Assembly (NCBI RefSeq): GCF_014083945.1
Contig: NZ_CP046444.1
Coordinates: forward strand, 992,001-1,056,000
Direction: 5' to 3'
Origin: Granulicella sp. 5B5
GTDB lineage: Bacteria; Acidobacteriota; Terriglobia; Terriglobales; Acidobacteriaceae
DNA: 64,000 nt
The stretch's first letter is position 1, and the number at the start of each line of letters is the position of its first letter. Under the pieces are notes generated by a model, which made no database searches, had not been told where the DNA came from, and was given only the letters and a program-made list of their open reading frames with translations. A program made the position numbers and the translations under genes. Below are positions 1 through 64,000 of the stretch, in pieces.

Positions 1-353
1 ATCGTCGCGCTCCGGCTCTTGAACGACTTCGGCAGGTTCTTCATGATCAGGTAGCCGAGGCCCGCCAACAGAATCACCAGGTTCGTAATCGTAAAAGCGG
101 TCGATGCCGCCTCCGACTTCATCCCCAGCAGCGAGCCCAGCTTCGTCACCGTGGGCGACATCCGGTACTCGTCGTTATCGTCCTTCTCTTCTTCGTCCTG
201 AGCAGCCGGCTTGGCCTGCGTCGAAGCCGCATCCGTGCCCTTCGTCGCCACCGGCACCGTAGCAGCCGCCTGCGCATGCGCCACACGAACCGGCATCGCC
301 AGCGCCAGCAGCACAACCAAACTCATCATCGAGGCCCACACCCTGCGAGTCAT
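1..353 (-). CDS. atpF: ATP synthase F0 subunit b (second copy), 3' end outside window
   Basis: This is the N-terminal 117 residues of a b-type stator subunit of the F1F0 ATP synthase; the rest lies beyond the left edge. Residues 1-28 form a clear signal peptide with an AHAQ cleavage region. An acidic linker follows (about residues 45-62), then the usual single b-subunit membrane segment (about 85-108) and a basic KNLPKSFKSR stretch entering the cytoplasm. A cleaved signal peptide suits the known b topology, in which the N-terminus is periplasmic. The ATG shares one base with the stop codon of the upstream b gene (TGATG), so the two are translationally coupled. Paired b genes usually form a b/b' heterodimer. 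The family call rests on position and architecture because the long coiled coil is cut off. Confidence 0.82.
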   Translation of the reverse strand, partial: MTRRVWASMMSLVVLLALAMPVRVAHAQAAATVPVATKGTDAASTQAKPAAQDEEEKDDNDEYRMSPTVTKLGSLLGMKSEAASTAFTITNLVILLAGLGYLIMKNLPKSFKSRSAT

Positions 354-823
354 CACGAGCGCGCCTCCGTTGCACTTCCCTGGGGCAGCAGTGCCCGCAC
401 GATCTGCTGACTCAACTCCGCGGTGGCCTCTTCAATCTGTTTGCGAGCACCCGCAGCGCTCGCCTCAACCTCGGCCCGCGCACTGCGAACCATGCCTTGC
501 GCCTCGGTCCGCGCCGCTTCAATCACGCGGTCACGCTCGGCCTGCAGCTCCTTCATGCGATGCTCCCGCGCCGCCGCCAGCTCTGCCCGCGCCGCCCGCA
601 GCTTCGCCTCGTAGGTAGCCGTCTCCGCTTCCGCCTCGGCGATTGCCTTCTTTGCCTGGTCGACAGCCCCGGACGTCCGGCTCCGCCGCTCGGCCAGCGT
701 CTTCTCCAGCGGCCTCCGCACCAGTACGCTGTACAGCATAACCAGCAGGATAAACAGCACCATCGTCGGCACAGCGCCGACCATGAGTCCGCCAAGTTGG
801 TTCAGTATTTCCTTGATTTCCAT
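353..823 (-). CDS. atpF: ATP synthase F0 subunit b
   Basis: This 156-residue stator subunit b links the membrane a/c ring of F0 to the F1 head. An N-terminal membrane segment (about residues 14-35, VGAVPTMVLFILLVMLYSVL) is followed by the RRPLEKTLAERR motif typical of b subunits. A long charged, alanine-rich coiled coil (about 40-140) follows, and the length is normal for the family. The start is the only ATG ahead of the membrane segment. The next b gene begins in its stop codon. No SD stands out, but AGGAGGG lies about 20 bases upstream on the other strand only. The operon reads leftward out of the window, where atpH and the remaining atp genes would be expected. Confidence 0.93.
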   Translation of the reverse strand: MEIKEILNQLGGLMVGAVPTMVLFILLVMLYSVLVRRPLEKTLAERRSRTSGAVDQAKKAIAEAEAETATYEAKLRAARAELAAAREHRMKELQAERDRVIEAARTEAQGMVRSARAEVEASAAGARKQIEEATAELSQQIVRALLPQGSATEARS

Positions 824-1286
824 GAAGTTTCTTGGGTAGTACAGGAGGGCACTAAAGAGGCCACACCAACCATCAGGAGGGGGACCGTCACACGGCCCGC
901 TAGCTACCGTACAAACCGCCTCCCAGACCGTTCAGCGCAGAACACTTTCAAGCCTTTTCGTCCTTCTATTTCTAACAAAGCGGGCTGTTGGAAGTCAAAG
1001 GTGCCCGGCGATAAACGGGAGACGAAATCGTTTATCGCTCGCATGTGAATTTCTCTCGAAACCCCTGTCGTGACACGATTTTTGCGCCCTTCTGTCGTGC
1101 CGGGGAGTACACTGTCTCTACCACCCGCGACCCGTTCCGGGTCATGCAGGCCGCGTGTCACAGGGACAGCTTCCCCGCTCCCTCACAGGCGGCCTGTAGT
1201 GTTTAATCCCTCGGCTCAATCCAGGGAGGTGTGTCATCTCGACTGGAGTCCGCGCTCTTGCGGACGTAGCGGAGAGACCCGCTTCT
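824..1286. other. Intergenic region between atpF and hflX
   Basis: This 463-bp stretch has no convincing gene. It should contain the atp operon promoter, reading left, and the 3' end of hflX. It holds a 10-bp perfect inverted repeat (1008-1038), a second pair of 8-bp arms CAGGCCGC / GCGGCCTG (1147-1154 and 1189-1196), and one dispersed repeat of family A against the hflX stop codon. Short open frames here lack ribosome sites and recognisable domains. Confidence 0.6.
1008..1038. promoter_or_regulatory. Perfect 10-bp inverted repeat upstream of the atp operon
   Basis: Arms GCGATAAACG (1008-1017) and CGTTTATCGC (1029-1038) are perfect complements around an 11-base spacer, about 185 bp upstream of the first b-subunit start. 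There is no U-tract on either strand, so a terminator is unlikely. It could be a regulator site or a leader hairpin; the function is unknown. Confidence 0.4.
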
Positions 1287-1290
1287 CTAC
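1233..1290 (+). repeat. Dispersed repeat family A, copy 1
   Basis: Starts GTCATCTCGACTGGAG, has an inner stem GTCCGC/GCGGAC, and ends GCGGAGAGACCCGCTTCT. It lies directly against the hflX stop codon (1287-1289). Confidence 0.75.
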
Positions 1291-2738
1291 CGTGATTCCT
1301 CACCCACCTCATACCGCCGATACCGCTCCAGCAGTGACCGCGGCCCCACCGCCGTCAGCGTCACCTCGTTGCCATCGAAGCGCTGGTTCTGCACCGTCGC
1401 TCCGCGCTCCAGCGCCGCCAGCACACGCCCCTCGGCCTGCGGTATCCGGAACACCATCTGCTCCAGCGGGTCCGCCGTCAGCGCGGCATCGATTGCATGC
1501 AGCAGCCCGTCCAACCCCTCGCCCGTCAGCCCGGACACCCGCAGCGCGCCCGCCTCCGTCGCCGCTCCCTCCGGCAGCAGATCGATCTTGTTCAGCACCT
1601 GCAGCGTCGCTTTTTTGCCCGCGCCCAGCTCCGTCAGCACAGCCTCCACCTGCTGCTTCTGAGCATCCAGCGTCGGGCTCGCCGCATCGCGCACATGCAG
1701 CAGCAGTTCAGCGCGCTCCACCTCTTCCAGCGTCGCGCGAAAGCTCGTCACCAGCGCATGAGGCAGGTTCCGCAGAAACCCGACCGTATCGCTCAGCAGC
1801 ACCTTGCGCCGCGAAGGCAGCGTCAGCTGCCGCAGCTTCGGGTCCAGCGTCGCAAACATCCGCTCCGACGCCAGTACCTCCGCCCCGGTCAGTGAATTGA
1901 ACAGCGTCGACTTCCCCGCATTCGTATACCCCACCAGCGCCACCGTCGGCACCGGCACCGCCTCGCGCCGTCCGCGCTGTTGCCGCCGAATCCGCCGCAC
2001 GGCCTCAAGCTGCTGTTTGATCCGCACCAGCCGCGTATTGATCTTCCGGCGATCGGTCTCCAACTGCGTCTCGCCCGGGCCTCGGGTGCCAATGCCGCCG
2101 CCCGTCTGCGACATGCTCTTGCCCTTGCCCATCAGCCGAGGCATCTGGTACTCCAACTGCGCCAGCTCCACCTGCAGCTGGCCTTCGCGTGTTCGCGCAT
2201 GTCTCGCAAAGATGTCCAGGATTAGCTGCGTCCGGTCGATCACTGTGCAAGGCAGCCGCGCCTCCACGTTCCTCGCCTGCGAAGGCGTCAGGTCGTGGTC
2301 GAACAGCACCAGGCTCGCGCCCGTCGAAGCCACCGTCGCGACAATCTCATCCAGCTTTCCGCCGCCCACCAGCGTTGCCGGGTCCGGCTTGCCGCGCCGT
2401 TGGATCAGCACCGCCGCGATCACCGCGCCCGCCGACCGCGCCAGCTCCTGAAACTCCGCCAGCGACGCATCGAAGTCGATGTCCGCAGCAGCCTCGACCA
2501 CCGGCTCACCATCCTCGCGTTGCGCCGCAATCGCCGCCGCCTGCCGCGCCTGCATCGCCACCGGAGAAGGCCGATAGCGCTCCGCCGTAAAGTCTACCGC
2601 CACCAGCACCGCAAGCTCGCGCGCCGACTGCTGCCGTTCGCGCAGCAGGGAGCGTTCACGCAGCTCTCGTTCTCGCTGCGTGGACGCGCTCCCGGCGGAC
2701 TGCTTGCCGAAACTGTGGTCTTCGTGGCTGATGTTCAC
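1287..2738 (-). CDS. hflX: GTPase HflX
   Basis: HflX is a ribosome-associated GTPase that splits stalled or heat-damaged 70S ribosomes. The 483 residues contain an N-terminal HflX domain (about 40-200), the glycine-rich hallmark [15 protein letters not shown] (213-227) and a coiled linker. The TRAFAC GTPase domain follows, with G1 GYTNAGKST (270-278), G3 DTVG (317-320) and G4 NKID (383-386). Length is slightly above the usual 420-450 because of an Arg/Glu-rich N-terminal extension (about 20-40) that may be poorly conserved. It lies 15 bp downstream of hfq, the hfq-hflX order common in bacteria, so the two are probably co-transcribed. Its stop codon touches a dispersed repeat. Confidence 0.95.
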
Positions 2739-2753
2739 CTGCGGGCGGCTGTT

Positions 2754-3050
2754 TTAGCGCGCCGCAGCTCCAGTTACTGCAACCGCTTCCTGAGACACGG
2801 GAGCCGGACGTGCATCTGAGCTCCGCGCTTCGTACCCCATCGGACGCCCGCTTACTACGGTCGATATTGCGTGCTTGAAGATCAACTGCTCTTGCGCATT
2901 GTTCTCCAAAAGAACGGAGTACTTATCAAAAGAGCGAATCTTGCCCGTGAGCTTTACGCCACTGACAAGGTAAATGGTAATAGGACTCTTATCTTTGCGA
3001 ACGGTATTCAGGAACGTGTCCTGAATGTTCTGCGCCGGCTTTGGATCCAT
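2754..3050 (-). CDS. hfq: RNA chaperone Hfq
   Basis: Hfq is a hexameric Sm-like protein that binds small RNAs and mRNAs. The 98 residues include the Sm fold at about 10-70: [20 protein letters not shown], the [20 protein letters not shown] strand-turn-strand, and the Sm2 signature [10 protein letters not shown] (E. coli YKHAIST). The C-terminal tail after residue 70 is short and rich in Ala and Arg. AAGGAG sits nine bases before the ATG and supports this start. It is the first gene of hfq-hflX. The 229-bp gap to the divergent aminotransferase gene must hold both promoters. Confidence 0.96.
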
Positions 3051-3279
3051 TGTGGCCGATCTCCTTATGGTTAAACCATGCGTACAGGTCCCGCCGAGAC
3101 ACCATGATGTCGTACTGATCCGGGGCCTTAAAGCAATTCCATGGTGACAGCACTACGGTATCGCCTTCCCGCAATGAAACACAAGCGCTATCGGAAGAAA
3201 TCACCCCTGACCGAGGTAACGTGACACCGCTGTAAACATTCACGTCCCGCAACGGAACTCGCAGGAGCTACGATATTCA

Positions 3280-4452
3280 ATGATGGCCGTTTCCGCTCAA
3301 TCCACCGCACTCGCTCCTGTTCCCATGCTCGACTTCCAGCGCGAGTACGCGCTGCTCCGCGACGAGCTTCTCGCCGCCATCACCTCCGTCTGCGACAGCC
3401 AGCGCTTCATCCTCGGCCCCCAGGTCGCCAGCTTTGAAGCCGCCGCCGCCCGGGCCTGCGGCGTCTCCCACGCCATCGGCTGCGCCAGCGGCACCGACGC
3501 CCTCTGGCTCGCGCTCGCCGCCCTTCGCATCGGCCCTGGAGACGCCGTCCTCACCACACCCTTCAGCTTCTTCGCCACCGTCAGCAGCATCCTTCGCGCC
3601 GGCGCACGGCCCCTTCTCGCCGACATCGACGAACACACCTTCAACCTCTCTCCTGCTGCGGTCGCAACCACTCTCGCGCAGCACCAAGGCGCCCCCATCC
3701 GCGCCGTCATGTCCGTCCATCTCTACGGCCAGTGCGCCGACATGGACGCACTCACCTCGCTCGCGCAGCAGCACAGCTTCAGCCTCGTCGAAGACGCAGC
3801 CCAGGCTTTCGGCGCACGCTGGAACGATAAACCTGCCGGCGCTCTCGGCGACATCGCTGCCTTCAGCTTCTATCCCACCAAGAACCTCAGCGCCTTCGGC
3901 GACGCCGGCATGTGCACCACCAACGACGCCGCTCTCGCCGAACGCATGGTCATGCTCCGCGCCCACGGCATGAGGCAACGCTACTACCACGACGAGGTCG
4001 GCTGGAACTCCCGCCTCGACACGCTCCAGGCCGCGGTCCTTGAAGTCAAGCTCCGTCACGTCGAAGCCGGCAACACCCGCCGCCGCGAAATCGCCGCCCT
4101 CTACGACACCCTCTTCCAGAATTCCCGCCTCACCGCTCCCACCACCAATCTGGGAATCGTCCTTCCCGCTACCGATCCACGCGCCACCCACGTCTTCCAC
4201 CAGTACGTCATCCGCGCCCCCCGCCGAGACGCTCTCCGCGACCACCTCACCGCTCTCAAAATCGGCACCGAGATCTACTACCCCGAACCCCTCCACCTCC
4301 AGAAGAGCCTCGCCAGCCTCGGCTACAAGCTCGGCGACTTCCCCATCGCCGAACGCGCCGCCGCAGAGGTTCTCGCCCTCCCCATCTTCCCCGGCCTTCG
4401 CAACGACGAAGTAGAAACCGTCGTAGAAGCCATCCGCCGCTTCTACCAATAG
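3280..4452 (+). CDS. DegT/DnrJ/EryC1/StrS-family PLP aminotransferase
   Basis: A 390-residue fold-type I PLP enzyme of the sugar aminotransferase family, which converts nucleotide-linked keto-sugars to amino-sugars for surface polysaccharide or glycan synthesis. The PLP lysine is K201 in SFYPTKNLSAFGDAG, and the cofactor-binding stretch VEDAAQAFGA (170-179) precedes it. The start region MLDFQREY and GCASGTDALWLAL (67-79) are typical of the family. GCAGGAG lies 13 bases upstream, and a second in-frame ATG follows at once, so the start is uncertain by one codon. No other sugar-nucleotide gene is adjacent, so the substrate cannot be named. It is transcribed divergently from hfq. Confidence 0.93.
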   Translation: MMAVSAQSTALAPVPMLDFQREYALLRDELLAAITSVCDSQRFILGPQVASFEAAAARACGVSHAIGCASGTDALWLALAALRIGPGDAVLTTPFSFFATVSSILRAGARPLLADIDEHTFNLSPAAVATTLAQHQGAPIRAVMSVHLYGQCADMDALTSLAQQHSFSLVEDAAQAFGARWNDKPAGALGDIAAFSFYPTKNLSAFGDAGMCTTNDAALAERMVMLRAHGMRQRYYHDEVGWNSRLDTLQAAVLEVKLRHVEAGNTRRREIAALYDTLFQNSRLTAPTTNLGIVLPATDPRATHVFHQYVIRAPRRDALRDHLTALKIGTEIYYPEPLHLQKSLASLGYKLGDFPIAERAAAEVLALPIFPGLRNDEVETVVEAIRRFYQ

Positions 4453-4499
4453 CTCCCATCCCGGCATTGCACAAAAAGTCTTTCCACCCAGGAAAGTTC

Positions 4500-4560
4500 G
4501 TCATTTCGACCGGAGCATCGCGGCTTCATCGCGATGCGCAGCGGAGAAACCCCTGTATTT
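4500..4560 (+). repeat. Dispersed repeat family A, copy 2
   Basis: GTCATTTCGACCGGAGCATC start, a perfect inner stem GCATCGCG/CGCGATGC, and a GCAGCGGAGAAACCCCTG end. Nearly identical in layout to copy 4 at 14771. Confidence 0.75.
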
Positions 4561-4573
4561 GTCGTTGCCTGTT

Positions 4574-4622
4574 CTCCTCTGCGCCCACTGCGCGTTTCTA
4601 CACCGCGCCCTCTGCGTCAAGG
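4574..4622 (+). repeat. Dispersed repeat family D, copy 1
   Basis: Contains CTCTGCGCCCACTGCG and then CGCCCTCTGCGT, shared with 15832-15890 and partly with 11180 and 56045. Non-coding. Confidence 0.6.
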
Positions 4623-4652
4623 AAGGTCTGAACAAGTATCTTGCTTTGCAGG

Positions 4653-4672
4653 GGCGGGACTTCAGTCCCGCC
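4653..4672. repeat. REP-like perfect hairpin
   Basis: GGCGGGACT and AGTCCCGCC are perfect 9-bp arms around a 2-base loop. It resembles widespread REP-type hairpins. A second small hairpin of the form GCGGCTTTAGCCGC follows at about 4692. Confidence 0.5.
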
Positions 4673-4775
4673 ATAAAGCTCCAGGAATCAGTGCGGCTTT
4701 AGCCGCGGAGGGAACGCATGCACACTTGTTCAGAGCTTCCCCTAACGCTTTTTGCCGTTGCCTTGTCCCTCCTCG

Positions 4776-4975
4776 CACCTCTTGACACTCCACGTATAAT
4801 AAGAAGAGAAGACAGCGTGGCAAAGCCAGGCTCTTCCTCTCGGCCCAGGCCGTTCATCTCGCTCCAATTGACAACCGAAAACCTGTCGGCCACCCGCTAT
4901 CCCATGCAGGGGGTTCCACCCTTAACCCCAATGGGCTCCGGATCATACCCCCATAACCGGGGAGGGGGCGCTACC
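4776..4975 (-). repeat. Composite intergenic element, copy 1
   Basis: On the minus strand it runs from GGTAGCGCCCCCTCCCCGG, through TATGATCCGGAGCC and GGTTGTCAA, to GTGTCAAGAGG. Its first 45 bases align closely with copy 4 (20095). The GC-rich end supplies the TAG stop of the neighbouring lipoprotein gene. Confidence 0.6.
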
Positions 4976-6236
4976 GCCGCCGCTTCCGCGACTTCCCGTT
5001 CTTGTCCTTCGCCGGCAGCGGCACCGGATGCGCCTCATCCTCCGCCAGCGTCCCCGGCGGCAGAATCCGCCGGCAGATGTTCCCTTCCAGCCGGTAGGTC
5101 TTCGTAATCAACTGCGAAGGCTTCACCAGCCCCGTCGCCGGGTCCGGCTCAGGAATCGGCGCGCTCGCCGCCAGCACCTTGTAAGTAAAGCTCGGCAACG
5201 ACATCTGAGCCAACACGCCCGGAGAATACGGGTCCTTCATGCTCCCGATCTTCGCCGGCAGGTACCCCAGAATGTCATGCTCCCGGAACCCCGTCTCGTA
5301 GCGGTGCTTCTTGATGTTCCAGATGAACACCCGCACCTGGTCGAAGTCATACGGCAACCCCGACTTGTACGGCGCCAGCAGCGTCAGGTACTCCGGAATC
5401 TCCGTCACCGTCTTCCCGTTGTCCAGCATCCCCGAGTCCGGGTCGTCCACCATATGCAGCACATACGCACCCACGATCCGCTGCCCCTCGGCATACCGCG
5501 CCAGCGTATCCGGCACCGTCACATCGACCATCCGCCCCAGTATCCAGCCCGTCTGCCCCTTCACCGTGCGAGCCAGCCACCAGTCCTCCATCACCGGAGG
5601 AGGCACCACCACCGCAGGCTGTTTTTCATCATTCGGATCGTCTTCATGGGTCCGCTCGGCCTTCGCCGCGGCCACTTCTTCCTGAGTCGGCTGCCTCACA
5701 ACCCGCACCGGGACAGCCCCCGGCTTCACCTTCGGCACCGTCGCCCGCTCCAGCAGGCTCAACCCATCGCCCTCGGCCAAGCGGTAGAACCGCGGCGTCT
5801 CACGCCCCGGCGCCGCATGCAGATACACCTCATCCCGCGCCGTCGCCACCGCGATCACCGGGTCCTTGCCATGCGTCTCCGCCAGCGCCGCAAACTGGTC
5901 GGCTGTCTTCTGGTCGGCGGTCAGCTTCTCTTCGACCCAACCCACCTCACCGCGCGGCGTCCGCACCTTAATCGCGCGCCGGGTCCGGTCCAGCACCACC
6001 AGCTTCTCGCCGTTCGTAGCCGTCCCCGTACGGTTAGACACGGCGGCCACACGGTCCCGCAGAAACACCTGCCGAGCCGTCACATACACATAGTGTTCCT
6101 GGGTCTTTTGCCGGAAGTAGTTGCACCCGCTAAGTGCCGCCACAGCACACACACCCAGCAAAACCTGCGCGACGGCCCTACGCACGGAACGCCCGCCCAC
6201 CCACAGCAGCAACGACAGAAGAAAACGCCTCAACAC
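4971..6236 (-). CDS. SH3b-domain lipoprotein, function unknown
   Basis: A 421-residue predicted outer-membrane or periplasmic lipoprotein. The hydrophobic segment VLLGVCAVAALSGC ends in a lipobox with acylated Cys at 38. Bacterial SH3-like strands follow: YVTARQVFLRDRVA...VSNRTGTATNGEKLVVLDRT...VRTPRGEVGWV (about 50-105), and a second set at about 125-240 (VYLHAAPG, ...GQTGWILGRMVD). The C-terminal half (about 245-400) is a conserved-looking domain of unknown function, with a basic RKRRR end. The GTG start has GGAGG only one base upstream, and a TTG one codon later has better spacing, so the exact start is uncertain. SH3b lipoproteins commonly bind cell wall, but no catalytic domain is present. 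Confidence 0.75.
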   Translation of the reverse strand: MLRRFLLSLLLWVGGRSVRRAVAQVLLGVCAVAALSGCNYFRQKTQEHYVYVTARQVFLRDRVAAVSNRTGTATNGEKLVVLDRTRRAIKVRTPRGEVGWVEEKLTADQKTADQFAALAETHGKDPVIAVATARDEVYLHAAPGRETPRFYRLAEGDGLSLLERATVPKVKPGAVPVRVVRQPTQEEVAAAKAERTHEDDPNDEKQPAVVVPPPVMEDWWLARTVKGQTGWILGRMVDVTVPDTLARYAEGQRIVGAYVLHMVDDPDSGMLDNGKTVTEIPEYLTLLAPYKSGLPYDFDQVRVFIWNIKKHRYETGFREHDILGYLPAKIGSMKDPYSPGVLAQMSLPSFTYKVLAASAPIPEPDPATGLVKPSQLITKTYRLEGNICRRILPPGTLAEDEAHPVPLPAKDKNGKSRKRRR

Positions 6237-6280
6237 ACCTCCAAGGTATCGCGAATCCGCTCGTCCCGCGCCACAGGCAT

Positions 6281-7525
6281 CTACGGAGTCATCGCCACCG
6301 ACGCCGGTTCGCCGATCGTCCCGCTCGCCGCGCTCGACGCCGTACTCAGCGCGCCACCTGTCCCAATCGACATCAACTGGATGCCCGTTGACGCGTTATA
6401 CCCCAGCGCAACGATATAGGCCCCGGTTTTATCTGCTCCCAACACCGACACGCTAGCCGGCGCAGCAAACGGAGACCCCGAGATCGCCGTCAGCGCTCCA
6501 CTGCTGCCAATCGTGTACCCGGATATCGTCCCATCCGCATAGTTCGCGACGTACACATACGTTCCCGTCGGGTCCACCACCACCCCGCGCGGTCCGTTGC
6601 CCGAAGCCACAACCGCCGACGCGGTCGGTGTGTACGCCCCCGACGCGTTCGCCGTAAACTCCTGCAGTCCCTGAGATGTGCCGTTATACCCAAAGCTCAG
6701 GAAGATGTGGTTATTCTTGTCCACCGCCACGCCATTGATGCTCACCGAGGTACTCGATGGGCTGATGATCGGCGTCTCCACCAACAGCCCACCCGTCGAT
6801 GCGTCGTAGTTGTACACCACCGCACCGCCCGTTCCATTCGCCTCTACCAGAAATCCACCGCTCGGCGCGAATGCCAGCGCCTTCGGCACCAGGGTGCCGC
6901 CATCCGTCGGCAACTGGGCTAGATACGTCGTAGGGTTGTTCGCATTGGTCACCGCTCCTGTGGAGATGCTGATCGGGTACTCTGCCAAAATACCTGTTCC
7001 ATCCAACGCAAATAGGTAGTTCCCGTCCGTCGAAATCGCCAGCGCCACAGGGTCCGGCGCCAGCGGCGAGCCAATCACCGGCTGTCCGCCATTCGCAATC
7101 GACAGCACACCTGTACTGCTCACCGAATACAGATAGATCTCCCCCAGCGAGCCGGAAGCAGGCACGCTCGCAACGTACGCATACGTCCCTGCCGGGTTCA
7201 CCACCACCGCCTGCGGCACAAAACCCAGCGTATACGGCGCCCCTGACAGTGCCGACAGCGTTCCGCTTGAAAGATCGAATGCATCCAGCGACTGCGTAGT
7301 CGCAACGCTGTTCGTGATGTACGCCACATCCGGCCCGGTGCTCCCGGTCGAGCCCGTACTCCCTGTGCTCCCAGTCGAGCCCGTACTCCCCGTCGACCCC
7401 GTACTCGTCTGCGGCACAAAAAAACCGCTGCAACTCGACAGGCTCATCGCGGCAATCGCCAATCCACTCAGCGAAGCAAAACACGCGGCGGCAGCAATCA
7501 GGTTACGGCGGGGAATCTGTCTCAT
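6281..7525 (-). CDS. Seven-bladed beta-propeller (YVTN/lactonase-like) lipoprotein
   Basis: A 414-residue secreted protein. The signal peptide ends in a lipobox SLSSC (Cys 32), followed by a linker of seven to eight Gly-Ser-Thr repeats (about 41-63). Repeated strands then follow, such as VVVNPAGTYAYVAS, LAISTDGNYLFALD, LAFAPSGGFLVEAN and VVVDPTGTYVYVANYADGT, the hallmark of YVTN / 6-phosphogluconolactonase-type propellers. I chose the ATG at 7525, which puts a normal signal peptide at the N-terminus, rather than the ATG at 7636, which adds 37 unlikely residues. GAAGGAC lies just upstream. Such proteins are abundant in Acidobacteria; enzymatic activity is not established. Confidence 0.8.
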   Translation of the reverse strand: MRQIPRRNLIAAAACFASLSGLAIAAMSLSSCSGFFVPQTSTGSTGSTGSTGSTGSTGSTGSTGPDVAYITNSVATTQSLDAFDLSSGTLSALSGAPYTLGFVPQAVVVNPAGTYAYVASVPASGSLGEIYLYSVSSTGVLSIANGGQPVIGSPLAPDPVALAISTDGNYLFALDGTGILAEYPISISTGAVTNANNPTTYLAQLPTDGGTLVPKALAFAPSGGFLVEANGTGGAVVYNYDASTGGLLVETPIISPSSTSVSINGVAVDKNNHIFLSFGYNGTSQGLQEFTANASGAYTPTASAVVASGNGPRGVVVDPTGTYVYVANYADGTISGYTIGSSGALTAISGSPFAAPASVSVLGADKTGAYIVALGYNASTGIQLMSIGTGGALSTASSAASGTIGEPASVAMTP

Positions 7526-7770
7526 GTCCTTCGTCTTCTCCAGCAATCTACAGCCGTCCCGCGCTGCGTATCCATTCTCGCAGGTGTGCGTCTGCTTCAT
7601 CGCTACCACAGTCTCAACGTACGGAGTCCTGCACAATAGACGCTCCTCCCACGCTCCGGGTTAGTTCCCTCTAGCAACCTTCGTGCACCATCAACTTTCG
7701 CCCTCGCACCTAAGGCCTTATCATCTAATCTTGGAGAACCACCCGGAGACCCCAGCAACAAACGCAACGT

Positions 7771-8340
7771 ATGCCCAGCTTCTCTGACAGCATCTTCCTC
7801 TTCGTCCTCGCTCTGCTGCTCTTCGGCCCGAAGAAGCTGCCTGTCCTCGCGCGCGAGATCGGCAAATGGGTCGGCGAGTTCCGCCGCGCCTCCAACGAGT
7901 TCAAGATGCAGATGGAAGAGGAGCTCCGTCAGGCCGAGCAGGCCGACCGCCTCAAGAAGATCGAAGCCATCGAAGCCGCAGCACCGGCCGCTCCTCCGCT
8001 GCCCGCTACTCCCGCCGATATCTCCAAGCCCACACTCATCACAGAGCAGCCCGCCATCGACGCCGCGCACGAAACCAGCGAGACCACCGAAGGCGTCTCC
8101 TCCGAAGAGCCTGCCGCCGAGACCTCAACGCTCCGCAGCAACCTGCCGCCCACCGAGGCCATGCCCATCGCCGAATCCGAATCCGGCGAGTTCAAGATCA
8201 TGCCACCCTCCACCGGCCTGCCCACCGCGCGCAAGAGCGCCCTCAGCAGCCTGATCGATGCCATCCCGCCCGCCGAAAATGGAAGCACCCATAACGGCGC
8301 CACGCACGACACCGACGCGGAGACCGTCCATGGCAACTGA
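7771..8340 (+). CDS. tatB: Twin-arginine translocase subunit TatA/TatB
   Basis: A 189-residue component of the Tat exporter of folded proteins. One short membrane helix (about 7-19) runs into the hinge FGPKKLP and an amphipathic helix (about 25-65), the TatA/B signature. A long acidic, Pro/Ala-rich tail (70-189) follows, longer than in most homologues. FGPKK leans to TatA, while the length and position directly before tatC lean to TatB; in this lineage one protein may serve both roles. The stop overlaps the tatC start (ATG at 8330, stop 8338-8340), so the genes are coupled. Confidence 0.85.
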   Translation: MPSFSDSIFLFVLALLLFGPKKLPVLAREIGKWVGEFRRASNEFKMQMEEELRQAEQADRLKKIEAIEAAAPAAPPLPATPADISKPTLITEQPAIDAAHETSETTEGVSSEEPAAETSTLRSNLPPTEAMPIAESESGEFKIMPPSTGLPTARKSALSSLIDAIPPAENGSTHNGATHDTDAETVHGN

Positions 8341-9121
8341 GCTCGCCGAACGCGCCCGCAACGCCGTCCAGGACCGCGCCGAACTCCCCGGCATGAGCCT
8401 CATGGAGCACCTCGATGAGCTCCGCAAGCGCCTCGTCCACTCCATCCTCTATCTGCTCGTCGGCTGCATCGCCGCAGGCGTCTTCATCGGCAAGCTCACC
8501 GCCTTCATCCAGCGCCCGCTCACCGACATCAACCTCAAGCTCACCCAGGTCCACCCCACCGACGCCATCAACTTCGACATCAAGACCGCCCTCGTCTTCG
8601 GTGCCATCTTCGCGTCCCCCTTCATCCTCTACCAGGTGTGGCTCTTCATCTCGCCCGGTATGTACTCTAACGAGAAGAAGTACGTCTGGCCCTTCATGTC
8701 CGCCACCGTCGGCCTCTTCCTCGCCGGCGCATGGTTCGGTTACAGGTACGTGCTGCCTCAGGCGATGGTCGTCCTCGTGCAGGGCTTCGGCAGGAACTTC
8801 AACCACATGATCGGCATCGAGGAGTACACCGGCTTCTTTCTGGCCGTCATCCTCGGCCTCGGCATCACCTTTGAGCTGCCCATCCTCATCTTCTTCCTCG
8901 CGCTCTTCGGCATCGTGGACGCCAAGTTCCTCCTCAAGCACTTCCGCTACGCCATCCTCGCCATCTTCCTCGTGGCCGCCGTCATCTGCCCCGATCCCAG
9001 CCCCATCGGCATGACCATCTTCGCCTCACCCATGCTCGTTCTCTACTTCATCGGCGTCTTCGTCGCCTTCTTTGTCCACCCCGACCGCCGCAAGAAGAAG
9101 CTCGCGGCTAAAGAATCCTAG
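8330..9121 (+). CDS. tatC: Twin-arginine translocase subunit TatC
   Basis: TatC is the polytopic receptor for twin-arginine signal peptides. In 263 residues it has the N-terminal motif MSLMEHLDELRKRL (conserved ExLxELRxR) and about six membrane helices. The loop FISPGMYSNEKKYVWPF matches the family F(V)xPGLYxxEKK signature. I start at the ATG at 8330, giving MATELAERAR, because an upstream in-frame ATG at 8258 would add residues in a frame fully overlapping tatB. The last nine bases of tatB overlap its start. A signal-peptide M28 enzyme begins 11 bp after it. Confidence 0.95.
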   Translation: MATELAERARNAVQDRAELPGMSLMEHLDELRKRLVHSILYLLVGCIAAGVFIGKLTAFIQRPLTDINLKLTQVHPTDAINFDIKTALVFGAIFASPFILYQVWLFISPGMYSNEKKYVWPFMSATVGLFLAGAWFGYRYVLPQAMVVLVQGFGRNFNHMIGIEEYTGFFLAVILGLGITFELPILIFFLALFGIVDAKFLLKHFRYAILAIFLVAAVICPDPSPIGMTIFASPMLVLYFIGVFVAFFVHPDRRKKKLAAKES

Positions 9122-9132
9122 GGAACAGCCTC

Positions 9133-10074
9133 GTGAAGCTAACGCACCTCGCACTCGTCGTCTCTCTTCTGGCAGCGCCGCTGGCAAACGCCCAAACTCA
9201 TGCCGTCTCAGGTGCAGCCGTCCTGCGTCTCACGCAGCAGTACGTCGACGTCGCACCGAAGCGCTTCGTCGGCTCCCCCGGCCACACCGCCGCCGAAAAC
9301 TTCATCAAGGACCACTTCAAGCCAGAGATGGCCAAGGGCAACTTCGTCACCGACGAGTTCGTCGCCCGCAACACCCCCGCCGGCCCCTTCACGATGCGTA
9401 ACTTCATCGTGAAGTACCCCAGCACCAACCCCGCGAAACGCAGCGGCATCATCGTCCTCGCCTCTCACTACGAGACCAACTACCCGCTCAAGGACATCAA
9501 CTACATCGGCGCCAACGACGGAGCCTGCACCACCGCCCTGCTCATCGCCCTCGGCCAGTACTACCGCGACCACCCGCCCACCGGCTACTCCGTCTGGCTC
9601 CTCTTCGACGACGGCGAAGAGGCCATCGGCACCGACGGCATGACCGGCTCCGACCAGCTCTACGGCGTCCGCCACATCGCCGCCAAGTGGTCCGGCGACG
9701 GCACCCTCGCCCACATCAAGGCCTTCATCGTCGCCGACATGATCGGCTGGAAGAAGATGAACATCGACAAGGAGCTCAACTCCACCCCTTGGCTCCTCGA
9801 CCTCCTCGCCAAAGCCGGCAAAGACACCGGCCACTCCACCTATCTCTTCCGCAACACCATGACCATCGACGACGACCACATCCCCTTCAAAGAGCGCGGC
9901 GTCCCCGTCCTCGACGTCATCGACTACGAGTACGGCCCACCCGACTCCTCGCGCCCCGGCGAGTTCGCCTTCCACCACACAGCGCAGGACTCCATGGACA
10001 AACTCAGCGCCCAGAGCCTGCAGGTTTCCGCCGACCTCTTCGTCGATCTTGTAAAGCTCATCGGCGAACGATAA
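9133..10074 (+). CDS. Secreted M28-family zinc enzyme, glutaminyl-peptide cyclotransferase-like
   Basis: The 313 residues begin with a signal peptide (1-20, cleavage after ANA). The M28 fold shows metal-site residues in order: SHYETN (111-116), D129 in GANDGA, E162/E163 in FDDGEEA, D202 in VADMIG and H281/H282 in FHHTAQDSMDK. The stretch DDDHIPFKERGVPVLDVID (246-264) is the DDHxPFxxRGVPVL signature of bacterial and animal glutaminyl cyclases, which turn N-terminal Gln into pyroglutamate. Aminopeptidase activity cannot be excluded from sequence alone. The start is GTG, 11 bp after tatC, so the gene is probably in the tat operon. Confidence 0.85.
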   Translation: MKLTHLALVVSLLAAPLANAQTHAVSGAAVLRLTQQYVDVAPKRFVGSPGHTAAENFIKDHFKPEMAKGNFVTDEFVARNTPAGPFTMRNFIVKYPSTNPAKRSGIIVLASHYETNYPLKDINYIGANDGACTTALLIALGQYYRDHPPTGYSVWLLFDDGEEAIGTDGMTGSDQLYGVRHIAAKWSGDGTLAHIKAFIVADMIGWKKMNIDKELNSTPWLLDLLAKAGKDTGHSTYLFRNTMTIDDDHIPFKERGVPVLDVIDYEYGPPDSSRPGEFAFHHTAQDSMDKLSAQSLQVSADLFVDLVKLIGER

Positions 10075-10111
10075 CCAAGAGCTTCTGAGCCGTTGCCGTT
10101 GCTTTTCTTTC

Positions 10112-10160
10112 TGTCATTCCGAGCAGAGCGAGGAACCTGCTTCTCGCGAGCGAAGCGAGC
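10112..10160 (+). repeat. Dispersed repeat related to family A, copy 7
   Basis: GTCATTCCGAGCAGAGCGAGGAACCTGC, ending in the small palindrome CGCGAGCGAAGCGAGC. It belongs to the widespread GTCATTCCGAGC...GGAACCTGC class. It sits just upstream of the TerC gene. Confidence 0.6.
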
Positions 10161-10199
10161 ACCCGCGCGCGCCATCTGCGAACGAACAATAATGTAGCC

Positions 10200-11132
10200 T
10201 TGAGAGGCGTGGCTCCGCTCTCCTACTGGCTTTGGTTCCACCTCGCGCTGGCCCTCCTTCTAGCGGCCGAGTACGGGCTGCACCTCATCGTCCCGCAGCC
10301 GCGCCGCAAGGCCCTCTACGCCTGCCTGCTCTGGGTCGTCGCCTCGCTCGTCCTCGCCGCTCTGCTCATCAAACCCTTCCACCTCGAAGGCGCCACGCAG
10401 TACCTCGCCGGCTACGTCCTCGAGCAGTCGCTCTCCATCGACAACCTCTTCGTCTTCCTGCTCCTCTTCCGCCTCTTCCGCATCCCTGACCTGCGCCAGC
10501 CCAAAGTCCTCTTCTGGGGAGTCGCCGGCGCGATGCTCATGCGCGGGGCCTTCGTCGCCGCCGGCATCTCCCTCCTCGACCGCTTCCACTGGATCGAGTA
10601 CGCCTTCGCCGCCATCCTCATCGTCGCCGCCGTGCAGATGCTTCTCCCCTCCAGCGGCGACCGCACCAAAACGCCCCGCTGGATCACCTGGATCACCCGT
10701 CTCCGCCCCATCAGCGAAACCACCGACCACTTCTTCGTCCGAGAGAACGGAGACGCGAACGGCCGCCGCATGGCGACCATGCTCTTCCTCGCGCTCCTCG
10801 CCGTCGAGCTCACCGACATCGTCTTCGCCCTCGATAGCATCCCCGCGGTCCTCAGCATCACGCGCTCTCCGTTCCTCGCCTACACCTCCAACATCATGGC
10901 CGTGATGAACCTTCGCAGCCTTTACATCCTCCTCACCGCTGCCTTGGCGAAGCTCCGGTTCCTGCACTACGGCATGAGCCTCATCCTCCTCTTCGCCGCT
11001 TTAAAAATGCTCCTCGCCGACTGGCTCTCCATCACCCCCGGCCTCTCCCTCGCCATCATCGCCGCTATCCTCGCCATCACGATCCTCATCTCGCTCCTCG
11101 CCCCCAAACCCACTCCAGACACCTCCAAGTAG
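10200..11132 (+). CDS. TerC-family integral membrane protein (Alx-like)
   Basis: A 310-residue membrane protein with eight to nine predicted helices. The family signatures are EQSLSIDNLFVFLLLF (78-93) and AVELTDIVFALDSIPAVL (about 200-217), whose acidic residues probably bind metal. Alx/TerC relatives export manganese or take part in exoenzyme metallation, so Mn2+ efflux is the best guess. The start is TTG at 10200; GTG at 10209 is an alternative, and neither has a good SD. A dispersed repeat occupies most of the upstream gap, so the promoter may lie inside or before it. No yybP-ykoY-like leader was found here. Confidence 0.88.
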   Translation: MRGVAPLSYWLWFHLALALLLAAEYGLHLIVPQPRRKALYACLLWVVASLVLAALLIKPFHLEGATQYLAGYVLEQSLSIDNLFVFLLLFRLFRIPDLRQPKVLFWGVAGAMLMRGAFVAAGISLLDRFHWIEYAFAAILIVAAVQMLLPSSGDRTKTPRWITWITRLRPISETTDHFFVRENGDANGRRMATMLFLALLAVELTDIVFALDSIPAVLSITRSPFLAYTSNIMAVMNLRSLYILLTAALAKLRFLHYGMSLILLFAALKMLLADWLSITPGLSLAIIAAILAITILISLLAPKPTPDTSK

Positions 11133-11179
11133 CGGCAACCTCAGCACAGGGCCCACGAGCTTCCTTGGCGAACCTTAGC

Positions 11180-11215
11180 TCACTCCGCGTCCTTTGCGGG
11201 AACGCCTTTGCCTCT
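11180..11215 (+). repeat. Dispersed repeat family D, copy 2
   Basis: CTCACTCCGCGTCCTTTGCG followed by GGAACGCCTTTGCC, matching the 3' half of other D copies (56045-56086). Lies just upstream of aroB. Confidence 0.5.
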
Positions 11216-11246
11216 CTTCCCCTCCCGCGCGGTATCCTAGAACTCG

Positions 11247-12371
11247 ATGTCTACGACTCAAAAGATCGCCGTCACCACCCCCTCCGCCAGCTACACCATA
11301 GAGATCGGCACCGGCCTGCTGCCCTTCGTAGGCTCCCGCATCGACGCCCTTTTAAACGGCGCCCTCACCTCCGGCAAGCAGCGCGCCTTCGTCATCACCT
11401 CGCCTGAAATCTGGCATCTCCACGGCCCCACTCTGCTCTCCGGCCTGCCGTCCGAACCCGTCATCCTCGAAGTCCCCGCAGGCGAGCAGCACAAGCGCCT
11501 CAGCACCATCGAGCGCCTGCTCGAAGAGCTCGCTCAGCACGGCGCCGATCGCGACTCCCTCCTCATCGCCTTCGGCGGCGGCGTCCTCGGCGACATGACC
11601 GGCTACCTCGCCGCCAGCTACATGCGCGGCATCCGCTACGTCCAGGTCCCCACCACGCTCCTCGCGCAGGTCGACTCCTCCGTCGGCGGCAAGACCGGCG
11701 TCAACCTCGCCGCCGGCAAAAACCTCGTCGGCGCCTTCTACCACCCCATCGCCGTCTACGCCGACATAGACACCCTTGCCACGCTCCCCCCCGCCGAGCT
11801 CCGCGCCGGCCTCCAGGAGTCCGTCAAAGCCGGCATCATCCGCGACCGCGCCCTCTTCGACTTCATGGAAGCCAACGCCGCCGCCATCCTCTCCGGCGAC
11901 ACCGCCGCCCTCACCCGCGTCGTCGCCGACAGCGTCCAGATGAAGGCCGACGTCGTCCACGCCGACGAGCGCGAAGGCGGCCTCCGCATGATCCTCAACC
12001 TCGGCCACACCCTCGGCCACGCCATCGAAGCCGCCACCGGCTACAAGCAGCTCCTCCACGGCGAAGCCATCGCCTGGGGCATGCTCGCGGCGACCGCCAT
12101 CGCAAAACGCCGCGGCCTGGTCACCGTCGACGAACACGACCACATCGAGCGCGTCATCATCACCTACGGGCCACTGAAGCCCTTCACCGCCGACCCCGCC
12201 GAGCTCGTCACACTCACCTCCAAAGACAAAAAAGCCCGCAGCGGCACCCGCAACTTCGTCCTCCCCAAAGGAATCGGCGACGCCGTGGTCGTAAAAGACG
12301 TCGCTGTCGAGGAGCTGACGACAACCGCAGAACGCATGATGGCGATGGTGGCAAGACAGGCTGCGGCCTAA
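11247..12371 (+). CDS. aroB: 3-dehydroquinate synthase
   Basis: AroB catalyses the second step of the shikimate pathway, turning DAHP into 3-dehydroquinate with NAD+ and a divalent metal. The 374 residues contain the NAD-binding stretch [21 protein letters not shown] (about 108-128). The substrate and active-site block [20 protein letters not shown] follows, then the metal ligands E in [10 protein letters not shown] in [12 protein letters not shown] and H in [11 protein letters not shown]. Length is normal. ubiE/menG starts three bases after the stop, so the two are probably co-transcribed. The other shikimate gene here, aroC, is about 7 kb away. Confidence 0.96.
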
Positions 12372-12374
12372 CCA

Positions 12375-13229
12375 ATGGAACCCCTCGTCAACCCCGGCGC
12401 GCGCCCCGCCAACGAACTCTCCGAGTCCGAAGCCTCCGAGCACGTCCGTAGCATCTTCAACTCCATCGCGCCCAGCTACGACCTCCTCAACCATCTGCTC
12501 TCCATGGGCCTCGACCGCCGCTGGTGGTCGCGCACCGCCCGCACCTTCCGCACCACCCTCGCGCGCCCCGACTCCCGCATCCTCGACCTCTGCTGCGGCA
12601 CTGGCGACATGACCGCCGCCCTCCTCAAACTCCGCCCACATCCGAGCACTTCGCATCCCAGCACCCACCAAAGAAGTGTCATCTCGACCGGAGCGCAGCG
12701 CAGTGGAGAGACCTGCGTTTCGGACCACCACGAACTCAAACCGACAGCTATCACCCCCATCACCGGCCTCGACTTCTCCCCCGAGATGCTCACCCGCGCC
12801 CGCCTCAAATACCCCTCGCCCAACGTCATCTGGACCGAAGGCGACGCCATGCACCTCCCTTACCCCGACAACTCCTTCGACCTCGTCACCGCCGCCTTCG
12901 GCTTCCGCAATCTGCCCAACTACGCCGCAGGTCTTCGCGAGATCCACCGCGTCCTCCGCCCCGGCGGCCAGCTCGGCATCCTCGAGTGCAACCAGCCCGA
13001 CGGCCTCCGCGGCCTCGGCTACTCGCTCTACTTCCATCACGTCCTCCCGCTCATCGGAGGCCTCATCTCCGGCGACCGCAGCGCCTACAAGTACCTCCCC
13101 GACAGCGTCATGCGTTTCCCGCGCCCCCCACAGATGCTCGCCATGCTCCATGACACCGGCTTCACCACCGCCCGCTGGGACGGCTACTTCCTCAAAGCCG
13201 CCGGCCTCTACGTCGCAACAAAGCCTTAG
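12375..13229 (+). CDS. ubiE: Demethylmenaquinone/ubiquinone methyltransferase with an in-frame repeat insertion
   Basis: This SAM-dependent C-methyltransferase performs the last step of menaquinone synthesis (called menG or ubiE). Family motifs are YDLLNHLLSMGLDRRWW (35-51), SAM motif I LDLCCGTGDM (70-79), GLDFSPEML (131-139), DSFDLVTAAFGFRN-type motif and the GGQLGILE region. Normally about 12-18 residues separate motif I from GLDFS; here there are about 50. The extra residues (about 88-127) are encoded by a copy of dispersed repeat family A (12676-12720) plus flanking sequence, read in frame without a stop. Total length is 284 against about 230-250 usually. The insertion falls in a surface loop before beta-2, so the enzyme may still work. 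Activity is inferred, not shown. Confidence 0.92.
   Translation: MEPLVNPGARPANELSESEASEHVRSIFNSIAPSYDLLNHLLSMGLDRRWWSRTARTFRTTLARPDSRILDLCCGTGDMTAALLKLRPHPSTSHPSTHQRSVISTGAQRSGETCVSDHHELKPTAITPITGLDFSPEMLTRARLKYPSPNVIWTEGDAMHLPYPDNSFDLVTAAFGFRNLPNYAAGLREIHRVLRPGGQLGILECNQPDGLRGLGYSLYFHHVLPLIGGLISGDRSAYKYLPDSVMRFPRPPQMLAMLHDTGFTTARWDGYFLKAAGLYVATKP
12676..12720 (+). repeat. Dispersed repeat family A, copy 3, inside ubiE
   Basis: GTGTCATCTCGACCGGAGCG...GCAGTGGAGAGACCTGCGTT. It shares AAGAAGTGTCATCTCGACCG with copy 4 (14764). It is translated in frame as SVISTGAQRSGETCV within UbiE. Confidence 0.85.
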
Positions 13230-13237
13230 CGCGCCTT

Positions 13238-13270
13238 CTACTCCCTACTCCCCATTCCCTACTCCCTGCC
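13238..13270 (+). repeat. Heptamer tandem repeat (ACTCCCT type), copy 1
   Basis: Several degenerate units of CTACTCC / ATTCCCT in tandem, just after the ubiE stop codon. Similar tracts occur at 41641, 50942 and 54411. Confidence 0.7.
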
Positions 13271-13295
13271 TCTCCGCTGTTATCCTCTAACTCCG

Positions 13296-14747
13296 ATGCC
13301 GGACACCCACATCACAACCGACCAGCGCAGCGCCGCCAAGCGCGCCGCCGCCCTCAGTTCGGTCATGGCCGCGCTCGGCATCACACTGCTCAAGCTCTTC
13401 ACCGGCCTCGTCACCGGCTCGCTCGGCATGTTGAGCGAAGCTGCACACTCCGGCATCGACCTCATCGCCGCCGCCATCACGCTCCTCGCCGTCCGCGTCA
13501 GCGACCGCCCTGCGGACGAGGAACACAACTACGGCCACGGCAAGCTCGAAAGCCTCTCAGCCGCCTTCGAAATCCTGCTCATGCTCGGCTCCTGCGTCTG
13601 GATCGTCCGTGAGGCCCTTCTTCGCATCCTCCATCCCTCGCATCTTGTGCTGCGCACCTCCTGGTGGCCCTTCGCTGTGCTCTTGCTGTCCATCCTCGTG
13701 GACTTCACACGCTCACGCGCACTCGACCGCGCCGCCCGCGAGAGCAACAGCGACGCCCTCCACGCCGACGCCATCCACTTCGGCACCGACATCTGGTCCT
13801 CCACCGCAGTCCTCGTCGGCCTGCTTGCCACCTTCATCGGCCAGGCCTATCACGTCCCTGCCCTCGAATACGCCGATCCCATCGCGGCCCTCATCGTCGC
13901 CTGCATCATCCTCTACGTCACCTGGCAGCTCGGCCAGCGCACCTTCGACAGCCTCCTCGACGCCACCCCGCCAGAAGTCCGCCAGCAACTCCAGAAAAAT
14001 CTCCGCACCGAGCTCGACGCCATCCCCGACGTCCTCGGCATCGAGCGCATGCGCGTCCGCCGCTCCGGCTCTGACTACTTCGTCGACCTCACCCTGCAGC
14101 TTCCTCGCAACCTCACCTTCCAGCGCGCCGAACAGGTCACCTTCGCCGCCACTGAAGCCATTCAGAAGCACCTCGAAAACGCCGATGTCATTGTGCATAC
14201 AGTGCCCACGGCTACCATCGGCGAGAGCATCTTCGACCGCATCCGCGCCGTCGCCGCCCGCTCCAACCTCGCCATCCACGACGTCGCCGTGCAGGAGTAC
14301 GATGGCACGCTCCACGTCGAGCAGCACCTCGAAGTCCCCGAGAGCATGCCCCTCCGCCAGGCGCATGAGATCGCCACGCAGCTCGAAACCGCCATCCGCA
14401 AGGAAGTTCCCGGCATCGCTACCCTCCTCACGCACATCGAGAGCGAGCCCGCCACCATCGCCGCCTCCGCCCAAATGCGCGCCGGCGAAAACCTTGAAAA
14501 CCAGCTCCGAGCCACCGCCAGCCACTTCCCGGAGATCGTCGACGTTCACGAAATTGTAGTCACCCGCGGCCACGGTGGCGCCGCAGCCAGTGTCCAGATC
14601 AACTGCCACTGCACGCTCCCCGACGACCTCCCCATGGAAGCCGTCCACGAGATCATCACCAACTTCGAAAGTGAATTCCGCCTCGACCACCCCCAGGTCT
14701 CCCGCGTCCTCATCCACCCCGAACCCGCCACGGACAACCGCCGATGA
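13296..14747 (+). CDS. Cation diffusion facilitator with three C-terminal cytosolic domains
   Basis: A proton-coupled efflux transporter for Zn2+, Fe2+ or a similar ion. Six membrane helices (about 18-212) carry the site-A pairs H51/D55 (SEAAHSGIDL) and H161/D165 (HADAIHFGTDIW), with the motif NYGHGKLESL (78-87). The His/Asp arrangement is closer to Zn/Cd transporters than to Mn types. Normal CDF proteins have one ferredoxin-like C-terminal domain and about 300 residues. This one has 483 and three consecutive domains of the same type: about 240-303, 325-385 and 410-478. Each has an alternating pattern such as VHEIVVTRGHGGAAASVQIN followed by an amphipathic helix. Extra His residues could sense metal. 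Confidence 0.92.
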   Translation: MPDTHITTDQRSAAKRAAALSSVMAALGITLLKLFTGLVTGSLGMLSEAAHSGIDLIAAAITLLAVRVSDRPADEEHNYGHGKLESLSAAFEILLMLGSCVWIVREALLRILHPSHLVLRTSWWPFAVLLLSILVDFTRSRALDRAARESNSDALHADAIHFGTDIWSSTAVLVGLLATFIGQAYHVPALEYADPIAALIVACIILYVTWQLGQRTFDSLLDATPPEVRQQLQKNLRTELDAIPDVLGIERMRVRRSGSDYFVDLTLQLPRNLTFQRAEQVTFAATEAIQKHLENADVIVHTVPTATIGESIFDRIRAVAARSNLAIHDVAVQEYDGTLHVEQHLEVPESMPLRQAHEIATQLETAIRKEVPGIATLLTHIESEPATIAASAQMRAGENLENQLRATASHFPEIVDVHEIVVTRGHGGAAASVQINCHCTLPDDLPMEAVHEIITNFESEFRLDHPQVSRVLIHPEPATDNRR

Positions 14748-14763
14748 CCCCACACTCCCACCC

Positions 14764-14826
14764 AAGAAGTGTCATCTCGACCGAAGCATCGCAGCCTCAT
14801 CGCGATGCGCAGTGGAGAGACCCGCG
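14764..14826 (+). repeat. Dispersed repeat family A, copy 4
   Basis: AAGAAGTGTCATCTCGACCG start, inner stem GCATCGCA/CGCGATGC (one mismatch), and GCAGTGGAGAGACCCGCG end. Lies between the CDF and PASTA genes. Confidence 0.75.
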
Positions 14827-14874
14827 TCTGCCGCAGCGAGAGCCGCAGGCGCGAGCTTGCTCCCGAGGCCGCCG

Positions 14875-15714
14875 ATGAAAAAAGGCTTCGTCTACTACCT
14901 CGCCGAGTTTCTCCTTCGCCTCATGCTCCTCCCCCTGCGCACCGCGCAGTGGCTCCTCCGTAATCGCGAGTGGCTCCTCACGGCCATGGCGATGGTCGTC
15001 GTCATGCTCGTCTCCGCGGCCATCACCCTGCGCATCGCCCTCCACGTCCGCGAGGTCACAGTCCCCGACTTCACTGGCCACACCATGCTCGAGGCCAGCC
15101 AGAGCGCCCTCAAGACCGGCGTCGGCCTCGTCATCGAAAACCGCTTCTACTCCACCACCGTCCCCGCCGGTCGCGTCCTCTCGCAGTCCCCACGCTCCGA
15201 CACCGTCGTCCGCCACGGCTGGCAGGTCCGCGTCACCGAAAGCCTCGGTCCCCAGCAGGTCACTATCCCCAATGTCGTCGGCGAGACCGTCCGCGACGCC
15301 TCCATCGACGTCCGCAAGGACGAGCTCGACCTTGGCACCCTCGCTCACATCGAAGCCCCCGGCGACGAAGACCTCGTCCTCGCCCAGACCCCGCCTCCCA
15401 ACGCCGGCGTCGACCAGCCCCGCATCAACCTCCTGCTCTCGACCGCGCCGCAGCCCGCCTCCAACGCCATCGTCCTGCCTTCGTTCTCCGGCCTTACCTC
15501 CACAGGAGTCATCCGCGCCGCCAGTGAGCTCGGCCTCATCGTCTCAGCCGTCGGCGACGGCCCCGTCGTCACCTCCCAGTCCCCCGCCCCCGGCTACCGC
15601 GTCATACGAGGCGACTCCATCCGCGTCACTCTGGGCGGCAACACGCCCGCCTCGCCAACCTCCACAACCAAACCCACCACCCCCACCGGCCCCATCAGCC
15701 TTCAAGTCCCTTGA
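14875..15714 (+). CDS. Membrane-anchored PASTA-domain protein
   Basis: The 279 residues have a cytoplasmic N-terminus, one membrane helix (about 34-56) and three PASTA repeats outside: about 59-124 (VTVPDFTGHTMLEASQSALK), 127-190 (QVTIPNVVGETVRDASIDVR) and 198-254 (IVLPSFSGLTSTGVIRAASE). A Thr/Pro-rich tail follows. PASTA domains bind peptidoglycan fragments or muropeptides and are usually fused to Ser/Thr kinases or PBPs; here neither is attached, so this is a stand-alone wall-sensing or anchoring protein. The ATG at 14875 is chosen because it places basic MKKG before the helix; longer upstream reading would run through a dispersed repeat. It converges with rsmB. Confidence 0.88.
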   Translation: MKKGFVYYLAEFLLRLMLLPLRTAQWLLRNREWLLTAMAMVVVMLVSAAITLRIALHVREVTVPDFTGHTMLEASQSALKTGVGLVIENRFYSTTVPAGRVLSQSPRSDTVVRHGWQVRVTESLGPQQVTIPNVVGETVRDASIDVRKDELDLGTLAHIEAPGDEDLVLAQTPPPNAGVDQPRINLLLSTAPQPASNAIVLPSFSGLTSTGVIRAASELGLIVSAVGDGPVVTSQSPAPGYRVIRGDSIRVTLGGNTPASPTSTTKPTTPTGPISLQVP

Positions 15715-15831
15715 AGCGGCAGCGCACATTCAATATCTCCCGCAACCAAAGTCATCAAAAGACTTAACTCACGCCCCCATTGACACCGCCGATATACTAA
15801 ATCTAGAGCCAAAGAACCCAGACTCACCCCA

Positions 15832-15890
15832 TTGCGCCCACTGCGAGAAACACTGCGCCCTCTGCGTTCCCGCTTTTGCCTTTGCAGTTG
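15832..15890 (+). repeat. Dispersed repeat family D, copy 3
   Basis: TTGCGCCCACTGCGAGAAAC followed by GCGCCCTCTGCGTTCCCGC and TTTTGCCTTTGC. The best-preserved D copy in the window; nested within composite-element copy 2. Confidence 0.6.
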
Positions 15891-15902
15891 TCTTTCTTGT
15901 TT

Positions 15903-15930
15903 GTCATTCCCGCAGGGAATCTGCTTCTTG
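15903..15930 (+). repeat. Family-A-related fragment, copy 8
   Basis: GTCATTCCCGCAGGGAATCT followed by GCTTCTTG, a shortened GTCATTCC...CTGCTTCT element with a small inner palindrome. Confidence 0.45.
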
Positions 15931-16033
15931 CTGGAAGCGCCATCCAGGCAGAGATCAGACCTTAACAAGTCCTCTCCTAACCCATCATTTATCAAGATCT
16001 TGAATCAAAAAGTACCGGGGGGAGGGGTGGGGG

Positions 16034-17311
16034 CTACCGCCGCTCAAACAACGCCGCAAAGAACCCATCCCCTCGGAACCCGCGCCCCGGAACCGTCCGC
16101 AGCCGCCCATCCTTTACCAGCCCGCTGCCCTCGACTCCCAGCCGCGCCATCACCGGCTCCAGCGGAGCAGCCACCACTCCCGCGGGTGCCTTGGCCAGTA
16201 CTGCCTGAACCACCTGCTCGTTCTCCTCCGGCTCCAGCGAGCAGGTCGAGTACACCAGCCTGCCCCCCGGCGCCAGCCGCTCCAGCGCCGCCAAAAGAAG
16301 TTCCCTCTGCCGCACCGCCTGCCGCGAAAGGTCCGCAGGCTGCAACCGCAGCTTCAGCTCCGGGTTCCGGCTCAGCGTCCCAGTCCCGCTGCAGGGCGCA
16401 TCGCACAGGATCAGGTCGAACTCCGCCTCATCCACCAGCGGCTTCGTAGCATCGGCAACTGCCGTCCTTACCTGCGGCGCAACCGGCTTCAGCCGCTCCG
16501 CCAGCCGCCGCAGCCGCACCGGACTCACATCCGTAGCCAGCACATCCGCCTCCGGATGCCGCCGCGCCATCACCATCGTCTTCCCGCCAGGGGCCGCACA
16601 GCAGTCCCATATCCGCCGCGGAGCCTTTACCGACGCAGCCGCCAGCTCCGCCACCAGACGAGACCCATCATCCATCGTCGGCAGCGTCTCATCGCTCTCG
16701 GCACCAAACAACGTCCCGCGCTCTGGCGGACTCTGGTCGTACTCACAGATCGCCAGCGCTCCAGCACGGCCATAGTTGGTCTCCCACCGCCGCACCAACC
16801 ACGCCGGATGCGACAACCGCTCCCCCATCGCCGCCGTGGTCTCATACAGCGGCACCTTGGGCACGGCAGCCCGCGTCAGCCCACGCAGGATGGCATTCAC
16901 CATCCCGGCAGCATGCCCATGCCCAGCACTCCGCGCCAGCTCCACCGACTCGCTCAGCGCCGCATGCGCAGGAATCCGGTCCAGATACCGCAACTGGAAC
17001 GCCCCCAGCCGCAGCGCCGTAGCCACCGGCACCGCCAGCTCCGCATCCGGTCGTGAAAGCAGCGGTTTGATCAAAGCATCCAGCGCAATCTGCCACCGCA
17101 GCACACCCAGCACCAGCGTCGTAGCCAGGTTCCGGTCTGCCTGCGACAACTCGCTCAGTCGAGACGAGTGCAGCAGATCATCCGAGTGAGCATCCGTCAC
17201 GGCAACGCGCTCCAGAATCTCGAACGCCGCCGCCCGCGCCGGACTCACCGTAATCGCAGGCTTCTTCGCCGCAGGATTTCTCGGATGCAGTGGCTTACTC
17301 AAGCCGTTCAC
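16034..17311 (-). CDS. rsmB: 16S rRNA (cytosine-967-C5)-methyltransferase
   Basis: RsmB methylates C967 of 16S rRNA. The 425 residues contain a NusB-like RNA-binding domain (about 25-165, with ALRLGAFQLRYLDRIPAHAA) and a Rossmann methyltransferase domain. Motif I reads WDCCAAPGGKTMVMARRHP. The Cys motifs are DAPCSGTGTLSRNPE and the nucleophile motif VYSTCSLEPEENE. Its start overlaps the end of fmt by 17 bases, so translation is coupled. It is the last gene of aroC-def-fmt-rsmB, and its stop codon falls inside the end of a composite repeat element. Confidence 0.95.
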   Translation of the reverse strand: MNGLSKPLHPRNPAAKKPAITVSPARAAAFEILERVAVTDAHSDDLLHSSRLSELSQADRNLATTLVLGVLRWQIALDALIKPLLSRPDAELAVPVATALRLGAFQLRYLDRIPAHAALSESVELARSAGHGHAAGMVNAILRGLTRAAVPKVPLYETTAAMGERLSHPAWLVRRWETNYGRAGALAICEYDQSPPERGTLFGAESDETLPTMDDGSRLVAELAAASVKAPRRIWDCCAAPGGKTMVMARRHPEADVLATDVSPVRLRRLAERLKPVAPQVRTAVADATKPLVDEAEFDLILCDAPCSGTGTLSRNPELKLRLQPADLSRQAVRQRELLLAALERLAPGGRLVYSTCSLEPEENEQVVQAVLAKAPAGVVAAPLEPVMARLGVEGSGLVKDGRLRTVPGRGFRGDGFFAALFERR

Positions 17312-18230
17312 CCGCCTTCACCTGATAGTCCCTGGCAAACTGCTCTCCCGCCAGCCGAGGCTTGCCCTCCAACTGCACCTCATCCAGCCGCAGCAAGGTG
17401 CCATCAGCCATTCCGAGCAGGAGTTCACCGCTGGAAGCATCCAGCTCGCCAGGAGCCAGCGAAACCGCCGCTACAACCGGATGAATGCGGTGCAGCAGAA
17501 ACCGCTTGCCCCGCAACATCGCCCAACACCCAGGCCATGGATTGAAGCCGCGCCAACGATCGTAAGCCTGCTGCGCAGTGTATCTGGACGTCTCCAGACG
17601 ACCATCCTCACGCGTCAGGATGGGTGCCAGCGTCGCCTTCGAGTGGTCCTGCGGCTGCGGCGTCACGCTGCCGTCCGCAAGCCCGGCCAGCGTCACTACC
17701 AGGAGCTCCGCTCCGATGTGGGCAAGCTGTGGGTAAAGCTGTGGAGAGGTTGTGTCCGGCCCGATGGGAATGCTGCGGAAAAGCAGTGTATCTCCTGTGT
17801 CTAATCCAGCATCGAGCCGCATCGTCGTGATGCCCGTCTCCGTCTCGCCGTTCGCGACAGCCCACTGGATCGGCGCAGCGCCACGATACTTCGGTAGCAG
17901 CGATCCATGCACGTTGATGTTCCCGTACCGTGGCAGCGCCAGCATCCAGTCCGGAATAATCCGCCCATACGCGACGACGATGATCGCATCCGGCTGAATT
18001 GCCGCCAACCGCTCCCGCAGCCCAACATTGGTCTTCAGCTTCTCCGGCTGCTCTACAGCAATCCCGAGCGAAAGCGCCAACACCTTCACCGGTGGCACCT
18101 GTAGCTCCATCTTGCGCCCCGCCGGACGGTCCGGCTGCGTGAGCACCAGTGCTACTTCGTGGCCTGCAGCCACCACTGCCTGCAGACTGGGAACCGCGAA
18201 CTCAGGCGTCCCGCAAAAGACCAGCTTCAT
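17295..18230 (-). CDS. fmt: Methionyl-tRNA formyltransferase
   Basis: Fmt transfers a formyl group from 10-formyl-THF to initiator Met-tRNA. The 311 residues begin MKLVFCGTPEFAVPSLQAVV and carry the catalytic region NVHGSLLPKYRGAAPIQWA with the essential Asn and His. Aspartate follows in GETETGITTMRLDAGLDTGD. A C-terminal OB-fold domain spans about 205-300. Length is normal. It lies 10 bp after def, and the def-fmt pair is a conserved unit for adding and removing the formyl group. Its 3' end overlaps rsmB. Confidence 0.96.
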   Translation of the reverse strand: MKLVFCGTPEFAVPSLQAVVAAGHEVALVLTQPDRPAGRKMELQVPPVKVLALSLGIAVEQPEKLKTNVGLRERLAAIQPDAIIVVAYGRIIPDWMLALPRYGNINVHGSLLPKYRGAAPIQWAVANGETETGITTMRLDAGLDTGDTLLFRSIPIGPDTTSPQLYPQLAHIGAELLVVTLAGLADGSVTPQPQDHSKATLAPILTREDGRLETSRYTAQQAYDRWRGFNPWPGCWAMLRGKRFLLHRIHPVVAAVSLAPGELDASSGELLLGMADGTLLRLDEVQLEGKPRLAGEQFARDYQVKAGERLE

Positions 18231-18240
18231 CGGAGACCTC

Positions 18241-18837
18241 TTACCACTCGCCGTTCTTCTGCAGCTTCTTGATGCGGCGGATAATGAGGTCGCGCTTCAA
18301 CCGGCTCAGGTGGTCGATGAAGAGCACCCCGTGCAGATGGTCGATCTCATGCTGCAACGCGCGTGCCAGCAGCTCTTCGCCTTCCACCTCGAAGAACTCG
18401 CCCTTCACATTCTGCGCGCGGACCTTCACCCAACCAGAACGCTTCACCTTCTCGTTGATGTCCGGCAAGCTGAGACAGCCTTCCTCTTCGTACAGAGTGC
18501 CTTCGCGCTCGATGATGACCGGGTTGATCAGCACCAGCTTGTCTTCAGGGTTCTCGTTGAAGCTGATGTCAATGACCGTTATCTGCTTTGAGACAGCGAT
18601 CTGCGGCGCAGCCAGGCCGATGCCCTGTGCCGCATACATGCTGTCGAACATCTCCTCGACAAACTGCGCCAGTTCGGCGTTGAACTCGGTGACGAGTTCG
18701 CCCTTCTTCATCAGCACCGGGTCGGGATACTTCACGACCTCATGCAGCCTCTTCGCGTTCTTGCGGACAGCCTCACTGGTAGCCTTGCGCGCGGCGCGTT
18801 TGGCTTCAGCGGTATCGGTTTGTGTTTCAGTCGGCAT
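18241..18837 (-). CDS. def: Peptide deformylase
   Basis: A metalloenzyme that removes the formyl group from nascent proteins. All three motifs are present: GIGLAAPQ, EEGCLSLP (metal Cys) and QHEIDHLHG (two metal His and the catalytic Glu). The 198 residues exceed the usual 165-175 because of a charged N-terminal extension (about 1-28, rich in Lys, Arg, Ala and Thr) ahead of the normal KYPDPVL start. Good context on both sides (15 bp after aroC, 10 bp before fmt) supports the operon. An ATG inside the extension was not found, so I keep the long form. Confidence 0.95.
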   Translation of the reverse strand: MPTETQTDTAEAKRAARKATSEAVRKNAKRLHEVVKYPDPVLMKKGELVTEFNAELAQFVEEMFDSMYAAQGIGLAAPQIAVSKQITVIDISFNENPEDKLVLINPVIIEREGTLYEEEGCLSLPDINEKVKRSGWVKVRAQNVKGEFFEVEGEELLARALQHEIDHLHGVLFIDHLSRLKRDLIIRRIKKLQKNGEW

Positions 18838-18852
18838 CTTTCTTCGCTTCTT

Positions 18853-20031
18853 CTAGTATGACCGAATCTGGTCACAGTAGCTCTTGTAGTTGCGCTCGAG
18901 TTCGCGCATGCTGTCGCCGCCAAACTTCTCCAGCAGCGACCGCGCAATCGTCAGCGCGACCATCGCTTCGCCAGCTACGCCAGCGGCAGGCACTACGCAG
19001 ACATCGCTGCGTTCGTAGGCCGCTTTGGTCTCCTCGCGGGTCTCGAACGAGACCGAGCCAAGCGGGCGGCGCAGCGTCGAGATCGGTTTCAGGTAGCCGC
19101 GAACAACGATGTCCTCGCCGTTCGAGATGCCGCCTTCAAGACCGCCCGCGTTGTTATGCTCGCGGGTGAACTTGGTGAAGTTACCGTCGCCCTCGCGGTC
19201 GTAGCCGATGGCATCGTGTACTTTGGAGCCAGGCGAACTTGCGGCGGTAACACCGCGGCCCAGCTCAACGGCCTTCACGGCCTGCAGGCTCATGACCGAC
19301 TGCGCGAGCAGGCCATCGAGGCGCTCGTCCCAGTTCACATGCGTGCCCACGCCTGGCGGCAGGCCATGGACGACGACTTCGAAGATACCGCCGATCGTGT
19401 CGCCGGTGCGTAGCGCGACATCGACCTCGGCCTTCATCCGTGCTTCGGACTCAGCGTCAACGCAAGCGAGGAGCACCTCTTCCCTGTTAGCGATGGCAGC
19501 GATCTCCGCGAATGTCGCCTCGCGCGAGAGCTCTGCCGTGCCGACGCGGACCACATGACTAGCGACCTCGATGCCGAGTGACCGTAGCAACATCTTGGCG
19601 ATGGCTCCGCAGGCGACACGGGCGGCGGACTCACGGGCCGAGGCGCGTTCGAGAATATAGCGCGCGTCCTTGAAGTCGTACTTCAGCGCGCCGGCGAGGT
19701 CGGCGTGGCCGGGTCGCGGGCTGGCGACGGCCTTGTGCTTCTCCGGGTCACCGGGCTCTACCGGGAGGATCTCCTCCCAGTTCTTCCAGTCGCGGTTGGC
19801 CAGGGTCATCGCGATGGGCGAGCCGATGGTCTTGCCGTGGCGGACGCCGGAGAGGATGTGCGCGGTGTCCTTTTCGATGCGCATGCGGCCGCCGCGGCCA
19901 TAGCCCTGCTGGCGGCGCCACAGCTCGTGGTCGAGGAAGGTCTGATCGACGGGAACGCCTGCAGGCAGGCCGCTGATGAGGGCTACGAGAGATTCGCCGT
20001 GGCTTTCGCCGGCTGTCGAGAAACGGAGCAT
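18853..20031 (-). CDS. aroC: Chorismate synthase
   Basis: AroC is the last enzyme of the shikimate pathway; it uses reduced FMN to make chorismate from EPSP. The 392 residues begin MLRFSTAGESHGESLVALISG, with the first conserved His. YGRGGRMRIEKD (44-55), the SPRPGHADL motif, the ARESAARVACGAIAK helix and the C-terminal NGEDIVVRGYLKPISTL are also present. Length is normal. It is the first gene of the aroC-def-fmt-rsmB group. Its promoter must lie in the 322-bp gap to the divergent GH15 gene, which also holds a composite repeat element. Confidence 0.97.
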   Translation of the reverse strand: MLRFSTAGESHGESLVALISGLPAGVPVDQTFLDHELWRRQQGYGRGGRMRIEKDTAHILSGVRHGKTIGSPIAMTLANRDWKNWEEILPVEPGDPEKHKAVASPRPGHADLAGALKYDFKDARYILERASARESAARVACGAIAKMLLRSLGIEVASHVVRVGTAELSREATFAEIAAIANREEVLLACVDAESEARMKAEVDVALRTGDTIGGIFEVVVHGLPPGVGTHVNWDERLDGLLAQSVMSLQAVKAVELGRGVTAASSPGSKVHDAIGYDREGDGNFTKFTREHNNAGGLEGGISNGEDIVVRGYLKPISTLRRPLGSVSFETREETKAAYERSDVCVVPAAGVAGEAMVALTIARSLLEKFGGDSMRELERNYKSYCDQIRSY

Positions 20032-20094
20032 GAACTATCGATTATAAAGCCGCGGGCTGTGACCGGGTTGCGGGCGGCTCTTGCGGGTTTGTGG

Positions 20095-20291
20095 CTGGCC
20101 CTCCCCCCCGGTTTTGGGGCTATGATCCGCAGCCGATTGGAGTTAGCCTCGTAACCATCCGCCTTGCACTTTGGTCGATATATGCGGGACCTTGGCACTG
20201 TTTTGAGTTGTCAAGGTCTAACGAAGGCACGGCCCTGGGGCCGCTTGATCCCTACACTCTATTCTAATTGCAGTGTCAAGTGTTTCCCCCA
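20095..20291 (+). repeat. Composite intergenic element, copy 4
   Basis: Opposite orientation to the other copies. It starts CTGGCCCTCCCCCCCGGT, then GGGGCTATGATCCGCAGCC as in copy 1, GTTTTGAGTTGTCAAGG in the middle, and ends AATTGCAGTGTCAAGTG. Confidence 0.55.
20188..20218. promoter_or_regulatory. Imperfect inverted repeat upstream of the GH15 gene
   Basis: Arms GACCTTGGCA and TGTCAAGGTC pair 9 of 10 around an 11-base loop. It lies within composite-element copy 4, so it may belong to that element rather than be an operator. Confidence 0.35.
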
Positions 20292-20353
20292 TTCAGGCAT
20301 TTGCATCTATATGATTCAGCGGCAGTTTTCGGGACGAGAGGGCACGCACGGGC

Positions 20354-22135
20354 ATGGCATTGAAGATCGAGGAGTATGGGTTGATCGGCGACTGCCAGAC
20401 GGCAGCAATGGTGGGGTTGGATGGGTCGATCGACTGGCTTTGCTGGCCGGACTTCTCTTCTCCGGCTAGCTTTGCTGCACTGATGGGGACTCCTGAGAAC
20501 GGGCGCTGGCAGATCGCGCCGGTCGCCGCACCGGCCAAAGTGACGCGGCAGTATCGGGACAGCACACTGATTTTGGAGACGCGGTTCGAGACGGCCACGG
20601 GTGCCGTACTGCTGACCGACTGGATGCCGCTGCGGGGACGTCACTCCAAGGAGCCGCCGCTGCCGCGCAAGTACTCCGACATCGTGCGGACGGTGACTGG
20701 GCTGGAGGGCAGCGTTGAGATGCAGATGGAGCTGCTGCCACGCTTCGACTATGGCCGCGGTGTGCCCTGGACGGGCATGCAGGACGGCGCATGGTACGCC
20801 TATGCGGGGCCAAGCATTCTGTATCTCCGCACGGAACAGCCCCTGGAGATGCGCAACGAGGCCGCGTATGCAACGTTTACAGTCCGCAAGGGTGAGACGG
20901 TGAGCTTTGTGCTGACCTACGGCAATGTGGAAGACGACGAACCTGCGCCGCTCGATATGCCGCAGGCGATGGAGGAGACCGAAGGGTTCTGGGCGCGGTG
21001 GAGCGGCAAGAGCAGCTACAAAGGTCCATGGAAGGACGCGGTAACGCGGTCGCTGATTACGCTGAAGGCGCTGACCTACCGGTCGAGCGGCGGGATTGTT
21101 GCGGCTGCGACGACCTCGCTGCCGGAGGTGCTGGGCGCGGGCCGCAACTGGGACTACCGCTTCTGCTGGCTGCGCGATGGCGCACTGACATTGGAGTCGA
21201 TGATCTCGATGGGCTACCACGTGGAGGCGGCGGACTGGCAGCGCTGGCTGATGCGTTCGATCGGCAGCGACCCGAAGCAGATGCAGATCATGTACGGCAT
21301 CCGCGGCGACCGGCACCTGCCGGAGTTTGAGCTGCCGTGGCTGAGCGGGTATGAAGCTTCATTGCCGGTACGCGTGGGCAACGCCGCGAGCGAGCAGGCG
21401 CAGCTGGATGTGTACGGTGAGGTCGCCGATGCGCTGTACTGCATCAAGCGCGCGGGCATTGAAGACGACGTGCATGTGCGGCGGCTGCGGCTGGAGCTGG
21501 CGGAACGGCTGGCCGAGATATGGCAGCGGCCGAGCTCCAACATTTGGGAGCAGCGGAACTATGAGCACCGCTTTACCTACAGCAAGGTGATGGCCTGGGT
21601 GGGGATGAACCGCACGGTGCTGGCGATCCGCGAGCAGGGACTGGATGGGCCGGTGGATGAGCTGGCGAAGGTGTGCGACGCGATCCACGCCGAGGTGTGC
21701 GCGCACGGTTTCAATGCAAAGCTGAACAGCTTTGTCCAGTACTACGGCGCGGACACAGTGGATGCCTCGTGCCTGCTGATGCCGATCTTCGGCTTTCTGC
21801 CGTGGGACGATCCGCGCATTCTGGGCACGATTGCGCGGATTGAGAAGGAGCTGATGCGCGATGGGCTGGTAATGCGCTTCTCGACGGACAAGGAGAAGAC
21901 GCAGGACTCGTGCTTTCTGGCGTGCTCGTTCTGGTTGGTGGAGTGCTATGCCCAGACGGGCCGCCACAAGGACGCCCAGACACTGTTCAAGCGACTGCTG
22001 GCACTGCAAAACGATATCGGTCTGCTGGCCGAGGAGTATGACACCAAGGCACGGCGCGCGCTGGGGAACTTTCCGCAGGCGCTGTCGCACATTGCGTTGA
22101 TCAACGCGGCGCGTGCGCTGCAGGAGACGGCGTAA
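20354..22135 (+). CDS. Glycoside hydrolase family 15-like protein (glucoamylase/trehalase type)
   Basis: A 593-residue cytoplasmic enzyme with no signal peptide. The N-terminal beta-rich domain starts with the family signature IEEYGLIGDCQTAAMVGLDGSIDWLCWPDFSS-type sequence (about 5-36). The (alpha/alpha)6 barrel carries the active-site stretch GRNWDYRFCWLRDGALTLES (about 263-282), with WDYR...WxRD conserved, and a later Glu-containing region (LDVYGEVADALYC and QDSCFLACSFWLVE). Members hydrolyse alpha-glucosidic bonds; several bacterial proteins of this type are trehalases, so trehalose is as likely a substrate as starch. No sugar gene is adjacent. Confidence 0.88.
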   Translation: MALKIEEYGLIGDCQTAAMVGLDGSIDWLCWPDFSSPASFAALMGTPENGRWQIAPVAAPAKVTRQYRDSTLILETRFETATGAVLLTDWMPLRGRHSKEPPLPRKYSDIVRTVTGLEGSVEMQMELLPRFDYGRGVPWTGMQDGAWYAYAGPSILYLRTEQPLEMRNEAAYATFTVRKGETVSFVLTYGNVEDDEPAPLDMPQAMEETEGFWARWSGKSSYKGPWKDAVTRSLITLKALTYRSSGGIVAAATTSLPEVLGAGRNWDYRFCWLRDGALTLESMISMGYHVEAADWQRWLMRSIGSDPKQMQIMYGIRGDRHLPEFELPWLSGYEASLPVRVGNAASEQAQLDVYGEVADALYCIKRAGIEDDVHVRRLRLELAERLAEIWQRPSSNIWEQRNYEHRFTYSKVMAWVGMNRTVLAIREQGLDGPVDELAKVCDAIHAEVCAHGFNAKLNSFVQYYGADTVDASCLLMPIFGFLPWDDPRILGTIARIEKELMRDGLVMRFSTDKEKTQDSCFLACSFWLVECYAQTGRHKDAQTLFKRLLALQNDIGLLAEEYDTKARRALGNFPQALSHIALINAARALQETA

Positions 22136-22146
22136 CGATTTGGGTT

Positions 22147-22171
22147 GCCGGCAGGAGAATCCTGGCCCGGC
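22147..22171. promoter_or_regulatory. Inverted repeat upstream of the Phd/ParE-type pair
   Basis: Nested arms GCCGG...CCGGC and CAGGA-gaa-TCCTG, starting 34 bp before the antitoxin start. Antitoxins of this class often repress their own promoter at such sites. The assignment is by position only. Confidence 0.35.
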
Positions 22172-22204
22172 GCTTGCGATAGACTTCTTCCAATGGAGGC
22201 TGAC

Positions 22205-22495
22205 ATGATCGACGCGACCCCTGACATCCACACGCTCAACGCGTTCCGCGAGAACACTGAAGAGCTTATCGCGCGCTTGAAGGTCACCCATCGTCCGATG
22301 ATGCTAACTGTCGATGGGCACGCTGAGATTGTTGTCCAAGAGGCTGCAGCATATCAGCGCCTACTCGACCTGGCCGCGCTGGCCGATCCTGATGAGGGGC
22401 TACGGCAAGGGCTGGAGGAGATCGCCGAAGGCCAAACGGTACCGGCTCGCCAAGTCTTCGCCGCCCTGCGAGAAGCGTATGGCGTACGAGGTTAG
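22205..22495 (+). CDS. Type II toxin-antitoxin antitoxin, Phd/YefM-like
   Basis: A 96-residue predicted antitoxin. The N-terminal half (about 5-60) has the Phd/YefM pattern: FRENTEELIARLKVTHRPMM, a strand LTVDGHAEIVVQ, then EAAAYQRLLDLAAL, matching the usual ...PV.lT..G....V..S...Y..L. The acidic C-terminal segment (about 60-96) would wrap the toxin. GGAGG sits five bases before the ATG at 22205, deciding the start over an ATG at 22193. The toxin gene begins 17 bases before its stop, so the two are coupled. It should also act as a repressor of its own promoter. Confidence 0.82.
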   Translation: MIDATPDIHTLNAFRENTEELIARLKVTHRPMMLTVDGHAEIVVQEAAAYQRLLDLAALADPDEGLRQGLEEIAEGQTVPARQVFAALREAYGVRG

Positions 22496-22781
22496 GCTCG
22501 CGAAGCGTGCCATCAGGGACCTTAGCCACATCTACGAAACAATCAATGCCGAATCTTCACAAGCAGCCGCTCTATGGTTTCGTGGGCTGGAGGCAGCCAT
22601 CTTCAGCTTGGAGACGCACCCTGAACGCTGTGCGATGACACCGGAGCGGTCAAACGTGCGGCACCTGCTGTATGGGAACAAGCCTCACATCTACCGTGTG
22701 CTCTTTACGGTCGATGAAGAGAGGCGAGTCGTCAGCGTTGCCCAGATTCGGCACGGAGCGCGGCACCCCATCCATCCTTAG
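22479..22781 (+). CDS. Type II toxin of the RelE/ParE superfamily
   Basis: A 100-residue basic protein with the RelE/ParE fold pattern: YEVRLAKRAIRDLSHIYETI (helix 1), LWFRGLEAAIFSLETHPERC (helix 2), then strands RHLLYGNKPHIYRVLFTV and RRVVSVAQIRHGARHP. The HIYRVLFTVDEERRVVSVAQIRHGAR region is the typical core, with the C-terminal Arg and His. Whether it cleaves ribosome-bound mRNA (RelE) or inhibits gyrase (ParE) cannot be told. It overlaps the antitoxin by 17 bases and the convergent nuclease gene by four. Confidence 0.85.
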   Translation: MAYEVRLAKRAIRDLSHIYETINAESSQAAALWFRGLEAAIFSLETHPERCAMTPERSNVRHLLYGNKPHIYRVLFTVDEERRVVSVAQIRHGARHPIHP

Positions 22782-23797
22782 TCTTCGGAGATAGGCACCT
22801 GCTCTTCGCCGAGCCATGCCTGTGAGTTGAAGAGCGGGCGCTCCATGCTGCGGACCCATTCGGTGACGTCGCTGGAAGAGCGGCCGGCGGCCTTCGAGGC
22901 GGCAAACTCGTTGCGCAGAGTCTGGAACTTGGCTTCGAGATCGTCGAGTGCGGAGAGCAGCATGGCTTCGGGGGTCATGGGTAGCTTGGGGCTGCCGAAC
23001 TCCAGCTTGCCGTGGTGGGAGAGGATCATGTGCTCGAGCAGCAGACGGAGCTGTGGCGGGAACGGCGCGTCCGGCGTGGCGGCGTTGAGCTCGGCGATCT
23101 TTTCGTGCAGCAGGCCCTGCGCGATGGAGATGTGGCCGATGAGCTGGCCTTCGAGCGTGTAGTCGAAGCTGGTGTCCCAACTGAGTTCGCGGACCTTACC
23201 GATGTCGTGCAGGATGGCCCCGGTGACGAGCAGGTCGGGGTCGACCTCCGGGTAGAAGGGCGCGGTGGCAAGGCAGACGCGGACGAGGCAGAGCACATGC
23301 TCCAGCAGGCCGCCGATCCAGGCGTGGTGCAGTCGCTTGGCTGCGGGCGCGCGCAGAAACGCGGGGCCAAGCTGCGGGTCGTCGAGAAAGGCGAGCACGA
23401 GGCGGCGGAGGTGATCGTTGCGGAAGACATCGACGTAGCTGCGCAGCTCGGCGGCCATGGTGGGGATGTCGTAGATGCTGGTGGGGACGAAGTCGGCGGT
23501 GTCGATCTCGACGGCAGCGGCGAGACGGAGCTTCTGCAGCGTGATCTGAAATTTGCCCTGGTACTTGGAGACGGTTCCCTGAGCCTTGACGTAGCAACCG
23601 GCGGTGCAGGTGGCGGCGGCCTCGGTAAAGTCGTCCCACATGCGGGCTTCGAACTGGCCGGACTTGTCGGCGAGGGTGAGCGCGAGGTACTGGCCGCTGG
23701 GCTTGCGGTCGCGCAGGCTGGCGGAGGCGACGAGAAAGAACGTGGTGACGCTCTGGCCCTCGAAGCGCGCGGCGTCGGCGATGAAGAAGTCTTTCAT
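22778..23797 (-). CDS. OB-fold/HD-domain 3'-5' exoribonuclease, YhaM-like
   Basis: A 339-residue protein with an N-terminal OB-fold nucleic-acid-binding domain (about 15-105, GQYLALTLADKSGQFEARMWD and VKAQGTVSKYQGKFQITLQKL). An HD metal-dependent hydrolase domain (about 150-300) carries the His of HHAWIGGLLEHVLCLVRVC, the HD pair in GAILHDIGKVREL, and downstream H in ILSHHGKLEFGSPK. This order is that of B. subtilis YhaM / S. aureus Cbf1, a 3'-5' exonuclease acting on RNA and single-stranded DNA. Its stop overlaps the convergent toxin gene by four bases. Confidence 0.9.
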   Translation of the reverse strand: MKDFFIADAARFEGQSVTTFFLVASASLRDRKPSGQYLALTLADKSGQFEARMWDDFTEAAATCTAGCYVKAQGTVSKYQGKFQITLQKLRLAAAVEIDTADFVPTSIYDIPTMAAELRSYVDVFRNDHLRRLVLAFLDDPQLGPAFLRAPAAKRLHHAWIGGLLEHVLCLVRVCLATAPFYPEVDPDLLVTGAILHDIGKVRELSWDTSFDYTLEGQLIGHISIAQGLLHEKIAELNAATPDAPFPPQLRLLLEHMILSHHGKLEFGSPKLPMTPEAMLLSALDDLEAKFQTLRNEFAASKAAGRSSSDVTEWVRSMERPLFNSQAWLGEEQVPISED

Positions 23798-23869
23798 AGA
23801 GGCAGAGTGTAGAGGATAGAGCGTGGAGCGGTGCGAGCGCCAGACGCGGCGTGGTCGATTAAATGCAAA

Positions 23870-23897
23870 CCGCCAGCCGTGGGTTACAGGCTGGCGG
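23870..23897 (-). terminator. Rho-independent terminator of the SurA-like gene
   Basis: On the minus strand, CCGCCAGCC and GGCTGGCGG form a perfect 9-bp stem around a 10-base loop, followed by a T-rich GTTTGCATTTAAT. It begins seven bases after the stop of the gene at 23904. Confidence 0.75.
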
Positions 23898-23903
23898 CTG
23901 CGG

Positions 23904-25859
23904 CTACTGGTTGGTTGTGGCCGGGGGCGCGCCGGTGACGGCCGGGTTCACGGTGGGAGCGACCGTCGGGGTGGTCACCACCGGCTTCTGCTGCTCCTGC
24001 AGGCGCTCCTTCTTGTCGCCCTTCTGGGCCCTGGGCTTCTTCTTCTTTTTGACGGTATCGCCGTTCAGCCCGAGAGGCGCGGCCTGCACCTTCTCCGTGG
24101 CGGACTGGTCACGCGTGGCCACAACGGGACGGATCGCAGCCTTGTTCTCCGCCTTGGCCAGCTTGGCGTTGGCGCGGTCTACCTCCGCCTTGGTCTGCTG
24201 GGAGGAGAAGCGGGTCTTCTTCTCCGGACCGGAGATCGGGCCGAGCGGATCGCCGTTGTCGGCGGTGGTGGTATCGGCGTCAACGCCGGTGCCGGTCGTG
24301 ATGGAGGTGACTGACTCGGCAGGCTCCATTGCAGAGCCCGGAGCCTGGCCGGCCAATGGCGGGTTCTGCGGGGTGTCCGTCGCCAGCGTCGTGGCGGCCG
24401 GCAGCGAGTTGCGGGGGGCCTGACCGTAGCGAATCTTCTCGCGGCGGATTTTCTCCCGCTTCTGCTTGCCCTTGACTCTCTTCGTGCCGTTGAGCTTGGC
24501 CTTGTCGGCCTCGGCCTTGGCCTGCTGCTTCTCGGCAACGCGCTCACGCGCGGCTGCAAGAGCGGCCTGTGCCTTCAGCGCGCGCTCCTGCTCGGCGCGC
24601 TGCTTGGCCCGCAGCTTCTTTTTGATGGCGGGAGCCTGGTAGGCCGTGTAGGCGAAGTTCGCGTTATTGCTCTTGGCGGTGGAACCGGTGTCAACGAACC
24701 CTGGTGCAAGCTCGATAAATGCCTCGTTGCGCGCCTTGGTCAGGTAGGCACGCAGCGCAGGCTGTAGCTGGTCCATGTAGATGGCTTCCTGCACCTGGTT
24801 CTCGACGTTGGCGAGCGGTGGAACACCGGCTTTCTGGTGAGCGTCCACGCGCAGGATGACATAGCCCTGACGGGTGCGGATGGGGGCAGTGTTGGCGCCG
24901 ACCGCCAGGTCGAAGGTCGCGTCTTCCAGCACCTGGCCGAGCGCGCCGCGCTTGAAGTCACCGAGGTCGCCGCCGGCTGCCGCCGTGGGACCACCGGAGT
25001 CCTTCTTTGCCAGATCGGCAAAGCTCGCGCCGCCCTTCAATTGCTTAGCGATGTCGTCAGCCTTGGCCTGTGCCTGCGCCAGCTGCGCGTCGGTCGCGTT
25101 CTCCGCCGTGGGGACCAGAATCTCGCTCAGATGGATCTGCTCGGGCACCTCGAACTGCTTCTGGTGCGCCTCGTAGTAGGCCTGTTCCTGCGCGTGGGTC
25201 ATGTTGATGTGACGACCCACGTCCTCGCGCACAACGGACTGGCGAATGCATTGGTTGCGGATGTTCTGCTTGAAGTCCTCAAATGAGACGCCCTGCTGCG
25301 TGGCGGCCTTTTCAAGAGCCTCCATGTCCGGCAGGTGGTTCTGCTTGCGGATATCGTCGAGCTGGCGGATGGTCTCCGCGTCGCAGTTGATGCCCAGGTC
25401 CTTGCCCTTGGCAATGAGCAACTGGGAGTCGATCATGTCGCGCAGCAGGTCGTGTAGATGGTCCTGCAGCTGCGCTTCGGAGGCACCGCCCTGCTCGGCA
25501 TCGCGCAGCATCTGCTGCGCGGCGCGCTCGTACTCGCTGCGGGTGATGATCTGGTCGTTGATGCGCGCAACAACGTCTTCCACAACGGTGCCATTGGCCG
25601 TGATGGCAGGCCGCTGCGGCATCTGCGGCAGTTGCAGCTGCGGGGCCGACGGGAAGGCACCGCCGGGGACCGGGTAGCTGGGCTGCTGCGCGGCCAGAAG
25701 GACCGAGGCGGAGACCAGCAGCGTGGAAACCGCCAGCAAACGCGACTGGACACTCGTCAGGGCCGGGCGCGATGGGCGGGCGGCAGGAGTGGCAGCGACA
25801 GCCGAAGTCTGTAAGGCGATGGGCGCCTGGGAGTTGATGCGTGTGTGCTTCTCGGTCAT
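23904..25859 (-). CDS. SurA-like periplasmic peptidyl-prolyl isomerase with a long basic tail
   Basis: A 651-residue exported chaperone. After an N-terminal membrane or signal segment (about 41-57), a SurA-N domain follows (about 92-235: VVARINDQIITRSEY...DMIDSQLLI...FEDFKQNIRNQCIRQSVV). A parvulin PPIC domain spans about 240-342 (IHLSEILV, FADLAKKDSGGPTAAAGGDLGDF, TRQGYVILRV). The last 250 residues (about 395-651) are low-complexity, rich in Lys, Ala, Gln, Thr and Pro, and are absent in ordinary SurA (about 430 aa). AAAGGA lies four bases before the ATG at 25859; an upstream ATG at 25967 has no such site. It probably helps outer-membrane protein folding. A terminator follows directly. Confidence 0.88.
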   Translation of the reverse strand: MTEKHTRINSQAPIALQTSAVAATPAARPSRPALTSVQSRLLAVSTLLVSASVLLAAQQPSYPVPGGAFPSAPQLQLPQMPQRPAITANGTVVEDVVARINDQIITRSEYERAAQQMLRDAEQGGASEAQLQDHLHDLLRDMIDSQLLIAKGKDLGINCDAETIRQLDDIRKQNHLPDMEALEKAATQQGVSFEDFKQNIRNQCIRQSVVREDVGRHINMTHAQEQAYYEAHQKQFEVPEQIHLSEILVPTAENATDAQLAQAQAKADDIAKQLKGGASFADLAKKDSGGPTAAAGGDLGDFKRGALGQVLEDATFDLAVGANTAPIRTRQGYVILRVDAHQKAGVPPLANVENQVQEAIYMDQLQPALRAYLTKARNEAFIELAPGFVDTGSTAKSNNANFAYTAYQAPAIKKKLRAKQRAEQERALKAQAALAAARERVAEKQQAKAEADKAKLNGTKRVKGKQKREKIRREKIRYGQAPRNSLPAATTLATDTPQNPPLAGQAPGSAMEPAESVTSITTGTGVDADTTTADNGDPLGPISGPEKKTRFSSQQTKAEVDRANAKLAKAENKAAIRPVVATRDQSATEKVQAAPLGLNGDTVKKKKKPRAQKGDKKERLQEQQKPVVTTPTVAPTVNPAVTGAPPATTNQ

Positions 25860-26221
25860 CCGGTCCTTTATGGCTCTGCGCTTTGGAGCATGGCCCCACA
25901 GCCTGCATGGCTGCGGAGTACAGAGGGTGCTGGGCAGAGGTACGCCGACGGCCCACTGCAGGAGCAAGACGCCGACGTTCTTATTCTAACCGTGAGACGG
26001 GCGAGCGTGGGGTGTGGGAAGCAGGGTTGTCGACCGAAAACCAGTAGCCCCGCTATGCCCCGGCTAACCCCCGGATGCTATACTCCGTCCAACTGTTGCG
26101 GCAGGCCGCAGGCGTGTGCCGACGGCCCGCCAGCGCCAAAACCGGAGAACAAGCCGGGCCTGATTTGCACTGCTGTACCGAGCTTTTCTTGAGCTTTTCC
26201 GATCGAGGTTCCCCCACCCGT

Positions 26222-27835
26222 ATGGCCTCTTCTTCTACACGACGCGCTCTCTTTTCCGCGACCCTCTTTCTGGCAGCCTGCGCGCTGACCGGCTCCCTGC
26301 TGGGTGGCCGCGTGGCAGCCCAGTCGGCGACCGACGAATCCACCCTGCGCGACTCGATGAAGTCGTTCACCGACGTCTACGCGCTAGTGGAGCAGAACTA
26401 TGCCGACAAGATGGACCCGGACAAGATCGACAAGGCCATCTACGACGGCGCGATCCCGGGCATGCTGCATGTGCTCGATCCACACTCGAACTTCTACGAC
26501 CCCAAGTCCTACGCGCAGATGCGCGAGGACCAGCGCGGCAAGTACTTTGGCGTAGGCATGCGCATCCAGCCGCAGGGCGACAAGATCGTTGTGCTCGCTC
26601 CGATGGAGGGTACACCCTCCTACCGCGCCGGCATCCGGCCGGGCGATGTGATCCTTGCGGTGGACGGCAAGTCGACCAAGGGCCTGGACTCGGCGGGCGT
26701 GGCTTCGTTGCTGAAGGGACCGCGCGGCACGCACGTGAGCGTGACCATGGGCCGCGAAGGTTCGGCCAAGCCGCTGGTCTTCGACCTGATGCGCGATGAG
26801 ATTCCGCAGTACTCAGTCGATGTGGCGTTCATGATCAAGCCGGGCATCGGCTACATCCACGTCACGAACGAGATGGAGACGACCTCGCACGAGGTGCAGG
26901 AGGCGCTGGATAAGTTCGGCCCCGGCCTCAACGGTCTGGTCATCGACCTGCGCGGCAACCCCGGCGGCCTGTTGAATGAAGCCGTCAACGTGTGCGACAA
27001 GTTCCTGCAGAAGGGACAGGTCGTGGTCTCGCAGCGCGGCCGCGCCTTCCCGGACCAGGTGTACCGTGCGCCCAGCGGCTCGGACGCGAAGTATCCTATC
27101 GTGATCCTGGTGAACCGCAACACCGCTTCGGCGGCGGAGATCATCTCCGGTGCGCTGCAGGATCATGACCGCGCGCTGATCGTCGGCGAGACCACCTTCG
27201 GCAAGGGCCTCGTGCAGACGGTGTTCCCTATCAGCGAGAACAGCGGACTGGCACTGACGACCTTCCACTACTACACGCCCTCGGGACGGCTGATCCAGCG
27301 CAACTACAACGGCGTTTCGCTGTATGACTACTACTACGTGCGTAACGATGCGCTTCCGGCGAACGACACCAACAAGGAAGTGGAGCACACCGACTCTGGC
27401 CGTATCGTCTACGGCGGCGGCGGCATCACGCCGGATGAGAAGATCCCCGAGCTAAAGAGCGATCACTTCCAGGACGTGACCCTGCAGCACTATGCGTTCT
27501 TCGACTTCTCCAAGCACTACCTGGCGACGCACACCATCACCAAGGACATGGCCGTCGACGACGCCATGCAGCAGGATTTCAAGGCCTTCCTGAAGTCGAA
27601 GAACATCGACTACACGGACAAGGAGTTCGTCGACAACCTCGACTGGACCAAAGCGATGATCAAGAAGGAGCTGCTCACCTCGCAGTTCGGCCAGACGCTG
27701 GGCAACGAGGTCATCACCGAGTGGGACCCGCAGGTGCAGAAGGCGCTGACCTACATGCCCGAGGCACTCGCGCTCGAAGACCACAAGCTGCCCTCCGAAC
27801 AGAAGACGGAGACAGCGCAGGTGATCAAGCACTAG
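26222..27835 (+). CDS. C-terminal processing serine protease (S41)
   Basis: A periplasmic CtpA/Prc-type protease, 537 residues, with a signal peptide ending VAAQ (about 33). The N-terminal helical part (40-105) leads to a PDZ domain (about 108-190, GVGMRIQPQGDKIVVLAP and AGIRPGDVILAVDG). The protease core includes IDLRGNPGGLL (241-251), the catalytic Ser303 in NTASAAEI and Lys328 in TFGKGLVQ. The C-terminal part (about 390-537) is an extra domain seen in many S41 proteins. I use the ATG at 26222; an earlier in-frame ATG adds 49 residues without signal character. It is divergent from the SurA-like gene and is followed by a strong terminator. Confidence 0.94.
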   Translation: MASSSTRRALFSATLFLAACALTGSLLGGRVAAQSATDESTLRDSMKSFTDVYALVEQNYADKMDPDKIDKAIYDGAIPGMLHVLDPHSNFYDPKSYAQMREDQRGKYFGVGMRIQPQGDKIVVLAPMEGTPSYRAGIRPGDVILAVDGKSTKGLDSAGVASLLKGPRGTHVSVTMGREGSAKPLVFDLMRDEIPQYSVDVAFMIKPGIGYIHVTNEMETTSHEVQEALDKFGPGLNGLVIDLRGNPGGLLNEAVNVCDKFLQKGQVVVSQRGRAFPDQVYRAPSGSDAKYPIVILVNRNTASAAEIISGALQDHDRALIVGETTFGKGLVQTVFPISENSGLALTTFHYYTPSGRLIQRNYNGVSLYDYYYVRNDALPANDTNKEVEHTDSGRIVYGGGGITPDEKIPELKSDHFQDVTLQHYAFFDFSKHYLATHTITKDMAVDDAMQQDFKAFLKSKNIDYTDKEFVDNLDWTKAMIKKELLTSQFGQTLGNEVITEWDPQVQKALTYMPEALALEDHKLPSEQKTETAQVIKH

Positions 27836-27847
27836 CATGTTCGAAGC

Positions 27848-27887
27848 AAACAGAAAGGCCGCGCTCTCGGGCGCGGCCTTTCTGTTT
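27848..27887 (+). terminator. Strong Rho-independent terminator
   Basis: A 17-bp perfect stem (27848-27864 with 27871-27887), a loop of TCTCGG, and TTTCTGTTTG at the 3' side. The stem has A-rich outer pairs, so it may work in both directions; it separates the protease gene from tRNA-Gly on the other strand. Confidence 0.9.
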
Positions 27888-27901
27888 GTAGCGATGTCTT
27901 A

Positions 27902-27976
27902 TGGAGCGGGAGACCGGGATCGAACCGGCGACATTCAGCTTGGGAAGCTGACGTTCTGCCACTGAACTACTCCCGC
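27902..27976 (-). tRNA. tRNA-Gly (anticodon CCC)
   Basis: The minus strand folds as a full cloverleaf. Acceptor arms GCGGGAG/CTCCCGC, a D-arm TAGTTCAGTGGCAGAAC region, an anticodon stem TCAGC/GCTGA with loop TTCCCAA (anticodon CCC) and a T-arm CCGG-TTCGATC-CCGG are all present. The CCA end is encoded (27902-27904). CCC reads the GGG glycine codon. It stands alone, with no other tRNA nearby. Confidence 0.95.
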
Positions 27977-28017
27977 TCAACAGAGACGATTATAGCGCCC
28001 GCGAGCTCCGCATGCCA

Positions 28018-29439
28018 TCACTGCTTGTCCTGCTCGGCAAAGCTCTTCTTCGCCGGGTCAGGCTGTGATGCGCGGGGGACCTCGCGTGTGGCAATTCCTA
28101 TGACGTTCGTATCATCAGTGAGCGCGACGACGCTGTGGTCGGCGGTGTTGAGCTTCACGTCGGAGAACGTCCAGTTCTTCGCATCGTCGATGTGGCCCGC
28201 CGCCTGCGCCTGCACATCCCAGTGGTCGAGCCGCACGTTGTAGACCGGCGCGTTGGGGTACGCGTCCACCTCAAAGACTGTCTTCGCGCCCGTGGCGTGG
28301 ATGTTCCAGATGTGGACATCGTGCACGTGCGCGATGCCCTTCTCCGCAGGAACAACCGTCGTGAGCGTCTTGTAGTAGCTGGGATAGCCGGTCATGCCCG
28401 CGGGGATCGTCGCATAGCTGTAGCTGGGGTTCCAGTTCATGGTGATGCGCAGAACCACCGGCGTGTTCACCATGGTGAAGTCGTGCAGACGGATGTTCTC
28501 CGCAAAGCCGCCGCGTGTGTGTGCGGACTTGAAGAGGATGCCGACCGGCACATGCTCGATGGTGGTGATGTTCCAGGCCTCGATGTTGCGGAAGCCACCG
28601 GAGGTCTCCGATCCGAAGGTGACACCCGCCGCGCCAGAGCGCACTACGTTGTCGTGAAGCTTGATGTCTTCGGTGGGACGGTTGACGCGTAGGCCGTCAG
28701 AGTCGCGGCCCGCCTTGAGGCACAGCGCATCGTCGTTCACGGAGATGTCCGCGTGCATCACTTCAATGTGCTTCGAGCTATCGATGTCGATGCCGTCAGT
28801 GGACGGACCGCGGCCGCCGATGTTGTTGCGGATCGTCACGCCATCCACGACAACATCGTGCGAGTAGCAGATATGCACCGTCCAGAAGCCCGAACGATGC
28901 AGGTTGAGACCGCCGCCCAGCCGTACCTTCGACGAGTCGAAGATCTGGATCAGCCTCGGGCGCTTGTCGTCGTAGTCCGAAGCCCAGCGCAGGCCCTTGG
29001 GCTCGTCAATCTTGCGCAGCGCCCAGTAGCTGTCCCAGAAGACCTTGCCGTTGCCGTCGATGGTGCCTTCGCCGGTTATGGTCGCGCCTGTCTGTTTGTA
29101 GACGTTGATGAGCGCGGAGGGCCACGTCATCTCGATGCCCGCAACGCGCGTTGGGCGCTCCGGGTAGTCCTTGATGTCCTGCGAGCCCATCAACGTGACG
29201 CCCTTGTCGATGCGCAGCGTCACGCCCGACTTTACGAAGAGCGAGCCGGTGAGGTACGTGCCGTCGGGAAAGATGACGGTGCCGCCGTGCTTCGCCGCCG
29301 CGTCGATGGCGCTCTGGATCGCGGCGGTGTCCATCGTTGTGCCGCCAGGCTTTGCGCCGTACTTATCGACCGAGAAGGTCTTCTGCGCGGAGGCACCGAG
29401 CGCGAGGCTGCAAAGAACGAGCGTGCAGAGTGACTTCAT
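28018..29439 (-). CDS. Secreted glycoside hydrolase family 28 (pectin-type) protein
   Basis: A 473-residue right-handed beta-helix enzyme with a signal peptide (1-18, GASAQ). The start KTFSVDKYGAKPGGTTMDTAAIQ is the usual pectin-lyase-fold entry. GH28 acid residues are visible: STDGID (213-218) and NDDALCLKAG (235-244). The usual GHG with its catalytic His is SGAAGVTFGSE (268-278), and the usual RIK is ILFK (301-304). These changes suggest an exo-acting or non-homogalacturonan member such as a rhamnogalacturonase or xylogalacturonase, not a classic endo-polygalacturonase. It overlaps the upstream GH106 gene by four bases. Confidence 0.9.
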   Translation of the reverse strand: MKSLCTLVLCSLALGASAQKTFSVDKYGAKPGGTTMDTAAIQSAIDAAAKHGGTVIFPDGTYLTGSLFVKSGVTLRIDKGVTLMGSQDIKDYPERPTRVAGIEMTWPSALINVYKQTGATITGEGTIDGNGKVFWDSYWALRKIDEPKGLRWASDYDDKRPRLIQIFDSSKVRLGGGLNLHRSGFWTVHICYSHDVVVDGVTIRNNIGGRGPSTDGIDIDSSKHIEVMHADISVNDDALCLKAGRDSDGLRVNRPTEDIKLHDNVVRSGAAGVTFGSETSGGFRNIEAWNITTIEHVPVGILFKSAHTRGGFAENIRLHDFTMVNTPVVLRITMNWNPSYSYATIPAGMTGYPSYYKTLTTVVPAEKGIAHVHDVHIWNIHATGAKTVFEVDAYPNAPVYNVRLDHWDVQAQAAGHIDDAKNWTFSDVKLNTADHSVVALTDDTNVIGIATREVPRASQPDPAKKSFAEQDKQ

Positions 29440-32243
29440 TGTGCGGACTCCGTGACGAGGTGAATTGTGCCCAGGATGCCGCTGGAGATGGACTTGACCT
29501 TGTCGAGGTCCTGCATCTGGAAGCGGTCGCCATACTTGGCGATGAGCGGCTTGTAGTCATGCGGCGGCAGCGCGGACCACGCGTTGAGCGCCGTGTTGAA
29601 GACGCGGATCTCAATATGGTTCACACCGGGTTTAAGCAGCTTTGAGACATCGAGCCGATACGGTGGATGCCACAGCGCGCCCGCCGGCTGGCCGTTGATG
29701 ACCACGAGCGCGGCCTCGCGAATGGGCGGCTCGAAGTACGCGTGCATACCGGGGCCGGGGGGCGTGATGAGCGGGTTCGGTAGACCGTTTGAGCCAAGCA
29801 CTGGGTGCTCCGGCGGCGAGTTCGGCGCGCCCGGCAGCGCGGTGCCGCCATCGACTGCGAGATAGACTGGCGCGTGCGGCAGCTTCGTGAGCGTCACGTC
29901 GCGCGTGTAGTCCACCTCGCCGGAGTAGTGCACTGTGGCAGGATCGGTTGTCCAGTCCGTGAGCGTGTGCTCTTCGCTTGATTTGCTAAGGCTGGTGAAA
30001 TCGACCTTCCAGTTTTCGGTGATGTCGACAAGCTGCTTGTCAGCTTCTGCTGATGCAGTATGTGGGCTTGCCGCGTCGCTGAAGACGTAGAGTGCAGACC
30101 CGTACGGTGCGAGGTTGATCTTCTCGTTCTCCGCGCTGACAGCAGCGATGGCGCGGCCCGTCTCCGGGCTCCACTGTGCACCGTGGCTGAAATATGTTGC
30201 GAAAGCTGCATCCGCGTTGACCGGCTCGTTGCTCGTGTTCACCACGTAGTAGACATCAGCCTGCGTGAGCTTACGGCGGATGAAGCCGATCGCGTTCTTC
30301 GCAGCATCGTCCGCATTCGTGAGCCGCAGGTCGGGCGCGGCTGCGTTATGCAGGGCTTGCGGGAGTGAAGCGTAGTCCGGAACGACGGCGATGGCTTCAG
30401 TAAGCTGCGTCAGTTCGGATGACGCATTGCCCTCTGCGTCCATCGTAGGCACATGCTGGACAGCGATTACCTTGCCACCTTTCGCTGCGTACTCGTGGAT
30501 CTTCTTCAGCGTTTCGAGTGGGATGCGATCGGTGGGCGGCAGTAGCAGCACTTGATGCGTGCCGAAGCCGATCTTGTCGATGGCAGCTGCGTCAATGAAG
30601 TCCGCATTATAGCCAGCCGAGAGGATCGCCGACATCAACGCGGGCGTAACGAGCTTCTGCATCGCAGCGGTCACGCTTACATGGCTCGGCGTGAAGCTCG
30701 CCCACGCATCGTCGGTGGGCAGCAGGATGGCGACCTGGTTCGCCGGCTGGCCCTGCCGCAACAGCCAGCTAAGGCGCGCAATGTAGCTGGTAACTGCGGG
30801 CATCACCGGATGCCATGGATTGTGGTTGTTAAAGCTCGCTGCGGCGTAGAGCGACCAGCCCGGCTCGGGTACTTCGTGGTCCGGCGGCGAGTAAGGCCAT
30901 CCGTGGAAGATGAGTTGGTTCTCGCCCATGATGAAGTCGATATCGGCCTCGGCCTTCATGTCGAGCGGCGTGGCACGGAAGACAGGCGAGTGCAGCCAGG
31001 TGAAGGTCTCACCGCTGGTTACATCGTGCCCGAAGACGTGGTTCGCGGACGTGGCCCAGCGCAGCGTGGAGAACGCACGCCACTGCGGGCCTTCGCCTTC
31101 AGCCAGCGCAACAAGGTTCTGCGAGGAGAAGTCGACGGCCGGCTCGCCGTAGGTCTGCGAGCGGAACTTGGTGTGGTGCTCGCTGGCCCAGTTGTTGATC
31201 TGCGTCAGATAGTTTTCGTTGACGAGCTCGGTGAGCGTGACGCCCCAGTCGTGCCGCACCTTGTCCGCCTCGGACGAGCCGCCTGCAACGAGCTCAGGCA
31301 GATGCGGAATGAGGTCGTAGCCGCGCCGTCTGAGAAACTGCGCAGGCAGGTCCGGCGTCCAGTCAGCTCCGTAGGCTTCGAGCGAATCCGAGAAGATGGC
31401 ATACGGCGGCGTGCTGCCGAAGGCACTCAACAATGGGCCGCCAACCTTCTCAAGATGCGTGGCGACCGCCTGGTGCGAGAACGGATCGAGCACGTAGCCA
31501 TCGGCGTCGACGGCCGCGCGCTTCACCTCCTGCTTCGTATGCCCCGCGACGAAGAACAGCGCCACGCGAGGCGACGAAGAAGCACCGATCGCGATGGTTC
31601 CTGACGCAAGAGTCAACGGCTGCGCAGACTTCGCATCCCAGCCAACGGGCCTGCCGGGAAGGAGGTGCCCTTGCGGGCCGCCGGTCGGCGATAGATGACC
31701 CTTCGCAATCGATGCGGAGAGAAACGACTCACCCTGACCGAGCGTTGGAACGCTGACCGATGTCGCGTTCGCAGGCACTGCAATCTCTATCGTCCGCAGA
31801 CGCCCCGCCGCCTGCGCGAGCGGAGTGCTGGGTCCGCCATACGGCCAGCCGCTGCAGAGCGTGATGTCGATGCGCAGCCCGAGCCTGCGGCCTTGCTCCT
31901 GCGCATAGCGCACGGCATCCAGCATGGCGGGCGAGAGGAATGGCAGGTTCTTCAGACCCTTCGCAGGATCGTCGAGCACCTCAGGATAGACGAACGCCAG
32001 CTCTGCGCCGCCGATGCCGTCGGCCTTCATCTGCTCCAACTCATGCAGGATCTCCGGCTTCACGACCGCGGGCCCAAACCACCACCAGCGCACCATCGGC
32101 TTCGCGCTGTTGGGCGGATTGAGGAAGCCCTGCTCAAGCTGCGGCAACGAGGGCGACAGCGGCGCCGGATTGGGCGACTGTGCAACCAATGGCGCGACCG
32201 CCAGGGTGGCGAGAAGAAGCGAAGTGCGGAAGGCGGTGATCAT
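29436..32243 (-). CDS. Glycoside hydrolase family 106 alpha-L-rhamnosidase-like protein
   Basis: A 935-residue secreted protein with a signal peptide (MITAFRTSLLLATLAVAPLVAQ region, 1-22). The stretch PMVRWWWFGPAVVKPEILHEL (about 48-68) is the characteristic GH106 start, followed by a large TIM-barrel portion and C-terminal beta-sandwich domains. One of these (about 845-890, VVINGQPAGALWHPPYRLD) resembles a galactose-binding-like module. GH106 enzymes remove alpha-L-rhamnose from rhamnogalacturonan and glycosides. I start at 32243: AAGGAG lies nine bases upstream and a signal peptide follows. Starting at 32396 would overlap the GH35 gene. The gap to GH35 is seven bases, and it overlaps GH28, forming a tight three-gene operon. 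Confidence 0.87.
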   Translation of the reverse strand: MITAFRTSLLLATLAVAPLVAQSPNPAPLSPSLPQLEQGFLNPPNSAKPMVRWWWFGPAVVKPEILHELEQMKADGIGGAELAFVYPEVLDDPAKGLKNLPFLSPAMLDAVRYAQEQGRRLGLRIDITLCSGWPYGGPSTPLAQAAGRLRTIEIAVPANATSVSVPTLGQGESFLSASIAKGHLSPTGGPQGHLLPGRPVGWDAKSAQPLTLASGTIAIGASSSPRVALFFVAGHTKQEVKRAAVDADGYVLDPFSHQAVATHLEKVGGPLLSAFGSTPPYAIFSDSLEAYGADWTPDLPAQFLRRRGYDLIPHLPELVAGGSSEADKVRHDWGVTLTELVNENYLTQINNWASEHHTKFRSQTYGEPAVDFSSQNLVALAEGEGPQWRAFSTLRWATSANHVFGHDVTSGETFTWLHSPVFRATPLDMKAEADIDFIMGENQLIFHGWPYSPPDHEVPEPGWSLYAAASFNNHNPWHPVMPAVTSYIARLSWLLRQGQPANQVAILLPTDDAWASFTPSHVSVTAAMQKLVTPALMSAILSAGYNADFIDAAAIDKIGFGTHQVLLLPPTDRIPLETLKKIHEYAAKGGKVIAVQHVPTMDAEGNASSELTQLTEAIAVVPDYASLPQALHNAAAPDLRLTNADDAAKNAIGFIRRKLTQADVYYVVNTSNEPVNADAAFATYFSHGAQWSPETGRAIAAVSAENEKINLAPYGSALYVFSDAASPHTASAEADKQLVDITENWKVDFTSLSKSSEEHTLTDWTTDPATVHYSGEVDYTRDVTLTKLPHAPVYLAVDGGTALPGAPNSPPEHPVLGSNGLPNPLITPPGPGMHAYFEPPIREAALVVINGQPAGALWHPPYRLDVSKLLKPGVNHIEIRVFNTALNAWSALPPHDYKPLIAKYGDRFQMQDLDKVKSISSGILGTIHLVTESAQ

Positions 32244-32250
32244 CGTGCAG

Positions 32251-34206
32251 CTACTCCTTGGGTGCGTTGGGTGCGGACGCAGGCGCCGCGAGCTTGGGCC
32301 CGAACTCGGCATCCGCCGCAGGTTTCTTCTTTCGCTCCGGATCATTTTCATAGCTCGGCGTCGGTGCGTCGAGTATCGGTGTTGTAAGCCCGGCAAGCTT
32401 CGGCGCGGGATCGTTCTTCAGCAGCTCGAAGATCACCACATCATTGCGGCCCTTCTTCAGCCATGGCCCAGGCACGTAGAGCGTGCCCTGCGGGCCGATG
32501 TCCCAGAAGCGGCCGAGCGCGTGGCCGTTGATCCAGATGAGCCCTTTGCCGAGCCCACGCACGTCGAGAAATGTATCCCCGACACGCGCAAGCCTGAAGT
32601 TGCCGGCCGCAAAGTGCGGCGCGGGCGTTGCGGACGCAGGCGCATGTCCGGAAACCGCCGGTACTTCACTCATGGGCAGCGAGTAGATCTGCCAACCCGT
32701 CAGTGGTGCGCCGTCAAGCTCTGCGCCTCGGATGCCCTTGCGCTCATTGCGCATCCACTTGGTGGAGTTGAGCCGACCGGTGTTCTCTACAAGAATGTCG
32801 AGCCGCGAGGGCCCGTCCGTGCTCAGCGCAATCGTCTCCTGGTGGTAGTGGCGGTCGAGCGTGCCTACAAACTTGCCATCGAGATACACCAGCGCGAAGT
32901 CCTGCATCGTATCCAGGTGCAGCTGCGCGTTGTGCAACGCAGCTGGAAGCTGTTTGCGATAGAGGATGTAGCCATAAGCCTGGTCCACCTGCTCCATCGT
33001 GAGCGGCTTTTCTGACTCAATCGGCTTCGGCAGACGGTCCCACAACGAGGCCGATTGCGTGAGCGTGAACTGTGGCACTGCAATCACCGGAGGCGTCGCA
33101 GGCACGGGCAGCGGCTTCTCATGCGTGTACTTCAGAATCACATCGCGATACGCATAGAACTTCGGTGTCGGATGTCCGGCCTCGTCGATAGGCGCGTCGT
33201 AGTCATAGCTCGTCACGTTCCCGCGATACGCACCGGTGCTCTGGCTCGCGCCGGCCATCATGCCAAAGCTGGTACCGCCGTGAATCATGTAGATGTTGAT
33301 GGATGCGCCGTGGCCGAGAATGTAATTCAGGTCCTGGAGCTGTGGGGCAATAGGACGCGTCTGATGCGGATGCCCCCACAGGTCGAACCAGCCAGGCCAG
33401 TACTCTGTTGCGAACAGCGGCTGGCCAGGCCGCGAGGCTTCGAGCGCCTTCAACCCGTGCTCGGCGTTGCCCGTTCCAAAGTTCACGCCGGAGTAGATGC
33501 CGGGAATCTCGCCATTCGCCAACGCCTTCGAGGGATCGACTGTATAGAGCAGCGACTCTGTGAATCCTGCTTCGACAAAGATATCGCGCATATGCGCCAT
33601 GTAGGCGTGGTCGTTGGAGAAGTTACCGTACTCGTTCTCGATCTGCGTTGCGATGATCGGGCCACCGTTGCCGATCTGCAACGACCCGACCTCCTGACCG
33701 AGCCGCTTGATCCAGCGCTCGGCAGGCACGATGAACGCCGGGTCATTCGAACGCAACGCCGTGGACATCTTCGGGTCCTCCAACAGCCACGCAGGAAAGC
33801 CACCGAACTCCCACTCCGCGCAGGAGTAGGGACCTGCACGCAACAGCACGTACAGGTGCTCCGCCTGCGTCAGCTTCAGGAACGCGACGAGGTCGTTGTT
33901 ACCGGAGAAGTCATACACGCCGGGGCGCGGTTCGTGCATGTTCCAAAAGACATATGTTGCGATGGTATTGACACCCATCGCTTTGGCCATCTCCATGCGC
34001 GCACGCCAGTACTCGCGCGGGATGCGCTCATAGTGCATCTCCCCGGCGATCACCTGGAACGGCTTGCCGTCGAGCACGAAGTGGTCGCCATCGACGGCGA
34101 AGCTGCGCGCCGGCTGTTGCGCGACGGCCACAGCAGACACAAGAAACCAGGCGCACAGAAGAACGCGAAGACGGACGAACAGAGAGGTCGGGAGAGACTT
34201 GCTCAT
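32251..34206 (-). CDS. Secreted beta-galactosidase, glycoside hydrolase family 35
   Basis: A 651-residue exported beta-galactosidase with a signal peptide (about 1-30, VSAVAVAQ). The TIM barrel starts FQVIAGEMHYERIPREYW (50-67). The acid/base is E192 in QIENEYG and the nucleophile E268 in ATEYWPGWFD, both intact. C-terminal beta domains include a galactose-binding-like module with GKGLIWINGHALGRFWDIGP. The last 50 residues are Pro/Lys-rich. It likely trims beta-galactan side chains of rhamnogalacturonan I and is the first gene of the GH35-GH106-GH28 operon. A sigma-70-like promoter lies 34-63 bp upstream. Confidence 0.94.
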   Translation of the reverse strand: MSKSLPTSLFVRLRVLLCAWFLVSAVAVAQQPARSFAVDGDHFVLDGKPFQVIAGEMHYERIPREYWRARMEMAKAMGVNTIATYVFWNMHEPRPGVYDFSGNNDLVAFLKLTQAEHLYVLLRAGPYSCAEWEFGGFPAWLLEDPKMSTALRSNDPAFIVPAERWIKRLGQEVGSLQIGNGGPIIATQIENEYGNFSNDHAYMAHMRDIFVEAGFTESLLYTVDPSKALANGEIPGIYSGVNFGTGNAEHGLKALEASRPGQPLFATEYWPGWFDLWGHPHQTRPIAPQLQDLNYILGHGASINIYMIHGGTSFGMMAGASQSTGAYRGNVTSYDYDAPIDEAGHPTPKFYAYRDVILKYTHEKPLPVPATPPVIAVPQFTLTQSASLWDRLPKPIESEKPLTMEQVDQAYGYILYRKQLPAALHNAQLHLDTMQDFALVYLDGKFVGTLDRHYHQETIALSTDGPSRLDILVENTGRLNSTKWMRNERKGIRGAELDGAPLTGWQIYSLPMSEVPAVSGHAPASATPAPHFAAGNFRLARVGDTFLDVRGLGKGLIWINGHALGRFWDIGPQGTLYVPGPWLKKGRNDVVIFELLKNDPAPKLAGLTTPILDAPTPSYENDPERKKKPAADAEFGPKLAAPASAPNAPKE

Positions 34207-34239
34207 GGGTATGGAAAACGATCGGAGCCTACGCAGGAA

Positions 34240-34297
34240 ACTCTATGCAGTGCAAAGCATGGGTGTCAATAGACAAACTATTTCTAAAACGTATAGG
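34240..34297. promoter_or_regulatory. Overlapping divergent sigma-70-like promoters of the rhamnogalacturonan locus
   Basis: Minus strand: a perfect -35 TTGACA (34269-34264), 18-bp spacer, -10 TAGAGT (34245-34240). Plus strand: -35 TAGACA (34270-34275), 16-bp spacer, -10 TATAGG (34292-34297). The two -35 boxes abut and together form an inverted repeat TGTC-AATA-GACA (34264-34275), a natural place for one regulator to act on both directions. Confidence 0.55.
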
Positions 34298-34346
34298 ATG
34301 AGCCCGTCTGCAAGCCAAAACTACCTCTCCCGCAGGAGCTGTCGCG

Positions 34347-35681
34347 ATGCACCGTCGAATCAGGGTTTCTATTGCCGTTAGTGCCGTACTGCTGCTTGCC
34401 GCAGCCGCGAGCAGTCATCTCGCCGCACAGGAGCAACGCTTCACCTGCGCGGCGACGGCCCACGGTGCGGAACATGCTCTGACCGCCGACACTCGCTTCG
34501 ATGCAGCGAAGGCGGACGCAGCCTACGGCTTCGACCTGATTGCCTCGCCCTCCAGCATGGCGAATGGCGCGTGCAGCAGCGACAAACCATTCTTCTTCTC
34601 CATTGCTGCGACGGACGGCAACTACCAGGTGACGGTCAAGCTCGGCGGCACGGCGCCCTCGACCACAACTGTGCGTGCGGAGTCGCGCAGGCTCTTTGTC
34701 GATGAACTCTCCCTGCCAGCGAAGGGCTCGAAGAAGGTCATCTTCAACGTCAATGTGCGCACAGCGGTGATCGCCGGCGCTGCCAAGGCCGGTGATCGCC
34801 CGGTTGAGGTTCGCCTGAAGCCGCGCGAGATCGGCGCGCTCGACTGGGACAACAAGCTTACGCTGGAGTTCAACGGCGAGCACCCCAGCGTCCGCTCCAT
34901 CACCATCAAGCGCGTCGACGACGTGCCCACCGTCTACATCGCGGGCGACTCCACCGTCGTCGATCAGGACAAAGAGCCCTGGGCCGCGTGGGGGCAGATG
35001 CTGCCCGTTTTCTTCGGCGCGAAGATCGTCATCGCGAACGAGGCAGAGTCCGGTGAGACCATCAAGAGCTTCGTCGGCGAACGGCGCCTGGCCAAGGTTG
35101 AATCCACATGGAAGCGCGGCGACTACCTGCTGGTGCAGTTCGCGCACAACGACCAGAAGCCGGGCCGAGGCTTTGTGCCCATCCCTGAGTACAAGGACCT
35201 GATGCGGCGCTTCATCGCGGATGCGCGCGCCAAGGGTGTCACGCCGATCCTCGTCACGGCCATGAACCGCCGCAAGTTCGACGCAGCCGGAAAGATCGTA
35301 CAGACGCTCGGCGACTACCCGCAGGCCACGCGCGAGATCGCAGCCGAGCAGCACACGGGCCTCATCGACCTGAACGCGATGAGCAAGACGCTCTTTGAGA
35401 CGCTCGGCGATGCGGGCACACTGCACGCCTTCGTCCACTACCCAGCGAACACATTTCCGGACCAGCCTGAAGAGTTGCACGACGACACGCACTTCACAAG
35501 CTATGGGGCCTACGAGCTCGCGCGCGCCATCGTGCAAACCATCCGCGACCAGGGCATGCCGCTGAAGAAGTACCTGCGTCCCGGTATCCCGCCGTTCGAC
35601 CCCGCGCATCCGTTGCCGTTCAGCGAGTGGCATCTACCGTCGAGCCCGTTCGTTTCGACAACAACCCCCTACGGCCGGTAA
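34347..35681 (+). CDS. Secreted SGNH/GDSL rhamnogalacturonan acetylesterase-like protein
   Basis: A 444-residue exported esterase with a signal peptide (about 1-27, SSHLAAQ). An N-terminal beta domain (about 35-180) has galactose-binding-like character. The SGNH hydrolase domain then shows block I AGDSTVVDQ with catalytic Ser (about 198-206), block III FAHNDQKPG, and block V DDTHFTSYGAY with catalytic Asp/His. This layout is that of rhamnogalacturonan acetylesterases that remove O-acetyl groups so backbone enzymes can act. It is transcribed divergently from the GH35-GH106-GH28 operon and probably shares control. It converges with the Nramp-type gene, with two bases between the stops. Confidence 0.9.
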   Translation: MHRRIRVSIAVSAVLLLAAAASSHLAAQEQRFTCAATAHGAEHALTADTRFDAAKADAAYGFDLIASPSSMANGACSSDKPFFFSIAATDGNYQVTVKLGGTAPSTTTVRAESRRLFVDELSLPAKGSKKVIFNVNVRTAVIAGAAKAGDRPVEVRLKPREIGALDWDNKLTLEFNGEHPSVRSITIKRVDDVPTVYIAGDSTVVDQDKEPWAAWGQMLPVFFGAKIVIANEAESGETIKSFVGERRLAKVESTWKRGDYLLVQFAHNDQKPGRGFVPIPEYKDLMRRFIADARAKGVTPILVTAMNRRKFDAAGKIVQTLGDYPQATREIAAEQHTGLIDLNAMSKTLFETLGDAGTLHAFVHYPANTFPDQPEELHDDTHFTSYGAYELARAIVQTIRDQGMPLKKYLRPGIPPFDPAHPLPFSEWHLPSSPFVSTTTPYGR

Positions 35682-35683
35682 CG

Positions 35684-36949
35684 CTACGCGGGCGACATCA
35701 TCTGATGCACCTGTTGCCAGAGCATCACCACGGTCAGCCCAACCACGATCACCGCCGTCGCCCAGGCCACAATATTGAACCAGTATGAGTTTGTGTACTC
35801 GCCCATCAGGTCCTTCTTGTTGATGAGCTTGAGCATGAAGTAAAGCACGAACGGCAGCAGCACGCCGTTCAGCACCTGGCTCAGGATCGTCATCGGCACC
35901 AGCGGGAAGTTCGGGATCAGCACGACCGCCGCGCCCGCCACGATCAGCAGCGTGTAGAGCCAGTAGAAGAACGGCGCCTGGTGGAACTTCTTGTCCACGC
36001 CACTCTCAAAGCCCAGGCCCTCGCACACACTGTAAGCCGTGGAGATGGGCAGTACGCTCGCGGCAAAGAACGACGCATTGAAGAGGCCCGCCGCAAACAG
36101 GATGTAGGCAAAGTCGCCAGCCAGCGGCCGCATCGCCTGCGCTGCGTCGGAGGGCAGGTTGATGTTGCGCATGCCGTGCGTCCAAAGCGTAGCCGCGCAG
36201 GCCACGATGATGAACCATGCGACGATGTCCGTGAAGAACGAGCCCACAATCACGTCCATGCGGCTCGCGGCATACTGCTTCACGTTCACGCCCTTTTCCA
36301 CCACGGACGCCTGCAGGTAGAACTGCATCCACGGCGTGATCGTTGTGCCGATCACGCCCACCGTCATGTACACATAGTTGCGGTCGCTCCACACCGACCG
36401 GCTCGGCAGCTTTACGGTCTCGATCAGCGCCTCGTGCCACGAGGGCTGCGCCAGCACGCCCGCAACGATGTAGCAAATATAAAATCCGCTCGCGACCAGA
36501 AATATCTTCTCGACGCTCTTATAGTCGCCCTTGACCACCAGCAGCCAGACACCCAGCGCGCACAGCGGCACACTGATGTATTTGCTCACCCTGAAGAGCT
36601 GGATCGCACCCGCGATGCCCGAAAACTCCGCGACGACGTTGCCGAAGTTCACCAGCACCAGCAGCAGCATGATGAAGAAGGTCATGCGCAGGCCGAACTC
36701 TTCACGGATGAGGTCGCTCAGGCCCTTGCCTGTGACGACGCCCATGCGCGCGCACATCTCCTGCACCACGATCAGCGCAATCGTGATCGGCAGCATCGTC
36801 CACAGCAGGTGGTAGCCATACTGCGCGCCCGCCTGCGAGTACGTGAGAATGCCGCCTGCATCGTTATCGACGTTGGCCGTGATAAACCCCGGCCCAAGCA
36901 CCGCAAAGAAGAGAAAGAGGCTGGTCCGCCAGCGCTTCCAGAAGCTCAC
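35684..36949 (-). CDS. Nramp-superfamily divalent-metal transporter with unusual metal-site motifs
   Basis: A 421-residue, 11-helix transporter. The classic Nramp TM1 motif DPGN is replaced by NVDNDAGG (26-33) in GFITANVDNDAGGILTYSQA. The TM6 metal site, usually MPHN-like, reads VIGTTITPWMQFYLQ. Loss of the TM6 Met is a feature described for the Nramp-related magnesium transporter (NRMT) branch, so Mg2+ or Mn2+ uptake is more likely than Fe2+; this is inference. The start is GTG with a poor SD. A 182-base structured leader precedes it. The soluble MgtE_N-CBS protein two genes upstream on the same strand supports a magnesium link. Confidence 0.85.
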   Translation of the reverse strand: MSFWKRWRTSLFLFFAVLGPGFITANVDNDAGGILTYSQAGAQYGYHLLWTMLPITIALIVVQEMCARMGVVTGKGLSDLIREEFGLRMTFFIMLLLVLVNFGNVVAEFSGIAGAIQLFRVSKYISVPLCALGVWLLVVKGDYKSVEKIFLVASGFYICYIVAGVLAQPSWHEALIETVKLPSRSVWSDRNYVYMTVGVIGTTITPWMQFYLQASVVEKGVNVKQYAASRMDVIVGSFFTDIVAWFIIVACAATLWTHGMRNINLPSDAAQAMRPLAGDFAYILFAAGLFNASFFAASVLPISTAYSVCEGLGFESGVDKKFHQAPFFYWLYTLLIVAGAAVVLIPNFPLVPMTILSQVLNGVLLPFVLYFMLKLINKKDLMGEYTNSYWFNIVAWATAVIVVGLTVVMLWQQVHQMMSPA

Positions 36950-37131
36950 ACCACCACCGCCGCGCAGAGATTTGCAGCACGAAGAACGCTCTGGATGTGA
37001 AGTGAAATCTGCACGGTAGCTCCTCGGCTCTCTCTAGACTAACCCGAGCCACGGCCCTGTGTGCTACACCCCGGTTAACCTGGGCAGCCGTGGCGAAACC
37101 TGGCTAACTTCGCAAACGTTGCGGGAGGCTT
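36950..37131 (-). promoter_or_regulatory. Possible structured mRNA leader of the Nramp-type gene
   Basis: This is a 182-bp gap between same-strand genes. On the minus strand GCCACGGC (37094-37087) pairs with GCCGTGGC (37055-37048). The region between contains CCCAGGTTAACCGGGG and GTGTAGCACAC, both able to form hairpins, and flanking TAGCC/GGTTA can extend the stem. GCCGAGGAGCTACCG follows. It looks like folded RNA and the gene is a metal transporter, but I could not match it to the M-box, yybP-ykoY or NiCo consensus. Confidence 0.4.
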
Positions 37132-38175
37132 CTAAGCCCGTTCGATCAGCGGACGCACCCGTTCTACGACCTTCGCCATCTGGGCATCGTTGCCGTATCC
37201 GTCGCGCCCCGCCCGCGCCCTCCCCGCCGCCGCAATCCGCCCGCGCGCCGCAACATCCGGCAGATACTGCCGAATCTTCGCAGCGCACTCTTCATAGCCC
37301 GTAAAGAAGACGGCCTCTTCATCCTCCACAAACCGAGCCAGGTGGCCCTCCGACCGCTCCGCCAGCAGAAACCCGCCGCACGCAGCGATCTCGAAGCTCT
37401 TATGCACGAACTCGTCCTGGTTGGAGTGCGTAAGGAAGCTCAGGTTGATCTTTGCGTCCCAGATCGCCTTGCGATACGCTGCGCCGTACAGCTCACCGCC
37501 GGTATACAAAGCCGCGGCGACGTCCGGCTCCAGCCGCTCATGCCACTGGCTATCGCCGGAGATCACCACCGGCAGCCCCTCGCGCCACAGCTGCGTCAAA
37601 AACTCGGGCCGATCGTCATATGCCGTGCCGATAAACGACACCCCGCGCGACCGCGTCGCATCACGCGCAACATAGTCCTCACCCTCAGCCGGAAAGTGGA
37701 TCGTCGGTTCATATGCCGTCTGGATCTTGAGCACGTCGCGCGCACCCCAGGCCTTGTAGTCGGCGAGATTGCGGTCGCGCTGCACCACATGCAGATCGAA
37801 CTCAGGGATGCACTGCATGTACAGCCGCCAGCCGGGGTCGCGCCGTGGCCCGAAGGCGTTGTCGATCATGTAGCTCACGCTCGCAATGCCCAGCTTGCGA
37901 AGCTTCACGAGCGTCTGCGACCGCAGCCCCAGCATCTTATCCGCCCAGAAGACATCCGGCCGTTCGCGCTCGGCCATCGCGAGCACATCGTGGTTCAGCC
38001 GCGTGACCCACGGCCCCACCTGAGCGCGATGCACCAGCTTCCGCAGCAGCGCACTCTGCGGCTGATAGCCATAGCTGTTCAGCGGCACCACCGTATGCCC
38101 CAGCCGCTCCAGCGCCCACAGCCTGTACAGCGCAGAGTCGTTCGCAGAGAGCTGACCAGCATACAAAATCTTCAC
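37132..38175 (-). CDS. CgeB-like glycosyltransferase
   Basis: A 347-residue, probably cytoplasmic protein with a GT-B-like layout. The N-terminal Rossmann half (MKILYAGQLSANDSALYRLWALERLGHTVVPLNSYGY) is followed by a middle part with SYMIDNAFGPRRDPGW. The C-terminal glycosyltransferase family-1-like half has GVSFIGTAYDDRPEFL and the nucleotide-sugar motif NQDEFVHKSFEIAACGGFLLAERSEGH (about 255-281). CgeB-type proteins act on spore or surface glycans. Donor and acceptor are unknown. It lies 46 bp after the MgtE_N-CBS gene on the same strand, between it and the Nramp-type gene. Confidence 0.82.
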   Translation of the reverse strand: MKILYAGQLSANDSALYRLWALERLGHTVVPLNSYGYQPQSALLRKLVHRAQVGPWVTRLNHDVLAMAERERPDVFWADKMLGLRSQTLVKLRKLGIASVSYMIDNAFGPRRDPGWRLYMQCIPEFDLHVVQRDRNLADYKAWGARDVLKIQTAYEPTIHFPAEGEDYVARDATRSRGVSFIGTAYDDRPEFLTQLWREGLPVVISGDSQWHERLEPDVAAALYTGGELYGAAYRKAIWDAKINLSFLTHSNQDEFVHKSFEIAACGGFLLAERSEGHLARFVEDEEAVFFTGYEECAAKIRQYLPDVAARGRIAAAGRARAGRDGYGNDAQMAKVVERVRPLIERA

Positions 38176-38221
38176 CGCCGCTCCTCTGTCTTTCTCTGTC
38201 CTCTGCCCACTATCCCCTGTT

Positions 38222-39493
38222 TTACTCGGCCAGCAGCTGTGCGATCACCTGCTCGGCATGGATCACCCCAGCGATGCCGCCATGCACGTCCAGCACCGGC
38301 AGCGAGCGCAGGTTGTACTTGTCGAACAGCTCGGCCACTTCCTTGTCGCGCGCATGCAGCCCACAGCTCACCGTGTGGCCATCCGTCAGCGAGCGCAGCA
38401 GCTCATCGCTCGGTGCCAGCAGCAGCTTCGGTAGCGTCACCACGCCCGCCAGCTTGTCGCCCTCGCCGGTCAGGTAGATCTCCGTCACATTGTCAGGATC
38501 GCCCTCAAAGGTGCGCAGCGCCTGCACACCATCGAAGACCGTCGCCGCCAGCGGCACGCTCAGATAGTCCGTTGTCATCAACCCGGCGGCAGAGTCCGGC
38601 GAGAACTCCAGCAGGTCCTCGATGTCCTGCCGTTCTTCCGGCTCCATCTCCTCCAGGATCGCGTCCGACTGCTCATCGCTCAGCTCGGACAGAGCGTCCG
38701 CAGCCGCGCCCGGGTCCATCTCTTCCAGAATCTCCGCCGCGCGCTCGGAGTTCAGGCTCTCCAGCAACTCCTTCTGCAACTTCGGCTCGATCTCTTCCAG
38801 CGCCTCCGCGGCCGTCTCTTCATCCAGGCTGGAGAACACAGCCCCACGCTCGGCCGGAGCCAGCTCCTCCAAAATGTCCGCGATGTCTGAAGGATGCAGC
38901 TTCGCCAGCCGCTCCTGCCCGATCTTCAGCCGCACCCGCCGCGCCGGATCGCGTTCGATCAGGTCTACGCAGCCCCACGGGATCGCCCGCGCCGCAAAGC
39001 GCTCCGCAATGCCTTCGACCATGGGGATCGGCAGCCCCTTAAAAAGTCTGCGGGTCGCGCCGCGCGTCCCGACCTCAACCTCTTCGATCCGGAGACCGGC
39101 GGTCTCGCCCACGCCCGCACCCGGCTCCCACACTAGGTTCACATCGTTTACACGGACCACCTTGCGCCCGTCCACGTCAATAATCTGTTGGTCCAGCAGG
39201 TCATAGTCCAGCAACAGAAACTCATTCGGCTGCACGAACGGGGTCAGCTTGCCATGCGCCACCAGCGCCCCAGCATCCACCTCCGGCAGCACGATCTGCG
39301 TCACCGGCAGCAGCACGCGCTCCTTCTTGCCATCGCGACGGTGCTCCAGCACCAGTGCGGCGATATGCGCCTCATCACGTGGCACATCGACGGCGAACTC
39401 CTTCACCCGCCCCAGCGGCTTGCCCGCGGCGTCCACCACGCTCCGTCCCAGCAGGGCCGATGCGCTCGTCGAGATGGTCTGCACTTCCAACAT
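38222..39493 (-). CDS. Soluble PRC-barrel / MgtE N-domain / tandem-CBS protein
   Basis: A 423-residue cytosolic protein with no membrane helix. It has a PRC-barrel at about 12-75 (LLGRSVVDAAGKPLGRVKEFAVD), a second beta unit to about 150, and an MgtE N-domain superhelix at about 185-300 (HPSDIADILEELAPAERGAVF; repeated ILEE, LSEL and EEM units). A CBS pair spans about 305-423 (LMTTDYLSVPLAATVFDGVQAL; NLRSLPVLDVHGGIAGVIHAEQVIAQLL). In MgtE channels the N-domain and CBS pair sense cytosolic Mg2+ and gate the pore; here the pore is missing. Such proteins are often encoded beside Nramp-type transporters in this phylum (from memory), so a regulatory subunit role is plausible. Confidence 0.88.
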   Translation of the reverse strand: MLEVQTISTSASALLGRSVVDAAGKPLGRVKEFAVDVPRDEAHIAALVLEHRRDGKKERVLLPVTQIVLPEVDAGALVAHGKLTPFVQPNEFLLLDYDLLDQQIIDVDGRKVVRVNDVNLVWEPGAGVGETAGLRIEEVEVGTRGATRRLFKGLPIPMVEGIAERFAARAIPWGCVDLIERDPARRVRLKIGQERLAKLHPSDIADILEELAPAERGAVFSSLDEETAAEALEEIEPKLQKELLESLNSERAAEILEEMDPGAAADALSELSDEQSDAILEEMEPEERQDIEDLLEFSPDSAAGLMTTDYLSVPLAATVFDGVQALRTFEGDPDNVTEIYLTGEGDKLAGVVTLPKLLLAPSDELLRSLTDGHTVSCGLHARDKEVAELFDKYNLRSLPVLDVHGGIAGVIHAEQVIAQLLAE

Positions 39494-39536
39494 CGCTCCC
39501 CCTAACCTACCTCATTGGATGCGCCATCCCCAAACA

Positions 39537-39564
39537 AAACGGCGGAGCCGAAGCTCCGCCGTTT
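39537..39564 (-). terminator. Rho-independent terminator of the deoxyhypusine-synthase-like gene
   Basis: A 12-bp perfect stem AAACGGCGGAGC / GCTCCGCCGTTT with a 4-base loop, followed on the minus strand by a T-rich TTTTGTTTGG. It lies 35 bases after the stop codon at 39599. Confidence 0.85.
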
Positions 39565-39598
39565 CCTCATCATCAAAACTAGTCGCGATGCGCTGCTT

Positions 39599-40660
39599 TT
39601 ACGCCGTGACCGGCTCCAGCACCTGGGCAAATTTCTTGCCTGTACGCGCGGCGGCTGCGTTCTTCTGCAGCGAGTAGCCGGCGATCAGCGGGAACGCAAT
39701 CGTCGCCTCGGCATAGACCATCTGCTCATAGGTCAGTTCGACCTTGCCCCACGAGCTGGCTTCCTTCAGCGTCGAGCCGGAGAGCGCACCGTCGCGCACA
39801 TCGGCCACCGTTACCTGGATCGCGTACTTGTGCATCGAGGCGTCCACGCCGAGCACGTCGGCGGCCACCACGATGTCCTGCGCGAAGTTCTTCGGCACGC
39901 CGCCGCCGATCATCAGCAGACCCGTGGTCGGGTTCGCGATCTTCAGCTGCGTCAGCTCATAGAAGTCCTTCACCGAGTCGATCGAAACAACCGGCTTGCC
40001 GAGACGCGCGTGCTGGTGCGCCACCAGGCCAAAGCCCGCCGAGCAGTCCGAGAACGCCGGGCAGAAGATCGGCACCTGCTTCTCATAGCAGGCCCACACG
40101 ATCGAGTCAGGCTGACCGTGCTTGGGCGTACGGCCGTGCTTGTCCAGGTACTCACCCATCGCCACGATGAACTCACGCGACGAGTACGCGCGCGGCTCCA
40201 GCGAATTAGTGATCTGGTGAATCGTCTCGTCGCAGATGCGCAGCTCGTCTTCGTCGATAAACGTGTCGTAGATGCGGTCGATCTGCATCTCGCGCAGCTC
40301 GCCGTCATGCGCGCCGTACTTGTACTCATCAGGCGCGATGTAGTGGCGGAAGCCCAGCGCCTCAAAGAAATCCTGATCGACGATGTTGGCGCCGGTCGAA
40401 ACAATCGCATCGACCATGTTGTTGCGCACCAGTTCGACGATGACCTTCTGCAAACCGGCCGAGATCAGCGACCCGGCCAGGCACAGAATCACGCCACAGT
40501 CCGTATCGCGCAGCATCATCTCGTAGAGGCCGGCGGCGCGAGCCAGGTCGCGCGAGCTATACGCCATGGGAGCCATGGCATCGACCAGCGAGACAACATT
40601 GTGCTGCATGATGTCGATCGGCTGGATTGTGTTTTGGAGGAGTTCCTTTTTCGTCTTCAT
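39599..40660 (-). CDS. Deoxyhypusine-synthase-family protein
   Basis: A 353-residue NAD-dependent enzyme of the DHS family. Conserved NAD and spermidine regions include LAGSLISAGL (61-70), IVSTGANIVDQD (86-97), AFSDCSAGFGLVAHQ (202-216), IGGGVPKNF (251-259) and QVTVADVRDGALSGSTLKEASSWGK (282-306). K306 matches the lysine that forms the enzyme-spermidine imine in eukaryotic DHS (EAxSWGK). Bacteria lack eIF5A, and bacterial members are thought to make homospermidine or another polyamine. The substrate is not known here. It is monocistronic, with its own terminator and a palindrome 48 bp upstream. Confidence 0.9.
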   Translation of the reverse strand: MKTKKELLQNTIQPIDIMQHNVVSLVDAMAPMAYSSRDLARAAGLYEMMLRDTDCGVILCLAGSLISAGLQKVIVELVRNNMVDAIVSTGANIVDQDFFEALGFRHYIAPDEYKYGAHDGELREMQIDRIYDTFIDEDELRICDETIHQITNSLEPRAYSSREFIVAMGEYLDKHGRTPKHGQPDSIVWACYEKQVPIFCPAFSDCSAGFGLVAHQHARLGKPVVSIDSVKDFYELTQLKIANPTTGLLMIGGGVPKNFAQDIVVAADVLGVDASMHKYAIQVTVADVRDGALSGSTLKEASSWGKVELTYEQMVYAEATIAFPLIAGYSLQKNAAAARTGKKFAQVLEPVTA

Positions 40661-40707
40661 AACGAAGACTAGTTTATCGCGTTTCGACCAATAACGATGC
40701 GGTTTTT

Positions 40708-40723
40708 CTGTGAATTTTCACAG
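40708..40723. promoter_or_regulatory. Palindrome upstream of the deoxyhypusine-synthase-like gene
   Basis: CTGTGAA-TT-TTCACAG, 48-63 bp upstream of the start codon. It resembles CRP/FNR-family half sites (TGTGA...TCACA) but with a 4-base centre instead of the six of E. coli CRP. The regulator is unknown. Confidence 0.4.
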
Positions 40724-40747
40724 GCCGGAATCCCTCCTGAAATCCGC

Positions 40748-41206
40748 TTATACCAGCACGAACGCCTTCTTCCGGATCGCCAGCCACGCCAGCACCGCAA
40801 ACAGCACCAAAGCCACCAGCTTGCACACCGCCGTAATCGGCTCATTACCCGTCGGAGCCAGCGCGTGCAGCGCCGGAATCTTCATAAACAACTGCACAAT
40901 CAGCACCAGCACATTCAGAAACTCCGCTATCGAGCACGTGATGATGTACGTCTTCGTCCAGCCGTTCTTCAGCGCCAGCAACGCGAGCCCCAGCACAATC
41001 AGCGAGATCACTCCCAGCACAATCCCCGGCGTCACCTTATGAATCGGAAAGAAGAACCCGGTCACGCTCGTCAGGATGGTCATCACCAGAAACAACCAGT
41101 TCCATCCCTTCAAACGCATCCCTGTAAGGAACCCATAAACCACCACCAGACCGGCGGCAATCCCAACCAGGCTGATTGCAACATGCACCAAGGTAAGAGT
41201 CGACAT
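40748..41206 (-). CDS. Small four-helix membrane protein, function unknown
   Basis: A 152-residue hydrophobic protein with four predicted helices (about 5-24, 32-54, 65-86 and 120-145), few charges and an ending in RKKAFVLV. AGGAGA seven bases before the ATG at 41206 fixes this start over an earlier ATG at 41248. I do not recognise the family. The neighbours on the same strand upstream are more small membrane proteins and an XRE regulator, suggesting a membrane-related cluster, although about 70-240 bp separate them. Confidence 0.75.
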   Translation of the reverse strand: MSTLTLVHVAISLVGIAAGLVVVYGFLTGMRLKGWNWLFLVMTILTSVTGFFFPIHKVTPGIVLGVISLIVLGLALLALKNGWTKTYIITCSIAEFLNVLVLIVQLFMKIPALHALAPTGNEPITAVCKLVALVLFAVLAWLAIRKKAFVLV

Positions 41207-41276
41207 AAGGCTTCTCCTGCGAAGATATGGATGTGAAACGGTAGCCACATCCTAACACCGCATCGGACTGTCCTTC

Positions 41277-41354
41277 TTACGACAACACCGGACGCACCAG
41301 CACAAGTCCCGCAAACACCAGCACGGCTGTCGCCAGCCACTGAATCACTCGCAT
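41277..41354 (-). CDS. Possible 25-residue single-helix membrane peptide
   Basis: Short open frame MRVIQWLATAVLVFAGLVLV plus five residues. It is almost wholly one hydrophobic helix with a basic start and a closing Arg-Pro. GGAG lies six bases before this ATG, and another in-frame ATG two codons earlier is too close to it. It fits between two same-strand membrane-protein genes. There are no homology data and it could be chance. Confidence 0.35.
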   Translation of the reverse strand: MRVIQWLATAVLVFAGLVLVRPVLS

Positions 41355-41440
41355 CGCCATCTCCTTCACTACACCTTCATCCTCAAAGCTCACCGGCAAA
41401 AACATCAGTGCCGCCCATCAGCAATCGCGCATGACAGATG

Positions 41441-41632
41441 TCACTCGCACCCGCTCCGGCGCAGCCGCAGCATCTTCACAATCACCATCGTCAACACCAC
41501 CAACTCCGCTCCCAGCCACACCCAGCGCGCCGCCGGATGCCCGTTCGTCACTGTCGTAACAATCGGGCTCAACACCGCCAGACTCGCCGCCAGCACCACT
41601 ACCTGCCTGCGCTCTTTACTCAATCTCCGCAT
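41441..41632 (-). CDS. Two-helix small membrane protein
   Basis: 63 residues with a basic N-terminus (MRRLSKERR), two predicted helices (about 10-27 and 36-54) and a basic exit KMLRLRRSGCE. The codon pattern with frequent G/C third positions looks coding. A weak GGAGAG precedes the ATG. It follows the XRE regulator by 40 bp, a gap taken up by a heptamer repeat. The function is unknown; small membrane proteins are often co-encoded with this type of XRE regulator. Confidence 0.55.
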   Translation of the reverse strand: MRRLSKERRQVVVLAASLAVLSPIVTTVTNGHPAARWVWLGAELVVLTMVIVKMLRLRRSGCE

Positions 41633-41640
41633 CTCACCAC

Positions 41641-41680
41641 TCTCCTACTCCCTACTCCCAACTCCCTACTCCCTACTCTT
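41641..41680 (+). repeat. Heptamer tandem repeat (ACTCCCT type), copy 2
   Basis: Five to six near-perfect units of CTACTCC / AACTCCC. Read on the minus strand, the repeat supplies the TAG stop codon of the XRE regulator (41673-41675). Confidence 0.75.
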
Positions 41681-41861
41681 CAAAGATCTCTTCGATCGGC
41701 TTCCCAAACACCTTCGCAATCTTGAACGCCAGCGGCAGCGACGGGTCATACCTCCCCGTCTCAATCGCGTTCACGCTCTGCCGGCTCACCTCCAACCGTT
41801 GCGCAAGCGCCTCCTGCGAGAGCCCAAGTTCTCCACGCAGCTGCTTCAGACGGTTATTCAT
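41673..41861 (-). CDS. XRE-family helix-turn-helix regulator, YozG-like
   Basis: A 62-residue DNA-binding protein: NNRLKQLRGELGLSQEALAQ, then LEVSRQSVNAIETGRYDPSL and the C-terminal LAFKIAKVFGKPIEEIF. It is a minimal Cro/C1-type HTH of the small family usually encoded next to a membrane protein. The ATG at 41861 overlaps the end of the upstream membrane-protein gene by eight bases, so they are coupled. A longer in-frame start at 41906 would overlap that gene further and lacks HTH-like residues. It probably represses its own operon. Confidence 0.88.
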   Translation of the reverse strand: MNNRLKQLRGELGLSQEALAQRLEVSRQSVNAIETGRYDPSLPLAFKIAKVFGKPIEEIFEE

Positions 41862-42270
41862 CGGTAGCTCTGTCCCTGAGCTTCTGAACGCCATTCGCAA
41901 TCCCAAACGCCAAACAAAAGGTCACAAAGCACACAAACGGCGGGAACGCCGGCGCATGAGCATACGCTCGCACAAAATCACTCACCACCAAAGGGCCCAA
42001 CAATGCCGCAGTGGCGACCAGGAGTGACCGCATCATCCGCAACCGTAGATATTCATCGGTCTCTTCCTTCAGGTAGAGCCCCATGTTCACCATCACCAAA
42101 ATGATGGGAACCGCTGGCAGCACCGCCCATAGATACAGCGGCCAGCCCTGCGGACTGACATGCTTCACCAACCACACACACCCAAACAAGATCACAAAGT
42201 ATCCAACCATCGCGCTTAGCGTCCGCTTCTGATACCGCTTCAACGCCGCGCTCTTATCCTGACAAAACAT
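41854..42270 (-). CDS. Membrane protein coupled to the XRE regulator
   Basis: 138 residues with four predicted helices (about 21-40, 48-66, 86-103 and 110-130) and a charged middle loop KEETDEYLRLRMMRS. GGAGG six bases before the ATG at 42270 supports this start. The stop overlaps the start of the HTH gene. The arrangement membrane protein plus tiny XRE regulator is common; the membrane protein may be a sensor or the target of control. I do not recognise a named family. Confidence 0.8.
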   Translation of the reverse strand: MFCQDKSAALKRYQKRTLSAMVGYFVILFGCVWLVKHVSPQGWPLYLWAVLPAVPIILVMVNMGLYLKEETDEYLRLRMMRSLLVATAALLGPLVVSDFVRAYAHAPAFPPFVCFVTFCLAFGIANGVQKLRDRATDE

Positions 42271-42428
42271 GCACAACCTCCGTCGCACTGACAAGCAAAC
42301 TTTACGTCAAGCGTCCTTTCCATGTCAAGCACCCTTGTCACTATCTCTCAGTGCGATTCGCATCGCGCCTCTCGTTCCTCGCATCTCTATCCACGCTGTA
42401 ACCTTGTACTCACACCCGGAGATCGTGG

Positions 42429-43778
42429 ATGAACATCAACTTCGCCGAGCGCGCGCACAACCACAACTGGAAGCTCGACCCCATCGTGCGTTCCCTGCTC
42501 GACACCGACTTCTACAAGCTGCTGATGCTGCAGTTCATCTGGAAGAACTTCCCCCAGGTCCCGGTCACCAGTGAGATCCACAATCGCACCGTCAAGGTGC
42601 GCCTCGCCGAGCGCATCTCAACCTCTGCGCTCAAGGAGCAGCTCGACCACGTCCGCGGCCTACGCCTGCGCCGGTCGGAGCTCGTGTGGCTGACCGGTAA
42701 CACCTTCTACGGAACGAAGCAGATCTTCCATCCCGACTTCCTCGCGTGGCTCGAAAACGACTTCCACCTCTCCGACTACGAGATATCCGAAGAAAAGACC
42801 GCAGGCCCAAACGGAGATAAAACCGGACAGCTTGTCCTGCGCTTCTCCGGCCTCTGGACCGAGGTCACCATGTGGGAGGTCTACGCGCTCGCCATCGTCA
42901 GCGAGATGAAGACCCGCGCCGCGCTCGCCGAGCTGAACGAGCTTGAGCTCGACGTGCTCTACGCCCGCGCGAAAACCCGCCTGTGGGACAAGATCGAGCT
43001 CCTGCGCACCGTCCCCGGCCTGCGGCTGTCGGACTTCGGCACACGTCGCCGCCACAGCTTTCTCTGGCAGGAGTACTGCGTGCAGGCGCTCTCCCGCGCA
43101 CTCGGCCCCGCTCTCTCCGGCACCAGCAACACGGCGCTCGCTTACAAGCACGACCTCGAAGCCATCGGTACCAATGCGCATGAGCTGCCCATGGCGCTCG
43201 CCGCCATGGCCTCGCGCGGCTCCGACGACGACCTCCGCGCCAGCCAGTACAAAGTCCTCGAGCTGTGGGCGCGCAGCTACGACAACGAGCTGCTCATCAC
43301 CCTGCCAGACACCTTCGGCACCACGCAGTTCCTCGAAGGCGCGCCCGACTGGGTCGCCCGCTGGACCGGCCAGCGCATCGACAGCAAAGACCCCTTCGTT
43401 GCCGGCGACGAGTACATCGCGTGGCTCATCCATCGCGGTCAGGACCCCCGCACCAAACGGCTCATCGCCTCCGACGGCCTCGACGTGCGCACTATCGTCC
43501 GCCTGCATGAGTACTTCAACGGCCGCATCCGCTTCTCCGCCGGCTGGGGTACGCTGCTCACCAACGACTTCCGCGACTGCCACCCACGCGGCCCCAGCGC
43601 CGAGCAGGACACCTTCGGCCCCATCTCGCTGGTCTGCAAACTCACCAGCGCCGACGGCATCCCCTGCGTCAAGCTCTCCGACAACCCCAACAAAGCCACC
43701 GGCCCCGCCGACCTCATCGAACGCTACCGCCGCGTCTTCGGCAGCCCGGTTCTTGCGGAAGAGCCCGTGCTCGTCTAA
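42429..43778 (+). CDS. pncB: Nicotinate phosphoribosyltransferase
   Basis: PncB turns nicotinate and PRPP into nicotinate mononucleotide with ATP, the entry step of the NAD salvage (Preiss-Handler) pathway. The 449 residues carry the start SLLDTDFYKLLMLQFIW (23-39). TRRRHSFLWQEYCVQAL (about 205-221) and GTSNTALAYKHDLEAIGTNAHELPMAL (about 228-254) include the His that is phosphorylated. The SDGLD and GWGTLLTNDF regions bind PRPP and phosphate. Length and motifs are normal for the proteobacterial-type enzyme. The operator of the toxin-antitoxin module starts at the last base of its stop codon. Confidence 0.95.
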   Translation: MNINFAERAHNHNWKLDPIVRSLLDTDFYKLLMLQFIWKNFPQVPVTSEIHNRTVKVRLAERISTSALKEQLDHVRGLRLRRSELVWLTGNTFYGTKQIFHPDFLAWLENDFHLSDYEISEEKTAGPNGDKTGQLVLRFSGLWTEVTMWEVYALAIVSEMKTRAALAELNELELDVLYARAKTRLWDKIELLRTVPGLRLSDFGTRRRHSFLWQEYCVQALSRALGPALSGTSNTALAYKHDLEAIGTNAHELPMALAAMASRGSDDDLRASQYKVLELWARSYDNELLITLPDTFGTTQFLEGAPDWVARWTGQRIDSKDPFVAGDEYIAWLIHRGQDPRTKRLIASDGLDVRTIVRLHEYFNGRIRFSAGWGTLLTNDFRDCHPRGPSAEQDTFGPISLVCKLTSADGIPCVKLSDNPNKATGPADLIERYRRVFGSPVLAEEPVLV

Positions 43779-43799
43779 CTGTACCGTATACGGTACAGT
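43778..43799. promoter_or_regulatory. 22-bp perfect palindrome, probable HigA operator
   Basis: ACTGTACCGTA followed directly by its exact reverse complement, 30-50 bp before the toxin start. It begins at the last base of the pncB stop codon. Perfect 2-fold symmetry suits a dimeric XRE antitoxin binding its own promoter. Confidence 0.75.
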
Positions 43800-43829
43800 G
43801 GTTAAGTCGGGACGCTTCCACCATTGAGC

Positions 43830-44192
43830 ATGAAACGGATCAACGCAGTCTTCTTCCGCACCGCTGCTGGCGGCGAACCCGTCCGCGAGTGGTTGAAGGC
43901 CATGCAGCCCATCGAAGACCGTAAGCGTATCGGTGTCGATATCAAGACAGTCGAATTTGGCTGGCCGATCGGCATGCCGACTTGTCGCTCTTTGCAGGGC
44001 GGCCTTTACGAGGTCCGTACAAACTTGACGCGCGGACGCATCGCTCGCGTTCTGTTTTATATCGACATAGAGGGCCGCATGGTCCTGCTGCATGGCTTCA
44101 TCAAGAAGACACAGAAGACTCCGGACGAAGACCTTGCGCTCGCCCGCAAAAACAAACGGCAGCACCAAGAGGAGATGAGGACCACGCTATGA
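43830..44192 (+). CDS. higB: HigB-like toxin of the phage Gp49 family
   Basis: A 120-residue RelE-superfamily protein: FFRTAAGGEPVREWLKAM, then DRKRIGVDIKTVEFGWPIGMP, then the core LYEVRTNLTRGRIARVLFYI and LLHGFIKKTQKTPDEDLALARK. The motif GG(L)YEVR...R(V)LF...(L)LHGF.KK(T)QKTP is typical of Gp49-like HigB toxins that cleave mRNA on the ribosome. The ATG at 43830 is preferred over a TTG two codons earlier. Its stop overlaps the antitoxin start (ATGA). Toxin-first order is typical of higBA. Confidence 0.9.
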   Translation: MKRINAVFFRTAAGGEPVREWLKAMQPIEDRKRIGVDIKTVEFGWPIGMPTCRSLQGGLYEVRTNLTRGRIARVLFYIDIEGRMVLLHGFIKKTQKTPDEDLALARKNKRQHQEEMRTTL

Positions 44193-44530
44193 GCACGAAG
44201 AAAAAAACAGCTACTCACACGGGCAGCTCTTTTGACGACTTCCTCGAAGAAGAAGGAATCAAGAACGAAGTCGAGAGTATCGCCATCAAAAATGTGCTCG
44301 CGTGGCAGTTTGAGCGGGAGATGCTGAAGCAGCGAAAGACCAAGCAAAGCATGGCAAAAGAGCTGTGCACCAGCCGTTCGCAGCTGGACAGGCTCCTCGA
44401 CCCCAAAAATACCGCAGTCTCACTCGAAACTCTTACCCGTGCTGCGAATGTTCTCGGAAAGCACCTTGTCTTCGAGATCCGCGATAGAAAACCCCGGCCC
44501 CGCAAAGTGGCTCTAGGACAAAGCCCCTAA
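44189..44530 (+). CDS. higA: HigA-like XRE-family antitoxin
   Basis: A 113-residue antitoxin and likely autorepressor. The N-terminal segment (about 1-45) is Lys/Thr and Glu-rich. The HTH is at about 48-95: MLKQRKTKQSMAKELCTSRS, then QLDRLLDPKNTAVSLETLTRAAN, then LGKHLVFEI. The pattern matches the helix-turn-helix partners of Gp49-type toxins (TKxxMAxxLxTSRsqldRLLDP). It overlaps higB by four bases and should bind the palindrome at 43778-43799. Confidence 0.9.
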   Translation: MSTKKKTATHTGSSFDDFLEEEGIKNEVESIAIKNVLAWQFEREMLKQRKTKQSMAKELCTSRSQLDRLLDPKNTAVSLETLTRAANVLGKHLVFEIRDRKPRPRKVALGQSP

Positions 44531-44545
44531 AGCAGCAAGCGCCAC

Positions 44546-45346
44546 TTACCCACGCACATACAGCCGATAGTCTCCAAACCGCGCATACTCACCCACCAGC
44601 TTCATCCCGGCATCGAGCACGCTACGCTCGATCGCCACCGGGTCCACCCCGCGCGCTGCAAGGATCGGCGCGTGATAATCCAGCAGCAAAGCGCCGACTT
44701 TGCCCTGCTGCAGCAGCGGCAGCAGGCTCCTCACCACACCGTCCTCAAAGCCTTCGACATCCACCTTCACCAGCGCAAACCGCTCGCGCCCGCCCAGCAT
44801 CCCCGCCGGGTCTAAGAACGTCACCGTCTCCGAGCTCCGCGTAAACTTCGGCCGCTTCACCACACTGGAGTAGCCCGTATTCAGCGCCGGCGCATGAAAC
44901 AACTCCGTAGTCTCGCCCGTCGCTCCGCCCAACGCGCCATGGAAGACCGCGCCATGCACCTCATTCAGCGCCAGGTTGATGCGAATCACATCGCAGAGCC
45001 GTCCCTGCGGCTCCACGGCAGCGACATATCCGCCCAAACCCACGATCTTCGCCGCCACCACACTGAAGTAGCCCTCATTCGCACCGACATCGAGAAAGCT
45101 GTCGCCCGCCGCCAGATGCTCGCGGATCAGCTGCTCCGTCTTCGGCTCATAGCGGCCATCGCTCACCAGCGTGCGGCCAAAGTTGCTCAGCGGGTCGATA
45201 TAGAACGAGAGCCCATCCTCGCTCTCCACAATCGTGCGCCGCGCGGGCGCCAGCATGTCGGCCACAAACGCTCCAACCGCCATCGGACGCAGCTTGTTCG
45301 TCCATCCCAGCCGCTCCACCAATGCTCGCGCTTCCAGCAACCCCAT
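44546..45346 (-). CDS. FkbM-family SAM-dependent methyltransferase
   Basis: A 266-residue Rossmann methyltransferase. SAM motif I is SFLDVGANEGYFSVVAAK and motif II YVAAVEPQGRLCDVI, followed by ETVTFLDPAG and LVKVDVEGFEDGVV, the FkbM hallmark. Such enzymes O-methylate sugars or polyketide and peptide products; the substrate here is unknown. I use the ATG at 45346, with GGAG six bases upstream. Starting at 45415 would leave only about 20 bp for two divergent promoters. It is divergent from the S1/P1-type nuclease gene. Confidence 0.85.
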   Translation of the reverse strand: MGLLEARALVERLGWTNKLRPMAVGAFVADMLAPARRTIVESEDGLSFYIDPLSNFGRTLVSDGRYEPKTEQLIREHLAAGDSFLDVGANEGYFSVVAAKIVGLGGYVAAVEPQGRLCDVIRINLALNEVHGAVFHGALGGATGETTELFHAPALNTGYSSVVKRPKFTRSSETVTFLDPAGMLGGRERFALVKVDVEGFEDGVVRSLLPLLQQGKVGALLLDYHAPILAARGVDPVAIERSVLDAGMKLVGEYARFGDYRLYVRG

Positions 45347-45436
45347 CGTGCTCTCCACTCCATCTGCTACATGCAGCAGCATACTGCACGGCCGCTCATG
45401 GGATACGGCAGCCATCTACGCGTCTATACTTTTGCT

Positions 45437-46369
45437 ATGCGTCTCTCCGGTTTTGTCCGCGTCATTGCAGCCTCTGCGCTTGCTCCCGTCTTCGCCACGC
45501 AGCCCGCGTGGGCATGGGGTGTGGACGGCCACAGCATCATCAACCGCGCCGCCGCCGCCTATCTACCCACCGACGTTCCGCGTTTCCTGCGCGACGTCAA
45601 CGCTCTCAACACCATCGAGTACCTCGGGCCCGAGCCCGACCGCTGGCGCAACAAGGCCGAATCCGAGCTCAACGCCGAACAGGCGCCCGACCACTTCATC
45701 GACCTCGAGTACGCCAACCTTGTCGGCCCGCTCCCCCAAAAGCGCTACGACTTCATCCGCGCCCTCGCCGCCGCCCAGCCCGGCACCCCCAACATCCAGC
45801 TCACACCGGAGAAGGTCGGCATGCAGCCCTGGGCGGTTGAGGAGGCCTGGGAGAAGCTGAAAGTAGACATGCGCGAGTACCGCAAGCTCGCCGCCGCACA
45901 CAAGCCCACCCGCCCCGTCGAAACCGCCATCCTCTACGACGCAGGCATCCTCGGCCACTACGTCGGCGACGGCTCCATGCCGCTGCACACCACCATCCAG
46001 TACAACGGCTGGACCGGCGACAATCCCAACGGCTACACCACCGAGCACCACATCCACTCGCAGTTTGAAAGCGCGTTCGTTCACCAGAACATCAAGTACG
46101 CGCAGATCGCCAAACTTGTCGCCGACACCAAGCCCGTCGCCCTCGACAACGAGTGGTCCCAGTATCTCGACTACCTCCACCACTCGCATGTGCTCGTCGA
46201 AAAGGTCTATCAGCTCGATAAGGCAGGCGGCTTCACCGGCGCAGGCACGCCGGAGTCCCGCGCCTTTACGGAGGAGCGCATCGCGGCCGGCGCCATCGAG
46301 CTGCGCAACCTCATCTACTCCGCCTGGGTCCACTCCGCAGATCCGGTTGAGGAGTACCACGGCAACTAG
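45437..46369 (+). CDS. Secreted S1/P1-type zinc-dependent protein (nuclease-like)
   Basis: 310 residues with a signal peptide ending QPAWA, so the mature protein starts WGVDGH. In S1/P1 nucleases and phospholipase C relatives the mature N-terminal Trp and the His of WGxxGH bind zinc, and both are conserved here (W27, H32). Further metal ligands are plausible in DHFIDLE, ILGHYVGDGSMPLHT (His, Asp, His) and EHHIHSQFES. Known members cut single-stranded DNA/RNA; activity of acidobacterial proteins of this type is unproven. The start fits a normal signal peptide. A hairpin repeat lies in the convergent gap after it. Confidence 0.85.
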   Translation: MRLSGFVRVIAASALAPVFATQPAWAWGVDGHSIINRAAAAYLPTDVPRFLRDVNALNTIEYLGPEPDRWRNKAESELNAEQAPDHFIDLEYANLVGPLPQKRYDFIRALAAAQPGTPNIQLTPEKVGMQPWAVEEAWEKLKVDMREYRKLAAAHKPTRPVETAILYDAGILGHYVGDGSMPLHTTIQYNGWTGDNPNGYTTEHHIHSQFESAFVHQNIKYAQIAKLVADTKPVALDNEWSQYLDYLHHSHVLVEKVYQLDKAGGFTGAGTPESRAFTEERIAAGAIELRNLIYSAWVHSADPVEEYHGN

Positions 46370-46373
46370 CTTC

Positions 46374-46427
46374 CGGGTGCCCCATCCATGACGCCGTCTT
46401 ATCGCGTCATGGATGGGATGCCGATCT
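46374..46427. repeat. Dispersed palindromic repeat family B, copy 1
   Basis: GGGTGCC followed by perfect 14-bp arms (46381-46394, 46404-46417; CCCATCCATGACGC and its complement) and a 9-base loop. It sits between two convergent stop codons, so it may act as a two-way transcription barrier. Confidence 0.8.
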
Positions 46428-46436
46428 ATCCGCTTG

Positions 46437-46913
46437 TCACACCGTCTCCAGTTCTGCTTTGTGCATCATCCGCCGCAGCAGGGGCCGCAGCGCCAGCGCG
46501 ACCAGCGGCATCGTCACCGCCGCGCACACGACCCACACCACCAGCGCGTGCCACTCCCACAGCCACAGCGCGCGTGTCGTGTCCCACGGATGGTGCCGCA
46601 CCGCAGCCAGCAGATGATGCCCTTCCATGGGCGGCCGCTCCGTCGCAAACACCAGCGACCCCAGCTTCAGGAACAGCGGAAATAGCGCAATCTCCAGCGG
46701 ATACATCATATGATTGCCCAACTGGCTCGCCACCAGGTTCAGCCGGAACGCCGCCGCCAGCCCCAGCACTAGCAGGGTCGTCGACCCGAAAAGCGGGTTC
46801 ACTCCCACCACCACGCCCAGCGCCAGCGACCACGCCAGCCGCTCCGGCGTCGCACCCATGCGCATCAGCCGCAGCAACGGCTCCACCACCACGCGCTCAA
46901 GCAGCTTCCCCAT
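46437..46913 (-). CDS. DUF2062 membrane protein
   Basis: 158 residues with the DUF2062 pattern: RLMRMGATPERLAWSLALGV, then VVGVNPLFGSTTLLVLGLAA, RLNLVASQLGNHMMYPLEIA and a final helix. It has four predicted membrane segments. The ATG at 46913 has GGAG just upstream; an ATG at 46943 is possible. DUF2062 domains occur alone or with glycosyltransferases, and the function is unknown. It is divergent from an acyltransferase that acts on phospholipid. Confidence 0.85.
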   Translation of the reverse strand: MGKLLERVVVEPLLRLMRMGATPERLAWSLALGVVVGVNPLFGSTTLLVLGLAAAFRLNLVASQLGNHMMYPLEIALFPLFLKLGSLVFATERPPMEGHHLLAAVRHHPWDTTRALWLWEWHALVVWVVCAAVTMPLVALALRPLLRRMMHKAELETV

Positions 46914-47066
46914 ATCTCCACAATACTCGGTACACTGAAGCATCGCAGCGCGGAGCGCACCCGCCACGGCACAAGCCCCGCATCTTTTCACATCGCCTCA
47001 ACCGTCTCTTAGAGCAGCACCCGCAAACGCAGTACCAGCGTATCTCCAATCCAGGACCATCGCCCT

Positions 47067-47861
47067 TTGTCCATCGTCTCCGTTCCTCGCCGCGTCTATC
47101 GCATCCTTAAAGTCGTCTTCGTCTTCGCCTACTCCATCGTCGAAGTCTTCATCCAACGCCCCAAAACCCGCGCTGCCCGCGCCGCCTGGCTCAGCAAGAT
47201 CGGCAACCGCCTCTGCCGCGCCGCCGACGTCACCTACGAGACCCGCGGCCCCGTCCCCATGAGCGGCGCCGTCATCTCCAATCACCTCACCTACGTCGAC
47301 ATCCTCATCCACGCCGCCATACGTCCCGGCGTCTTCGTCTCCAAGATCGAGCTCCGCTCCACGCCCGTTCTCGGCTGGATCAGCTTCATGGCCGGCACCA
47401 TCTACGTCGCGCGCGGCGCCGGCGGTTCCGCTGCCAAGGCTGCCGAAGGCATGGCCAAGGGCTTCCGCGATGGCCTTCCCGTCACCTTCTTCCCCGAAGG
47501 CACCACCGGCGTGGGCGACGTCCCTGTGCTGCCCATGCGCAGCGGCCTTCTCTCGCAGGCCATCGCCGCGGACGTCCCCGTCCACTACGGCTTCATCCGC
47601 TACAGCCTCACCCCTCGCGACCTCGCCCGCGGCAAAACCGTGCGCGACGACGTCGACTGGGGCCCAGAAACGCTCTGGCAGCACATCTGGAACTTCGTCG
47701 ATCTCCACGGCGTCCACGGCGTAGTCACCTTCGCACCGGAGCCCATCGCCTTCTCGCCCGCAGCTATCGCCAATCGCAAAGTGGCCGCCCTCGAAGCCCA
47801 GGCGGCCATGGAGTCCCTCGCGCGCTCCACCGACCCCAACCCCGTCGCCGTCGCCTCATAG
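47067..47861 (+). CDS. 1-acyl-sn-glycerol-3-phosphate acyltransferase-like protein
   Basis: A 264-residue PlsC-type membrane-associated enzyme expected to acylate lysophosphatidate in phospholipid synthesis. The N-terminal hydrophobic part (about 12-30) precedes the catalytic HX4D box NHLTYVD (about 72-78), the Arg/Lys block FVSKIEL and the substrate motif FFPEGTTGVGD (about 139-149). The start is TTG at 47067 with a weak AGGA 10 bases upstream; no ATG fits. The last 40 residues are Ala-rich. The acyl acceptor is not certain, since ornithine-lipid acyltransferases look similar. Confidence 0.88.
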   Translation: MSIVSVPRRVYRILKVVFVFAYSIVEVFIQRPKTRAARAAWLSKIGNRLCRAADVTYETRGPVPMSGAVISNHLTYVDILIHAAIRPGVFVSKIELRSTPVLGWISFMAGTIYVARGAGGSAAKAAEGMAKGFRDGLPVTFFPEGTTGVGDVPVLPMRSGLLSQAIAADVPVHYGFIRYSLTPRDLARGKTVRDDVDWGPETLWQHIWNFVDLHGVHGVVTFAPEPIAFSPAAIANRKVAALEAQAAMESLARSTDPNPVAVAS

Positions 47862-48223
47862 CGGCTTCGGCCGATTCCCAATAGAGGAATTTCCTTTTTA
47901 CCGGCGACGGGCTTTCCCACACGTAATGTCTGAACTCGTACTACGAATGCGCCTTAAGTAAGGTGTCGGGCAGCTTGACGTTGCGCTAGTCTTAACGCGG
48001 GATTCATCTGGCCACGACGGCCATTGCCACCTGTATCACAGCAAACGGGGCAATTCTGGCCGGGACCGTTGCGGATGCTTGCAGGTAGCACAGAAGGGGC
48101 GGAGTTCCGTTCCGAACACCGGTGTTCCCAATTGAACCCGGTTGCAAGCCGGGCCCCTGTATCCTCGTTCATTACCCACGGCCTCCATCGTAGACTCGGG
48201 AGACCTTCGGGAGAAGCTTCTCT
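47862..48223. other. Intergenic region upstream of the response-regulator gene
   Basis: This 362-bp gap has no gene. It contains a perfect 14-bp palindrome (48114-48127) and a stem-loop (48137-48153), 70-110 bp upstream of the response-regulator start. No repeat family of the window occurs here. Confidence 0.55.
48114..48153. promoter_or_regulatory. Palindrome and hairpin upstream of the response-regulator/Hpt pair
   Basis: GAACACCGGTGTTC (48114-48127) is its own reverse complement. Nine bases later CCCGGTT-GCA-AGCCGGG (48137-48153) can form a 7-pair stem with one G-T wobble. Possible operator and leader hairpin; the function is inferred only. Confidence 0.4.
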
Positions 48224-48582
48224 ATGCGCCGCATCCTCATCATCGACGATGAAGACGACATTCGCGAGGTCACCGCGTTGACCCCCGTGCCACCAGTTGG
48301 CACGTCGAAACAGCCGGCTCCGACTCTGAAGGCATCCTCTGCGCCACCACCAGCCGTCCTGACGCCATCCTTCTGGATTTCTCCATGCCCGGCATGGACG
48401 GCCCCACACCCCTGCGCGCGGCACAGTGCATCCCCGCCCTCGCTTCCGTCCCTGTTCTCTTTCTCACTGCCCGCGCATACTCCGGCCACGTCGCCGGCCT
48501 TGGTGCCGCAGGTGTCGTCGCCAAACCCTTTGACCCTCGTACGCTGGGAAGACAGATCGCCAGCGTCCTCTGTTGGAGTTGA
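48224..48582 (+). pseudogene. Response regulator receiver domain, frameshifted
   Basis: The first frame reads MRRILIIDDEDDIREVTALT, a perfect receiver-domain start with the acidic pocket. It then turns to nonsense, continuing to 48598. From about 48295 the +2 frame resumes the domain: SWHVETAGSDSEG, AILLDFSMPGMDG (phospho-Asp), VPVLFLTARA (Thr) and VVAKPFDPRTL (Lys), ending at 48582. A loss of one base between about 48262 and 48294 explains this. Without it the product would be a normal single-domain regulator of about 119 residues. Either a real lesion or a sequencing error. The Hpt gene starts five bases after it. Confidence 0.85.
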
Positions 48583-48587
48583 TCTAC

Positions 48588-48926
48588 ATGGCCTATAGCA
48601 ACGCCGTTCTCGCCGCCAGCAACATCAGCCAGGGTTTCAAGCTGCAGCTTGACGCCGTTTGGGAGCGCAATCTCCCGCTTGTGCGCGACCGCCTCGACCG
48701 CCTCGACGCCTTCGTCTCCACCCTCTCCAGAGGCTCCGCCACGCCGCAGCAGTTTGAAGAGGCCGTCGACATCGCGCACAAGTTCTCCGGCTCGCTCGGC
48801 ATCTTCGGCTACCCCGCCGGCAGCCAGTTCGCCGGCAACCTGGAGCGCCTGCTGCAGTCCACCAGGCCGGACCACAACGGCATCCGCAACGCCGTCCAGG
48901 CCATCCGCGCCACGCTCAACCTGTAG
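48588..48926 (+). CDS. Hpt-domain phosphotransfer protein
   Basis: 112 residues forming a helical bundle with the Hpt signature DIAHKFSGSLGIFGYP (about 62-77); its His is the phospho-acceptor (usual form AHxLKGSSxxxG). N-terminal LDRLDAFVSTLSRGS and a C-terminal helix GIRNAVQAIRATL complete the fold. GGAG nine bases before the ATG at 48588 decides the start; a TTG 15 bases earlier is possible. It lies directly after the broken response regulator, so the pair would have formed part of a phosphorelay. No kinase gene is in the window. Confidence 0.82.
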   Translation: MAYSNAVLAASNISQGFKLQLDAVWERNLPLVRDRLDRLDAFVSTLSRGSATPQQFEEAVDIAHKFSGSLGIFGYPAGSQFAGNLERLLQSTRPDHNGIRNAVQAIRATLNL

Positions 48927-48934
48927 GCTCTCTC

Positions 48935-50890
48935 CTACCGCCCCATGGCCTCCGTCACTAACCACCGCGTCAGCTCCAGTCCACCCGCAAAGTTGTCCTC
49001 CTCCAACGGGGCCTTCCTTCCATCGGTGTACTCGTTGTAGACCCACGGGTCGACGTTCGCATACACCAGCCCATGCCCCGCATGGGCCACGGCCATCATC
49101 GTGTCGCCCTTGTCCGTCAACACCGCCTTCGCCGCACCGGACACCGTGATCGTGCAAGTCTCCTTCATCAGCGCCTTGTGCGCGTCATGGAAGATCCCGC
49201 CCGTCCCCGCGGCAATCGGCACAATCGTGTTCGCGTAGTCGTTGTTCAGTTCGCGGTTGCGCGTTACCGCGTTGTAGTGGATGCCGAACCGGTCGCTCAA
49301 AATATCCAGGTGCGTCTGGTCGGCGTGCTCGGAGTCATTCTCCATCATCACCAGTTCACCGCCCTGCTTCACCCACGCCTCGATCGCCGCCGCACTCGCC
49401 TCATCCATGTAGTGAGTATTCGGGTTCAGCGCCGGAATATCCGGCGACACGATCACATAGATCGAAACACCTTTCAGATCCGCAGCTGTCGGCGCATGGT
49501 CCAGCACCTCCGTCCGCATCCCGTACGCGCGGAACATCCGTCCCCACACCGAGTAGCCGCTGTTCGCGTCGTCATCCCACTTGTAGTGAAAGAGCTGCGC
49601 GCTCCCTGCCGGCGTCTTCCGCATCTGCGAGTTGAACCAGCCGTCCACCAGCACCGTCTTGCCGCGCGCCTTGCGCATCAACTCCGCTGCGTCCTTGCGC
49701 TGAGTGATCTCGCTCAACGCCAGCAAATACGCGCCCACGCCCTTCGCATCGTTGTCGCCGACTTCCTCGCCAATATAGTAGTCATACGTGCCGCTGCGAT
49801 ACGGCGTCCCGCCCAGCCCAGCCACCTTCACCGTGCCCGACAGCGTCCCGTCCGGCTTCACAAAGTGCTGCTGAATCCCCTCCCAGCCCTTCGTCACATT
49901 CTGCTCCAGCGACATCGGCGCGACGCCCAGCCGCACACCCTTCGCCATCGCATACACAAACATGCAGCTCGCCGAGGCTTCCAGATAGTTCCCCTTCTGC
50001 CCGCCCTTGTCCATCACCTGCCACCACAGCCCGCTCTGCGCATCTTGATAGCGCGCCACCGTCTGTAGCACGTTCCGCGCCACGTCCTCCAGCGCCAGCC
50101 GCTGCGGATCGGTCTCCGGCATCCGGTCCAGTACGTCCACCAGCGCCATCGCGTACCAGCCCATCGCCCGCGCCCACACCTCCGGGCTCAACCCCGTTTG
50201 CTTGTCCGCCCAACCCATCTTCTTCGAATCGTCCCAGCCATGGCGCAGCAGCCCCGTCTTGCGGTCGCGCATATGCTCATCCATCAGCAGCAACTGCCGC
50301 ACAGCCGAATCCAGATCGTCCTGCTTCGCAAACGTGCGCCCGTAGCCCTCCATAAACGGCTCGGCCATGTACGCGCCATCCAGCCACATCTGGTTCGGAT
50401 AGATCCCCTTGTGCCAGTACCCGCCCGCCGAGTTCTTCGGCTGAGCATGAACCTGCTCTTCCAGAAACGTCGCGGCCTTGTAGTAATTCTCCTTCTGCAA
50501 CACCCGATACATCGTTAGCACACTGCGCCCCATCTCGATATCGTCCAGCGAGTGCTGATCCACCGGGAACGGCTTGCCGCCGCCGAAGTCGATCACCCCG
50601 TCCTTGTTCACCGAGCGGTCCACCGCCGCCTTCACATACTGGAACAGCCGCCCATCGCCGGTCGCACGCCACTCCGCGATCATGCCATCCAACAGCACAC
50701 CCTCTTCATAGGTCCACTCACCCGGCCGCTTCACCGTATCGATGCGGCCATCCGGCCAAGCTGTCAGCGCCCGCTCCAGCACCGGATCACTCTCACTCAC
50801 CCCACTCGTCTGGACTGTCGTCTGCCCCACCGCAACCACCGCAAACCAACCCGCAACACACACGACACCCAGCTTCAACATCGGCTTCAT
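48935..50890 (-). CDS. GH105 unsaturated rhamnogalacturonyl hydrolase-like protein with extra C-terminal domain
   Basis: A 651-residue secreted enzyme with a signal peptide (about 1-22, VVAVGQ). The GH105 (alpha/alpha)6 barrel spans about 40-385 and holds the catalytic motif NQMWLDGAYMAEPFMEGYG, with D171 matching the general acid Asp of YteR, plus DQHSLDDIEMG (111-121) and LSPEVWARAMGWYAMAL. GH105 removes unsaturated galacturonic acid from rhamnogalacturonan-lyase products. The C-terminal part (about 395-651, KTVLVDGWFNSQ; IYVIVSPDIPALNPN; GGELVMMENDSEHAD) resembles a glutamine-amidotransferase-like fold, as in DUF4350 proteins. GAGG eight bases before the ATG at 50890 decides the start. It follows the collagen-like gene by 85 bp on the same strand. 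Confidence 0.9.
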   Translation of the reverse strand: MKPMLKLGVVCVAGWFAVVAVGQTTVQTSGVSESDPVLERALTAWPDGRIDTVKRPGEWTYEEGVLLDGMIAEWRATGDGRLFQYVKAAVDRSVNKDGVIDFGGGKPFPVDQHSLDDIEMGRSVLTMYRVLQKENYYKAATFLEEQVHAQPKNSAGGYWHKGIYPNQMWLDGAYMAEPFMEGYGRTFAKQDDLDSAVRQLLLMDEHMRDRKTGLLRHGWDDSKKMGWADKQTGLSPEVWARAMGWYAMALVDVLDRMPETDPQRLALEDVARNVLQTVARYQDAQSGLWWQVMDKGGQKGNYLEASASCMFVYAMAKGVRLGVAPMSLEQNVTKGWEGIQQHFVKPDGTLSGTVKVAGLGGTPYRSGTYDYYIGEEVGDNDAKGVGAYLLALSEITQRKDAAELMRKARGKTVLVDGWFNSQMRKTPAGSAQLFHYKWDDDANSGYSVWGRMFRAYGMRTEVLDHAPTAADLKGVSIYVIVSPDIPALNPNTHYMDEASAAAIEAWVKQGGELVMMENDSEHADQTHLDILSDRFGIHYNAVTRNRELNNDYANTIVPIAAGTGGIFHDAHKALMKETCTITVSGAAKAVLTDKGDTMMAVAHAGHGLVYANVDPWVYNEYTDGRKAPLEEDNFAGGLELTRWLVTEAMGR

Positions 50891-50941
50891 GAACATAACC
50901 TCAACGCCAACAGCATACCGGAGCACCTGCACCCTCGCTTT

Positions 50942-50973
50942 TCTACTCCCTATTCCCTACTCCCTATTCCCTG
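50942..50973 (+). repeat. Heptamer tandem repeat (ACTCCCT type), copy 3
   Basis: Alternating CTACTCC and CTATTCC units, four to five copies, filling most of the gap between the collagen-like gene stop and the GH105 start. Confidence 0.75.
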
Positions 50974-50975
50974 TT

Positions 50976-53900
50976 TCACTGGCACTCCAGCGCCGTCCAC
51001 ACCCCCGCCGCCGTCCCCGACGCGCCCGAGATCGCATAGTCTACAAACTGCCCCGGCCCCACAATTACACTGCCCGTCGCCGTGCAGCTCACATTCGTCG
51101 CCGCGTTGCACGTCAGCGCCGAGTTCACCATGGCACCCGGTGTCCCCACCCGCAGCGTCACCGTAATCGTGTTCGACTGCTGCGAGTAGACATTCAGCTG
51201 CGTCGCCGTGCACCCCATCGGCACCCACGCCAGCACACCCGTCGTCGCCGTCGTCCCCGTCTCCGTCGTGCTTGTGTTGGGTGAGTTCACCCCGTAAAAC
51301 ATCGTGTTGAAGTTCACCGCATGGAACATCGCGGCAAAGTTACCGCTTGCCGTTCCGCTGCTGCTGCCTCCATTGCCCGCCGCACCCGCCGTACCTTGCG
51401 GAATCCCGAAGTTCAGCACCGCCGCGTTCGCTGTACCAACGTTCGTCACCGTAGCCGCAGCCCCTGCCGCCAGCGTCGTCACTGTGCCAACCGTCACCGT
51501 AGCCGCTGACCCGGCCGCACCGGTCGGCCCTGCGCCGCCCGCCTGCGCCAGCACCGTCCACGCAGACGGACTGACGTCCGGCTCCGCGTTCGTGTTCTGC
51601 GCCAGCGCCAGGTACGTCGACCCCGTATACGTCACCGCATCATTCACCGCATAGGTTGCCGCCGGCAACCACGCACTACGGAAATTCACCCCCGCCAGCC
51701 CCGTCGCGCCGGTAGCGCCATTGCTTCCCGCAGAGCCCTGCGAACCCGTTGCACCCGTCGCTCCAGCCATTCCCTGAGACCCCGCCACACCCTGCGGCCC
51801 CTGCTGCGCCAGCAACGACCAGTACATCGGCGACACATCCGGTTGCTGACCACTATTCCCGGCCACCAGCGACACCCAACTCGACCCCAGCCACGTCACC
51901 ACATCGCCCACTGCATAGTTCGTTGCCGAACTGTACGCCCCCCGATACACCAACCCCGGCGTCCCCGCCGCACCCGTGGCACCCGTCGCTCCTATAGCTC
52001 CCGTAACCCCCTGCGCGCCCGTAACCCCCTGTGGCCCGGTCGTGCCCGTCGCGCCCGTAACTCCCGCAACTCCTTGGGCCCCTGCCTGTCCCGCGACGCC
52101 TTGCAACCCCTGCACGCCTGTCGCGCCCACAGCTCCAGCCGCTCCCTGCAACCCCTGCACGCCCGCCGGCCCCTGAGGACCCGTCGCTCCCTGCAAACCC
52201 TGCGGCCCAGCCGATCCCACCAGCCCCTGCGCACCTGTCGCGCCTGTGGCTCCGGCCACACCCTGAACACCCTGCGCTCCCTGAGCGCCCTGCGTCGTGA
52301 GCACACCCCAATACGTCGGCGACACATCCGGCTGCTGCCCCACATTGAATGCCGCCCGCGACACCCAGCTCTCTCCCAGCCACGTCACCACATCGCCCAG
52401 CGTGTACTCCATGGCCGAGCTGTACGCCCCCTGATACACCATCCCCGGCAGCCCCGTCGCACCCGTCGCACCAGTTGCTCCTGAAGTCCCGGTAGCCCCA
52501 TTCAATCCACTCAACCCCATCAGCCCCGTCGCGCCTGTGGCTCCAATCGTTCCCGTCGCGCCCGTTGTCCCGTTCTGAGCAAACATCGCCCAGAACGCCG
52601 GGCTCGCGCTCGGAGTATTGCCAAGGTTATTGCCGCTCAGCGACACCCACGCCGCCCCTGCCCACGTCACCCCATCCCCCGCGTTGTAGTTCATCGTCGA
52701 GTTGTACGCGCCAATAAAGTTCAATCCCACAGGCCCCTGCACTCCGGTTGGCCCCAGCGGTCCCTGCAACCCGGTCGCGCCCGTCACGCCCGGAATCCCC
52801 TGCGCCCCGGCCTGCCCCGCAGGCCCTTGCGCGCCTGTGATCCCCTGTTCACCCGGCGGCCCCACCGACCCCGGCGAGCCCGTCGCTCCCGTCGGCCCCG
52901 GCGAGCCCTGCAACCCCTGCACACCCTGAGGCCCCTGCGCCGTCAGCTCACCCCACATGCCCGGCACAAGCCCCGGCGTGTTGCCCACGTTGAAGCTCAT
53001 CAGCGACGCCCAGCTCGCCCCATCCCACAGCACCACATCGCCCAGCGTATAGTTCGTCGTCGACTGGTACGCCCCGCGATACACTAGCCCCGGCGATCCT
53101 GTCGCGCCTGTCGCCCCGGCAACGCCAGTCGCTCCCGTCACGCCCTGGATGCCAAACCCCTCCGGCCCCTGCTGACCTGTAGCGCCCGTCGCCCCGGCCA
53201 CACCGGTCGCGCCCGCAGCCCCCGGCGACGCCAGCAGTCCCCAAGTCCCCGGAGCCGCTCCTGGCGTATTGCCGTGGTTGTTCGCCACCTGCGACACCCA
53301 CGTCGCTCCAGCCCACATCACCACATCGCCCGCACTATAGTTCGTCGTCGACTGATACGCCCCCTGATACACAAACGCCCCCGACACCCCTTGTAACCCC
53401 GGAGCTCCGGTCTCTCCAGTCGCACCCCTGGGGCCCGTAGCACCCGCCACTCCCGCAACACCCTGCAAACCTGTAGCACCGGTTGCCCCGGCAACACCCG
53501 TTGCGCCCGTTGCTCCTGCCGCACCCGCGACACCTGTAGCACCCGTAGCTCCTGCCGCTCCAGACAATCCCGCCAAACCCGGCGCTCCAGTAGCTCCAGT
53601 TGCTCCCGTCGCACCCACCCCGCCACTCGAGCCCCCAGCACTCCCCACCAGCGCAATCATCAGCGACGGCGCATGGCTCGTCTCATCATTCTCTTTGCTG
53701 TCAAACTGCACCGACACCCCACTGCCCGCCGTCAGCGCCAGCCCATAGTTCGGAGTCCCGCCCGCCGCCGTGCCGCTCACCCACTGCTGCACCTCGCTCG
53801 TCACATCAAATGTGACAAACTCCCCCACCGCGCCCACATTCTCGCTCGCCAGCACTGAGCCCAGCCCCGGCAGCGTCTGATACGTCACGCCCAGCTCCGT

Positions 53901-54257
53901 CCACGCGCCCTGCACCGGCTGCACACTCACCGAGCCGCCCGCGTCCGCCCGATTGCAGTACACCGTCAGCGTCGCCTTTGCGATCTGCCCCGCCGTCGTC
54001 CCCGCCGGCAGCGTGCCCAGATCGAACTGCATCAGCGCTGAATACCCGCCGCCCACATCCAGATTGCTCAGTGTCCCCGCATTCACCGTCGGCTGCGCGC
54101 TCGACACATGCGCGTCACCTACCAGCGTCGCCTGCTGCGCCTGCACCCCCCACACGCACAGCATCGCCAGCAACCAGACCACAGTTGCGCGCAACAAAAC
54201 ATCCGCTCTGCCCCCGCGTCGGAGCTTGCCGTCCAAATCCCGCCGTCCTTGCAACAA
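50976..54257 (-). CDS. Giant collagen-like secreted protein with six carbohydrate-binding-like modules
   Basis: 1093 residues. A signal peptide (about 20-40, ending VQAQQ) is followed by a DNRLRE/CBM96-like beta domain (about 42-203). Collagen-type Gly-X-Y tracts (GAT, GVA, GPQ, GLQ) follow, interrupted by six modules of about 50 residues at 295-344, 391-440, 512-561, 606-655, 769-818 and 857-905. Each reads YxGAYxSxxxYxxGDxVxWxGxxWVS then NxGxxPxxxPxxW, the aromatic pattern of CBM5/12 chitin-binding modules. A motif typical of phage tail fibres (about 919-957, [13 protein letters not shown]) and a Cys-containing C-terminal head (about 970-1093) complete it. The start is uncertain: 54257 is TTG, and TTG or GTG codons nearer the signal peptide are possible. 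It is likely a trimeric surface fibre that binds polymer; this is inference. Confidence 0.88.
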
Positions 54258-54410
54258 CGATCACAACTCAACGACGCACGTTGCCGCTGGCCTCCAACTC
54301 TGCGCCATGCGGTTCGCGGACAACACCAAAACTCATACAGCTAGGGGATTACTCAGTTGTAGCCGTTCACCCCCACAAAATCAACCCCCGCATCTCTTCG
54401 CTACTCCCTA

Positions 54411-54426
54411 CTCCCCACTCCCTGCC
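54411..54426 (+). repeat. Heptamer tandem repeat (ACTCCCT type), copy 4
   Basis: CTACTCCCTACTCCCC followed by ACTCCC, about 30 bases upstream of the permease start. Confidence 0.6.
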
Positions 54427-54451
54427 TTATGAGACCATCCCCACAGCAACT

Positions 54452-55909
54452 ATGCCGACCGCCGACCTGGACACCGCCGCCGCCCACCACCTCAAGCGCC
54501 AGCTCAACCTCCGCGATCTCGTCCTCTCGCAGATCCTCACCGTCGTCGGCAGCTCTTGGGTTGGCCTCGCCGCCGGCCTCGGCCACGCGCAGACCGTCGT
54601 CTGGCTCTTCGCTTTCGCTGTCTTCTATGCCCCCATGGCCGTCGCCGTCTTCTACCTCAACCGCGAGATGCCCCTCGAAGGCGGCCTCTACGTCTGGGCG
54701 CGCCGCTCCTTCGGCGACACCCTCGGCTTCCTCACCGCCTGGAACATCTGGGCCTACGGCCTCTTCGTCATCGCCTTCCTGCTCTTTCAGCTCCCCAGCG
54801 AATTCGCCTTCATGGTCGGCCCCTCCGCCGCCTGGATACCCGACAACCACGCCGTCGTCCTTACTTCTCTGGCGGTCTTACTCACCCTGCTCACCCTCTC
54901 CGCCCTGCGCGGCCTCGCCCTCGGCAAGTGGATACACAACGTCTCCGGCACCGCGATGATGATCGCCTTCGCCCTGCTCATCGCCGCACCCTTCTGGGCC
55001 TACGCGCACCACCTGCCCATCCACTTCACGCCCTTCGAGCTGCACCTGCCGCACACCGACCCCACCTCGCTCGCCCTCATCGGCCAGATCATCTTCGCCG
55101 CCTCTGGCCTCGAGTACATCGCCATCATGGCCGGCGAAGCCAAATCCCCCTCCCGCGACATCGGCCTCTCCATCATCATCGCCAGCCCCATCATCGTCGT
55201 GATGTTCATCCTCGGCACCGCCTCCGTGCTCGCCTTCCATGAGCTCATGCACTCGACGATCAACTACATCGCACCCATCCCGCAGACGCTCCGCCTCGCC
55301 TTCGGAGACTCCAGCACCGCCACACTTCTCGCCCGCTTCGTCATCCTCCTGCTTCAGATCCGCATCCTCGGCGCCGCCAGCTACATCTTCGCCGGCGTCG
55401 CACGCCTGCCCATGGCCGCCGGCTGGGACCACCTCATCCCCGCCTGGTTCTCGCGCCTGCACCCGCGCTACCGCACCCCTGTGAACTCCATCCTCTTCGC
55501 GGCTACGATCATTGCCGCGCTCATCGTCCTCGGCTCCGCAGGAGTCCACGCCGCCGAAGCCTTCAACGTCCTCAACAACGCCTCCACCGAGTTCTACGTC
55601 CTCGCCTACTTGGTCCTCTTCGCCATCCCCATCGCCCTCGTCCTGATGAGAAAACCGGGTGCCCCACGTCTCGCTTCTGAGACGTGGGTTTCGCAGGATG
55701 CCATCGGTAACCGCATCCCTCTCTGGGCTGTCCTCCTCTGCGCCGTCGGCTTTCTCTCCGTCCTCTTCACCTTTGGCCTCAACGCCTACCCCTTCGACAC
55801 CGCCGCCAGCCCACTCCCCTTCGCCGCCAAGATCCTCGGCACCGTCCTGCTCATCAACCTCCTCGGCTACACCTTCTACAAACTCCGCAACACCCGTCCC
55901 TCCTCATAG
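54452..55909 (+). CDS. APC-superfamily amino-acid permease with an in-frame repeat
   Basis: A 485-residue, 12-helix transporter. The N-terminal NLRDLVLSQILTVVGSSWVG replaces the usual GxG motif of TM1. EMPLEGGLYVWARRSFGDTLGFLTAW (about 72-97) is the conserved TM2-TM3 region, and GEAKSPSRDIGLSIIIASPI (about 229-248) the E-x-x-x-P-x-R-x-I motif. It is close to glutamate/GABA-antiporter-type permeases. Residues about 402-419 (PGAPRLASETWVSQD), in the loop before TM11, are encoded by dispersed palindrome family B. I start at the ATG at 54452. The substrate is unknown. Confidence 0.87.
   Translation: MPTADLDTAAAHHLKRQLNLRDLVLSQILTVVGSSWVGLAAGLGHAQTVVWLFAFAVFYAPMAVAVFYLNREMPLEGGLYVWARRSFGDTLGFLTAWNIWAYGLFVIAFLLFQLPSEFAFMVGPSAAWIPDNHAVVLTSLAVLLTLLTLSALRGLALGKWIHNVSGTAMMIAFALLIAAPFWAYAHHLPIHFTPFELHLPHTDPTSLALIGQIIFAASGLEYIAIMAGEAKSPSRDIGLSIIIASPIIVVMFILGTASVLAFHELMHSTINYIAPIPQTLRLAFGDSSTATLLARFVILLLQIRILGAASYIFAGVARLPMAAGWDHLIPAWFSRLHPRYRTPVNSILFAATIIAALIVLGSAGVHAAEAFNVLNNASTEFYVLAYLVLFAIPIALVLMRKPGAPRLASETWVSQDAIGNRIPLWAVLLCAVGFLSVLFTFGLNAYPFDTAASPLPFAAKILGTVLLINLLGYTFYKLRNTRPSS
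55657..55695. repeat. Dispersed palindromic repeat family B, copy 2, inside the permease gene
   Basis: GGGTGCC followed by perfect 10-bp arms CCCACGTCTC / GAGACGTGGG (55663-55672, 55679-55688) around GCTTCT. Read in frame through the permease. Confidence 0.85.
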
Positions 55910-55927
55910 AACCCACCCACACAGCCC

Positions 55928-55970
55928 GTCATCTCGACCGGCCAACAGAAGCGGAGAGATCCCTGCATTT
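55928..55970 (+). repeat. Dispersed repeat family A, copy 5
   Basis: GTCATCTCGACCGGCC...AGCGGAGAGATCCCTGCATTT, then TTCGCAGGATGCC, a tail also seen after family B copy 2. Between the permease and pgm genes. Confidence 0.7.
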
Positions 55971-56044
55971 CGCAGGATGCCTGCCTGGCGCATCGCTCGT
56001 CTCGCCACAACCGCCGTGGCGTACCTTTCTTTAAAACCATCGCG

Positions 56045-56086
56045 TACTCTGCGTGAACGCCTTTGCCCTTGCTTTTGCCTTTGCTT
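56045..56086 (+). repeat. Dispersed repeat family D, copy 4
   Basis: TACTCTGCGTGAACGCCTTT followed by GCCCTTGCTTTTGCCTTTGC, shared with the 3' half of copy 3 (15832-15890). It ends about 24 bp before the pgm start. Confidence 0.55.
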
Positions 56087-56109
56087 ACCCGGAGCAGTAC
56101 CCTTCCTTT

Positions 56110-57804
56110 ATGTCTGCGACGACCTACAACACCCCTGGCCACCACCCATCTCCCGACAAGCTCGTCAAGCTTCCCTCGCTCGTCACCGCCTTCTACGCCA
56201 ACCACCCCGACCCCGAGAACCCCGCCGAGCGCGTCTCCTTCGGCACCAGCGGACACCGCGGCTCGTCGCTCTCCACCAGCTTCAACTACGCGCACATCCT
56301 CGCCATCACGCAGGCCATCGTCGAGTACCGCGCCAAAGAAAACACCACCGGCCCGCTCTTCCTCGCGCAGGACACCCACGCCCTCTCCGAGCCCGCCTTC
56401 GTCTCCGCTCTCGAGGTCCTCGCCGCCAACGGCATCAACACCATCATCGACACCGGCTACAACTCCGCCTCCACCATCGCCGGCTTCACTCCCACGCCCG
56501 CGCTCTCGCACGCCATCCTCACCTACAACGACGAGCACCGTAATGATCCGGCCCCCATCGGTCTGGCCGACGGCATCGTCATCACCCCCTCGCACAACCC
56601 ACCCGAGGACGGCGGCTTCAAGTACAACCCGCCCACCGGCGGCCCCGCCGACACCACCGCCACCAAGTGGATACAGGACCGCGCCAACGAACTCATCAAA
56701 AACAAGCTCCAGGGCGTCAAGCGCCTCAGCTTCTCAAAAGCCCTGCACGCCCCCACCACCCATCGCCACGACTACATCACCAACTACGTCACCGACCTCG
56801 CCAACGTCATCGACTTCGCCCCGCTCGCCGGCACCTCGCTCAAGCTCGCCGTCGACCCGCTCGGCGGAGCCGGCGTCGCCTACTGGCCGCGCATCGCCGA
56901 AGCCCTCCACGCGCAGTACAAGCTCGACCTCGCCATCCTCAACCCCTACGTCGACCCCACCTTCCGCTTCATGACCCTCGACTGGGACGGCAAGATCCGC
57001 ATGGACTGCTCCTCGCCCAACGCGATGGCGAGCATGATCGCCAACAAGGACCTCTACGACGTCGCCTGGGCCTGCGACACCGACCACGACCGCCACGGCA
57101 TCGTCACCCGCAGCTCCGGTCTCCTGAACCCCAACCACTACCTCGCCGTCTGCATCCAGTACCTCTTCACCAACCGCCCCGACTGGTCTGAAAAAGTAGG
57201 CATCGGCAAAACGCTAGTCTCCTCCTCCATCATCGACCGCGTCGCCAAGGGCCTCAACCGCCCCATGCTCGAAGTCCCCGTAGGCTTCAAGTGGTTCGTC
57301 GACGGTCTCATCGACGGCACACTGGGCTTCGTCGGCGAAGAGTCCGCCGGCGCCACCTTCCTCCGCCGCAACGGCACCGTCTGGACCACCGACAAGGACG
57401 GCCTCATCTGCGGCCTCCTCGCCGCCGAGATGACCGCCCGCACCGGCAAAGACCCCGGCATCCTCTACAACGAACTCACCGCCAAATACGGCGCCCCCGT
57501 CTACCAGCGCATCGACGCCGAAGCCACCAAGGAACAAAAGGCCAAGCTCTCCAAACTCAGCGCCGCGCAGGTCACCGCGAAGGACCTCGCCGGTGAACCC
57601 ATCACCGCCATCCTCACCGAAGCCCCCGGCAATCACGCCCCCATCGGAGGCCTGAAAGTCACCACCGAAAACGGCTGGTTCGCCGCCCGCCCCTCCGGCA
57701 CCGAAGACGTCTACAAAATCTACGCCGAGAGCTTCAACGGCGAAGCCCACCTAAAACAAATCCAGCAAGAAGCCAAAGCCTTAGTCGCCAAAGCCATCGC
57801 CTGA
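56110..57804 (+). CDS. pgm: Phosphoglucomutase (alpha-D-glucose phosphate-specific)
   Basis: Interconverts glucose-1-phosphate and glucose-6-phosphate, linking glycolysis with glycogen, trehalose and nucleotide-sugar pools. The 564 residues carry the N-terminal VSFGTSGHRGSS (about 42-53), the phosphoserine loop GIVITPSHNPPEDGGFKYNP, the Mg2+ loop DTDHDRHGIV, the sugar loop GFVGEESAGATF and the phosphate loop RPSGTEDVYKIYAES. All are intact, and the layout is the Pgm type of E. coli. The start ATG at 56110 follows a family D repeat; no clear SD is visible. It probably supplies glucose-1-phosphate for polysaccharide synthesis. Confidence 0.96.
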   Translation: MSATTYNTPGHHPSPDKLVKLPSLVTAFYANHPDPENPAERVSFGTSGHRGSSLSTSFNYAHILAITQAIVEYRAKENTTGPLFLAQDTHALSEPAFVSALEVLAANGINTIIDTGYNSASTIAGFTPTPALSHAILTYNDEHRNDPAPIGLADGIVITPSHNPPEDGGFKYNPPTGGPADTTATKWIQDRANELIKNKLQGVKRLSFSKALHAPTTHRHDYITNYVTDLANVIDFAPLAGTSLKLAVDPLGGAGVAYWPRIAEALHAQYKLDLAILNPYVDPTFRFMTLDWDGKIRMDCSSPNAMASMIANKDLYDVAWACDTDHDRHGIVTRSSGLLNPNHYLAVCIQYLFTNRPDWSEKVGIGKTLVSSSIIDRVAKGLNRPMLEVPVGFKWFVDGLIDGTLGFVGEESAGATFLRRNGTVWTTDKDGLICGLLAAEMTARTGKDPGILYNELTAKYGAPVYQRIDAEATKEQKAKLSKLSAAQVTAKDLAGEPITAILTEAPGNHAPIGGLKVTTENGWFAARPSGTEDVYKIYAESFNGEAHLKQIQQEAKALVAKAIA

Positions 57805-57821
57805 TCCCGCCGCCAGCTCAG

Positions 57822-57878
57822 ATCATCTCGACCGTAGGCCGCGCTTTTGCGGCCGCAGCGAAGAGACCCCTGTATTGG
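57822..57878 (+). repeat. Dispersed repeat family A, copy 6
   Basis: TCATCTCGACCGTAG start, inner stem GGCCGC-GCTTTT-GCGGCC, and CAGCGAAGAGACCCCTGTAT end. The inner stem differs from the other copies but pairs fully. Confidence 0.75.
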
Positions 57879-57892
57879 TCTTGGTTGTTGCG

Positions 57893-57935
57893 GGGTGCCC
57901 CGTTCATGACGCGCTCTTTGCGGCATGAACGGGAT
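57893..57935. repeat. Dispersed palindromic repeat family B, copy 3
   Basis: GGGGTGCC followed by arms CCCGTTCATG / CATGAACGGG (57899-57908, 57924-57933), then ATGCGAATGCC, as the tail of copy 1 (ATGCC). Confidence 0.75.
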
Positions 57936-58154
57936 GCGAATGCCAGAGTGGTCTCTCGCATTTCAAACATCGATTCGCAGGCCACCAGCCTCGCTACTCC
58001 CCCAACATCACCACTCCGAAGGGGCATGGCTTCAGCCGGGCCAAAAGCCCTGGGGGCCAAAGGCCCGCACCTTGCTGCCGCAGGCTGGAGCGAAGCCTGA
58101 GCGAAGTCGAAGGACCCAGCGACCGAATTGCCTTCTTCAAGGATCAGCGACCGT

Positions 58155-60011
58155 CTAGTGATGGCCTCCACCACTCCCACCGCCACCACCATGCGAACCA
58201 CCACCCCCTCCGCCACCGGAGAACCCACCACCTCCATGCGAACCACCTCCACCACCCGAACCGCCGCCTCCATGAAATCCACCACCACTACTTCCCCCAT
58301 GAAACCCACCACCACCTGAGAACCCGCCACCCCGGCTCCCGCCGCCACCCAGCGGCACCGACACCGTCGTAGTCCTCCCGCCCTGCACCATCTCATGCGC
58401 CGCCGAAAAACTCTGCGACTTGTGATCGAACGTAATCGGCACTGTCTGCGGCCTCATCATCGGCACCGCCTCCACACGCCCCGTCTGCCGCATCACCGCG
58501 GTTGTCATCAGGTTCCGCGCCTCCAGCCGAGGAGCGTCCGCCCGCGCCAGCGCTGCAAACACCGGCTGCCTAAACTCCTTCGGCGGCCCGCCCAGCACCT
58601 TCACCGGAGCGCTATGGTCGAACGCCACACGCTGCACCTGGCCCTGCTTCCAGTTCTTCGTCTCATACAGGCCATGCTTCAGGTTCAGCGGCTCCTTGCC
58701 GCGCTCATCCTTCGGATGCAGCGGCACATACCCGCGCACGTTCCCATTCTTCACCCACCGTACCGGGCACCGATGGTGCCGCCGCGTTCCCGCAGCCCAC
58801 ACATAATGCCGCCCGCGATACAGCCACCCACCCGCATGGCACACCGCCCAGTCATACGGGTACACACTCGCAATCACCTCCGAATCCACCAGCTCCATCT
58901 GCAGCGTCAGCGGGTCCTGCGCATACCAGCTGCGAATTGCATACGGGTCGCACGGAAAGAACGGGTCATCAAAGTCCTCTTCCAGATACCCAGGCCCGGC
59001 ATATCCCTGCCCAACAGCACCCGCCTGCGTCGGCAACGCAATCGGTTGCGACTGCCCCACCAGCGTCTCCTGCTGCGGAACATACGCCGCGTCTACAAAC
59101 CGTGCGCTCTGCGCCACCGGCTCCGGGCGCTGCACCTCAGCCTGTGTCGGTGCCTTCGCCACGCCACTCTGCGGATGCCGCCACCCACCCGTCGGCTCCC
59201 AGCATCGGCCGCTGTCACAGTCGAAAAAATGCCCCTGCTTCTCCAAATCCACCAATCCCGGAATCGGCTCACTCAGCCCCGCGTCCTTCATCGCCTTCGC
59301 CATCGCGACGTTGCGCTCATCCACCTGCGTCTTCACCCACGCGTCCCAGCCTGCCCCCGTCGCCGTATCGAACGACTTGTCCATCTTCGCGTTCCGCAAA
59401 ATGCGCCCGTGGCTCATCAGGATCGCCTGTCCATCCCCCACATGCCGCAAAGCGAACCCGCGATGCAGCAGCATGTTCTCGCCCACAGGCGTCACCAGCA
59501 TCGCATCCAGAAAGCTGTCGATCCGCACATAAGCCCGCTGCGGATAATGCAGCCCCACGCCATCGCTCGGAGTTCGCACCTCAAAGGTCTCGCCCGCAAA
59601 CTCCGGCGCCACATCCATCGTCATCGTGCCACTCAGCAGGTTCAATGCTGTATGCGGAACACCATCGGTCGCAATCAGCTCATCGAACGTCAGCACCGAG
59701 TTCGGCGCAAGGTACACGGTCGACGCATCCTCAAACTCCACCACCGCGCGGCCATCGCCCGTCACCAGGTTGAAGCCCTCATACACCGGCATGTCCACCG
59801 CAGCCTTCTGCCACTCCGAACCGCTCGCCTTCTCGCCCTCCTTGCCGCGGGACACGCGCACATCGCCCTCCACATAACTCACCCGCACAATCTGCGGAAA
59901 GGTCTGCGCCTCAGGCTTCTTGCCTTCGGCATGCAACGCTGAGTTTTGAAGAGAAAGGAGAGGAAGAACCAACAACGGAAGAAACGGACGAACACGACGC
60001 GCGACGCTCAT
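58155..60011 (-). CDS. FecR-domain exported protein with a Gly/His-rich tail
   Basis: 618 residues with a signal peptide (about 1-27, SLQNSALHA). A FecR-like domain spans about 38-150: VRVSYVEGDVRVSRG, FNLVTGDGRAVVEFEDASTVYLAPNSVLTFDEL, LNLLSGTMTMDV. A long central region with Trp/Tyr/Pro-rich stretches (about 330-430) and an unknown domain follow. The last 65 residues are almost only Gly, Ser, His and Phe (GGGFHGGSSGGGFHGGGG). FecR domains often pair with sigma factors, but none is adjacent and the protein has no anchor, so this is not a classic FecR regulator. GAGG six bases before the ATG at 60011 decides the start. The tail may bind metal or surfaces. Confidence 0.82.
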   Translation of the reverse strand: MSVARRVRPFLPLLVLPLLSLQNSALHAEGKKPEAQTFPQIVRVSYVEGDVRVSRGKEGEKASGSEWQKAAVDMPVYEGFNLVTGDGRAVVEFEDASTVYLAPNSVLTFDELIATDGVPHTALNLLSGTMTMDVAPEFAGETFEVRTPSDGVGLHYPQRAYVRIDSFLDAMLVTPVGENMLLHRGFALRHVGDGQAILMSHGRILRNAKMDKSFDTATGAGWDAWVKTQVDERNVAMAKAMKDAGLSEPIPGLVDLEKQGHFFDCDSGRCWEPTGGWRHPQSGVAKAPTQAEVQRPEPVAQSARFVDAAYVPQQETLVGQSQPIALPTQAGAVGQGYAGPGYLEEDFDDPFFPCDPYAIRSWYAQDPLTLQMELVDSEVIASVYPYDWAVCHAGGWLYRGRHYVWAAGTRRHHRCPVRWVKNGNVRGYVPLHPKDERGKEPLNLKHGLYETKNWKQGQVQRVAFDHSAPVKVLGGPPKEFRQPVFAALARADAPRLEARNLMTTAVMRQTGRVEAVPMMRPQTVPITFDHKSQSFSAAHEMVQGGRTTTVSVPLGGGGSRGGGFSGGGGFHGGSSGGGFHGGGGSGGGGGSHGGGGFSGGGGGGGSHGGGGGSGGGHH

Positions 60012-60205
60012 GGCAAGCCTCAATCCCAGACCGCACAAACCAGACCGCACAACCATCGGAGAGTCCCAACGCGGTGCCACCGAGCGGCACACTCGCGCCT
60101 ACATCATCCGGGGAAAGCCATGATAACAAAACCAGGCTGTTCCGCTAGAGTGACGCAACCCATATCAAAAAGGTTGCACCATTTTTGGATCAGAGAATGT
60201 CCACC

Positions 60206-60245
60206 GGGTGCCCCATGTCTAGTTTCTGAGACATGGGTTCGCACA
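60206..60245. repeat. Dispersed palindromic repeat family B, copy 4
   Basis: GGGTGCC then CCCATGTCT / AGACATGGG arms (60212-60220, 60229-60237) around AGTTTCTG. Compared with copy 2, stem bases changed in pairs (ACG/CGT to ATG/CAT) while the layout is kept. Confidence 0.8.
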
Positions 60246-60260
60246 ACACCAACCTCACTA

Positions 60261-60436
60261 CCCCCTTGACACACCCGATACAATTTAAACAGCGATAGAA
60301 GCAGTAAACAGCCACCAGCCGCAGGCTTTCGCATCAAAGAGCATCATGGGGATCAGACCTCCACAAGTCCGCCCCTAACTCTCCATCGCTCAAGATTTTA
60401 AATCAAAAAGTACCCGGGGGGAGGGGTGGGGGTACC
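60261..60436 (-). repeat. Composite intergenic element, copy 3
   Basis: On the minus strand it begins GGTACCCCCACCCCTCCCC, then GGGTACTTTTTGATTTAAA, GGACTTGTGGAGGTCTGATC, and ends TTGTATCGGGTGTGTCAAGG followed by GGG. The shortest and clearest copy. Confidence 0.7.
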
Positions 60437-60474
60437 ACCACCTTCCGCAATAAATCAGCGTTCCACGTGCAACA

Positions 60475-61977
60475 CTACTTCGCCGGCTCACCCTTCACAT
60501 CCGGCCCAAGCTCCACCCGCGTCCGAATCAGCGTATCCGCAACCATACGCCCGAACACAGCCTTACCCTTGTCGTTCAGGTGCGTGCGGTCCAGCTTCGC
60601 AGCGGCACCATTCTCCGCCTTGGCATCGGCATGTCCCACTGCATCGAACGCATCGGCCTGCGCCTGCGTCATCGTATCCAGCAGCTTCGTCGACATCGCA
60701 TTCAGGTCGATGCAAGTGATGCCCTCTTCCGCCGCCATACGCCGAGCCGCTGCCGCATAGTCGTTCAGGTCCTCCTTCACCTTGCCATCGACAAACGTCC
60801 TCCTGCTCAGCGGCGTAACGATCACCGGCACAGCACCAATCGCCCGAGTCTCCGCAACATACTGCTTCAGCTGCGCCGCATACGTCGTCTCCGGATCGGT
60901 ATGCCGCGCCGCATCCGGCTTCTGGTCGTTGTGCCCGAACTGGATCAGGTAGTAGTCACCCTTCTGCGCCAACGCCTTCGCCCACGCACCCTCATCACGG
61001 AAGCTCTTGCTGCTCCGCCCATTCAGTGCATCGTCGATGCACCTCACCTGCGGCGCCATCAGCGCACAGAACCCAGGCCCCCAACCGCCCTCCGGCGCCG
61101 TCGTCGAATCCCCCACCAGCACAATCGTCACCGGGCCGCCCTCATAGATCTTCATCGCCTTCACACCCGCTGGCGGCAGCTTCGCCGCCTCCGGCAGCAC
61201 ATACCGGAACATCGCCGGCACCACCTGCCCCAGGTCCACCGCCACCATGCGCCCGAACACATAGCTTCCCGCCCAGTTCAGGTGCGTCTTGTCCGGGATC
61301 GTGTTGCCATCTTTGTCTTTCTTACTGATGCCCAGTTTGTCGGCAGCAGTCGGCCCAATCTTCTCCAGGTACGCAATGCTCTCCGTCTGCAGGTCGACCA
61401 GCGGCACCTTCATCTCCATCGCCACGCCCTGCATCGCCTCGCAGTGCTCAGTCAGGTCGCTATGGATCTTGCCATCCTCGCCGAAGTATCGCCGCGTGAT
61501 CGGAGTCACCAGCACCGGCTTGATGCCCGCCGCCCGCGCCTCGCTCACGAACACCTTCAGGTTCCGCACATAGTCCGGTATCGGCACCTGCCGGTCGAGA
61601 TGCTCCTTCGTCACCAGGTCGTTATGCCCAAACTGGATCACCATGTAATCCGGCTTCGTCGCCAGCGCGTGGTCCCATAGCCCCTGCTCGCGATACGTCT
61701 TCGTGCTCGCGCCGCCCTTCGCCATGTCCAGGCAATCAACCCGCGCATCGAAGTTCGCGCAGAACCCGCGCCCATAACCCGCGTTCTCTGTCTGCGTCGA
61801 ATCGCCAATTAAATCAACCCTTACAGCGATGCCCGGCTTTCTCACCGCAGCCGTCGCAGCATCGAACGCCAGCGCAGGATCACCCTGCCCCACCGCCACG
61901 CCACAACACATCGCCACACTCAGTACCAAAACAAAACAACGCTTCACCAATTCAGACCTCACTCCAGGTAACGCCAT
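60475..61977 (-). CDS. Tandem SGNH/GDSL rhamnogalacturonan acetylesterase-like protein
   Basis: A 500-residue exported protein with a signal peptide (about 1-31, MCCGVAVGQ) and two complete SGNH hydrolase domains in tandem. Domain 1 (about 50-265) has IGDSTQTEN (Ser60), FGHND (116-120) and DKTHLN (229-234). Domain 2 (about 282-495) has VGDSTTAPE (Ser291), FGHNDQKP (347-354) and DRTHLN (463-468). All four blocks are present in both, so both may be active. The family removes acetyl groups from rhamnogalacturonan. The start is uncertain: the ATG at 61977 gives a normal signal peptide, while ATGs at 61986 and 61998 are possible. Two intact domains in one chain suggest duplication. Confidence 0.9.
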   Translation of the reverse strand: MALPGVRSELVKRCFVLVLSVAMCCGVAVGQGDPALAFDAATAAVRKPGIAVRVDLIGDSTQTENAGYGRGFCANFDARVDCLDMAKGGASTKTYREQGLWDHALATKPDYMVIQFGHNDLVTKEHLDRQVPIPDYVRNLKVFVSEARAAGIKPVLVTPITRRYFGEDGKIHSDLTEHCEAMQGVAMEMKVPLVDLQTESIAYLEKIGPTAADKLGISKKDKDGNTIPDKTHLNWAGSYVFGRMVAVDLGQVVPAMFRYVLPEAAKLPPAGVKAMKIYEGGPVTIVLVGDSTTAPEGGWGPGFCALMAPQVRCIDDALNGRSSKSFRDEGAWAKALAQKGDYYLIQFGHNDQKPDAARHTDPETTYAAQLKQYVAETRAIGAVPVIVTPLSRRTFVDGKVKEDLNDYAAAARRMAAEEGITCIDLNAMSTKLLDTMTQAQADAFDAVGHADAKAENGAAAKLDRTHLNDKGKAVFGRMVADTLIRTRVELGPDVKGEPAK

Positions 61978-62144
61978 GGTATACATGCTTCCGTCCATTT
62001 GACATCTGCGCACACTGGCATACTACCGCTCCACAAGCAACCCCTTAAGCACCACGCATTGCTCCGCTGCACCTCTGCCGACTGCCACCTCCGGGCTAAA
62101 GTTTCAGCCCATTTAGCCGAGTTCTATACGACAAAGGAGCACCT

Positions 62145-62297
62145 ATGCAGACATGATTCGCAGCATCCGTTATCTCCAGGCTCGCCCACTGCGCCGCCCT
62201 CGCCTTCACATCATCTGCCGCGGCTCAGTCGGATGGGGTCTTCTGTTTTCCCGCTTCCTCACAACTCAGCGCCCGCTCACCTTCGCAAAGTCGATGA
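62145..62297 (+). pseudogene. Possible remnant of a secreted-protein gene
   Basis: AAAGGAG stands five bases before an ATG at 62145, an ideal ribosome site. The frame reads three codons, hits TGA at 62154-62156, then continues as FAASVISRLAHCAALAFTSS followed by AAAQS, a convincing signal-peptide-like run with an Ala-X-Ala site. It stays open to 62297 and then runs into the convergent ribonuclease gene. It may be the dead start of a lost exported protein. Chance cannot be excluded. Confidence 0.4.
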
Positions 62298-63918
62298 ATG
62301 CGCGCGCCGGATTGGTGTGGATCAGCTTCACGTTCACCTTGTCGCCGACATCCAGCCCCTGCTCGTTCTGCACCACGCGCCCTTCGAACGGCGGCCGGAT
62401 CACGCGCACATACACGCCCTTGTCGCTCGCGCCCGTAACCACACCCGGAAACACCTGGCCCACGCGGTCAGCCATGGCTACAGCCGCCACGCGCTTCTGC
62501 ATATCGCGCTCGATCTTCCGCAGCGCCTTGTCTGCATCGTTGCAATGCTGCGCAATCGCGCCAAGTTCTTCATCGCTGTACGGAGCAGGCTCATTCCGCG
62601 TCATCGCGTGCAGCACACGCTGCGTTACCAGGTCGGGAAATCGCCGGTTCGGTGCGGTCGAGTGCGTGTAGTCTCGTGCCGCCAGTCCGAAGTGTCCAGT
62701 CGGATCGTCATCCGGCCGCATCAGCATGTACTGCCCTGGCCCCATCAGCTTGATTACCGCAACCGCCAGGTCCGGATAGTGAATTGAGTCCGTCCGCCGT
62801 TGCTCTTCCAGAAAGTTGTTCAAAGCCACCGAGTCCGGATTCACCGGCAGCTCCGTGCCATGCTCATGCGCCAGTGCCACAATGCGGTCCCAGCGCCGCG
62901 GCACCACCACCACGCGCTGCAATCCGCTGCGCCCACCTTTGCGCAGAGTCCGCGCCATCACTCCGTTGGCAGCCACCATCAGGTCTTCGATCAGGTTCAT
63001 CGCACGGTTCTGCGTAGCTTCACCGATGTCGATCACACGGCCGTCGACCACCACTGGGTCAGCCTCGGCCTTATGAAACTCCAGCGCACCGCGCTTCACC
63101 CGCGCCGCATGCAGAAGCTGCACCGCCTCGTCCTGCAGCTTCAACTGCTCTGCCAGCCAGTTTGCCGGCAGGCCATCGCCACCTCCCAGGCTCGCATCCG
63201 CATCATGCTCCCGCGCGCTGTCACTCCGCAACGACATCACATCGTCATCAACTACACCCGCGGCCGTCTTCTCCAGCCACGGTCCCACACGCGAGTACGC
63301 CAGCTGCGCGCGGTTCCGCACCATCGCCAGCGAAACGCCCTCTTCCACAATCTCCCCTTCGGCGCCTACAACGAACGTCATCATCACCGCCAGCCGGTCG
63401 GCTGCCTCGTTCAGGCTCGTCAACCCGGTTGAGAGTTCCAGCGGCAGCATCGGAAAGTTCTTTACCGCCGTATAGATCGTCTGCGTCTGCACCTCGGCGT
63501 GTTTGTCGATCGGGCTGTCCTGCTCCACCGCGGCGGCTACATCGCCAATCGCGACCCTCAGGCGAATTCCGCCCGGCACACGGTCAGCCACCTCAATCTG
63601 GTCCAAGTCTCTCGACGTATCATTGTCGATCGACGACCACCCCAGCGGTCTCAGGTCCTCTACACCTGACGGCACCGCCAGCGACGCATAGCGCTGCTCG
63701 ATCGCCGCCATCTGCTCGGCGACACCGTCGCCAAACTCAGGCTTGAACCCTGCGGTATGCATCTCATCCAGCGCCGCCTGCGCCAGGTCAAACGGAACAT
63801 GATGCGTCCCATCCGGGTGCCAGCTGCCAAACGGTGGGTGTCCACCCTCACCATGTTGTTCGTTCGTCTGATGTTGCCGATTGTGTTTCCCGTGGTCGTC
63901 ATGCTTCCTGAAAGACAT
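62266..63918 (-). CDS. RNB-domain ribonuclease (RNase II/R family, short form)
   Basis: A 550-residue 3'-5' exoribonuclease-like protein. The RNB domain (about 85-445) has the Mg2+ motif SSIDNDTSRDLDQIEVADR: D98, D104 and D106 match the conserved Asp residues of RNase II, while the fourth Asp is Gln107, a change seen in short bacterial members. LPANWLAEQ, RDYTHSTAPNRRFPDLVTQR (about 420-439) and a C-terminal S1-like domain (about 480-550, GVVTGASDKGVYVRV) follow. N-terminal cold-shock domains of RNase R are missing. Residues 1-42 are very His-rich (HDDHGKHNRQHQ) and probably unstructured. Confidence 0.9.
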   Translation of the reverse strand: MSFRKHDDHGKHNRQHQTNEQHGEGGHPPFGSWHPDGTHHVPFDLAQAALDEMHTAGFKPEFGDGVAEQMAAIEQRYASLAVPSGVEDLRPLGWSSIDNDTSRDLDQIEVADRVPGGIRLRVAIGDVAAAVEQDSPIDKHAEVQTQTIYTAVKNFPMLPLELSTGLTSLNEAADRLAVMMTFVVGAEGEIVEEGVSLAMVRNRAQLAYSRVGPWLEKTAAGVVDDDVMSLRSDSAREHDADASLGGGDGLPANWLAEQLKLQDEAVQLLHAARVKRGALEFHKAEADPVVVDGRVIDIGEATQNRAMNLIEDLMVAANGVMARTLRKGGRSGLQRVVVVPRRWDRIVALAHEHGTELPVNPDSVALNNFLEEQRRTDSIHYPDLAVAVIKLMGPGQYMLMRPDDDPTGHFGLAARDYTHSTAPNRRFPDLVTQRVLHAMTRNEPAPYSDEELGAIAQHCNDADKALRKIERDMQKRVAAVAMADRVGQVFPGVVTGASDKGVYVRVIRPPFEGRVVQNEQGLDVGDKVNVKLIHTNPARAFIDFAKVSGR

Positions 63919-64000
63919 GCCCCGCAGACTACCACGCCAACGTTGTCGAATGTCTATTTCCTATGCCGTACGTCTTTCAGCGTAGTATGTAGGCACAAAG
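63919..64000. other. Right edge, no gene seen
   Basis: 82 bases upstream of the ribonuclease start. It must include part of that gene's 5' region; no promoter with good spacing was recognised. Confidence 0.5.

Follow-up and report, generated by a model that had tools for sequence, protein, structure and literature searches.

The fibre gene and its parts

The window, meaning the whole stretch of 64,000 nucleotides from Granulicella sp. 5B5 analyzed here, contains a real open reading frame for a fibre protein at 50976..54257 on the minus strand, with 1093 codons and a TTG start. Homologue N termini suggest that the true start is probably the TTG at codon 8 (~54236). From its N terminus, the protein comprises a signal-like segment, a DNRLRE/CBM96 domain, Gly-X-Y runs alternating with six CBM5/12-type modules, and a head; the coordinates given below for these parts all refer to the minus strand. 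Residues 1–40 (54138..54257) form a putative Sec-type signal peptide, in which basic residues, a hydrophobic core, and VQA-QQ were recognized by eye. The same inspection by eye found no known anchor (lipobox, LPXTG, or autotransporter) in the protein. The DNRLRE/CBM96 domain spans residues 41–201 (53655..54137) and scored well above the cut-offs of PF24517 (63.1 bits versus 26) and NF033679 (85.6 versus 34).

The Pfam family Collagen (PF01391) matched the protein with 173 bits, above its cut-off. We counted 142 Gly-X-Y triplets in nine runs of at least four, the longest of 38 triplets, compared with a maximal run of 7 and at most 22 triplets in 500 shuffled versions of the protein. Run 1 has 29 triplets (residues 209–295, 53373..53633), and stretch 2 has 8 and 7 triplets split by an IQ break (residues 346–392, 53082..53222). 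These are followed by runs of 24 (residues 442–513, 52719..52934), 15 (residues 563–607, 52437..52571), 38 (residues 657–770, 51948..52289), and 13 triplets (residues 820–858, 51684..51800), by a short run of 4 (residues 907–918, 51504..51539), and, beyond a β linker, by another four-triplet run (residues 955–966). Gly-Ala-Thr accounts for 37 of the 142 triplets, and proline occupies 15 X and 9 Y positions among them, a low content that could weaken an unmodified helix. A collagen-like protein of Solibacter has reportedly been expressed and forms triple helices. Collagen rises by 0.286 nm per residue; if all 142 triplets were triple-helical, the rods would measure ~120 nm in total.

The β linker (ending in LNFGIPQ; residues 919–954, 51396..51503) was modeled as strands, is 86% identical to that of the nearest fetched orthologue, and is a candidate trimer-forming segment. 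The C-terminal head (residues 974–1093, 50979..51338) was modeled as an all-β jelly-roll domain, and its four cysteines are invariant across 61 aligned rows. With Z scores in the middle range, the jelly roll resembles heads at the tips of collagen stalks, and it is a candidate for a trimeric head of the TNF/C1q/BclA-like kind. A Foldseek search of the head against the PDB returned nothing at E ≤ 0.001, and a profile search of the PDB gave one match, with an E value of 0.32, leaving no close relative of known function among these entries.

Compared with the nearest fetched orthologue (L015), the fibre gene showed a dN of 0.162 and a dS of 0.906 overall, values that come from a simple pairwise count against this one orthologue, with dS high in the collagen tracts and module 3. 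dN was well below dS in the DNRLRE domain, modules, linker, and head, indicating constraint, which was weakest in module 1 (dN 0.339, dS 0.705). These results bear out the parts list of an earlier sequence-only reading of this DNA: Gly-X-Y tracts, six repeats of ~50 residues, a DNRLRE-like N terminus, and a head.

The CBM5/12-type modules and the chitin-contact position

The six modules, of 48–50 residues each, lie at residues 296–345 (module 1, 53223..53372), 393–441 (module 2, 52935..53081), 514–562 (module 3, 52572..52718), 608–656 (module 4, 52290..52436), 771–819 (module 5, 51801..51947), and 859–906 (module 6, 51540..51683). Pfam CBM_5_12 matched the whole protein in six stretches with 62.2 bits against a cut-off of 26.2, so that both CBM5/12 and CBM96, the two families named in the earlier reading, were found above cut-off. 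Taken singly in a genome search, three modules reached E ≤ 0.001 and one passed the cut-off (27.8 bits); a profile built from 64 family modules gave six matches in the source genome.

Two AlphaFold models support the CBM5/12 fold that had been proposed, one for module 5 and one for module 6; a fold unlike that of a CBM, which would have refuted the earlier reading, was not what they showed. Module 5, modeled alone with short flanks, reached a pLDDT of 96.6, and model 1, in which module 6 shows the CBM5 fold, had a mean pTM of only 0.53. In structural comparison, 8kec was the top match, tied by Z with the module of the chitinase ChiC. The 8kec match lies in a cyanophage tail fibre, within the joint that anchors it; we take the matched chain to be gp33 of cyanophage A-1(L), with the match falling in its joint domain. 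According to the portion of PMC10966104 available, the A-1(L) joint domain fixes the fibre to the baseplate, and the host-binding part lies elsewhere.

The fold and core aromatics are shared with the CBM5/12 modules of chitinases (ChiA1, 1ed7; ChiC, 1wvv; SmChiB). In chitinase A1, the surface residue Trp687 has a major role in chitin binding (PMC3701571, in part), and Gln679 is likewise named (PMC8449059, in part). The fibre differs from these chitinases in having asparagine (modules 1–3), glutamine (modules 4 and 5), or alanine (module 6) at the Trp687 position, and Pfam matched no catalytic domain in it. The same is true of the family modules collected: none of 866, the window's six included, has tryptophan in the Trp687 column, which holds one phenylalanine and one gap, whereas the three best PDB alignments (1ed7, 4tx8, and 4ilv) all have tryptophan there. 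The 866 modules were collected from the window protein and 120 listed homologues with a profile of the window's six (domain E < 1e-3), which more divergent modules may escape. Gln679 falls in an insert missing from the family profile. The core aromatics are retained in the family modules, and aromatics occur at other positions that may lie on the surface: of the 866 modules, 338 have His at column 32 and 178 have Tyr at column 42. Asn31, Gly33, and Asp15 are strongly conserved polar positions.

Chitin binding of the ChiA1 kind is therefore not borne out, and chitin adhesion lacks support at the residue level. The 18 binding sites that the earlier reading assigned to one trimer were calculated from a presumed trimer and presumed binding.

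Related modules in phage tail fibres

With module 5 as the sole query, we obtained 43 phage records at E ≤ 0.01. Of the 40 listed, annotations give tail fibre or minor tail protein for 29 and host specificity protein for one; the remaining ten are listed as DNA polymerase, hypothetical, or collagen-like, and for several phages (C119, Sf12, Sd1, and Rogue1) the RefSeq twin names a tail fibre at the same place. Hosts of the matching phages range from E. coli to Streptomyces, Flavobacterium, Caulobacter, and Tunturibacter. We examined 11 phage proteins, ten hand-picked from the 40 listed plus that of Tunturi_3, which, given the hand-picking and the close kinship of Rogue1 and C119, are not a random sample. 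In 8 of the 11, tail proteins from phages of E. coli, Streptomyces, Mesorhizobium, Flavobacterium, and Tunturibacter, the module is flanked on both sides by Gly-X-Y runs of at least five triplets; no such run occurs in the Caulobacter, Pelagibacter, and Tunturi_3 proteins. Tryptophan at the Trp687 column was found in none of the 18 stretches (of 20 matched in phages) that cover the site.

Among the phage proteins examined, the one most like the host fibre is the tail fibre gp29 (L086) of the 309-kb Tunturibacter phage Tunturi_5. Over the 655 residues covered, it contains four Gly-X-Y runs and nine module stretches, of which two are partial. Tunturi_3 gp18 matched no Pfam family. A term search of the main text of the Tunturi virus paper (PMC11924767) found no mention of tail fibres or collagen.

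The tail fibres of Rogue1, C119, A7_1, IME08, and Tunturi_5 (gp29) thus carry the same module type between Gly-X-Y runs, also without the tryptophan. They differ from the host fibre in that, in the records examined, virion genes surround their genes. A search of viral contigs for the head of the host fibre found none: 71 stretches matched a pattern, and none encodes a relative. With the whole protein as query, tblastn yielded two phage matches, both short and partial. The DNRLRE part has a match with 34% identity in one Bacillus phage record, so this domain is not foreign to phages. We infer that the fibre is a host gene using a set of tail-fibre parts.

The GH105 neighbor and the conservation of the locus

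Directly downstream, at 48935-50932 (minus strand), lies a YteR-like GH88/GH105 gene whose open reading frame starts 43 bases past the fibre stop. Its product matched PF07470 (335 bits), 4wu0 (E 4e-82), and YteR (1nc5, E 6e-81), and its C-terminal part is DUF4350-like, just under cut-off (30.1 versus 30.4 bits). A WLDG stretch aligns with 4wu0; its Asp is a putative catalytic residue. The earlier reading had placed a secreted GH105 enzyme here on the same strand, and the enzyme is present, with a signal-like N terminus judged by eye.

The functional tie to a pectin enzyme that was read into this arrangement proved loose. Of the 30 genomes that have strong head matches, which come from two genera, 11 have GH105 (E ≤ 1e-60) next to the head, 6 have it elsewhere, and 13 gave no match; 14 genomes with weaker head matches, from other genera, lie outside this count, and the GH105 matches of G264 and G182 are partial. 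Adjacency was defined as the same strand with the GH105 match starting within ~1.2 kb of the head, the widest spacing being that of Granulicella paludicola. GH105 also adjoins the head in 11 of 29 named loci, but this set overlaps the 38 G genomes, and the two adjacency counts cannot be treated as independent. Of the 29, 19 have PGM upstream, and several loci have flanking genes such as PGM and no GH105. Conversely, a GH105 with 68–71% identity is present in three of eight Granulicella genomes without the head (G158, G188, and G226), with no Gly-X-Y run of at least eight triplets within its 1.5-kb flanks. The fibre–GH105 pair represents synteny, either ancestral or recurrent, that has been lost or gained repeatedly; it is not an obligate system. 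One GH105 relative (G250:C1:2980781-2982616) carries an in-frame TAG.

The 12 window neighbors that we scanned encode metabolic or signaling proteins or proteins with no domains, and none has a virion domain. In locus L018 (12424-15115), Hpt-like, receiver, and hybrid histidine kinase genes converge on the fibre/GH105 locus; 11 of the 29 named loci have an Hpt-like open reading frame no more than 7.5 kb away. In L034, a gene at 13688-14755 near the locus belongs to the deoxyhypusine synthase family (PF01916, E 5e-93), here in a bacterium.

Distribution of the fibre family

A search with the fibre protein scored 7995 candidates, of which 3728 passed 1e-10, a count inflated by collagen sequence. 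All three Pfam domains are present in 118 of the 120 listed homologues, which are the best of the 3728 by score, limited by length; together with the window protein, these 121 proteins have 4–16 modules each. The head, which carries no collagen bias, was found in 44 of 300 Acidobacteriaceae genomes, as a single match in 43 and as two weak matches in G002. Of the 20 Granulicella genomes listed from that family search, 12 have it. Across the phylum it was found in 27 of 396 genomes, 26 of them Acidobacteriaceae. The modules extend beyond the range of the head, into 35 of 297 genomes of the phylum and 14 of 166 genera.

The 29 named loci belong mostly to Granulicella, Edaphobacter, Bryocella, and unclassified Acidobacteria; two, labeled Rhodanobacteraceae and Verrucomicrobia and derived from one bog metagenome study, may be misbinned. 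A contig edge cuts five of them (L017, L021, L031, L036, and L043), and five more have short frames of 214–554 residues (L018, L022, L024, L028, and L040), so the module counts in these ten are lower bounds. In L018, L022, and L028, the head-bearing frame is short (348, 214, and 303 residues, respectively) though the contig continues, and the fibre gene there looks interrupted or misassembled.

Most homologues are named "collagen..." or "hypothetical protein." One from Tunturibacter empetritectus (P0088), of the same family and known by annotation, is called "DNRLRE domain-containing protein" and is additionally labeled chitin-binding type-3; the lack of tryptophan at the Trp687 position calls for caution in reading chitin binding into that label. 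The fibre family is thus a lineage family of the Acidobacteriaceae, already in databases under domain names. We found no description or functional study of it in the open-licence papers searched; in the parts available of two Acidobacteria genome papers, collagen refers to collagen-binding and collagenases (PMC3174227 and PMC8841776). The conserved family, of probable surface fibres, is thus real and without description in the literature searched.

Proposed role of the fibre

We lean towards the view that the gene encodes a secreted homotrimeric rod-and-bead fibre of the surface or matrix of Acidobacteriaceae, with beads of the tail-fibre type. Chains would be exported through the Sec signal, and the C-terminal β linker and jelly-roll head would set the trimer and its register. 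The Gly-X-Y tracts would form stiff rods punctuated by six clusters of three CBM5/12-fold beads, and the DNRLRE/CBM96 domain may hold the cell-proximal end to the cell's own envelope or exopolysaccharide. The beads would either bind a glycan weakly and multivalently, in a way other than the ChiA1-type grip on chitin, or serve as rigid joints. The fibre would function in adhesion or matrix building. Phage-like modules without the chitin-gripping residue make this probably an undescribed surface fibre, not a proven chitin adhesin. Of the adhesive fibre first proposed, the collagen rods, CBM5/12-fold modules, and DNRLRE/CBM96 domain stand on domain matches and models, but ChiA1-type chitin binding does not.

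An adhesive fibre that binds chitin or cellulose and ties the cell to fungal or plant polymer, with GH105 acting on the same substrate, is improbable. Aromatics at columns 32 and 42, if on the surface, could stand in for the missing contact, but the Trp687 column is without tryptophan in all 866 modules, the Gln679 insert is absent from the profile, coliphage tail fibres have the same module type, and 19 of the 30 genomes have GH105 at another place or gave no match for it. The modules might instead be purely structural joints that keep the three chains in register and provide bend points between rods, leaving binding to the head or the DNRLRE domain. We regard this account as fairly unlikely: 8kec is tied by Z with ChiC, Asn31, Gly33, and Asp15 could equally form a glycan site or a trimer face, and PMC10966104, in the part available, gives no host-binding test of the joint alone. 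A prophage tail fibre or its remnant is scarcely credible, although modules of this type are common to tail fibres, tail families make up 14 of the 25 PHROGs shown (47 matched), and collagen or tail proteins are frequent among the 99 viral predicted structures that matched at E ≤ 0.001. Collagen composition accounts for many of these PHROG and structural matches; moreover, the N terminus is signal-like, PGM recurs upstream, and the head and whole-protein searches of viral sequences gave no relative and short, partial matches, respectively, and the 12 window neighbors scanned show no virion domain. Together, these findings largely refute this origin.

It is conceivable, if quite unlikely, that Acidobacteriaceae and their phages share a single rod-and-bead toolkit, in which host beads bind the cell's own exopolysaccharide and cross-link the colony matrix and the tail-fibre beads of phages such as Tunturi_3 and Tunturi_5 bind the same glycan. 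If so, the ligand would be a self glycan instead of chitin, and adsorbing phages might face competition from the host fibre. Bead sharing with tail fibres of phages that infect Acidobacteriaceae offers a route to the ligand.

Likeness to known systems was weighed against the claim that the design had not been described, which holds for the fibre family itself in the open-licence papers searched but not for its principle, as CBMs with collagen-like linkers are known. In the streptococcal phage Tal, collagen-like linkers separate CBMs within one adhesion protein (PMC9437275, in part), although its extensions have other CBM folds and belong to a phage baseplate. The eBAP3 fibres of extracellular contractile injection systems combine collagen-like shafts with lectin domains (PMC12923769, in part); they differ in having β-propeller lectins and a TNFR-like domain and in being part of an injection system. 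From the bacterial collagen-like proteins Scl1/2, Lcl, and BclA, the host fibre differs in that its tract is broken by six modules, and its NCBIfam scores were all under cut-off (Lcl, 160.7 of 500 bits; SclB, 155.2 of 325; SclA, 125.9 of 400). Acidobacteriaceae are common soil bacteria whose attachment and matrix are little described in the papers searched, and the fibre, being mostly single-copy, conserved, probably secreted, and of clean modular plan, makes its function directly testable.

A paralogue and a repeat family in the source genome

The source genome, one 3.93-Mb contig, has two DNRLRE-domain genes at E ≤ 0.001. The second, at ~3.667 Mb (L014 2093-4468, minus strand), encodes a shorter collagen paralogue with a different C terminus and one module-like stretch (15.6 bits, under the Pfam cut-off), and is followed by a gene for a phage Tail Collar domain protein. 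Divergent from this paralogue, L014 4728-6989 (plus strand) encodes a protein with a hydrophobic N-terminal half and TPR repeats, which we take to be reminiscent of TMTC-type O-mannosyltransferases; as a speculation, it could glycosylate Thr-rich collagen.

An intergenic heptamer repeat, (AGGGAGT)n, lies at 13242-13267, 41649-41674, 50947-50972, and 54398-54423 of the window. With at most one mismatch it gave 11 matches, all on the minus strand, a number reached in 0 of 100 shuffles. Genome-wide, AGGGAGTAGGGA has 90 exact matches, 67 reverse and 23 forward, compared with 0 for the reversed control, and the first 45, which span 242 to 1365 kb, lie without exception on the minus strand.
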